Shown one piece after another: positions 1-35,851 of a stretch of DNA of 35,851 bases; the stretch's first letter is position 1; every line of letters starts with the position of its first letter. The translations under genes were made by a program, and so were the position numbers. The notes beneath the pieces are model-generated. The model ran no database searches, was not told where the DNA came from, and saw nothing but the letters and a program-made list of their open reading frames with translations. Origin of the DNA: Myxococcales bacterium (GTDB lineage: Bacteria; Myxococcota_A; Polyangia; Fen-1088); NCBI GenBank assembly GCA_025350815.1, contig JANXXE010000139.1:1-35851 (forward strand). Direction: 5' to 3'.

Positions 1-392
1 AGGCGCTGGCAGAAACCGTGGATGGTCGAAATCGGCGCGCCGTCGAACGCGAACAGGGCCGCCTGCAGCTTGCGCCGGGCGCGGTCATCGATGATCCAGC
101 AATCGTCATCGGGCGCATCCCGTGCGGCCTGGGCGCGCGGATCTTCGGGCCCAAGATCTTTGAGCTCTTGCAGCTTCTTGCGCACCCGGTGGATCAGGTC
201 AGCCGTTGCTTTCTCCGTAAAGGTCACCACCAGGATCTCTTCGAGGCGGGCGTCGTGCACGACAAGCAACTCGACCACCAGGTGCTCGAGCACATAGGTC
301 TTGCCTGTACCGGCCGAGGCCTCCACGACGGCGTGACGGCGGCCGAGGCGGGCGAGCTCGGGCGGCTTGCGGTAGCGAACGGTGGCCGTCAC
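1..392 (-). CDS. recB: RecB subunit of exonuclease V, N-terminal part (cut by window edge)
   Basis: This is the amino-terminal ~130 residues of the UvrD-type helicase/nuclease subunit RecB, which with RecC and RecD processes double-strand breaks for recombination. A Walker A motif, EASAGTGKT, lies near residues 24-32. It is followed by the Ia-like VTFTEKATADL segment and by STIHGFCQR at the window edge, the usual RecB order. The start is GTG at 392, preceded on the minus strand by GAGGAG (398-403). The GTG overlaps the recC stop as GTGA, so the two are probably translationally coupled. The rest of the gene, and probably recD, lies beyond base 1. The reading frame is clean, so the truncation is only the window boundary. 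The family call is firm; completeness cannot be judged. Confidence 0.93.
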   Translation of the reverse strand, partial: MTATVRYRKPPELARLGRRHAVVEASAGTGKTYVLEHLVVELLVVHDARLEEILVVTFTEKATADLIHRVRKKLQELKDLGPEDPRAQAARDAPDDDCWIIDDRARRKLQAALFAFDGAPISTIHGFCQR

Positions 393-3300
393 GGCGTCTC
401 CTCAGCGGCTGCGCTAAGCTCGAAGAACAAGCCGAAACGCCGACGGACCATGTCGGCCGCAACGTCGGGGCTGGGCGGGTCATGACGTTCCACCGCCTCG
501 GGCACAGGACCCAAGGCAGAGCTGATGGCAGTCGTCCTGGGAAACTGGAGGTGCTGATCCCGAAGCGACTCGATGCATTCGACGATCGATCTGACCCGGC
601 TTTTGCTGACCCGGCCCTTGCTGCCCCGGTGGGATTCGAACACCGCCTCGCAGGGCAACAGATACGGATGGACGCCAGTCGCGCGCCCACGGACGTCGAG
701 GGCGCCGGTGAACATGTCGCAAACAATGGCAGCCAGATACGCGCGCGCGCGATCGGCGCTGATGGGGCCGAACCCACCGTCTGCGTCCGCTGCCGAGTCC
801 TGCCCGTTTGACCACAGGGCGTATACCGATGAAGGGCCGTCTGCCAGACCGGCGGCCGCAAGGGCCAGATGATCGACGAAGGCCGCCAGCCAGCGCTTGG
901 AATCGCGCGAACCGCTTTCGACTTTGCGCCTGCACGACAGCAACAGCGTGCCCCGACAACCGCCGGGCTGGATCTGCAGGCCCGTCCGCCCGACCAGCGC
1001 GACCTGCGTCTGGCGCGGCGCCAGGCCATCCACCCCGGGCACCGTGGCGTCCAGCGTGACGGCATCACGGATGTCGGCGTTGTCCTCGTGCTCGGTCGCG
1101 CGACCGAAACGCACGATCTGGCCGCCACACGGTACACCGCCCCCGATCGCGCTGAGGTCGGCCCACCACCCGCGCAGGATCGCCTCGTGGACCCCGCGCT
1201 CGATCTGCCCGAACAGACCGGTCGGACCGCGACCGGCCAGCTCCTCGTGCAAGCACTCATCATGATAAGTCCGCGCCACCGATTCCCACGAGGGCACGCA
1301 CCCCGCCGTCAGGGCGCGAATCATCGACCGGCGCAGCAAAACGGTCGTCCCCCGTCGATCTGTCTCGAACGGTTCGTCCTGCCGATCCAGCAGATCTTCT
1401 TCGCCCTCGATTTCACGCAGTCGCAGGCGAAAACGCGCCGATCCTTGCAGGGGATCCTCCAAAAACTGGCGGATGTCTGCCAGGGACACCACCAGCCGCG
1501 GCAGCGCCTTGTCACCCCGATCGCCCCCCGCCGGCAGGGTGTGAATGCCCAGGCGCGCGGCCAGCGGCGTGAAGATCTCGGGGGGCAACGTCCGGCGCAA
1601 CGTCGGGATGTCCGGCAGCACAGCCCCCATCGGGACCGTGTCGCGCAAGGATTGTCCGAGGGCTTTCGCCGCCCATTCCCGTCGCCCGAGCGGCAGCGCA
1701 GCCAGGCGATCCTCGTCGTCGAAGCGGCGCAGGGGCCCAGCCGGATTCGCATCGAACAGCAGGCGGCTTTCCTCCGCTGACAGGTGGCCCTGCCGCAACA
1801 GCTCGCCGAGTTCCAGCAAGACGGACGATGGTTGTAGCGGCTCGCCAGTCAATTCGTCCCGCGCCACGTACGACAGCACCAGCCGCTCGCGCGCGCACAA
1901 CACAGTCTCCAGGAACATATAAAGATCCTGCTCGCGCGGCGTCACATCCCCGACGTGGCGCCGTCCCCCGCGCAGATCCAGCTGCGCCCGCCGCGTCGAC
2001 GACGGAAACTGACCTTGGCCCAGGCCCAGCGCAAACACCGCCCGAAATGGGATGGCACGCATGGGCACGAAGGCCGCAACCGTCACACCGTTGGCCAAAT
2101 ACTGGCCCCGCGCACCGCCCGCGGCCGCAAGGGCGCCTTGTACCAGCTCGGCGGCAATGCGGTAGGACACCGGCAAGGGGCCCAGCCCCACGTCTTCCAG
2201 GCCCTCGATTTCGCGCAGGCACTGGGCGACCAGGGTTTCCTCCGCCTCGTCCGCAGGGATCAGATAGCCGGTCAGCAGACCACGGATGAATTCCATCCAG
2301 TCAGCCAAAGGGCGCTGGCGTGGGCCCGTCACACCAGCGGCAAAGCGGGCGTCCTCGATTAGCGATCGCACCAATGTTGCGAAGGCCAGGGCGCTTGATT
2401 CGTCGTCCGGGATCTGGTCGGCGGGAAGATACGACTGACCCGCGAAATCAACGACCGACGAATCGCCGCTGCGCGGTCCGGCCATCAACGCGCCCAGCGC
2501 CAGGCGCCGCAACCCCTGATCCCAGTTCAGGATGTCGCGTTCGATGTATGTGTCACGGTGATCGCCGTGATCGGCGCCGTGAAGGATGCCCAGCTCGTCG
2601 CACAGCCGCACCCACTGCGTCGCGGTCGCCCCCGGAAATCGGGCCATCAGCGATGGATGGGTCAGCAACGGCAGCCATTCATGCCGCGAAAAGGATCCCA
2701 GCGGCAGCGCCAGCAACATCTGGAAGGCCTCGCCCAGTCGGTGCCCGCCGGCCTGGGGCAGGTCGATCACACTGTGGGGAAGGCCGTGGCTTTCGCCGAA
2801 GACCGCGCGCACATGCGACAGGTACGACGCCTTGGTCCCCTCGGGCACAATCACCGCAATGTCATTGAACCGCAGCGTGGGATCAGCGCGCATCATGGCC
2901 CAGATCTCCGCCGCAACGATTTCCAGTTCGCGACGCACGCCCGGACACGGAAGGACGGTGATGCTGCGATCGGCGCCCAGCGGCGGGACGGCCGGATCCC
3001 GATCCACGCGCGCCACACGTTCAAGAATGTCATCTTGCAGGCGCCCCAGCAGCGTCGGCGCAAAGTCCGCGGGCCCACGGTTGGCGACAAAGCGCCCCTC
3101 GAAATCGCCGTCGGTAAGCTGATTGAGCAGCCGGACGTTTTCGCGACCTGGTCGGCCCCACAGACGCAACGCCAGGTTCTCGTTGTCCCCGTCGAGGCCA
3201 AACGGATCGTCGCCCAGAGCCAGGTCCAGCTGTCGCGTCGCCGTGCCCCCGGCCGCGCGCGCGGTGCGCCGGCGTGCCTCGCCCCTGGTCTCGACGTCCT

Positions 3301-4078
3301 CCCAAAACTCGCGACAAGGATTGAGGGTGTAGATGCGGACGTCCATGTGCCGCGCCAGCGCCGCCAGCATGCGGTGGTACGCGCGCGCCACGTACGACAC
3401 GCCAAAGACGTGCAGCGTGGACCCGAGACCGCGAACCGCTAGCTGGCCGCGCGCCTCTGCCGTGGCGATGAGTTCGCCAAGCGGCAGCCACGACACGCCC
3501 TCGGCAGCCGACCGCCGCGCCAGCAAGGCGTCGCGCCCGAAGATCGCCAGCCATAACCGGCGTTGCCAGGTCCGGGTGGCGGTCTCGCCCGCCACGTCGG
3601 CCGTCCCGGCAGCTTGCCATTCCGCCAGCATCTGCGAGCGCGAATTGGCGTACTCGTCGAACAGCCGGGCAAGCTCGGCCGCCAGCTGGCAGCGCCGTCG
3701 ATCGATTGTGTCGGGCCTGGCCCCCGCCGCCATGAGATACGCCTGCACCGCACCCAGCCCCGGCGTCCGCAGAAGGGCATCGTCGTGCAACAGCGTCAGC
3801 AGGCAGCCGTGAATCTGGGCGACCTCGACCGCCCGCGCACCGGGCAAGGCGGACTCCGCCACCCGGGCCAGAAGTTTGCGCAAGAAGGTGACCTTCAGAT
3901 TGGCTGCAATGCCCGACGCCTGGGCCAGCCCCAGCTTGACGTAGGTCTCGACGTTGCGATTGGGCACCACCAGCGCGATGGGGACCAACGGGTGCGCCGC
4001 ACGTCGTTCCTCGTCGACCTGCTGCACCAGCGCCCGCAACAGCTCTTCTGTGCGGTTTGAGTAGCAGACGTGGATCAT
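389..4078 (-). CDS. recC: RecC subunit of exonuclease V
   Basis: A 1229-residue protein starting MIHVCYSNRTEELL, which resembles the RecC opening with its HSN-like motif. RecC holds the RecBCD complex together, carries an inactive helicase fold and, in enterobacteria, recognises Chi. It is somewhat longer than E. coli RecC (about 1120 residues). The frame stays open upstream to about 4309, but the ATG at 4078 gives the family-like N-terminus; the upstream extension is Arg/Pro-rich and reads antisense through the neighbouring kinase gene. The C-terminus (GLFGQIERGVHEAIL and following) fits the RecC nuclease-like region. The stop overlaps the GTG of recB by 4 bases. recC-recB order without ptrA between them is common outside enterobacteria. 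Whether it recognises a Chi-like sequence cannot be seen from here. Confidence 0.9.
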   Translation of the reverse strand: MIHVCYSNRTEELLRALVQQVDEERRAAHPLVPIALVVPNRNVETYVKLGLAQASGIAANLKVTFLRKLLARVAESALPGARAVEVAQIHGCLLTLLHDDALLRTPGLGAVQAYLMAAGARPDTIDRRRCQLAAELARLFDEYANSRSQMLAEWQAAGTADVAGETATRTWQRRLWLAIFGRDALLARRSAAEGVSWLPLGELIATAEARGQLAVRGLGSTLHVFGVSYVARAYHRMLAALARHMDVRIYTLNPCREFWEDVETRGEARRRTARAAGGTATRQLDLALGDDPFGLDGDNENLALRLWGRPGRENVRLLNQLTDGDFEGRFVANRGPADFAPTLLGRLQDDILERVARVDRDPAVPPLGADRSITVLPCPGVRRELEIVAAEIWAMMRADPTLRFNDIAVIVPEGTKASYLSHVRAVFGESHGLPHSVIDLPQAGGHRLGEAFQMLLALPLGSFSRHEWLPLLTHPSLMARFPGATATQWVRLCDELGILHGADHGDHRDTYIERDILNWDQGLRRLALGALMAGPRSGDSSVVDFAGQSYLPADQIPDDESSALAFATLVRSLIEDARFAAGVTGPRQRPLADWMEFIRGLLTGYLIPADEAEETLVAQCLREIEGLEDVGLGPLPVSYRIAAELVQGALAAAGGARGQYLANGVTVAAFVPMRAIPFRAVFALGLGQGQFPSSTRRAQLDLRGGRRHVGDVTPREQDLYMFLETVLCARERLVLSYVARDELTGEPLQPSSVLLELGELLRQGHLSAEESRLLFDANPAGPLRRFDDEDRLAALPLGRREWAAKALGQSLRDTVPMGAVLPDIPTLRRTLPPEIFTPLAARLGIHTLPAGGDRGDKALPRLVVSLADIRQFLEDPLQGSARFRLRLREIEGEEDLLDRQDEPFETDRRGTTVLLRRSMIRALTAGCVPSWESVARTYHDECLHEELAGRGPTGLFGQIERGVHEAILRGWWADLSAIGGGVPCGGQIVRFGRATEHEDNADIRDAVTLDATVPGVDGLAPRQTQVALVGRTGLQIQPGGCRGTLLLSCRRKVESGSRDSKRWLAAFVDHLALAAAGLADGPSSVYALWSNGQDSAADADGGFGPISADRARAYLAAIVCDMFTGALDVRGRATGVHPYLLPCEAVFESHRGSKGRVSKSRVRSIVECIESLRDQHLQFPRTTAISSALGPVPEAVERHDPPSPDVAADMVRRRFGLFFELSAAAEETP

Positions 4079-4172
4079 GGACGGCCGACGATACTCTGCG
4101 GGGTCCAGACTTTCACGCCAAAGGACCTCGGGTGTAAGCTGGGGCAAGCGCCGTGGGCGTGCCCTGGGCTTC

Positions 4173-6449
4173 ATGACCATAGACGCGCCCGAAACCGACC
4201 GAGAACCTGTCCCCTTCGTGAAGGTCGGCGACCTGGCCGAGGGTTGGATGGGCCACGTCGAAATCGTCATGCAGCCCGACGGGCGGCGGGTCCGCCTGTT
4301 CGCCCGCAAACGACTTCACGCGCGATACCGCGTGGATCCGGCCTTCCGGGCGATGTTTTTGGAAGACGCGCGCGTGGCCCAATCGATACGGCACGACAAC
4401 GTGGTGCGGGTGTTCGAAAGCGGCGAGGACGCGGATGGACCCTTCCTGATCATGGAACTGGTCGACGGCATTCCCGTGGTGGACCTGGTCACCTGGGCAG
4501 AAGGCGACAGCCGCGGACTGCCACAACAGGTGGCCATCCGTATCGCCCGCACCGCCGCGCTTGGGTTGCAGGCTATACATGAACAGGTCGGACCGACAGG
4601 TGCGCCACTGGGTTTGCTTCACCGCAACGTTTCCGGGCAAAACATTCTGGTCGGTCACGACGGCACCGTCCGGTTGACCGACGTGGCCATCGCCCGGGCT
4701 CTCGGCGGCGATGCGGCGGCGGGCACGACCTTGGTCCGGGGCAACAAGGGCTATCTGTCGCCCGAGCAATTGCGCCTGCAGCCCCTCGACGTGCGCGCCG
4801 ATCTTTTCGGTCTGGGGGTGGCCCTGTGGGAAATGCTGGCGGGCGAGCGCCTGTATCCCAACCGCGAAGGAGCAGACGGCCCCCGCGGCATCCTGCACGA
4901 AGCGATTCCTGCCATCGCCGAGCTGCGCGAGAACGCCAACCCCGCGCTTGCCGATCTCCTGGCCAGCCTGGTGGCGCAGGACAGGGATCAGCGTCCCGGT
5001 ACCGCAGCGGAGATCGTCTCGCGTCTCGACGAGATCCTGACGCCGCTGATCACAAAGCAGGGGGCGATCGAAATCGAGCCCTTCATGAGTCGGGCTTTCC
5101 ACGCCGTCCACCGCGAACAGCAGGCCGAGCTGAACGCGCAACTGGAACAGCTGGGGGTCGAGCGCAGCTCGACGCAAACACCCAAGATTCGACTGGACGG
5201 CGGTCGGGGCCGCGTCGCCCGCGCGGCCGTGCGACGGCCGCCGACGAAGGTGGAACTGTGGTTGATGCGTGCTGCGATCGCGGCGGTCGCAGTGGCAGCG
5301 GGCTTCATGGTGTTTATGGGTGCGCACAGCAACGCCACGATCCCACCGCCCCCCGCACGGAAGGTCCCCGACCCCGGCCAGACCAGAACGGCGTGGGCGG
5401 GCGGCTGGCACTCGTGCGGCATCGAAGACAAGGTCCTTTATTGCTGGGGCAAGAACAGCCAGGGCCAGCTGGGCGTGGGCGGCACGGAAGACGAGTGGAC
5501 CCGCCGGCCCGTGGCAAGTCTGGTCGATCCCGCAAACGTGGCGACGGGGCTGCTGCACACCTGCGCATGCGCGCGCGATGGACAGGCGTACTGCTGGGGA
5601 CGCAACAACGAAGGACAATTGGGACTCGGCATGGCCGGCGTCGGCGATCGGCCCACACCGACGGCTGTGTCTGGATTGACCGATTGCGCGCAGCTTGCCG
5701 CGGGTCCCTCGCACACCTGCGCGCGGCGGTTCGACGGCACGGCGGCGTGCTGGGGTCTCAACGATCATGAACAGGTGGGACGGCCGGCTTCACCCGCCGT
5801 CCTTGTCCCCACGACGGTGACCGGACTGGTCGATGTCGCGCAGATTGCGACCGGCGGCGCGGCCGGTGGTGGGCAATTCACCTGCGCCCGCAGCAGCAAC
5901 GGCGCGGTCCTGTGCTGGGGCGACAACGGGCATGGCCAGTTGGGCGACGGAACAAAGGTGTCGCGCGCGCGCCCTGCCCCGGTCAAGGGCATCGACGACG
6001 CGGTCGAGCTGGCGCTGGGCGGACGATTCGCCTGCGCGCGACGACGATCCGGAAAGGTCGTCTGCTGGGGCGACAATTCAACCGGGGCGCTGGGCGACGG
6101 AACGCGCAGCGATCACACCACGCCGGTACAGATTGGTGGACTCAACGACATCGCACAACTGGCGGCGGGTCTTGGCCACGCCTGCGCGCTGTCGGCGAAG
6201 GGCGAGCTGCGCTGCTGGGGCGACAACCGGTCGGGGCAGATCGGCAACGGAACGCGCGAGGCGTCGCTGGCCCCCGTGCGCGTCGTCGACGTTGATCGAT
6301 TCATATTCGTGACCGCCGGTCTGTCACACACCTGCGGCCGCCACGCCACGGGTCTGGTTTGCTGGGGCGACGGAGAAAACGGGCAACTGGGAACCGGATC
6401 GGACAACACCCGGGTCCGGCCTGCCTCCGTTCCGGGATTTCATTACTAG
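4173..6449 (+). CDS. Membrane-anchored kinase-like protein with altered catalytic loop and seven RCC1-type repeats
   Basis: A 758-residue fusion. Residues ~17-290 form a Hanks-type kinase fold with a degenerate glycine loop (LAEGWMGHVEIV), a probable VAIK-type Lys46, alpha-C Glu near 64 and activation-end YLSPEQLRL (~194-202). The catalytic loop reads HRNVSGQN (150-157), so the catalytic Asp is Asn152, and DFG is replaced by DVA (170-172). It is therefore likely a pseudokinase or strongly impaired. One TM helix (~364-382) is followed by a Pro-rich linker and seven ~50-residue RCC1/BNR-like repeats (405-758) bearing CWG-x-N motifs. Every repeat also has a second Cys about ten residues before CWG, suggesting a disulfide per blade outside the inner membrane. 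I chose ATG 4173 over an in-frame ATG at 4077, which would extend into the recC start. It diverges from recC by 94 bases. Ligand and partners are unknown. Confidence 0.85.
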   Translation: MTIDAPETDREPVPFVKVGDLAEGWMGHVEIVMQPDGRRVRLFARKRLHARYRVDPAFRAMFLEDARVAQSIRHDNVVRVFESGEDADGPFLIMELVDGIPVVDLVTWAEGDSRGLPQQVAIRIARTAALGLQAIHEQVGPTGAPLGLLHRNVSGQNILVGHDGTVRLTDVAIARALGGDAAAGTTLVRGNKGYLSPEQLRLQPLDVRADLFGLGVALWEMLAGERLYPNREGADGPRGILHEAIPAIAELRENANPALADLLASLVAQDRDQRPGTAAEIVSRLDEILTPLITKQGAIEIEPFMSRAFHAVHREQQAELNAQLEQLGVERSSTQTPKIRLDGGRGRVARAAVRRPPTKVELWLMRAAIAAVAVAAGFMVFMGAHSNATIPPPPARKVPDPGQTRTAWAGGWHSCGIEDKVLYCWGKNSQGQLGVGGTEDEWTRRPVASLVDPANVATGLLHTCACARDGQAYCWGRNNEGQLGLGMAGVGDRPTPTAVSGLTDCAQLAAGPSHTCARRFDGTAACWGLNDHEQVGRPASPAVLVPTTVTGLVDVAQIATGGAAGGGQFTCARSSNGAVLCWGDNGHGQLGDGTKVSRARPAPVKGIDDAVELALGGRFACARRRSGKVVCWGDNSTGALGDGTRSDHTTPVQIGGLNDIAQLAAGLGHACALSAKGELRCWGDNRSGQIGNGTREASLAPVRVVDVDRFIFVTAGLSHTCGRHATGLVCWGDGENGQLGTGSDNTRVRPASVPGFHY
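5385..6446 (+). repeat. Seven tandem RCC1-like propeller repeats
   Basis: The Cys codons of the seven CWG motifs start at 5442, 5592, 5748, 5913, 6063, 6213 and 6360. The spacing is therefore 147-165 bases, about 50 residues. Each unit has the pattern H/F-x-C, 8-10 residues, then CWG-x-N/G followed by GQLG or similar. Seven units fit a closed seven-blade beta-propeller. The repeats are diverged at DNA level, so they are an old protein repeat rather than a recent DNA duplication. Confidence 0.88.
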
Positions 6450-6471
6450 ACCGCGCGGGACGAGAACGGGC

Positions 6472-8430
6472 TCAGAAATAACCCTGAATTTCCAGACGGC
6501 CCTCGCGGTGCTCGCCCGCTTGCTCGCCAATGATGCGCACTTGGGTCCGGCGCCCCAAATTCCACGCCTGGCCGACAAAAAACTCGGGGCGACGACGCCC
6601 GTCACCCAGGAAATAAAAAAGGTAAGCGCCGCTGGCCTGGACCTGCGCCACTGCACCCAGTTGCAGCACGGCGTTCACCGCGCCACCGATCCCGCCGCTG
6701 TAGCCGCCCCGGAAGGCCGAGCCGCCGGCCATCTCGCTGTCAACGGTGGCCATCAACAATCCCCGACGCACCGGGCGCCAGGCCAGGCCGCCCCCCGCGC
6801 GCGCGCCAGCCTCCAGGCACGACGCGTCCGCGCATCCCATCTGCCGCGCCTGGCCACCCCCGAAGCGGACTTTCCAGGATGACTTGACTGTCCACGAATC
6901 ATACGGCGCCGCCGACACGATGTTGATGAGGTCGATGCGTTCGGGCAGGACCCGGTGATTGTGGTCGTCGATGCGCAGGCGCAGATTGCCCATTTCCAAA
7001 ACGGCGTCGGACTGGTAGCCGCTGGGCGCGTCCAGGAAGTCGTGCAGGGCGAATCGGATCGCGATCTCCTCGAAGGCACCGGCCTGCCCGCGCGCAACGC
7101 CCGTGGCGACACCGGCACGAAACGAACGATGGCCAGACTCCGGGGGGCCGGTCGCCGGCTCGGCCCCGGTGGACTGCGGTGGAACGCCCGTGCGACCGCG
7201 CAGAATCAACAACTGGCGCTCCTTGTCCTTGAACGCGGCGCCGGGCTCGCCCTTCAGTCCTTCCCGGTAGCGCAACAGATCGTAGGCCGCGTCCAGGGTC
7301 AGGGCCTGCCGTTGGGGCACAAAGGGTGCCAGCAACGACGACGCCTCCCCGCCCCGCTTGACCAGCGTCTCGGCCGTCGCCACCTCTGCCCCCGTCATGC
7401 CGCGCTTGCGCGTCAGCATCTGGGCGCGCAACGACGGCCGTGTGCGTACGGTTTTGACCAGTCCGGGCACGGCCAGTATGGCCCGTACCGTATCCATCGG
7501 GATGACCGAGCCCGTGAACTGTTCGCTCAGGTGCAAGGAAGGCCGGGCGGCCTCCAGCAGGCCCAGCAGAAAGTAGGAACAGTTCTCGCTGAAGAAGAAA
7601 TAGTCGAAGTGCGTGCTGCGGGTTTCCCAGGCGTGCTGCACCATCCGCTCGGCCTGCTCGGCCGTCAGGGACAGTTCGTATTCCCACAGATCCCGACTTT
7701 CGATGTTCGAGTATTCCTGGATCTTCACGTAGGCAGGCATCATGTAGAAATAGCCACGAAAGCCGCCCAAAACGCCCTTGATCGCGTAGAGGATCCCGTT
7801 GTCCGTGTCGATGTCGGCGGCAAAGTTGATGATGTAGTCGAGCATGGGATTGCCCTGCGTCGTCGCGCGGGACAGACGGAAGAAGGTATGGCCGTACATC
7901 GACGCCGGGCTGTTCAGATACGCCGACGCGTACATCAACGTCACGCGCTCGGCCGACAAGGCCTGTCGCCAGGTCTCGAACAACGGACACGGCTGGCCGG
8001 GGATCTGCGCCGGATCAATCGCCAGCGCGGACTTGAGCCAGGCCCAGCGCGCGGGAAAGCGACACTGCGCATGCTGGGTGGCCTCGGGGCGGCGCGGATC
8101 CAGGGGCCTTGGCGCTTCCGCGAACGCCGCCAGCGTCGCGTCCAGTTCGGCCGCGGGATCGGTCTTTCCGTCGGGGCCCGCCAGGAAGAATCGTGGACCA
8201 TCGGCCTCGCTGCGCCACGTGCCCCGACTGGTTTTGCGGTAGTGCAACAAGACCTGCCACTGCCGGGAGACAGCCAGGCCCTGCCGATGCGCGGCGGCGC
8301 GCAGGCCGCGCAGGTAGTCCTTGCGGTGGCCGTCATCAGCCCGGGTGGGCGCCACCGACAGCGCCGTCAACAGGCCCACCAAAAGAAAGACCCGACGATC
8401 CACAGGGGCTCGCCGGGTCCGGGTACACAT
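6472..8430 (-). CDS. DUF4105 / Lnb N-terminal periplasmic domain protein
   Basis: A 652-residue exported protein with a signal peptide at about 12-31 (ending PTRA/DD). The central region (~120-310) matches the DUF4105 (Lnb N-terminal) family. It shows SPASMYGHTFFRL with His181 and FFSENCSYFLL with Cys284, which in this fold are the likely His/Cys catalytic pair of a permuted NlpC/P60-like (papain-like) domain. The Enterococcus Lnb enzyme with this domain moves an acyl chain to make lyso-form lipoproteins; whether this protein does so is not known. The last ~200 residues alternate as in beta-strands and end Gly-Tyr-Phe, like an outer-membrane barrel. The gene follows the DUF3015 gene after 10 bases and is probably co-transcribed. 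It ends 22 bases from the convergent kinase-like gene. The ATG at 8430 lacks a strong ribosome site, and a GTG at 8403 is an alternative. Confidence 0.85.
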   Translation of the reverse strand: MCTRTRRAPVDRRVFLLVGLLTALSVAPTRADDGHRKDYLRGLRAAAHRQGLAVSRQWQVLLHYRKTSRGTWRSEADGPRFFLAGPDGKTDPAAELDATLAAFAEAPRPLDPRRPEATQHAQCRFPARWAWLKSALAIDPAQIPGQPCPLFETWRQALSAERVTLMYASAYLNSPASMYGHTFFRLSRATTQGNPMLDYIINFAADIDTDNGILYAIKGVLGGFRGYFYMMPAYVKIQEYSNIESRDLWEYELSLTAEQAERMVQHAWETRSTHFDYFFFSENCSYFLLGLLEAARPSLHLSEQFTGSVIPMDTVRAILAVPGLVKTVRTRPSLRAQMLTRKRGMTGAEVATAETLVKRGGEASSLLAPFVPQRQALTLDAAYDLLRYREGLKGEPGAAFKDKERQLLILRGRTGVPPQSTGAEPATGPPESGHRSFRAGVATGVARGQAGAFEEIAIRFALHDFLDAPSGYQSDAVLEMGNLRLRIDDHNHRVLPERIDLINIVSAAPYDSWTVKSSWKVRFGGGQARQMGCADASCLEAGARAGGGLAWRPVRRGLLMATVDSEMAGGSAFRGGYSGGIGGAVNAVLQLGAVAQVQASGAYLFYFLGDGRRRPEFFVGQAWNLGRRTQVRIIGEQAGEHREGRLEIQGYF

Positions 8431-8440
8431 CGAAGGAAGA

Positions 8441-8980
8441 CTACTTCTTTGCGAGCTGCATCGGGCGACCTTCGGCGCGCGCGATCGCGCGCTCGTCGCT
8501 GCACCCGATGGCCAGGGCCGGCGTGGCCTTCATTTCGGTCTTCAGGGTCGACAGCATCTGCATCGGCGAGGTTGTCGACGAAGCGAAGATCACCTCGTAC
8601 TTGGTCTGGGTCATCTTGGCGAGGGTGGGCTTCGCCGATTCCTCGCAGCCGAGGAGCGTCCCGAACGACGACAGGAACTCGCCGCCGCCGGACGCCATGT
8701 TGCGCTTCAGATCCTGGAAGTTCACCTCGGCAAAGGCAGCCTGTTCACGCTGGGCCTTGACCACGCCACCCTGCACGCAGTTCGAGGTGCCCGAAGTGAT
8801 GCCGAATGTCTGGCTCCCGAATGTGCCGTTCGTTGTGGCTGCGAGGACCTGCATGACCATCGAGTTGTCCTTGCCAAACAGGATCGAACCCAGGCCACAG
8901 CCGGCCATGCCGTATTCGGCGCGCGCCGCGCCCGCGGACAGAAAGATCGCCATTCCCAACCCCAGCGTCAGTTTCTTCAT
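8441..8980 (-). CDS. DUF3015 family exported protein
   Basis: A 179-residue protein with a clear signal peptide (MKKLTLGLGMAIFLSAGAARA, cut after about 21). The mature start has GCGLGSILFG and the stretch AATTNGTFGSQTFGITSGT ending in Cys68, the hallmark of the DUF3015 family, whose function is unknown. Four cysteines in the mature part (28, 68, and in GCEES and IGCSD) could form two periplasmic disulfides. The start is ATG 8980, preceded by GGAGGAG seven bases upstream; the reading frame is open further upstream but without family signal. It lies 10 bases before the DUF4105 gene in what looks like a two-gene operon. The 125 bases upstream (8981-9105) hold no gene and presumably the promoter. 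Confidence 0.88.
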   Translation of the reverse strand: MKKLTLGLGMAIFLSAGAARAEYGMAGCGLGSILFGKDNSMVMQVLAATTNGTFGSQTFGITSGTSNCVQGGVVKAQREQAAFAEVNFQDLKRNMASGGGEFLSSFGTLLGCEESAKPTLAKMTQTKYEVIFASSTTSPMQMLSTLKTEMKATPALAIGCSDERAIARAEGRPMQLAKK

Positions 8981-9105
8981 GCCTGTCTCCTCCGTCGGAT
9001 CTGCACCGCCGCGCCCGGACGGTCCACTACGGACAGCCCCATGGAATCGCGGCGCCTCGACTGTAAAGGAGGTGGCGACAGCGGGCAAACTGTTTGCGTC
9101 GGCGT

Positions 9106-10014
9106 CTAGCGCAGGGCCAGCGACCAGCACGCGACGACGGCGAAGGCACTGAACGCCAGCAGGCCGACCTGCACCACCCAGGGCACCTGGCGGCGCACAG
9201 CCACGCCCGCCCCGCAGCCGAACACCAACCCCGCGCCCAGGCCCGTCAGGTGCGCCACGACGTCGGTGCGTGGCCCCACGCCCAGCATCGCGAACAGACC
9301 CAGACACGCCGCCAGCACCACGAACGCCCGTCGCAAACCGCCGCGCGGATCGGGCTGTCCGCGCAGTCGCCGCACGATCTGCAAACCGCCGAGAAGGCCC
9401 AGTGCCGCGAAGGTTGCCGTCGACGCCCCCACCGAATCGTGATGCGCGCCGTACAGGTACGCCGTCGCCAGATTGCCCGAGGTTCCCGCCGCGGCGACCA
9501 GCAGCAGGGCCAGACCATCACCCAACCAGCGACCAAGCGGACTGATGAAGATGATGGCCGCGGCCGCGTTGCCAAGAACGTGTGCGATGTCCGCGTGCAA
9601 CGTCAACGCGGTCACCGCGCGCCACCATTGCCCCCGCACGATGTGATCGGCCACGGCCGAGCCGGCGCGAAACCATCCGCCCGCGTCAGCCTCGCGGGGC
9701 CCCGTGACCGCGAAGAACGCCACCAGCGCGACAGCCGCCGCAACCCCGGCCAGCGACTGTCCATGGTCGGGGATCTGGCCCTCGCGCAGGGCGCGCTCGC
9801 TTTCCTCGCGGGCCTCGCGATCGTGGGCATTCAGCGTGGCGATCGCGCGCGCCGCCGCCGTCGGTTCGACCCAGACGCCCCAACCCGCCTGCCGCTCACC
9901 GGGCGGATCCACGCGGTGCTCGATGCCCAGCGCGTGCAACGCGAAGGTCCAGCTTTCGGCCACGCGCTCGTCGGGCGCGACCCGCACCAGAACCCAGTCG
10001 GCGATCTCGGTCAT
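9106..10014 (-). CDS. Rhomboid-family intramembrane serine protease
   Basis: A 302-residue membrane protein. Residues 1-80 are a soluble cytoplasmic domain. TM segments follow from about 87. The rhomboid signatures are complete: H140-x4-H145-x3-N149 (LHADIAHVLGN), Ser198 in GASTATF and His255 in VVAHLTGLGAG, so the Ser-His dyad is intact. Rhomboids cut membrane proteins within or beside their TM helices; the substrate here is unknown. The ATG at 10014 overlaps the stop of the upstream COG0523 GTPase gene (ATGA), so the two are translationally coupled. Stop is TAG. The C-terminal end has an additional hydrophobic helix (~277-300) after the catalytic His helix. Confidence 0.92.
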   Translation of the reverse strand: MTEIADWVLVRVAPDERVAESWTFALHALGIEHRVDPPGERQAGWGVWVEPTAAARAIATLNAHDREAREESERALREGQIPDHGQSLAGVAAAVALVAFFAVTGPREADAGGWFRAGSAVADHIVRGQWWRAVTALTLHADIAHVLGNAAAAIIFISPLGRWLGDGLALLLVAAAGTSGNLATAYLYGAHHDSVGASTATFAALGLLGGLQIVRRLRGQPDPRGGLRRAFVVLAACLGLFAMLGVGPRTDVVAHLTGLGAGLVFGCGAGVAVRRQVPWVVQVGLLAFSAFAVVACWSLALR

Positions 10015-10991
10015 GTGTCGGGCCCTGTCGCACGACACGCCCACAGCTGACGACGCAGGACGCCCGCATCCAGGCCCTCGCCGATGAACACCAGTTCGGT
10101 TCGCCGTGGTCCTGCCGGCCATGGTTCGAGAAACGCCAGACCCAGCTCCGTGCCCGCGCGTTCGAGAAAGCCCCGACGGCCTTCACCCGCGATGTGCACG
10201 AAACCTTTTGCCCGCACCAGCGCGGGGCCCAGGCGCCGGCACAGCGCAAGCAGCGGCTCGGCCAGCAAGGGCGCGTCGTCGACGAAACTGGCCGCCACCA
10301 GCTGGCCGTGGTGGTGCCCGGCGTCGACAGGGCGACGTACGCCCCCGGGTGCCCGGCCGTCGAGCAGCCACGGCACCAGTTCCCCCGTGCCCTCGGCCGT
10401 CGTCGGGAAGCTGGCGCGCTCGGCGTCGCGGTTCAGACCATCGAGCGCCCGGTGCAAGTCGCGCAGCCCGTCCGACGACACCAGATCCAGCTTGGAGACC
10501 AACAGGCGATCGGCGGCCACCACCTGCGCCCGCGCCTCGGCGTGGCGTTCGAACGTCGCCACCGCCGCCGCCGCATCCACCACCGTCACCACACCCGCCG
10601 GCGTGACCCTCACCTTTTCAGCGGCCCGCGTCGTCAGATCGGCAAGGCCTGCCAAGATGGGCGCGGGTTCCGCGATGCCGGTGGTTTCCAGCACGATGAT
10701 CTCGGGGCGAGAACGATCCAGCACCTCGTCAAGCGCGGACCACAGTTCTTCCTGCGTGCTGACCTGGTGACAAACACAGCCACCCACCAGTTCGACCACG
10801 TCGCCCGCCCGGGCCTTCAACAGCTTGCCATCGATGTCGATGCGACCGAGCTCGTTCACGATCACGGCCACCCGTCGGTGGTGCTGCGCCCCCAGCACAC
10901 GGTTGAGCACCGTCGTCTTGCCGGCCCCCAGAAAACCGGTCAGGAGAATCAGCGGCACACGACCGCCAGGCACGCCAAACACATCGGGCAT
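10011..10991 (-). CDS. COG0523 (CobW/YjiA-type) G3E GTPase
   Basis: A 326-residue GTPase of the metal-related G3E family. It has Walker A GFLGAGKTT (19-27), a switch segment VNELGRIDID (45-54), ETTG (102-105) in place of the usual ESTG, and the base-recognition SKLD (166-169). The family metal motif, usually GCxCC, reads GCVCH (71-75) here, with His in the third ligand position. A short His cluster (AGHHHG) lies between the GTPase and C-terminal domains. Such proteins serve as metallochaperones or insertases for Zn, Co or Ni; the metal is not predictable. I start at ATG 10991; an in-frame TTG at 11021 is less likely. It overlaps the downstream rhomboid gene by 4 bases and diverges from the PEGA gene across 62 bases. 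Confidence 0.9.
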   Translation of the reverse strand: MPDVFGVPGGRVPLILLTGFLGAGKTTVLNRVLGAQHHRRVAVIVNELGRIDIDGKLLKARAGDVVELVGGCVCHQVSTQEELWSALDEVLDRSRPEIIVLETTGIAEPAPILAGLADLTTRAAEKVRVTPAGVVTVVDAAAAVATFERHAEARAQVVAADRLLVSKLDLVSSDGLRDLHRALDGLNRDAERASFPTTAEGTGELVPWLLDGRAPGGVRRPVDAGHHHGQLVAASFVDDAPLLAEPLLALCRRLGPALVRAKGFVHIAGEGRRGFLERAGTELGLAFLEPWPAGPRRTELVFIGEGLDAGVLRRQLWACRATGPDT

Positions 10992-11053
10992 CGCCCGCAA
11001 GGATGTCAGAAGCCCGTCCAATGGGCGACCCTGCGGCCGGCTTTTGTTGTACG

Positions 11054-12115
11054 ATGATCAGCGTGCGGCGCAGTTTCATCGGCCAACATTCCCGACGTGC
11101 GACCCTTGTCTGTTTGCTGGCAGCGCCACTTGTGACAGATCCGGCTGCGGCGTGGGGGGCAGGCGACGGCTTGGGGGCCCAGCACGTGGCTGTGTTGCGC
11201 CTGGAATTCGCCGGCAACATTCCCGACGCCGGGCGAGAACTTTTTTCGACCCGCCTGACAGAGGGTCTCGCTGCCGCCGGTTTCCAGGTCCTGGCGGGCG
11301 ACGCGGTGGACGCCAAGCTGGCAGGCCAGGGTGACGCCAGCACCTGTCGTGAGGCCGCCTGCTTTCCGCGGGTCGCCGAATTGCTGGAGGTCCCCTACCT
11401 CGTGTCGGGTCGGGTCACCGAAAGCAACAAGAGCTACGCCATCGCACTGAAACTGGTGAACGGCCGCACCGGCGCCACGGTTGCCGGTGACAACGAGCGC
11501 TGCGAGACCTGCGGCATCGAGGACGCCGGTGAAAAGATGGCACTGGCCGCCGCCGCACTACGGGCGCGCATCGAGGCCCTGGCAAGAGCACCCGCACGCT
11601 TCATCATTCGCTCACAACCCTCGTCGGCGACCACGCTTGTCGACGGAAAGGCCGTCGGCACCACGCCACTTGATCTGGAACTGACCGGTGGACGACACAC
11701 CCTGACCCTGAGTCTGAACGGCTACGGGCGACGCGATCGAACGTTCACGGTGGTCAATGGCCTCGACGAAACGCTGGATCTGGATCTGGTCGCCCGACCC
11801 GGCGACTTTCCCTACACAGCCGTCGGCTGGGCCAGCATCGCGGTGGGCGCCCTGGCCGTGGTCGCCGGCGTGTGGGCCATCTGGGTCGACGGCAAGGAAG
11901 TTGCCTGCGCCGCAGCCGAGCAGGACAAGATGAACCACTGCCCCTATGTGCACAAGACCAGTGGCCTGGGTGCTGGGCTAATCGGCCTCGGTGCCGCATC
12001 GGCCAGCCTGGGTGGCGTGTCTTTGTTCCTGGGCTCGCATTCCAGCAGCGGCGCCCGGGGTGACGGGGCCGCCGCGACGAAGGTGTACGGCCTGGCGCTG
12101 AACCGGACCTTCTGA
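11054..12115 (+). CDS. PEGA-domain membrane protein (copy 1)
   Basis: A 353-residue protein with an N-terminal signal or anchor segment (~14-34) and a domain at ~44-178 that recalls the nucleotide-free TolB/CsgG-like folds (VAVLRLEF at the start, VPYLVSGRV in the middle) with a Cys pair at 98 and 103. A PEGA domain follows (~182-247, SQPSSATTLVDGKAVGTTP). Two hydrophobic segments (256-278 and 304-327) close the protein. PEGA domains are surface or envelope beta-modules of unclear role. The layout matches that of the second PEGA protein at 28624. The start at ATG 11054 places the signal peptide correctly; in-frame upstream codons would overlap the COG0523 gene. It ends 7 bases from the convergent tolC-like gene. 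Confidence 0.82.
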   Translation: MISVRRSFIGQHSRRATLVCLLAAPLVTDPAAAWGAGDGLGAQHVAVLRLEFAGNIPDAGRELFSTRLTEGLAAAGFQVLAGDAVDAKLAGQGDASTCREAACFPRVAELLEVPYLVSGRVTESNKSYAIALKLVNGRTGATVAGDNERCETCGIEDAGEKMALAAAALRARIEALARAPARFIIRSQPSSATTLVDGKAVGTTPLDLELTGGRHTLTLSLNGYGRRDRTFTVVNGLDETLDLDLVARPGDFPYTAVGWASIAVGALAVVAGVWAIWVDGKEVACAAAEQDKMNHCPYVHKTSGLGAGLIGLGAASASLGGVSLFLGSHSSSGARGDGAAATKVYGLALNRTF

Positions 12116-12122
12116 CCAGCCG

Positions 12123-13412
12123 TCAGCGCGGCGGGAAGGTGCCGGCCGCCCGCCGCAGCACAAGATCGGCGGCGGCAACGTCGTAGTGCGCCTGGGCCAG
12201 CGCCTCCTGCGAGGCCACCAGGGCGTCCTGCGCCTGCAGCAGATCCACCTGCGTCACGCTGCCCGCCTCGTACTGCACACGCACCAGTTCCAGCGTCTCA
12301 CGCGCCAGCGTCACCGAACGCTCGGCCGCTTCCAGCCCGTGCTGCTTGGTGTCCAACTGTCGCCGACCGTCCGCCAGATCGTCGCGAATGGTGTCGCGCA
12401 GGGCTTCGCCCCGGGCCCGACTTTCCTGCGCCTGCGCCTGCGCCAGATGCCGTTGCGCATCCCGCGCCCCGCCGTCGAACAGCACCCAGTCAAGCTGCGC
12501 CCCCGCCGCCCACGAATAGCGATCACGCGCAAAATTGTCGTAGTTGAAACGACGCGCGTTCCCGAACGCCGACAGCGTGGGCGCCCAGCGCCATTGCTGC
12601 GCGCGCGCTTGGGCCGTCGCTGCCTCCACGCTGTTCTCGATCAGCCGATACTCGGGTCGCAGGTGCAGCGCCGTGTCCAATTCGCGCTCATCGTGCGTTT
12701 CGGCCGGCACCGCCGTCACAACCACCTTGAAGGGGCGCGTCTCCTGAATCAGCGTGCCAAGTGCCCGGTACGTGCGTGCCTGGCCGTTTTGCGCCTCGCG
12801 CTCAAGCTGCTCGGCGCGCACAAGCGCCAACTCGGCCCGATGGACATCCACCTTCGTGACCGTCCCCGCCTCGAAGCGCGTCTTCGCGTTCGCCAGCGTC
12901 GCGCGCGCGACCTGCACGCTGGACTGTCGCGCCAGCACCAGCTCGTCGGCAATCCAGGCCAGGTAGAAAGTTTGGGCGACGCTGACCAGCAGTGCCGTCT
13001 CGGCCACCGCGAAGCCGGCCTGCGCAACCCGCACGCCCGCATTCAGCGCCTCCAGCGCGGGATAGGCCGCCGGCGCCAACAGCGGCGCGGTAAAACTGAT
13101 GGCACCGTCAAATTGCTCGCTTGGTTGCAGCAACAAAGGCGTCGGCCCGAACATCAACTCGACCTGCTTGTAGTTGTGGGAATACTTGCCCTGCGCCGCC
13201 ACGGTGGGGAACAGCGCGGCCCACCCCTGCTCGACGTTGGTTTGCGCCTGCAACAGCTTCGCCTGCTCGACGGTCAGGGCGCGGTTGTGCGCACGCGCCA
13301 TCCGCAGGGTCTGCTCGAGGGTCAGCGTCGTCTCGTCGGCGTGGGCCGCAGCGGCCGCCATGACGAACACATAGGTCGAAAACAACACGGTTGCTCGGGC
13401 GGCGGCTGTCAT
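12123..13412 (-). CDS. TolC-family outer membrane efflux channel
   Basis: A 429-residue outer-membrane factor with a signal peptide (MTAAARATVLFSTYVFVM..., cut near AHA/DE at 24-25). Two repeated TolC halves are visible: LTLEQTLRMARAHNRAL near the start and a second copy around DTALHLRPEYRLIENSVEAA. Long alpha-helical coiled-coil stretches rich in Ala, Gln and Glu alternate with short strands. It would form the trimeric exit duct of a tripartite pump. It is the last gene of the adaptor-pump-channel operon and overlaps the pump stop by 4 bases (ATGA). Length is normal for the family. The substrate cannot be told from sequence. Confidence 0.93.
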   Translation of the reverse strand: MTAAARATVLFSTYVFVMAAAAAHADETTLTLEQTLRMARAHNRALTVEQAKLLQAQTNVEQGWAALFPTVAAQGKYSHNYKQVELMFGPTPLLLQPSEQFDGAISFTAPLLAPAAYPALEALNAGVRVAQAGFAVAETALLVSVAQTFYLAWIADELVLARQSSVQVARATLANAKTRFEAGTVTKVDVHRAELALVRAEQLEREAQNGQARTYRALGTLIQETRPFKVVVTAVPAETHDERELDTALHLRPEYRLIENSVEAATAQARAQQWRWAPTLSAFGNARRFNYDNFARDRYSWAAGAQLDWVLFDGGARDAQRHLAQAQAQESRARGEALRDTIRDDLADGRRQLDTKQHGLEAAERSVTLARETLELVRVQYEAGSVTQVDLLQAQDALVASQEALAQAHYDVAAADLVLRRAAGTFPPR

Positions 13413-16400
13413 GAAAGTACCTCGGCATGTGGGGCGCGTCCGTCAAGCACCACGGGGCCGGTGGGACCCATGATCTCGTCGGCGCCTGTCTCGGAATCGG
13501 GGCGCGCCTTCAGACGCAGCAGTTTGCGCACCTTGACCGACGCGTCGTCGAACAAAGAGTAGGCCACCGGCGTCGCCAACAGCGTCAGCAGCAGCGACAG
13601 GATCTGGCCGCCCACCACTGGACCGGCTGTGGCGCGGTTGAATTCGGCGCCGATTCCCTTCGATGTTACCAGCGGCAACATTCCGGCCACGAAGGCCATC
13701 GTCGTCATGAGGATGGGGCGCAAGCGGTCGCGGTTGCCGTGCAGGATGGCGTCGCGGCGGGCGTGACCTGCGCGGCGCAACTGATTGATGTGGTCAATCT
13801 GCAAGATCGCGTTCTTCTTGACCACGCCGAACAACACCAGGATCCCCAGCATCGTGAAGATGTCCAACGACTGCTTGAAGACCAGAAGGGAAATCAGCGC
13901 GAATGGAATCGTCAGCGGCAGGGACAGCAGAATCGTCACTGGGTGTAGCCAGGATTCGAACTGCGCTGCCAGAATCAAGTACATGAAGATGAACGCCAGC
14001 CCGAACGCGATCAGAAAGTTCTGGCCCGTGCGCTTGATTTCCTTCGACTGCCCAAAGGCCGCAAATCGATATTCGGCCGGCAGGTTCATCGCGGCCACCG
14101 CCTTCTCCAGCGCGCCGCCCACCTCGGCAGACCCGACCCCCGGGACGGTATTGGCGAAGAACGTGACCTGGCGTTGGCGGGCCAGACGATCGATCTTCGA
14201 TGGACCTTCGGCCTGCTTTAGCTCGACGATGTCCAGCAAGGGCACCGTGCCCAGTTTCGCCGACGGTACACCCAGTAGTGACAACGCCTCGGGACTGGCG
14301 CGGTATTGCTCTTGCGCCCGCACCAGGATGTCGTATTCGCGTCCCCCCTCCTCGAAACGCGAGACCTTCACGCCGCCAATCAGCAACTGGCCGGCCATCG
14401 CGACGTCCATCACGCTGATGCCCAGATCCGCCGCCTTGCGCCTGTTCACCTCGGCCACCAGTTCGGGATTGCCCGTAACCAACGACGAGTCGACGTCAAC
14501 CGCGCCGGGGATCTGTTTCATCTTCTTGGTGATGTCTTCGGTGTAGCGGGTCAGTTGCACAAGATCGGGACCGGTCAGCGTGTATTGCACCGTCGCCGTG
14601 CTGAACGCGCCGCCGCCAAAGGCCGCGACCGCCGAGACCGATGTGCGAAATTCTTTGGGCAAGTTGGGAATGATGTCGTGTCGAACGCGATCCTGCAGTT
14701 GGTCCTGCGTTAGCACACGCTGATCGGGTGGATGCAGCCGCACAAAGATCGACGCCAGATTGGGCGTTCGCGTGTTGTTGTCGCCGATGGTGACCATCGT
14801 GGCCTCGACCTCGGACCACTCGCGCACCTGGCGCGCGATGCGTTCGGCCGCGATGTTGGTGGCCGCCAGGCTGGACCCCTCTTGCGTGCGCACGCTGATC
14901 TCGAACTGCGCCTCGTCGTTCTTGGGCAGGAAGCCCTTCGGCACGGCCTTGCCCAGGGGCCCGATGGAAAACAGCGCCCCGAGGCAGGCCAGCACCACCA
15001 CCCAACGGTGGTCGAGAGCGAAAGCCAGAATCCTCATATAAAGCCGTTCGATCGGCCGGTAGAAGATATCCACCAGACGTTCGAGGACGTTCTTGCGGCG
15101 TTCATGCGCCGGCCGCACATCAAGGCGCAGCCAGCGTGACGCCAGCATCGGCGTCAGCGTGAAGCTGACGAACAGCGAGATGGCGATGGCAATGCCCATT
15201 GTCAGCCCGAAGCTGCGCAGGAACCGCCCGGGGATGCTGTTCATGAAGGCGACGGGCAGAAAGACCGCCAGCAGGGACAGCGTCGTCGCCAGCACGGCCA
15301 GACCAATTTCCTTCGTCGCATAGATCGCCGCCGGCATCGGCCGGATTTTCTTTTCCTCGATGTAGCGGAAGATGTTTTCCAGCACGACGATGGCGTCATC
15401 GATGACGATGCCGACCGCCAGGGCCAGCGCCAGCAGCGTGATCGTGTTCAGCGTGAAATCCATCAGCCACATGCCGGCGAAGGTCCCGATGATCGACGTC
15501 GGGATGGCCAGCGCGGCGATGATGGTGCTGCGCACGTTGCCCAGGAACAGCAGCACGACCAGGGACGCCAGCAAGGCACCCAGCACCAGGTGCTCGCGCA
15601 CGGCGTGGACGCTTGTGCGGGTGGTCTCGGTGTTGTCGCGGATAACAGTGAAGCGCGTGCCGGCGGGCAACGTCGGCTCCAACTCCTTCAGGCGCTCGCG
15701 CAAGGCGTCCACGACGGCGACGCTGTTCTCACCAGATTGCTTGCGAATCGAAAGGACGACGGCTTCTTTGCCGCTGATGTTGGCGGAGGTCTCCTGCTGT
15801 TCCTCACCGTCCAGCACCGTCGCGACGTCGCGAACCAAAATGGGGTGATTGTCGACGTTCCGCACGATCACGTCTCCGACGCCTTCGACGCTGCCGATGC
15901 GACCCCGCACGCGGAATGTCAGGCGCCGCGGCCCGGTATCGATGGGCCCCCCGGGCGCCGTGATATTCTGTCCGACGATCGCGCGCTGGACGTCGACCGC
16001 AGACAGCCCGGCGGCCCGCAACTTGACCGGGTCGACGAACACTTGAATCTGGCGTTCACGGCCTCCGATGATGTTCACCTGACCGACACCAGCAATGTTT
16101 TCCAGCGACTGCCGCACCTGGCGATCGGCCAATTCGGTGATTTCGCGGACGGGGCGATTCGATTCCAGGGCCACCATCAAGACCGGGGCCGCCGCCGGGT
16201 CCAGCTTGGCTATGACGGGCGACTTGGTTCCTTCGGGTAGCTCCGGCAACGTCGTGCCGACGTGGTCCCGCACTTCCTGCGCGGCGATGTTCACCTCCTT
16301 GTCCAGCGTGAACGTGACAAAGACCTGCGACACGCCCTCGGTGGAGATGGATCGCAGTTCCTCGATGCCACCCAGTGTATTGATGGCTTCTTCGATCTTG

Positions 16401-16597
16401 TCGGTGACCTCGGTCTCGACCTGTTCAGGGCCTGCGCCTGGCAACAGGGTGACGACCGAGATAATCGGAAAGTCGACGTTCGGAAATCGATCGACGTTGA
16501 GCTTGCCGTAGCCGACCACGCCGATGACCGCGATGAACAGAATCATCACGGTCGCGAAGACCGGGCGCTTGACGCTGATGCTGGCCAACCACTGCAT
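13409..16597 (-). CDS. RND (AcrB/HAE1-type) multidrug efflux transporter
   Basis: A 1062-residue inner-membrane proton-driven pump. It begins MQWLASISVKRPVFATVM, the usual HAE-RND opening, and carries two sets of TM helices flanking two large periplasmic loops. TM4 contains GIVIDDAIVVLENIFRY, with the paired Asp residues needed for proton coupling in this family. The porter and docking regions follow in the usual order. I prefer ATG 16597 to the in-frame upstream start at 16633, which would run into the adaptor gene. It starts 7 bases after the adaptor stop and overlaps the channel gene by 4 bases. The length and motifs suggest a functional HAE1-like drug or solvent exporter rather than a heavy-metal exporter. 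Confidence 0.95.
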   Translation of the reverse strand: MQWLASISVKRPVFATVMILFIAVIGVVGYGKLNVDRFPNVDFPIISVVTLLPGAGPEQVETEVTDKIEEAINTLGGIEELRSISTEGVSQVFVTFTLDKEVNIAAQEVRDHVGTTLPELPEGTKSPVIAKLDPAAAPVLMVALESNRPVREITELADRQVRQSLENIAGVGQVNIIGGRERQIQVFVDPVKLRAAGLSAVDVQRAIVGQNITAPGGPIDTGPRRLTFRVRGRIGSVEGVGDVIVRNVDNHPILVRDVATVLDGEEQQETSANISGKEAVVLSIRKQSGENSVAVVDALRERLKELEPTLPAGTRFTVIRDNTETTRTSVHAVREHLVLGALLASLVVLLFLGNVRSTIIAALAIPTSIIGTFAGMWLMDFTLNTITLLALALAVGIVIDDAIVVLENIFRYIEEKKIRPMPAAIYATKEIGLAVLATTLSLLAVFLPVAFMNSIPGRFLRSFGLTMGIAIAISLFVSFTLTPMLASRWLRLDVRPAHERRKNVLERLVDIFYRPIERLYMRILAFALDHRWVVVLACLGALFSIGPLGKAVPKGFLPKNDEAQFEISVRTQEGSSLAATNIAAERIARQVREWSEVEATMVTIGDNNTRTPNLASIFVRLHPPDQRVLTQDQLQDRVRHDIIPNLPKEFRTSVSAVAAFGGGAFSTATVQYTLTGPDLVQLTRYTEDITKKMKQIPGAVDVDSSLVTGNPELVAEVNRRKAADLGISVMDVAMAGQLLIGGVKVSRFEEGGREYDILVRAQEQYRASPEALSLLGVPSAKLGTVPLLDIVELKQAEGPSKIDRLARQRQVTFFANTVPGVGSAEVGGALEKAVAAMNLPAEYRFAAFGQSKEIKRTGQNFLIAFGLAFIFMYLILAAQFESWLHPVTILLSLPLTIPFALISLLVFKQSLDIFTMLGILVLFGVVKKNAILQIDHINQLRRAGHARRDAILHGNRDRLRPILMTTMAFVAGMLPLVTSKGIGAEFNRATAGPVVGGQILSLLLTLLATPVAYSLFDDASVKVRKLLRLKARPDSETGADEIMGPTGPVVLDGRAPHAEVLS

Positions 16598-16604
16598 GGC
16601 GGCC

Positions 16605-17693
16605 TCAGCGCACCCGCGCGCCGTCGCGCACATCGGCCGTCAGATCGGTCACGACCTGGTCGCCCGACTTGAGTCCACTGACCACGGGAACCAGCCCCCC
16701 CCGGGTCTCTGCCACCTGAACCAGGCGATCCTCCAGCCGACCGGACATGACGAGGAAGACGTGGCGCAGGGTCCCCTCGGCGCGAACCGCCGCCTCGGGA
16801 ACGGCGGGCAGGCTTTGCTCGCCCAACGACAGCTCGGCCGTCACGAACATGCCCGGCCGCAGATCGTGACCAGCGTTGTCGACCACAGCTTCGACCACGG
16901 CGTCTCGGGTCTGTTTGCGCACCGACGGGCCGACGTAGCGAACGCGCCCGTGAACCAGCTTGCCGTCGCCCGCCGACGTGTGAAATTCGACCGTCAGACC
17001 CGGGCGCATCTGGGCCACGTCTGCTTCCGGAACCGTCAGCTCGACGCGCAAGTTGTCGACATCGACCAGGGTGATCACCCGGGAATCCGGACGAACGTAT
17101 TCACCCGCCGTGACGAAGCGTTCGACCACCAGACCGGAAAATGGCGCTCTAATTTCCGTGTCGCGTAGAACCTCGGCTGTCATGTCCTTGCGTGCCTGCG
17201 CAGCCGATACGGACCATTTCGTGGTCTCACAGGCCGTCATGGCGCGGTCATGATCCGCCTTCGAGATGGCGCCCTTGGCAAACATCTGCTCGGTGCGCTG
17301 GCAATCGAGCTGCGCCTGCGCCTGCTGGGCCTTCAGCGATGCGACCTGCGCCGCAGCCTCGGTGGCCTGCGCCTCGACGATGCGCGAATCCAGCCGAACG
17401 AGAAGCGCGCCCTTCTTCACCACCGACCCGCGTTCGACGTGGGTGGCCAGGACCTTGCCTGCGGCCCCGGCCGCGACCTGCGCTTCTTCCGCGCCGATAA
17501 GCGATCCCGACAAGGTCAGCGTGCGGGGTACTTTCAGCATCTGCACGGTCGCCAACTTCACCGACACAGGCGGTGCCGCGTCCGCGACGATGGTCTTGTT
17601 TTCCGCCGCAGAACGGCCGCACCCGCTGGCTGACGCGAAGACTGGCAGGGCGAACAGCGGCAACAACAGGGGCAGGCGGGGACTGAATCTCAT
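16605..17693 (-). CDS. RND periplasmic adaptor (membrane fusion protein)
   Basis: A 362-residue adaptor that links the inner-membrane pump to the TolC-like channel. The N-terminus is a signal sequence ending ASASGC, a weak lipobox, so it may be a lipoprotein anchored by Cys25. Two lipoyl half-motifs enclose a coiled-coil hairpin: KVLATHVERGSVVKKGALLV (~79-98) before it and EIRAPFSGLVVERFVTAGEYV (~180-200) after it. The beta-barrel and membrane-proximal domains follow. It is the first gene of the operon and diverges from the MarR gene across a 104-base region with an inverted repeat. Length is typical. Confidence 0.93.
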   Translation of the reverse strand: MRFSPRLPLLLPLFALPVFASASGCGRSAAENKTIVADAAPPVSVKLATVQMLKVPRTLTLSGSLIGAEEAQVAAGAAGKVLATHVERGSVVKKGALLVRLDSRIVEAQATEAAAQVASLKAQQAQAQLDCQRTEQMFAKGAISKADHDRAMTACETTKWSVSAAQARKDMTAEVLRDTEIRAPFSGLVVERFVTAGEYVRPDSRVITLVDVDNLRVELTVPEADVAQMRPGLTVEFHTSAGDGKLVHGRVRYVGPSVRKQTRDAVVEAVVDNAGHDLRPGMFVTAELSLGEQSLPAVPEAAVRAEGTLRHVFLVMSGRLEDRLVQVAETRGGLVPVVSGLKSGDQVVTDLTADVRDGARVR

Positions 17694-17759
17694 CGGTGTG
17701 GCCTCATCACGAAGGTCAGGGTTGAAGTGGCCTACAGTGGTACTTGATGAATGTTGAGG

Positions 17760-17785
17760 TTGTCAAGGATTAACCTTTGTGACAA
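17760..17785. promoter_or_regulatory. Candidate MarR operator and minus-strand -35 element
   Basis: In the 104-base divergent region, TTGTCA (17760-17765) and TGACAA (17780-17785) are inverted. Inside them lies a near-palindrome, AAGG (17765-17768) facing CCTT (17774-17777) around an AT-rich centre. Read on the minus strand, TGTCAA at 17761-17766 is a perfect TTGACA -35 box pointing towards the adaptor gene; a matching -10 is weak. A repressor bound here would block the pump promoter. That the MarR protein binds it is inference from position and symmetry. Confidence 0.5.
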
Positions 17786-17797
17786 GGTGACATCTCG

Positions 17798-18277
17798 ATG
17801 CGGGCGAAGGCAGGGAAAAACAGGAAGCCATCAGCACCCAGGGCGGACGATTTTTGGCCGTTGCTGGTGGAATTCGCGCTCAGTCAGCGTGCCTGGTGGG
17901 TGGGTCTGTGCGCCGAATTTGACCTGACGGCCATGCAGGGGCACGCATTGCGGATCCTGGACCCAGGACGTCCCGTCGCGATGAATACCCTGGCCGAGGC
18001 GATGACCTGCGACGCCTCGAACGTGACCGGTATCGTCGACAAACTTGAATCCAGGGGCCTGATCGCTCGCCAGGGCTCGGATGGCGACCGCCGCGTGAAG
18101 CACCTGGCCGTCACCGACAAGGGTCGCACGTTGCGCGAGGAACTGTGCGCGCGCACGATGGTGCCGCCCGACGCTGTAAAGGCGCTGTCGGCCGACGCGC
18201 GCCGACGGCTGGCAGAGATTCTGGCCAAGATTGTTCGCGAACGCGGCGGCGCGGCCGATGTGCCCAAATCCGCGTAA
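17798..18277 (+). CDS. MarR-family transcriptional regulator
   Basis: A 159-residue winged-helix regulator. The recognition helix region MNTLAEAMTCDASNVTGIVD (~67-86) and wing LIARQGSDGDRRVKHLAVTD (~94-113) are classical MarR features, including the conserved Asp-Arg-Arg of the wing. It is transcribed away from the RND efflux operon, so it most likely represses that operon and itself and responds to a pump substrate. The start is ATG 17798 with AAGGTG about 7 bases upstream. The N-terminal ~16 residues are basic and likely disordered. A LacI-type gene follows after 7 bases. Confidence 0.92.
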   Translation: MRAKAGKNRKPSAPRADDFWPLLVEFALSQRAWWVGLCAEFDLTAMQGHALRILDPGRPVAMNTLAEAMTCDASNVTGIVDKLESRGLIARQGSDGDRRVKHLAVTDKGRTLREELCARTMVPPDAVKALSADARRRLAEILAKIVRERGGAADVPKSA

Positions 18278-18284
18278 GTAATCC

Positions 18285-19361
18285 ATGAGTCGCGCGCACC
18301 GCACGGGCAATTCCCCGCCCACCACCATCCGGGATGTCGCCCGTAGCGCGCGGGTCTCGACCGCCACGGTCTCGCGCGTATTGGCTGGCCTCAGTGTCGT
18401 CAGCAAGCCGCTGTCGAAACGGGTTCACGCCGCCGCCCGGACATTGAACTATCAGCCTAACCGGATCGCGCGCAGCCTGCGTGCGCGAACGACACGCATT
18501 GCGGGCGTGTTGATCCCGAACATCCAGAATCCTTTTTTTCCGGGCGTGATTCGCGGCATCCAGGATGTTTTGCAGGCGGCCGACTACACGGTACTGCTGG
18601 GCAATTCCGACTACGATCCTGCGCGGGAGAGGAAATACCTCGACCTGCTGCGCGCCGAGGGCGTGGGCGGTCTGGTGCTGGTGCCGGATGCCGCCAGCAA
18701 AAAGGCGTACCGTGAGTTTCTGGCCTTGGGCCTTCCCATGGTCACCGTCGATCAGTGCGTGCCCGACCTTGCCGTCGACAGCGTCACCGTGACAAATGCC
18801 GAGGGCGCGGCGCTGGTTGTGCGCCACTTGCTGGCCGTCGGACACCGGCGAATCGCCATTGTCACCGGGCCGAAGGACGCCTTCACCGCGACCGAGCGGC
18901 TGGCGGGATATCGGGCGGCCCTCACGGAAGCACGGCAGCCCCGGGATCCGTCGCTGATCGCGCACGTACCCTTCCGTCCCGAGGGTGGCTACGAGGCCGC
19001 CGGACGATTGCTGTCACTGCCGGCGCCACCCAGCGCGATTTTTGCCACCGGCGACGGCCTCGCGCTCGGCGTCCTGCGTGCCGTCCACGAACGGGGCCTG
19101 CATATCCCCCGGGACGTCGCAGTCGTCAGCTTCGACGACTTGCCCTGGGCGGCCGCGCTACAACCGCCGCTGACCACGATTTCCCAGCCGACCTACGAAT
19201 TGGGTGCCACGGCGGCCCGCCTGTTGCTGGAACGTATCCGCGATCCCGCACGGCCGGTGCAGCGTGTCCGGCTACAAACACGCCTCGAAGTACGGCTGTC
19301 GTGCGGGGCTCAGGGACGCGGCGCCATGAAGACCAACACCGCCGCCCGCGTGGACGACTGA
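18285..19361 (+). CDS. LacI-family transcriptional regulator
   Basis: A 358-residue repressor-type regulator. The HTH (TIRDVARSARVSTATVSRVL, ~14-33) and hinge helix (NRIARSLRARTT) precede a periplasmic-binding-protein-like sensor domain (IAGVLIPNIQNPFF onwards, with VVSFDDLPWA near the end). It starts 7 bases after the MarR stop and may share its transcript, an unusual pairing because no sugar-use genes are nearby. The usual family end is near LEVRLSC; the last ~18 residues lie entirely within the 52-base overlap with the convergent cupin gene and may reflect loss of an earlier stop. The effector is unknown. Confidence 0.92.
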   Translation: MSRAHRTGNSPPTTIRDVARSARVSTATVSRVLAGLSVVSKPLSKRVHAAARTLNYQPNRIARSLRARTTRIAGVLIPNIQNPFFPGVIRGIQDVLQAADYTVLLGNSDYDPARERKYLDLLRAEGVGGLVLVPDAASKKAYREFLALGLPMVTVDQCVPDLAVDSVTVTNAEGAALVVRHLLAVGHRRIAIVTGPKDAFTATERLAGYRAALTEARQPRDPSLIAHVPFRPEGGYEAAGRLLSLPAPPSAIFATGDGLALGVLRAVHERGLHIPRDVAVVSFDDLPWAAALQPPLTTISQPTYELGATAARLLLERIRDPARPVQRVRLQTRLEVRLSCGAQGRGAMKTNTAARVDD

Positions 19362-19630
19362 TTTTCCAGGCCGTGGTCGATGCCCGCCGGGGCCAATACC
19401 GCATCGCCCGCCGCCAGGGTCGCGACGTCCGCGCCCACGCGCGCCAGCACCGTGCCCTCCAGGACCGCGTAGACCTTGTCGGCCTCCGCGTGGCGGTGGG
19501 GCGTCTGGGCTTGCCCCGGCTCCAGGCAATACACGTCGCAAAAAAAGCGCGGCGTTTCGAACAGATTCAGCTTCTGCATCTTGGCCGCATCGAAGCGACG
19601 TACGTCCAGTCGTTTGACAGAAATGGGCAT
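19310..19630 (-). CDS. Small single-domain cupin protein
   Basis: A 106-residue cupin beta-barrel. Motif 1 gives the metal ligands His45, His47 and probably Asp51 (TPHRHAEADKVYAVLEG), and motif 2 contains His86 (PAGIDHGLEN). This is enough to bind one metal ion. Such small cupins are enzymes or sugar/metal-binding sensors and cannot be assigned a reaction by sequence. The start is ATG 19630. Its last 52 bases overlap the 3' end of the LacI-type gene on the opposite strand. It diverges from the methyltransferase gene by 66 bases. Confidence 0.85.
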   Translation of the reverse strand: MPISVKRLDVRRFDAAKMQKLNLFETPRFFCDVYCLEPGQAQTPHRHAEADKVYAVLEGTVLARVGADVATLAAGDAVLAPAGIDHGLENQSSTRAAVLVFMAPRP

Positions 19631-19656
19631 GGCGAATCCATCTTGCCACGGGACGC

Positions 19657-19684
19657 TTGGCCGCGGCCGCGCGATGGTAATACT
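19657..19684 (+). promoter_or_regulatory. Weak candidate promoter for methyltransferase-ligA
   Basis: TTGGCC (19657-19662) and AATACT (19679-19684) are separated by 16 bases, about 13 bases before ATG 19697. The -35 keeps TTG and the -10 keeps the second A and last T. This is a match by eye only, in the 66-base divergent gap between the cupin gene and the methyltransferase gene. Confidence 0.25.
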
Positions 19685-19696
19685 TAGGTCTCACCG

Positions 19697-22605
<2,909 letters not shown>

Positions 22606-22700
22606 ATGACCATGACGCTGCCGTCCGGGCGACCCTCGCGCCAGACGCTGACGACCTTGCGGATCAGACAGCCCCGGTCAGTTGTAAATCAAAATTCACT

Positions 22701-23273
22701 TCATGCGGCCGTTCGGAACTTGGCCACCCAGTCGCGCAGCGCCAGGCCGAATTTGCGCAGCAGCTCGCGCGTGGATTCGTCGGTCAATTTGCCGTCGGCG
22801 TCGAAGCGATCGGCCGCCCGCGCCACCAGAACTTCGGGTTGCACCAGCGCGGGCATGTTCAGGAACACGAAGATCTGGCGCAGGTGATACTGCGCGCGCA
22901 TGGTGCCGCTCATCCCGGCACTGGCGCCGATGATGCCGACGGGCTTGCCCCGCAGCGGCGACGCGTTGGCCGGCCGCGACGCCCAGTCGATGGCGTTCTT
23001 CAGGCCGCCGGGCACGCTGTAGTTGTATTCCGGCGTCGCAATCAGCAGGCCGTCCGCCCCGGCAATCGCGGCCTTCAGCGCGGCGACTGGCTCGGGCGTT
23101 CCCTGTGCATCGACGTCCGCGTCGTACAGGGGCAAATCGCCCAGGCGGTCGAACGTCGTCAGTGACACGCCGGCCGGCAGTCCTTCAGTCGCCGCGCGCA
23201 GCAAGGAACGATTCAGCGAGCCTTTGCGCAAACTACCCACAAGGCCAAGAAGACGGATCGTTTGTTCAGACAT
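22701..23273 (-). CDS. NAD(P)H-dependent FMN reductase
   Basis: A 190-residue flavodoxin-like reductase. The phosphate-binding loop LVGSLRKGSLNR (~10-21) and the isoalloxazine-contact loop TPEYNYSVPGGLKNAIDW (~81-98) are the family signatures shared with YieF/ChrR and azoreductase-like quinone reductases. It would reduce FMN, quinones or related acceptors using NAD(P)H in the cytoplasm. I choose ATG 23273; the frame stays open to about 23357 but the upstream part is basic and not conserved. It converges on ligA with a 95-base gap and diverges from the small lipoprotein gene by 20 bases. Confidence 0.92.
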   Translation of the reverse strand: MSEQTIRLLGLVGSLRKGSLNRSLLRAATEGLPAGVSLTTFDRLGDLPLYDADVDAQGTPEPVAALKAAIAGADGLLIATPEYNYSVPGGLKNAIDWASRPANASPLRGKPVGIIGASAGMSGTMRAQYHLRQIFVFLNMPALVQPEVLVARAADRFDADGKLTDESTRELLRKFGLALRDWVAKFRTAA

Positions 23274-23293
23274 TGGGGGAAGATAGCGCCGTT

Positions 23294-23746
23294 TTGAACA
23301 AGCGCACGCGCCGGTGCCCAGCCGCCCTGTCGGCCAGCGCCCTTTTGCTGTTCGCATGCGTGCGGCCCTGCGATCTCGACGCCGAGGTACGCCGCGTGGC
23401 GGGAACGGGCGCCAGGGACTGCGGACACGTGTCCGTGACCGGGGATCCCACGCCGACGGACAATTGCGTGCTGCTGGCGTTCAAGGCCTCGACCGCTTTT
23501 TTCGCCCGCTACGATCGCCCGGGCACAGATTCGCGCGTGGCCCTGGGCATCGCACGCAACAGTGCCGGACAGACGACCTACTTCCACTACGACAGCGATC
23601 CCTGCGGCGGTTCCAGTTGCGGCGCGATCATCGACAGCATTGGCTGCGACGGGCCGTCGCTGTGGCCCGACGGCGAGACGCGACCGCGCGGCGATCCGCC
23701 CATCAAATGTTCTGCCTACAAGGCCAATGCTAGAATCTGCCAGTGA
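23294..23746 (+). CDS. Small putative lipoprotein, unknown function
   Basis: A 150-residue protein if read from TTG 23294. The opening (LNKRTRRCPAALSASALLLF) is a basic signal peptide ending in the lipobox LFAC, so the mature form would begin at Cys about 21. The mature part has several cysteines (PCDL, RDCG, DNCV, DPCGGSSC, IGCDG, IKCS) suggesting disulfides. I recognise no family. No ATG or GTG lies close to the signal peptide, so the TTG start is an inference. It is followed immediately by the next gene (TGATG, sharing one base), so the two are likely coupled. Confidence 0.6.
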   Translation: MNKRTRRCPAALSASALLLFACVRPCDLDAEVRRVAGTGARDCGHVSVTGDPTPTDNCVLLAFKASTAFFARYDRPGTDSRVALGIARNSAGQTTYFHYDSDPCGGSSCGAIIDSIGCDGPSLWPDGETRPRGDPPIKCSAYKANARICQ

Positions 23747-24141
23747 TGGTCCGAATCGCTGCGTTGCTGTTCACCCTCGGCGGCGTGGCGCGCGCCGATT
23801 CGTCGCGGCCCATGTTCATGACGAACTTCACCGTCGACGAACGGGGGCGGGATCTCGGGCGGCCAAAGTTCTCGCTGCTGCTCGACAGCACGACCGAGGT
23901 CGAAATGGGCCGTAGCCAGAACAAGGGCGAGGACAAGGTGACCGCAGGCATGGCCGTCAGCGTGCACCGCGACCCAGCCAACCCGACGGGGTACACGGTC
24001 ACGCTGGTCGGCAAGGTCGACGGCAAGCCGGTCAAGGATCAGGTACTGCCCTTCGGCGCCGACGAAAAGAAATGGTTCCAATTCGAAGCCGCCGGCATCC
24101 GCTGGAGCGGCTCGGTCAACCTGGTGCCGGCGCCGAAATGA
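23746..24141 (+). CDS. Small exported protein, unknown function
   Basis: A 131-residue protein with a signal peptide (MVRIAALLFTLGGVARA, cleaved near residue 17-18) followed by a compact, mostly beta-looking domain (FMTNFTVDERG, SLLLDSTTEVEMG, VTAGMAVSVHRD, GYTVTLVGKVDG). It contains no cysteine in the mature part. The ATG shares one base with the stop of the upstream lipoprotein gene; a GTG three bases earlier is an alternative. Its stop is directly followed by the stop of the convergent membrane-protein gene, with TGATCA covering both. I do not recognise the family. Confidence 0.68.
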   Translation: MVRIAALLFTLGGVARADSSRPMFMTNFTVDERGRDLGRPKFSLLLDSTTEVEMGRSQNKGEDKVTAGMAVSVHRDPANPTGYTVTLVGKVDGKPVKDQVLPFGADEKKWFQFEAAGIRWSGSVNLVPAPK

Positions 24142-24861
24142 TCACTCGGCCCGTAGCTTCCTCGCGATGACGATGTGGCCGGCGATCGCGGCCACCACCA
24201 TCACGACCGGCAGCCACACGAAGGGGAAGTAGCCGATCCACACGTTCATCTGTTCGGGCTCGGTCCCGAAGGCGTGAAAGACTGGCGTCGACGCGATGCC
24301 GATGCTGGCGACCACCAGGACCAGCACCAGGCCAAGCGAATTCCAGGCCACGACCAGCGTCCGGGGCGCCTTGCCCAGCGCCAGCAGCACCGCCACCACC
24401 ACCGCCGAGGCACCCGTGACGATGTCGAAGTTCATGCCGGAAAACGACATCTGCACCGGCATGACGCTGTCGCGCGCGGCCTCGTGCATGACCAGTTCCA
24501 GCGGCAGGCGAAAGGCCTGAAAGCCGACCAGCGCCGCCAGCGGCAAACCACGGGCCAGACGTTCGCCCACGCCCGAAAAACCGACGCCCAGCGCGGCGGC
24601 CATGACCATCACCATCATGCCCATCATCGGTGGCGGGACCCGATCGAACTTCAACAACGCCCCGCTGGCGGCAGCGGCCCCCGTGACCGCCATCCACAGG
24701 GCCAGCACGGCCAGCGCCACGAACAGGCGGCGCCACCTGCCCGCGGCCGACTCGCCGACGGCCCGTCCGGCGATCGCGTAGCCGGCGGCGGCCAGGACGG
24801 CGACCGCGACCGCGATGCCCGCGATTCCGTAAGTCACCAGCGCAGATGCATCCAGGGACAC
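24142..24861 (-). CDS. Seven-helix integral membrane protein, unknown function
   Basis: A 239-residue hydrophobic protein with about seven TM segments. A conserved-looking middle contains the stretch FQAFRLPLELVMHEA, followed by MPVQMSFSGMNFDIVTG. I recall a family of uncharacterised bacterial membrane proteins with this pattern but know no function. The start is uncertain: GTG 24861 with AAGGG upstream is my choice; an in-frame ATG at 24915 would overlap the divergent LOG-like gene. The stops of this gene and the preceding plus-strand gene are adjacent. Confidence 0.72.
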   Translation of the reverse strand: MSLDASALVTYGIAGIAVAVAVLAAAGYAIAGRAVGESAAGRWRRLFVALAVLALWMAVTGAAAASGALLKFDRVPPPMMGMMVMVMAAALGVGFSGVGERLARGLPLAALVGFQAFRLPLELVMHEAARDSVMPVQMSFSGMNFDIVTGASAVVVAVLLALGKAPRTLVVAWNSLGLVLVLVVASIGIASTPVFHAFGTEPEQMNVWIGYFPFVWLPVVMVVAAIAGHIVIARKLRAE

Positions 24862-24869
24862 GGCGCCCT

Positions 24870-24875
24870 TATACT
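24870..24875 (+). promoter_or_regulatory. Candidate -10 box (TATACT) for the LOG-like gene
   Basis: TATACT matches the -10 consensus at five of six positions and lies 15 bases before GTG 24891, with GGAGG (24882-24886) between them. No convincing -35 box is visible upstream. If real, the transcript leader would be very short. Confidence 0.35.
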
Positions 24876-24890
24876 GCGCCCGGAGGTACC

Positions 24891-25400
24891 GTGGCCCCAC
24901 AAACGTACCGGACAAACATCGGAGTCATCGGTCCCGTTTCCTGTGATCCCGAGACCGCCGCCGCCGCCCGCGCCGTCGGGCAGGCCATCGCCCAGCGTGG
25001 CGGTGTACTGGTTTGTGGCGCCGGCGCCGGCGTCATCGAGGAAGCGACGGCGGGGGCGCGCGCGGCGGGCGGTATGACCGTCGCGATCCTGCCGGGCGCC
25101 AACGCCCGTGTGGCACCAATCAATCCAGCCGCCGAGGTGGCGCTGTTCACCGGACTCGGGGACGCGTACGCGTCGGTCGCCGTGTCGACGTGCGAGGCAA
25201 TCATCGCGATCGGCGGCGGATTCGGCACACTGGCCGGCATTGCGCAGGCCCTCAAGGCACGCAAGCCGGTCGTGTTGCTGGGCTCGTGGAGCTTTCAGAT
25301 AGATGACATCAGCCCCACCGTGCCCCGCGCCAGCGACGCGGCCGAGGCGGTCGAGCTGGCCTTCGCCGCGCTGGCCACGCCGGCCCCCCGTCCCCGCTAG
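24891..25400 (+). CDS. LOG-like Rossmann-fold protein (TIGR00725 type)
   Basis: A 169-residue protein of the LOG/SLOG-like superfamily, close to the TIGR00725 group. It shows the opening NIGVIGPVSCDPE, the nucleotide-binding VCGAGAGVIEEATAGA and the late glycine loop IAIGGGFGTLAGIAQAL. Active cytokinin-type LOG enzymes have PGGxGTxxE; here PGG is IGG or GGG and the Glu position is Gly (GTLAGI), so phosphoribohydrolase activity is doubtful. It may instead bind a nucleotide ligand. The start is GTG 24891 with GGAGG four bases upstream, which settles the choice over an in-frame ATG at 24846. Confidence 0.82.
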   Translation: MAPQTYRTNIGVIGPVSCDPETAAAARAVGQAIAQRGGVLVCGAGAGVIEEATAGARAAGGMTVAILPGANARVAPINPAAEVALFTGLGDAYASVAVSTCEAIIAIGGGFGTLAGIAQALKARKPVVLLGSWSFQIDDISPTVPRASDAAEAVELAFAALATPAPRPR

Positions 25401-25477
25401 CGGCCCGCCAGCGACGGGGCGGCCCGAAGTGCCGGACGAACCCACGCCGGGACGTGTCGTTCCTGCGCGTCATCAGG

Positions 25478-25483
25478 TATCAT
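25478..25483 (+). promoter_or_regulatory. Candidate -10 box for the kinase operon
   Basis: TATCAT matches TATAAT at five of six positions, 22 bases before ATG 25506. AGGA lies between at 25496-25499 as ribosome site. No clear -35 is seen in the 105-base gap after the LOG-like gene, so an alternative sigma factor or activator is possible. Confidence 0.3.
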
Positions 25484-25505
25484 CCCGCGGTCTTAGGACG
25501 ATTTC

Positions 25506-27221
25506 ATGGCGGATGCCGGCCCCACTGATAACGCGCCCGATCCAATTATCGGCAGGATCATCGGTAACAATTTCCGCGTCGTGCAGCTGATCGGCGCAGG
25601 CGCGATGGGCCGGGTTTACCAGGCCGAACAGCTGTCGCTGGGCAAGATGGTCGCGGTCAAGCTTCTGCACAGCGAGCTAATGGGCGACGAGATGCTGATC
25701 AAGCGTTTCGAGCTGGAGGCCAAGAACGCGTCGTCGCTGAATCACGTCAATTCGATCCAGATCATCGATTTCGGCCGCGACGGCAGCCTGCTGTACATCG
25801 CGATGGAACTGCTACCCGGCGTCGACCTGGCACAGCTACTGGAACGCGAGGGCGAGCTGCCGCTGGGCCGTATTGCGCGAATCATGGACCAGGTCCTGGC
25901 CGCCCTCGACGAGGCGCACGCCCAGGGGATCATCCACCGCGACCTGAAGCCTGGGAACATCATGCTGGTGTCACGCCGGGGCGAGCGCGACTTCGTCAAG
26001 GTGTGCGATTTCGGCATCGCGAAAGCGCAGACCCCGCGCGACGGGGAGATGCTGACCATGAAGGGTCTGGTGTGCGGCACGCCCGAATACATGAGCCCCG
26101 AACAGGCGCGCGGCGAGGTGGTCGACGGCCGCTCGGACCTGTACGCCGTGGCTTGCATCCTGTACCAGCTGGTCACCGGGCACGTTCCCTTCGGTGGGAC
26201 GGCGGCGGTAGAAGTACTGAGCAAGCACCTGGTGGAACCGCCGCCGGCCATCCTTGCGCGGCGACGGGACGGGGCCGTGCCGCCGGCACTGGACGCGCTG
26301 ATCATGCGGGGCCTTGCGAAGGAAAGGGGCGATCGCCCACAAACCGCCGCCGAATTTCGGCAAGAGCTGCGCGTCGCCCTACCCGGTTTGGTGGATCGGT
26401 GGAGCAATCATACTTTCGGGACGCCCGGGCCATCCGTCAGCGCGGCGACCTCGATAGGGCATCCGTCCAGCGGCGGGCCGACCGTGCCTGTGTCGTCGGG
26501 TGCCCCGACCATGATGCGACCGTCGACGCAGGTGACCGGCACGCCCGGTCGGAAGATCGGTCCCATTGTCATCGGCGTGGTGGGCCTCAGTGCTGTGGGG
26601 CTATTCGTTTTGCTGTGGGCGAACCGGGAGACACCGCTGCCGGCGACGGGCACGCCCACCGCCATCGCGCCGCCAACGGCCGCCGCCATCGCCCTTCCGG
26701 CGCCCGGGCCAGTCCCCCAACAGGCAGCCGCGCCCGCCCAGCCGCCCATCGCCGTGGCACCAATAGAAGAGCCAGCGCCGCAGCCCGCGCCACCAAAGAT
26801 GAAGGACGTCGCACACCACCTACGCCGGATGCCAGTCCCCGCCCCACCCGCCCGCACGGCAACCGTGCCCGCCGAAAAGCCGCGCGCCGTCGCTGAGCTT
26901 CCCCCGTCACCACCGACGCCCGTGGCTGCCATCGCGCCACCTCGCCCTGCGCCCGCGCCGACATCGCCTGCCGCCACCGACGGCAGTGATCTGCTGAAAG
27001 AAGCCTCCAAGCTGCTACGACAGGGCGAGTCCGCAGCCGCGTGCAAGAAGGGCGAGGAAGCCAAGCGCGCCAGTCCCGGCATCGCGGCCATCTACGAATT
27101 TCTGGGCAAGTGTTACAACCGCACCAGCGATCCACAGCGGGCCAACGAGAATAACCGCAGGTACCTGGAACTTGCGCCCGACGCACCCAACGCGGCCTTC
27201 ATCAGGAGCAGCCTAAAATGA
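25506..27221 (+). CDS. Ser/Thr protein kinase with TM helix and extracytoplasmic tail
   Basis: A 571-residue Hanks-type kinase with all key residues: glycine loop IGAGAMGRVYQA (29-40), Lys52 in VAVK, Glu near 71, HRDLKPGN (144-151, catalytic Asp146), DFG (168-170) and GTPEYMSPEQ (191-200). One TM helix (~352-371) follows a Thr/Ser-rich juxtamembrane linker that could hold autophosphorylation sites. The outer part is a long Pro/Ala-rich spacer (~375-490) and a C-terminal pair of helix hairpins resembling a TPR (~495-571). It is the first gene of a tight operon and overlaps the Cys-rich lipoprotein gene by 4 bases (ATGA). It looks like a PknB-type sensor, but the signal is unknown. Confidence 0.94.
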   Translation: MADAGPTDNAPDPIIGRIIGNNFRVVQLIGAGAMGRVYQAEQLSLGKMVAVKLLHSELMGDEMLIKRFELEAKNASSLNHVNSIQIIDFGRDGSLLYIAMELLPGVDLAQLLEREGELPLGRIARIMDQVLAALDEAHAQGIIHRDLKPGNIMLVSRRGERDFVKVCDFGIAKAQTPRDGEMLTMKGLVCGTPEYMSPEQARGEVVDGRSDLYAVACILYQLVTGHVPFGGTAAVEVLSKHLVEPPPAILARRRDGAVPPALDALIMRGLAKERGDRPQTAAEFRQELRVALPGLVDRWSNHTFGTPGPSVSAATSIGHPSSGGPTVPVSSGAPTMMRPSTQVTGTPGRKIGPIVIGVVGLSAVGLFVLLWANRETPLPATGTPTAIAPPTAAAIALPAPGPVPQQAAAPAQPPIAVAPIEEPAPQPAPPKMKDVAHHLRRMPVPAPPARTATVPAEKPRAVAELPPSPPTPVAAIAPPRPAPAPTSPAATDGSDLLKEASKLLRQGESAAACKKGEEAKRASPGIAAIYEFLGKCYNRTSDPQRANENNRRYLELAPDAPNAAFIRSSLK

Positions 27222-28609
27222 GTGAGCGGACGATCCGGACAGTGGTGGTCATGGTGTGGCTGGGCGGGATTTTCAGCGGCTGCAAAGTCGACAAAGACGC
27301 CTTTTACCAGAAGCTTTACAGCTGCAACCCGAACGCCGCCGACCCGGCCTGCGGCACCGACGCCGACGACAAGGCCATGGCTTGCGTCGCCGCGTACCAG
27401 TTGGGCGGCCGGAATTTCTGCGCGACGGGTTGCAACCGCAAGACCGCGCCGCCCGAGGGCGACACCGAAGGTATCTGCCTGGCTGCGGGCGATCCGAAGA
27501 ACGAGGTATCGGGGGCCAAGCTGAAGAAATGCCAGCCCGACACCGTCGGAAACGCCTGCGGTCAGGACGAACTGTCCTGCCTGCGCACGGATCTGATCAA
27601 GAACGAAGGCGTCTGCATGAACGTCACCCCCTGCCAGACCAGCGCCGACTGCCGCGATCCCGTGCGCGCGCAGTGCTTCGGCGAACTTCTGCGCAACAAC
27701 TACGGCCCGCAGGCGGGTCTGAAATCCGACCACACCTATTGTGTGCAGCTGGGCTGTCGGGCCACCGGCGCGGCCTGTTCGCCGGGCGAAACCTGTTTGC
27801 GCAACCGCCTGGGCCCCGAATCCAGCCCGCCCGATATCTGCGTGCCCAATTGCGATTCCAACCGCAACTGCCCGCCCAATTATTTTTGCTATCCGGATCT
27901 CTACAGCAAGAGCTCACCCGCCATTTGCCTGCCGGGATTGCTGGGCCTGCGTTGCCGGACGCGCATGGATTGTCTGGTCGGCGACTGCGTCGACACGGGC
28001 GCCGGCTTCAACGTCTGCACGGTTCCCTGCGCCGACAACGACGACTGCGCCAAGTTCGACAGCGAGCACGGCACCTTCTTCTGCAACGACAAGAAAGTGT
28101 GCGCCGGCGTGCGCGCCTTCCGTGGGTCGACCTGCCGCACGACCGGCGACTGCCGCACGGGCGAAATTTGCAGCATCCCCTTTTTCGCGCCCGCCACGCA
28201 GACCACCGGGCAGTGTTTGTTCGCCTGCGGCGACAACCGAACCTGTCCCGCCTACGGCGGTGTGGCGCACACCTGTCTGAGCCAGCGAGACACCGCCGAG
28301 CCTCCGATCTGCTGGCCGGGACACATCGGCATTCCCTGCCAGACCGACGACAACTGCGCCTGGGGCCTGAAGTGCCGGCCCACTGGCCCGCCGCCACGGC
28401 CCAGCATCTGTAGCGCCATCTGCTTGACGGACGAGGATTGCGTCGCCAACCGTGCCACGCGCGACTTCCTGAATCGCGATGGTTGGTGCGCGGCCGGACT
28501 CAATTTGTGCCAGGCGCCGCAGAAGGAAGGCAAGGCCTGCGATCGCGCCAATCAGTGCGAATCGCGGCAATGCGTGAACAACCTTTGTCAGCCCCTGCCG
28601 CCCTTTTAG
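27218..28609 (+). CDS. Very cysteine-rich putative lipoprotein
   Basis: A 463-residue protein with a hydrophobic signal (VVVMVWLGGIFSGC) whose Cys22 is the likely lipidation site; the lipobox is imperfect. The mature protein holds about 50 cysteines (over 10%) in repeated C-x(n)-D-C and C-x(3-6)-C units, such as TDEDC, TTGDC, TRMDC and TSADC. It is therefore probably a rod or knot held by many disulfides, or a metal-rich surface protein. Similar Cys-rich lipoproteins are common in myxobacteria without known function. The ATG sits in the ATGA overlap with the kinase gene, so the two are translationally coupled. It may be a kinase partner or ligand at the cell surface; this is inference from position. 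Confidence 0.82.
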   Translation: MSERTIRTVVVMVWLGGIFSGCKVDKDAFYQKLYSCNPNAADPACGTDADDKAMACVAAYQLGGRNFCATGCNRKTAPPEGDTEGICLAAGDPKNEVSGAKLKKCQPDTVGNACGQDELSCLRTDLIKNEGVCMNVTPCQTSADCRDPVRAQCFGELLRNNYGPQAGLKSDHTYCVQLGCRATGAACSPGETCLRNRLGPESSPPDICVPNCDSNRNCPPNYFCYPDLYSKSSPAICLPGLLGLRCRTRMDCLVGDCVDTGAGFNVCTVPCADNDDCAKFDSEHGTFFCNDKKVCAGVRAFRGSTCRTTGDCRTGEICSIPFFAPATQTTGQCLFACGDNRTCPAYGGVAHTCLSQRDTAEPPICWPGHIGIPCQTDDNCAWGLKCRPTGPPPRPSICSAICLTDEDCVANRATRDFLNRDGWCAAGLNLCQAPQKEGKACDRANQCESRQCVNNLCQPLPPF

Positions 28610-28623
28610 CCATGAGGCCCACC

Positions 28624-29601
28624 ATGATTCGTTCATTTGTCACGCTGACGGTTGTTGCCCTGCTGTGTTCGTCCGCCCTGCCCGCACAGGCCCGCATTGC
28701 CGAAAAAATGGCTGTCTTGGTTTTGGGTTCCGCCGAACGCGACGCCGAGCTTGCCGACAACGTCACCGAGATGATCATCTCGGCGGTGGCGCGGCGGGGC
28801 GGCTTCGAGATCGCCGGCAAGGAAGAATTCCGCGCGCGCCTGGGCGTCGAGAACGAGCAGCGCGCGCAAGCCTGCCTGGACGACGTCCCGTGCGTGGGCC
28901 GCGCCGCCGTGGCGCTGGGCGTTCGGCAAATCGTCAGCGGCACCGTCGGCACCAAGGGCACCAAGCAGTTCCTGTTCAGCCTGAATCTGCAAAACGTCGA
29001 AAGCGGCCGCGTCGACAACCGCGTGTTTCGGCTGATCGAGGGGACTCTCGACGATCTGATCAAGGCCGTCGATGCGGGCACCGAAGAGCTATTCAAACCC
29101 AAGATCGAGCCGGGTCGAATCCAGGTCGGGTCCGAGCCCGACGGCGCGCGTGTCTCGATCGACAATGCGTATCTGGGCGTGACGCCGCTGATTTCGGGGA
29201 CCCTGCTGCCCGGCAATCACCGGGTGCGGGTCGAATCCGAGGGTCGTTTCCCGTGGCTGTCCACTGTTGACGTGCGGTCCGGGCAAGATCTGGGGATCAA
29301 GCTGACCGAGGCGAACCTACCGCGGCGTAGAAAGTGGCCGACGCGTCTGGCGTACACCACGGGCGCCCTGGGGTTGTCGTCGTTTGCGACGGCGGGTTTT
29401 CTGGGCGTCCTGTCGCAGATCAACCCGACCGGCGACACGCGCGCCGACGCCAAAAACGACTTGTCGCAGAAGGAACGCCTGGCCCGGGGCGCGAACATCG
29501 CCATCATCACGGGCGGCGCCCTGGCCGTCATCTCCGTGTTGACGTTCCTCATCTACAAGGACGACGTCGTCGGCCGCGACGAGTCGGCCTACGAACGCTG
29601 A
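28624..29601 (+). CDS. PEGA-domain membrane protein (copy 2)
   Basis: A 325-residue protein with a signal peptide (MIRSFVTLTVVALLCSSALPAQA, ~23), a TolB/CsgG-like region (~28-155) with a Cys pair at 84 and 90, one PEGA domain (~163-228, VGSEPDGARVSIDNAYLGVTP) and two hydrophobic segments (~244-265 and 290-311). The layout is the same as the protein at 11054, including the Cys pair before an L/A-x-V-x(2-3)-IVSG/LVSG turn, so they are paralogs. ATG 28624 has GAGG six bases upstream and is preferred to ATG 28612. It lies between the Cys-rich lipoprotein and the phosphatase genes in one operon. Confidence 0.85.
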   Translation: MIRSFVTLTVVALLCSSALPAQARIAEKMAVLVLGSAERDAELADNVTEMIISAVARRGGFEIAGKEEFRARLGVENEQRAQACLDDVPCVGRAAVALGVRQIVSGTVGTKGTKQFLFSLNLQNVESGRVDNRVFRLIEGTLDDLIKAVDAGTEELFKPKIEPGRIQVGSEPDGARVSIDNAYLGVTPLISGTLLPGNHRVRVESEGRFPWLSTVDVRSGQDLGIKLTEANLPRRRKWPTRLAYTTGALGLSSFATAGFLGVLSQINPTGDTRADAKNDLSQKERLARGANIAIITGGALAVISVLTFLIYKDDVVGRDESAYER

Positions 29602-29604
29602 TCG

Positions 29605-31437
29605 GTGACCACCGAATCCCGTAGTTCCCAACCCATGCCCGCCGCCGCCCGCTGCCCGCCCCGGCCGCGCGGTCTGGACAGGGCCAGTCTGGGCTTCGAA
29701 CGCCGGCCGGCCGTGCGGTGGTTCCACCCGCTGGAGCTGGTGCGCTCGGGCATCCGCGTGGTGCTGGGCGAAACCTTTGGCTCGTACGCGGACAAGCGCG
29801 AGGTGCAGGCGGCGCTGCACCCGACGGTCACGCACCCCGAATTCAACTACGCCACCGACGGACATCTCGACGACGCGGGAAATTTTTGGTTCGACTATGT
29901 CGCTGACCTGGCCGATGGATTCGATGCCACATACACCATTGCCCGCCTGCTGGCCGAACCGACCTTGACCCTGGGTGGGACGCTGACCCGGCGTGGCCAT
30001 CTGCTGGTGATGGGCGGCGACGAGGTCTACCCGACAGCGACCCGGCGCGAATACGAAGATCGCATGGTCGGCCCCTACCGGGCCGCGCTGCCCTGCGAGC
30101 ACCCGGATCAGGCACCGCATCTTTTCGCCATTCCCGGCAACCACGACTGGTACGACGGCCTGACGTCATTTTTGCGCCTGTTCGCGCAGCGGCGGTGGGT
30201 GGGCGGCTGGAACACGCAGCAGACGCGCAGCTACTTTGCGATGGAACTGCCGCATCGCCACTGGCTGTGGGGCATCGATATCCAGTTATCCGCCGACATT
30301 GATCAGCCGCAGCGCGAATACTTCGAGGCTGCCGCCCAGCGGCTGCAACCGGGCGACAAGGTGATCGTGTGCACCGCCGAGCCGAGTTGGGTCAAGGCCG
30401 CCGAAGGCCACCCCGAGGGCTATCAGAATCTCGCCTTCTTGCAGGAACGCCTGATTCGCCCGCGCGGGGCCGAGGCTGTCCTGATCCTGACCGGCGATTC
30501 GCACCACTACTGTCGCTACCGGCGCAGCGACGGAGCGCAGACCTTGATCACCGCAGGCGGCGGTGGGGCCTTCTTGCACGGGACCAACACGCTGCCCGAT
30601 GCCATCACTCTCGAACGCGAGCCGTGGCATCCGGGCGGAAAATCTGAGCGCCTGCTGCGCGAGAAGACCTTCCCCAGCAGCGGCGAATCCAAGCGCGCCT
30701 CGGCCCGCATCTGGCGTTTTCCGATATTGAACTGGTCCTTCGCCCTTTTGCTGGCCGCTTTTTGGCTGACGGTGTCCTGGCAGCTGGAAAGCGCCAGCCG
30801 GGCCGCCCCCATCCTGATGCTGGAGGCGCTGGCGGGCATGCCCCTGTCGCCGACCGGGATCGTCCGCGCGGTGGCGACGTCTCTGGCCTACAGCCCGGGC
30901 GGCGCGGCGATGCTGACGTTGTTCGTCGGCGGGTGCATCGGATTCTGCAAGGCACGCAACGGGGGCGTACGCGTGTTGCTGGGACTTGTTCATGCGCTGG
31001 CCCACATCGGTGCGTGGTTGGGCCTGCTGTGGCTATTCGCCCATGTGAATTTGAACCACTTGCGCCTTCATTGCGGCAGCGGCAAACACGCAATTTTGTC
31101 CATCGCCGAGGCGCTGATTCCCGGCGGACTGGTGCACGGCTTCGTCTTCGGCGCTTATCTGGCCATCGTCAGCCGCTGGCTGCCCGAACACGTCGACGAC
31201 ATTTTCTCGGCACTGAGCATCCCCGACATGAAAAACTTTCTGCGTCTGCGCATCGACAAGGCCGGGGTCCTGACCGTTTATCCGGTCGGCGTGCGCACGG
31301 TGCCAGACGATTTCGAACTATCACCCGCGACCTCGGGCGCCGCCCCCTGGTTCGAATCGAAAAAGCACGGGGCCAAGATCGTCGATTTGGCCCAGCTGAT
31401 CGAGCCGCCCGTCGTCATCGAGCCCCCTGGGCGCTGA
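29605..31437 (+). CDS. Membrane-anchored calcineurin-like metallophosphoesterase
   Basis: A 610-residue protein. The phosphatase domain (~90-330) shows the Asp-rich opening (FDYVADLADGFDATY), GGDEVY (137-142), GNHDWYDG (178-185) and GDSHHYCRY (297-305), so the two-metal site seems intact. Four TM segments follow (~375-392, 431-448, 455-480, 505-525), then a ~80-residue soluble tail. No signal peptide is seen, so the catalytic domain probably faces the cytoplasm. The start is GTG 29605, three bases after the PEGA stop; ATG 29635 is an alternative. It could remove phosphate from a small molecule or protein; being in one operon with a Ser/Thr kinase makes an opposing role attractive but unproven. 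Confidence 0.88.
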   Translation: MTTESRSSQPMPAAARCPPRPRGLDRASLGFERRPAVRWFHPLELVRSGIRVVLGETFGSYADKREVQAALHPTVTHPEFNYATDGHLDDAGNFWFDYVADLADGFDATYTIARLLAEPTLTLGGTLTRRGHLLVMGGDEVYPTATRREYEDRMVGPYRAALPCEHPDQAPHLFAIPGNHDWYDGLTSFLRLFAQRRWVGGWNTQQTRSYFAMELPHRHWLWGIDIQLSADIDQPQREYFEAAAQRLQPGDKVIVCTAEPSWVKAAEGHPEGYQNLAFLQERLIRPRGAEAVLILTGDSHHYCRYRRSDGAQTLITAGGGGAFLHGTNTLPDAITLEREPWHPGGKSERLLREKTFPSSGESKRASARIWRFPILNWSFALLLAAFWLTVSWQLESASRAAPILMLEALAGMPLSPTGIVRAVATSLAYSPGGAAMLTLFVGGCIGFCKARNGGVRVLLGLVHALAHIGAWLGLLWLFAHVNLNHLRLHCGSGKHAILSIAEALIPGGLVHGFVFGAYLAIVSRWLPEHVDDIFSALSIPDMKNFLRLRIDKAGVLTVYPVGVRTVPDDFELSPATSGAAPWFESKKHGAKIVDLAQLIEPPVVIEPPGR

Positions 31438-31440
31438 GGG

Positions 31441-31456
31441 CGGTGCCGGCGCACCG
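31441..31456 (+). terminator. Weak hairpin downstream of the kinase operon
   Basis: CGGTGC and GCACCG form a 6-base-pair stem around CGGC, four bases after the phosphatase stop, followed by GCTATTTAC rather than a clean T run. A second inverted pair, GGCGTC (31481-31486) and GACGCC (31496-31501), lies before the convergent gene. Either could act in both directions, but neither is a textbook terminator. Confidence 0.3.
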
Positions 31457-31504
31457 GCTATTTACGGCGCCGGGGGCACCGGCGTCCTGATTCCTGACGC
31501 CAAG

Positions 31505-31810
31505 TCAGCAGACGCGAAACAGCTCGAAGCGGTGGCTTCCGCTGACAAAGAGCTCCGCGAACTTGGGGCCGAAAACTTTCATTCCCGGCCATTTGTTGAC
31601 CGACTCCAGTTGCTGCTCGAACGCCGCGAAGGTCGCGACCTCGGTCTCCATCACGATGGTGCTGTCGCTGGGGCCGACCGATGCGGTCAGGATTCGCGAC
31701 TGGCCCCAACCGAGATCCTTGTGGGCCGTGGCGGCAAATTCCTTCATGACCGCGACGCCCTCGTCACGACGTCCGCCCTGTGCCTGCGCGATGCTTCGAA
31801 TGATGAACAT
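31505..31810 (-). CDS. Small ferredoxin-like alpha/beta-barrel protein (ABM/NIPSNAP-like)
   Basis: A 101-residue protein, MFIIRSIAQAQGG to FELFRVC. The strand-helix-strand pattern (FIIRSIA, helix MKEFAATAHKDL, RILTASVG, STIVMETEVATFAAFEQQLESV, FAELFVSGSHRFELFRVC) suits a dimeric alpha/beta barrel related to small monooxygenase or NIPSNAP proteins. No catalytic motif is evident. The start is ATG 31810 with GAGG about 7 bases upstream. It converges on the phosphatase gene and lies 63 bases after the helicase stop, so it may be co-transcribed with it. Confidence 0.65.
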   Translation of the reverse strand: MFIIRSIAQAQGGRRDEGVAVMKEFAATAHKDLGWGQSRILTASVGPSDSTIVMETEVATFAAFEQQLESVNKWPGMKVFGPKFAELFVSGSHRFELFRVC

Positions 31811-31873
31811 TGGGGGCCTCCTGGTTGGCGCCGATGCGGCGCCCGCGCAGCAGAGCACGCGTATCGCCTGATG

Positions 31874-33127
31874 TCACTGCTTGTTGCGCTGCCGGGCGGC
31901 GGCCTCGCGCAGCTTGTCCTTCTTAGTTCTGCGCTTCCCCTTCACGCCGCCGTGGGGATGTTGCGGCAGCACCGCCACGGCCGTGGGCCGGAAGTCAGTG
32001 ATGACCTCGCGGGCGATGCGAAGGCGGTGACGCCGTTCGATGAGATCGAAGTGGGCCTCAGTCGACGCGCTGACGAAACTGATCGCAACGCCGCTGTCGC
32101 CCGCGCGGCCCGTGCGGCCAATTCGATGCAGATAATCCGCGGATGAGCGCGGCAGATCGTAGTTGACGACCGCGGCCAGATCATCGATGTCGAGACCACG
32201 CGCGGCCAGATCGGTCGCCACCAGGATGCGCAGATGGCGCCTCTTGAAGTCCGCCAGGGCCGCCGTGCGGGTGCCCTGGCTCAATTCGCCGTGTAGGGCC
32301 GCCGCCGAAAGGTCGGCCCGGCGCAGCTTCATGGCGACATGTTCGGTCGCGTACTTGGTCGCGACGAAGACCAGAACGCGTGACCAATCGTTCGTGCGAA
32401 CCAGACGTTCCAGCAGCCCGGTCCGGCGGTCCGCATCGACGCTGATGGCCCGCTGAACGATGGCGGCCGCGTCCGGCAGGGCGCCTGCGTCTATGTTGAT
32501 CTGCGCAGGCTCGTTCAGCAGGTCAGCGGCCAGGGCCCGCACAGCCGGGGGAAACGTCGCCGAGAACAGCAGTTTCCGACAGCGCGCCGGCAGCAGCGCC
32601 CGCACGGAGGCCAACTCGGCTGCGAAGCCCGACGACAGCAGCCGGTCGGCCTCGTCCAGCACCAGCGTTTCCACCGACGACAAAACAATCGCGTTGTGCG
32701 CGACCAGGTCCAGCAAGCGGCCCGGGGTGGCCACCACCATGTCAGCGCCGCCGCGCAACGCCATCATCTGCGGGTTGATGGACAGGCCGCCCAGCGCGAC
32801 GCAAGTCTTCGGCGGCCGGGACAGCCGCGCGCCCAGGACACGAATCGCCTCGGCGGTCTGCAAGGCCAGCTCGCGCGTCGGCACCAGCAGCAGGGCCCAG
32901 ACAGGAATGGGCCGATGCGAGGACGGCGGGCGGGCACTGAACGACTGCAGAAGCGGCAGCACGAAGGCGGCCGTCTTGCCCGACCCGGTCTTGGCCGACG
33001 CCCACAAATCGCCACCACGCAAGATGACCGGAATCGCCGCCGCCTGCACCGGGGTCGGCTGCTCAAAACCCAGCTCGTCCGCGGCCCGGACGAGGTCGTC
33101 GCACAGCCCCAGCGCGGAAAACGTCAT
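31874..33127 (-). CDS. DEAD-box RNA helicase
   Basis: A 417-residue helicase core with little extension. The Q motif FEQPTPVQ (21-28), motif I AKTGSGKT (45-52), PTRELA (~83-88), TPGR (134-137), DEAD (158-161), SAT (189-191) and the late HRIGRTGR are all intact. The short basic tail (KGKRRTKKDKLREAAARQRNKQ region) is likely RNA-binding and the layout resembles RhlE or RhlB. It starts within the ATGA overlap with the RbgA-type GTPase gene, which points to a role in ribosome assembly, though mRNA turnover is also possible. Confidence 0.95.
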   Translation of the reverse strand: MTFSALGLCDDLVRAADELGFEQPTPVQAAAIPVILRGGDLWASAKTGSGKTAAFVLPLLQSFSARPPSSHRPIPVWALLLVPTRELALQTAEAIRVLGARLSRPPKTCVALGGLSINPQMMALRGGADMVVATPGRLLDLVAHNAIVLSSVETLVLDEADRLLSSGFAAELASVRALLPARCRKLLFSATFPPAVRALAADLLNEPAQINIDAGALPDAAAIVQRAISVDADRRTGLLERLVRTNDWSRVLVFVATKYATEHVAMKLRRADLSAAALHGELSQGTRTAALADFKRRHLRILVATDLAARGLDIDDLAAVVNYDLPRSSADYLHRIGRTGRAGDSGVAISFVSASTEAHFDLIERRHRLRIAREVITDFRPTAVAVLPQHPHGGVKGKRRTKKDKLREAAARQRNKQ

Positions 33128-33996
33128 GCGGGCAGGACCGGTCCCGCCGCCAATTCCGCCCCCACGTCGTCGACGGTCTCCAGTGTGATCGGGCCAAGCG
33201 CCCCATCGCGAAAGTCATTGATCAGCGCCACGGATGCCCGAAGCACATCGGCCCCACCCGCCTTCTTGACCAGCGAACGCCTCGTGGCTATCAGGTCGAG
33301 CAACTGGTGGACCTGGCAGTCAGCCGGAAGGTCGCCATAGCGCTGCGCGAGGCGCCCTGGGTACTCGCTCAGCAGATATTGCCCAAGCGTGGTCGCAACG
33401 TCCTCGTCTTCGTAGGCCCCACGACCGATGCTGTGGGCGGCAGCCAGCTTGTACAGAGCGGATTGCTTGATGCCCGGCCACAAGATTCCGGGCGTATCCA
33501 CCAGACTCATCCCGGGGCCCAGCTTGTGAAACATCTGCATCTTGGTGATGGCCGGCTGGTCACCCACGGGCGCGATGCGACGGTTCAGCAGCGCGTTCAT
33601 CAACGTTGATTTGCCAACATTGGGAATGCCCAGAATCATCATGCGCAGGGGCTTGGCCGGCGTGCCCCTGTCAGGCAGCAGCGCCTGACAGGCGATCGGA
33701 ATGCGTTTGACGTCGGACGATTTTTTCGCCGATACAACAATCGCCTTCACGCCCGGCAAGCCGTTGTAGTAACGCAGCCAGCGCTCGGTCTGCCTTGGAT
33801 CGGCCATGTCGGCCTTGTTCAGCAGCTTCAGCGCCGGCCGCTGGCCCTGGCGCCGTAGGCGTTCGAAAATTGGGTTGCAACTGGAATGGGGCACGCGGGC
33901 GTCCAGCACCTCGATCACCAGATCGATCTTGCGCATGCTCTCGGCAGCCGCCTTGCGGGCGGTCGCCATATGACCTGGGTACCAGTTGATCGACAT
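33124..33996 (-). CDS. RbgA/YlqF-type ribosome biogenesis GTPase
   Basis: A 290-residue circularly permuted GTPase that acts late in 50S subunit assembly. It opens MSINWYPGHMATARK, the family signature. The motif order is permuted: G4 NKAD (60-63), then G1 GIPNVGKST (123-131), G3 DTPG (167-170). The C-terminal helical domain (~180-290) fits the RNA-binding region. The start is ATG 33996 with GGGAG about 8 bases upstream. Its stop overlaps the helicase start (ATGA). Size matches YlqF (about 280 residues). Confidence 0.93.
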   Translation of the reverse strand: MSINWYPGHMATARKAAAESMRKIDLVIEVLDARVPHSSCNPIFERLRRQGQRPALKLLNKADMADPRQTERWLRYYNGLPGVKAIVVSAKKSSDVKRIPIACQALLPDRGTPAKPLRMMILGIPNVGKSTLMNALLNRRIAPVGDQPAITKMQMFHKLGPGMSLVDTPGILWPGIKQSALYKLAAAHSIGRGAYEDEDVATTLGQYLLSEYPGRLAQRYGDLPADCQVHQLLDLIATRRSLVKKAGGADVLRASVALINDFRDGALGPITLETVDDVGAELAAGPVLPA

Positions 33997-34004
33997 TCGA
34001 CGCT

Positions 34005-34023
34005 CCCGGGGCTGCCCCCCGGG
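34005..34023. other. GC-rich hairpin upstream of the RbgA-type gene
   Basis: CCCGGGG (34005-34011) and CCCCGGG (34017-34023) form a perfect 7-base-pair stem with a 5-base loop, starting 8 bases before ATG 33996 on the minus strand. In the mRNA it would lie over the ribosome site (GGGAG). It may act as a translation control, or as a terminator for the upstream gene, but there is no T run. Confidence 0.4.
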
Positions 34024-34073
34024 TCAGCCAGGATAGCGCGTCTCGACGGATCGCCACCAGGATCCCTGCACCG

Positions 34074-34090
34074 GGCGCCGATCAGGCGCC
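34074..34090. other. GGCGCC inverted repeat downstream of the Tat-exported gene
   Basis: GGCGCC (34074-34079), a 5-base loop and GGCGCC (34085-34090) form a 6-base-pair stem about 40 bases after the stop at 34131. No T run follows on the minus strand, so it is at best a Rho-independent-like or 3'-end structure. The rest of the 134-base gap (33997-34130) shows nothing further. Confidence 0.3.
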
Positions 34091-34130
34091 ACGTCGAGCA
34101 CCAGTTCAGCCGTTGCGCGGCAAGCGCGAG

Positions 34131-35564
34131 TCACTTACCCGCGCGGGTCTGTATCGTCAGCTTGATCGTGTCGCGTTTCCCGGCCGCGCTGACGACGGCC
34201 ACCAGCGTCGCGGTGCCGGCAGCCGACGGCGGCTTGCCCGAGATCGTGGCGTTGTTCGCCTCTGCCTTCACCCACGCGGGCTTCTCCGGGTAGGTGATGG
34301 TGGCCTTGGCGCCGGTGCGGTTGTCGATCTCAAACGTGTAGCGGAACGCAGCGTCGCCCGCCGCGGCCTGGACGGTGGCCTCGCCGATCGCCGTCGCAAA
34401 GTGAACCCCCGAGGCACGACTGTTGGCCGCTTTGGCCCTCGCGGCGTCCCGCGCGGCGGCCAGATCAGGAAACCTGTGCTTCGGCCACCACGCCTGCTTG
34501 AGGGTTTCCGGGTCGAGGTTGTCGGCGCCGTTGTAGTACCAGCTCATGTAATCGGACTGCATCAGCGCGTGGGTCATACCTTCTGACGTGAATCCGGCAC
34601 TGAGGCCGAAGCCGACCTTCAGCCGGCGCGTCCACAACGCGCGATCCTCGGCCGAAAGACTGGCACTGTTGTGCTGGGCCGACGGGATCTCGTACTTCCG
34701 GAACTGGTGGCTTCCCGCGAAATCCTTCTGTTCTTTCGTGTTGTAAAAGGCGCTGGCGTCAATGACCATGCCGGTTTCCCCGGCCCCGGCCAGAAGACCG
34801 CTGTAAAACGCGGTCACCAAAGTCATATCTGGAATGCGGGCCACGATGTGGGGATCCCCTTTTTCGGACAGGGCCGCGCCATTCAGAAGGGCCAGCTTGA
34901 ACGCCGGATATTCCTTCACGCAGGCTTCCATGATCTGCTTGCCGCGCAGACGAACCTGGCGGCGGTAATCATCCAGCGTCTTGCCCGGAAGCGGCTTCGG
35001 ACCGGGGAAGCCCCAGATCGGCACGGGGTGGTACTGGTTGTCCGTGTTGTCGAGGAACAGGCCCTCCATGCCCAACTCGCGACAGGCCCGGGCCATGACG
35101 GCGAAGTTTCCGACGCAGGTCGACCAGTCGCTGAACCAGTCACTGGCCTTCATGCTTGTCACGGCCAAGAACCAGCTGCGGTTCAGTTTCGAGAACTTCC
35201 CCTTGAGCGGGGCGGCTTCATCGACGACCTGGGCCGGCTTGAGCGCCACCTGGTTCGACCAGATGCAATTGGGGACTTTCTCGCCGCCCGCCACCACCGC
35301 ACTGCTGTGAATGACGATCCCGTCCACGGGAAGTGATTCGATATAGGCGCGGTCCTTGAAGACCTTGGCCGGCGACGGGCCATCCCCACCCAAAGGAAGG
35401 AAGATCAGATAGGGAGGCCCGGCCGTGGCGGCCGAGGGGGCGACCGATGCGCCCTTGTCGTCAGCCCGTGCCGACGTGAGGCCGGACGGGATGGCCAAGG
35501 CCCCCGCCGTGAGGGCCGCCTGGTGCAGAAACTGGCGTCGGGCACTTCCTGGTTTGGTTTCCAT
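34131..35564 (-). CDS. Tat-exported putative TIM-barrel hydrolase with C-terminal Ig-like module
   Basis: A 477-residue protein. The N-terminus METKPGSARRQFLHQ has a twin-arginine motif (RRQFL, 9-13), then a hydrophobic stretch and cleavage near SARA (34). A predicted alpha/beta barrel (~50-385) holds acidic candidates in GMEGLFLDNTDNQ (166-177) and hydrophobic strands such as LVTAFYSG and GMVIDASAFY. This resembles glycoside hydrolase-like barrels but I cannot name the family or catalytic pair. A putative Ig-like module (~390-477) is the part shared with the partial paralog to the right. Start is ATG 35564. It is the second gene of a tandem pair read leftwards. Substrate is unknown. Confidence 0.72.
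   Translation of the reverse strand: METKPGSARRQFLHQAALTAGALAIPSGLTSARADDKGASVAPSAATAGPPYLIFLPLGGDGPSPAKVFKDRAYIESLPVDGIVIHSSAVVAGGEKVPNCIWSNQVALKPAQVVDEAAPLKGKFSKLNRSWFLAVTSMKASDWFSDWSTCVGNFAVMARACRELGMEGLFLDNTDNQYHPVPIWGFPGPKPLPGKTLDDYRRQVRLRGKQIMEACVKEYPAFKLALLNGAALSEKGDPHIVARIPDMTLVTAFYSGLLAGAGETGMVIDASAFYNTKEQKDFAGSHQFRKYEIPSAQHNSASLSAEDRALWTRRLKVGFGLSAGFTSEGMTHALMQSDYMSWYYNGADNLDPETLKQAWWPKHRFPDLAAARDAARAKAANSRASGVHFATAIGEATVQAAAGDAAFRYTFEIDNRTGAKATITYPEKPAWVKAEANNATISGKPPSAAGTATLVAVVSAAGKRDTIKLTIQTRAGK
34161..34321. repeat. Direct repeat copy A (Ig-like module 3' end)
   Basis: These 161 bases match 35691-35851 with about 12 mismatches and no gap (about 92% by eye). They code for the C-terminal Ig-like module of the Tat-exported protein. 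The match continues to the window edge, so the full length of the repeat is unknown. Towards the 3' ends of both genes the similarity falls after the last few codons. Confidence 0.9.
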
Positions 35565-35617
35565 GGAATGCGCATCCTACGCACGAACCTGCGCAGGGGA
35601 TCCAGCTTTCCGGGCAC

Positions 35618-35634
35618 CTCGCGATTGAGGCGAG
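35618..35634. other. Short hairpin between the tandem paralogs
   Basis: CTCGC (35618-35622) and GCGAG (35630-35634) pair around a 7-base loop within the 96-base gap between the two paralogs. No T run follows. It could be a weak terminator for the upstream gene or a chance match. Confidence 0.2.
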
Positions 35635-35660
35635 CGGCACATCACACCCGGGCGCGTGCC

Positions 35661-35851
35661 TCAGGTGCGGGCACGCGTTTCCAGCGTCACCTTGATCGTG
35701 TCGCTTTTCCCGGCCGCACTGACGACGGCCATCAGCGTCGCCGTGCCGGCAGCCGACGGTGGCTTGCCCGAGATCGTGGCGTTGTTCGGCTCCGCCTTAA
35801 CCCACGCCGGTTTCTCCGGGTAGGTGATGGTGGCCTTGGCACCGGTGCGAT
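35661..35851 (-). CDS. Tandem paralog of the Tat-exported protein, C-terminal part (cut by window edge)
   Basis: The last ~63 codons of a gene reading leftwards into the window, ending TGA at 35661-35663. Its translation (RTGAKATITYPEKPAWVKAE, then PNNATISGK) matches residues 416-475 of the neighbour with about six changes, including Ala436 to Pro and Arg464 to Ser. Most base differences are at third positions, so the module is under protein-level selection. Only the C-terminal module is visible; whether the barrel and the Tat signal are also duplicated lies outside the window. It is 96 bases upstream of the 34131-35564 gene and possibly co-transcribed with it. Confidence 0.85.
   Translation of the reverse strand, partial: RTGAKATITYPEKPAWVKAEPNNATISGKPPSAAGTATLMAVVSAAGKSDTIKVTLETRART
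35691..35851. repeat. Direct repeat copy B (Ig-like module 3' end)
   Basis: Partner of 34161-34321, in the same orientation at an offset of 1530 bases. It runs off the window, so the repeat may be longer. The high DNA identity indicates a fairly recent duplication or gene conversion. Confidence 0.9.

Follow-up and report, generated by a model that had tools for sequence, protein, structure and literature searches.

The reading frame at positions 4173-6449 (+) of the window, by which is meant the whole 35,851-nucleotide stretch of Myxococcales DNA that was analyzed, raises the question of what a protein kinase fold does once its catalytic residues have been replaced and it has been joined, through a single membrane helix, to an RCC1 propeller. 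The answer developed here draws upon sequence comparison and structural modeling, which provide the topology of the protein, the loss of its catalytic residues, the retention of its fold, its chimeric origin and the absence of its expected partner.

Architecture and cysteine pairs of the chimera

The frame is open throughout its 758 codons, and Pfam matches together with an AlphaFold2 model of the 758-amino-acid product (mean pLDDT 85) identify a kinase-TM-RCC1 chimera composed, in this order, of a protein-kinase fold, one transmembrane (TM) helix and a seven-blade RCC1 propeller. Specifically, residues 15-290 (4215..5042, +) match PF00069 at E=6e-27, the score of 95 bits against a cutoff of 31.7 placing the protein within the protein kinase superfamily, and the corresponding part of the model matches PknB with a TM-score of 0.88 (normalised to the target), pLDDT values lying mostly between 87 and 98 except in the activation loop and the termini. 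The fold is followed by a juxtamembrane helix in the model (residues 301-326; 5073..5150, +) that is common to the active kinases of sister genera, and similarity to the kinase encoded at locus L011 reaches residue 334, past the kinase domain. The single strong hydrophobic stretch of the protein, residues 362-381 (5256..5315, +; hydropathy maximum 2.05), is preceded by an Arg/Lys-rich juxtamembrane segment, with RRPPTK just before the helix, and the N-terminus is therefore predicted to lie inside and the propeller outside. Beyond the helix, residues 405-758 (5385..6446, +) contain seven PF00415 stretches (E=9e-55; also PF25390) and match UVR8 in the model with a TM-score of 0.89 (normalised to the target), which places the protein in the RCC1-like superfamily, defined by seven repeats and a closed seven-blade propeller. 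These results bear out the membrane helix and seven-blade propeller proposed in a preliminary description of the locus, including the closure of the propeller, for which structure prediction had been suggested as a check. The coding signature persists in the kinase half, where GC content by codon position is 0.75/0.44/0.78, and a scan for sigma-70 promoters upstream of the gene returned no match.

All 16 cysteines of the protein lie after the TM helix, none being N-terminal to residue 415, and every blade carries C-x8-9-CWG. The within-blade pairs (415/424, 464/474, 516/526, 571/581, 621/631, 671/681 and 721/730) and an additional pair, C466/C505, fall within 5415..6362 (+), and DSSP analysis of the model places both cysteines of each blade facing across consecutive antiparallel strands, within one residue of register. 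The preliminary description was thus correct in assigning a Cys pair to each blade, but the potential pairs number eight rather than seven, the extra pair C466/C505 being conserved in the two nearest propeller relatives. Its placement of the propeller in an oxidising location is likewise supported. Analysis of related bacterial RCC1 repeats reveals both cysteines in 124/128, indicating that C-x9-CWG is normal for the family and not special to this protein. With so few losses, covariation of cysteine presence was set aside as a means of recognizing disulfides (Fisher p=0.05). In the sister protein L012 both blade-1 cysteines have been lost together, a pattern that favors real disulfides.

Catalytic residues of the kinase half and its active relatives

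Pseudokinases are recognized by the absence of the beta3 Lys, the HRD Asp and/or the DFG Asp (PMC12599244), and the kinase half of the present protein carries Asn152 in place of the HRD Asp. In the alignment, the catalytic loop HRNVSGQN (residues 150-157; 4620..4643, +) displays D152N and P155G with N157 kept, and DFG is replaced by DVA (residues 170-172; 4680..4688, +) with Asp170 kept. The Gly-rich loop (AEGWMGHV, residues 22-29; 4236..4259, +) contains G25W at a position where Gly is invariant in 18 relatives, and the alpha-C Glu, invariant in the same 18, is Asp65 (E65D; 4365..4367, +). Along with N157 and D170, the beta3 Lys46 (4308..4310, +), SPE 196-198, D210 and R274 are kept. Alignment and the PknB match therefore confirm the HRN and DVA motifs, and the retention of the Lys, the metal Asp and the C-lobe, as given in the preliminary description; E65D, G25W and P155G had been missed.

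In a leave-one-out test, the kinase breaks 9 of the 48 columns invariant in 18 relatives and keeps the other 39, each of the relatives breaking between 0 and 3, and seven of the nine broken columns lie around the active site (G25W, E65D, D152N, P155G, F171V, G172A and K189R). Judged from sequence and model, the domain is predicted to be a pseudokinase that keeps its fold intact, and the retained K46, N157 and D170 may still allow some nucleotide binding or weak activity. Sequencing error was ruled out as the source of HRN and DVA, given that the changes affect several distinct codons (GAC to AAC, and GTG GCC for the Phe-Gly codons of DFG) and that further catalytic-site columns are changed as well. 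Within the same genome the HRD Asp is missing in about six of ~58 kinase domains, and the pseudokinase state by itself is thus not rare there; further predicted pseudokinase domains, with HGG, HGA, NFA and similar motifs, are found at L113 (G000:C210), L116 (C200), L130 (C154), L151 (C65), L145 (C11) and L105 (C148).

The nearest relatives of the kinase, at 40-50% identity, all carry HRD and DFG. HRD, DFG and the alpha-C Glu are furthermore kept in 36/36 other clade kinases, these being the members readable in two wider genome samples, and catalytic loss is therefore confined to a single lineage. The preliminary description had implied a conserved type of pseudokinase receptor and had proposed residues 152 and 170-172 of the orthologs as a check; the orthologs carry HRD and DFG at these residues, and a conserved pseudokinase family was rejected. 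In a maximum-likelihood tree, the kinase joins three sister-genus kinases with support 99/94, its membership of the clade being backed by 99/94 and 97/96, and HRD and DFG are intact in all three. No same-genus or close sequence with which selection on the kinase half could be gauged was found in sequence collections.

Three active clade kinases (G003:C374, G007:C473 and G011:C215) are 45-49% identical to the present protein over the kinase and have the juxtamembrane region and TM helix in common with it. Unlike it, they possess intact HRD and DFG and no propeller; where complete, they end in a short conserved extracytoplasmic tail, and their genomes encode the regulator described below. The C-termini of many active clade kinases (L014, L015, L237, L238, L240, L011, L019 and L294) comprise a low-complexity extracytoplasmic linker and then a short aromatic tail, examples of which are TPMWEW, IPMWEWE, MPMWESY, VPVWEDY, VPLFEQWQ and PVFRRFD. 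Where these kinases bear the aromatic tail, the present protein bears its propeller.

The partner regulator and the free RCC1 relatives

The usual divergent neighbor of the active clade kinases is a previously undescribed gene of ~500-640 codons for a TPR/winged-helix regulator, represented in G003 by the copy P0003 (L265:8225-10057, +), which adjoins the kinase gene at L265:6701-8287 (-). This regulator gene adjoins most clade kinases with sufficient flank and none of the more distant kinases, and members of the family are also seen at L267, L268, L055, L054, L019, L057, L014 and L021. No full-length Pfam match to the regulator was obtained, and the C-terminus gives weak winged-helix matches; its model (pLDDT 83) has a domain of alpha-helical repeats and, after it, two parts that resemble winged helices, and the fold weakly matches those of Rap, NprR and MalT. 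An EDTTFxEPT-like tail closes nearly every complete copy and, to judge from its sequence, could plausibly act as a phospho-acceptor.

Of 144 genomes sampled, 13 carry the clade kinase and 12 the regulator (Fisher p about 1e-16, without correction for phylogeny), and across 318 genomes of the class the corresponding numbers are 32 and 31. In both samples kinase and regulator occur in the same genomes, the one exception being the genome that encodes the present protein, the sole case among the 318 of a clade kinase with no regulator. Such matching genome sets argue strongly for a joint function of the two. The genome is a draft (97.7% complete, 226 contigs), and the regulator is likely to be truly absent from it. 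Its kinase thus belongs to the clade by placement but has neither the regulator nor the intact catalytic residues of the pair, and recC (RecC, exonuclease V gamma; 389..4078, -; PF04257, E=4e-54) fills the divergent slot where active relatives usually carry the regulator gene. Catalytic loss in this lineage coincides both with the missing regulator and with propeller gain, and the finding that the sole orphan is also the sole dead clade kinase suggests that the loss of catalysis and the loss of the partner went together, in either order.

The closest relatives of the propeller are free exported proteins of sister genera with neither kinase nor TM helix, namely G007:C156 (50% identity over the propeller), G008:C478 (47%) and G008:C321 (43%), the two nearest of which have the CxC...DC extra pair and the pre-blade-1 linker in common with the present protein. 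Both L012, a G008 protein, and L157 have a lipobox-like N-terminus as well as an extra domain in the N-terminal part, and at least one free RCC1 relative is predicted to be a lipoprotein. The genome of the chimera encodes one other RCC1 protein (C112), its next closest kinase is just 33% identical, and no free copy of either the kinase half or the propeller half was found in it; the chimera thus stands in place of two genes. No second kinase-RCC1 fusion was found in 77 RCC1 loci, in the other loci read, or among matches spanning both halves, the search with the 758-residue fusion having scored the best seven candidates per genome.

RCC1-rich myxobacterial genomes are known (PMC3035250). Among 18 genomes of the family, a close RCC1 protein occurs in 3, all of which have a clade kinase (present in 5/18; p=0.012, uncorrected). 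Across the class, 13 RCC1 genes lie <=1.5 kb from a Ser/Thr kinase gene, against ~4-5 expected from flank density (p between 3e-4 and 2e-3), an excess that is suggestive only, since the query behind the first 40 loci also contained the kinase half; with RCC1 alone as query, the ranked loci were largely the same. A conserved gene pair of the family places an HRD/DFG membrane kinase directly upstream, on the same strand, of a secreted multi-blade RCC1 protein (L189, L235 and C112, the last being G000:C112 at L129:2394-5141 and 5586-7121). The kinases of these pairs end in GAWDPDSPVPP or LGAWDPDSPVPP (L189 and L235) and in WDPDSVLLP (C112).

Known systems and competing explanations

The preliminary description knew of no characterized bacterial protein with this layout. 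No literature on bacterial kinase-RCC1 fusions was found, but the general order has a precedent: PknD of M. tuberculosis similarly consists of an N-terminal cytoplasmic kinase, a single TM helix and a C-terminal extracytoplasmic beta-propeller (PMC6213207). PknD differs in possessing an active kinase and six blades, the present protein having HRN and DVA and seven RCC1 blades with one Cys pair each; of the PknD-type features, only the kinase-TM-propeller order is therefore found. The PknD propeller is of the NHL type.

Plant CRINKLY4/CCR receptors (ACR4, CCR1 and CCR2) combine an RCC1-like propeller of seven repeats outside the cell, carrying C(X10)CWG and predicted within-repeat disulfides, with a TM helix and a cytoplasmic kinase, and the kinases of CCR1 and CCR2 are nearly inactive (PMC4617170). 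ACR4 is among the sequence matches of the present propeller, and the two systems resemble one another in their seven-repeat RCC1-like Cys-paired propeller, TM helix and sometimes inactive kinase. An analogue of C(X10)CWG occurs in all seven blades, yet with 8-9 residues between the cysteines. In contrast, the CRINKLY4/CCR ectodomain is N-terminal, with a signal peptide and a TNFR-like Cys-rich domain, and the kinase is of a different family; the type I topology of these receptors is opposite to that of the present protein, in which the kinase is N-terminal and the propeller C-terminal. The resemblance is likelier to reflect convergent assembly. Among bacteria, the MviN pseudokinase (ActPs3) and ActPs2 are membrane-linked, and ActPs2 of Actinobacteria displays Asn for the HRD Asp, a C-terminal TM region, a beta3 Lys to Arg change, a DFG deletion and long insertions (PMC12599244). 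Of the ActPs2 sequence features, the present kinase has just the Asp to Asn change, K46 and D170 being present and insertions absent. The same source covers seven families of bacterial pseudokinases and names RCC1 or propeller domains for none of them (PMC12599244).

On balance, the sequence evidence inclines us to regard the protein as a lineage-specific chimeric receptor pseudokinase, serving as a non-catalytic receptor or scaffold. Sequence comparison places its kinase half among active single-pass membrane Ser/Thr kinases, in a clade whose other members are always accompanied by the TPR/winged-helix regulator. In this lineage the regulator is absent, the catalytic residues have been replaced with most structural residues kept, and the short extracytoplasmic tail has given way to a seven-blade, disulfide-braced RCC1 propeller, a module present in sister genera as a free exported protein. 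The propeller would bind a ligand or partner in the envelope or outside the cell, and the kinase fold, presumably no longer phosphorylating, would relay this through binding, serving the cell's other membrane Ser/Thr kinases as a scaffold or allosteric partner; a ligand may thereby set the state of the non-catalytic domain, as the preliminary description proposed. HER3 provides a precedent, as do CCR1 and CCR2 with ACR4 (PMC4617170), and by analogy relay may proceed in the manner of HER3 or of CCR1/CCR2-ACR4 pairs.

The main rival, which we consider the less likely of the two but by no decisive margin, is decay of a kinase left without a substrate, the kinase half now providing just cytoplasmic mass and a membrane anchor for the propeller without signaling. 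Its end branch in the tree, at 1.32 versus 0.16-0.46, is three to eight times those of the sister kinases, a length that fits relaxed constraint equally well, and the nine broken family-invariant columns and the absent regulator are also as decay would have them. However, the frame is intact across the whole kinase domain, the 39 columns kept and the clustering of the broken ones at the active site rather than the core speak against decay, and the fold is modeled with high pLDDT outside the activation loop and termini. It is decidedly improbable that the domain remains an active, atypical kinase using Asn152 or another residue: although K46, N157, D170, D210 and R274 are retained, D152N, E65D, F171V, G172A and G25W each alter a residue otherwise invariant in the clade, and a missing HRD Asp is accepted as marking a pseudokinase (PMC12599244).

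Far less credible still is the conserved bacterial receptor family implied by the preliminary description. The pseudokinase and RCC1 features it noted are real in this protein, but 0/36 clade kinases are degenerate and the loci and spanning matches searched hold no second fusion. We give equally little credence to misassembly of two separate genes in a draft contig; the fragmentation of the assembly and the existence of both halves as separate genes in relatives would permit it, but the two halves meet in frame and precisely behind a TM helix whose flank is positive-inside, and the assembly holds no second copy of either half.

Returning to the chimeric receptor, its history may be tentatively proposed as that of an obligate-pair kinase that lost its regulator, was freed from catalysis and became a non-catalytic receptor by fusion to a secreted RCC1 propeller. 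If this is true, a Rosetta-stone argument would make the free RCC1 protein of sister genera the extracellular input to a kinase-regulator pair that is still active. Most bacterial pseudokinases have no known function, and here the loss can be framed against active, regulator-paired relatives; with the regulator lacking solely where the kinase is dead, the genome offers a testable natural experiment on whether binding can maintain a kinase fold that has lost its substrate. The data also point to a newly described, genome-linked pair of kinase and transcription regulator, and to a role of RCC1 propellers as sensors for membrane kinases.

Within the window, no co-encoded partner, ligand or effector is visible beside the gene, which is flanked by the divergent recC upstream and a convergent Lnb_N gene downstream, and the recC, Lnb_N, DUF3015, rhomboid and PEGA neighbors were not found at the relatives' kinase loci examined for synteny. 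The convergent downstream segment (6472-10122, -) holds an Lnb_N/DUF7840-43 gene, a DUF3015 gene and a rhomboid protease gene. Further along, 25506-29601 contains a second kinase gene with HRD and DFG intact; an unassigned gene and then a PEGA-domain gene come after it in the same orientation.
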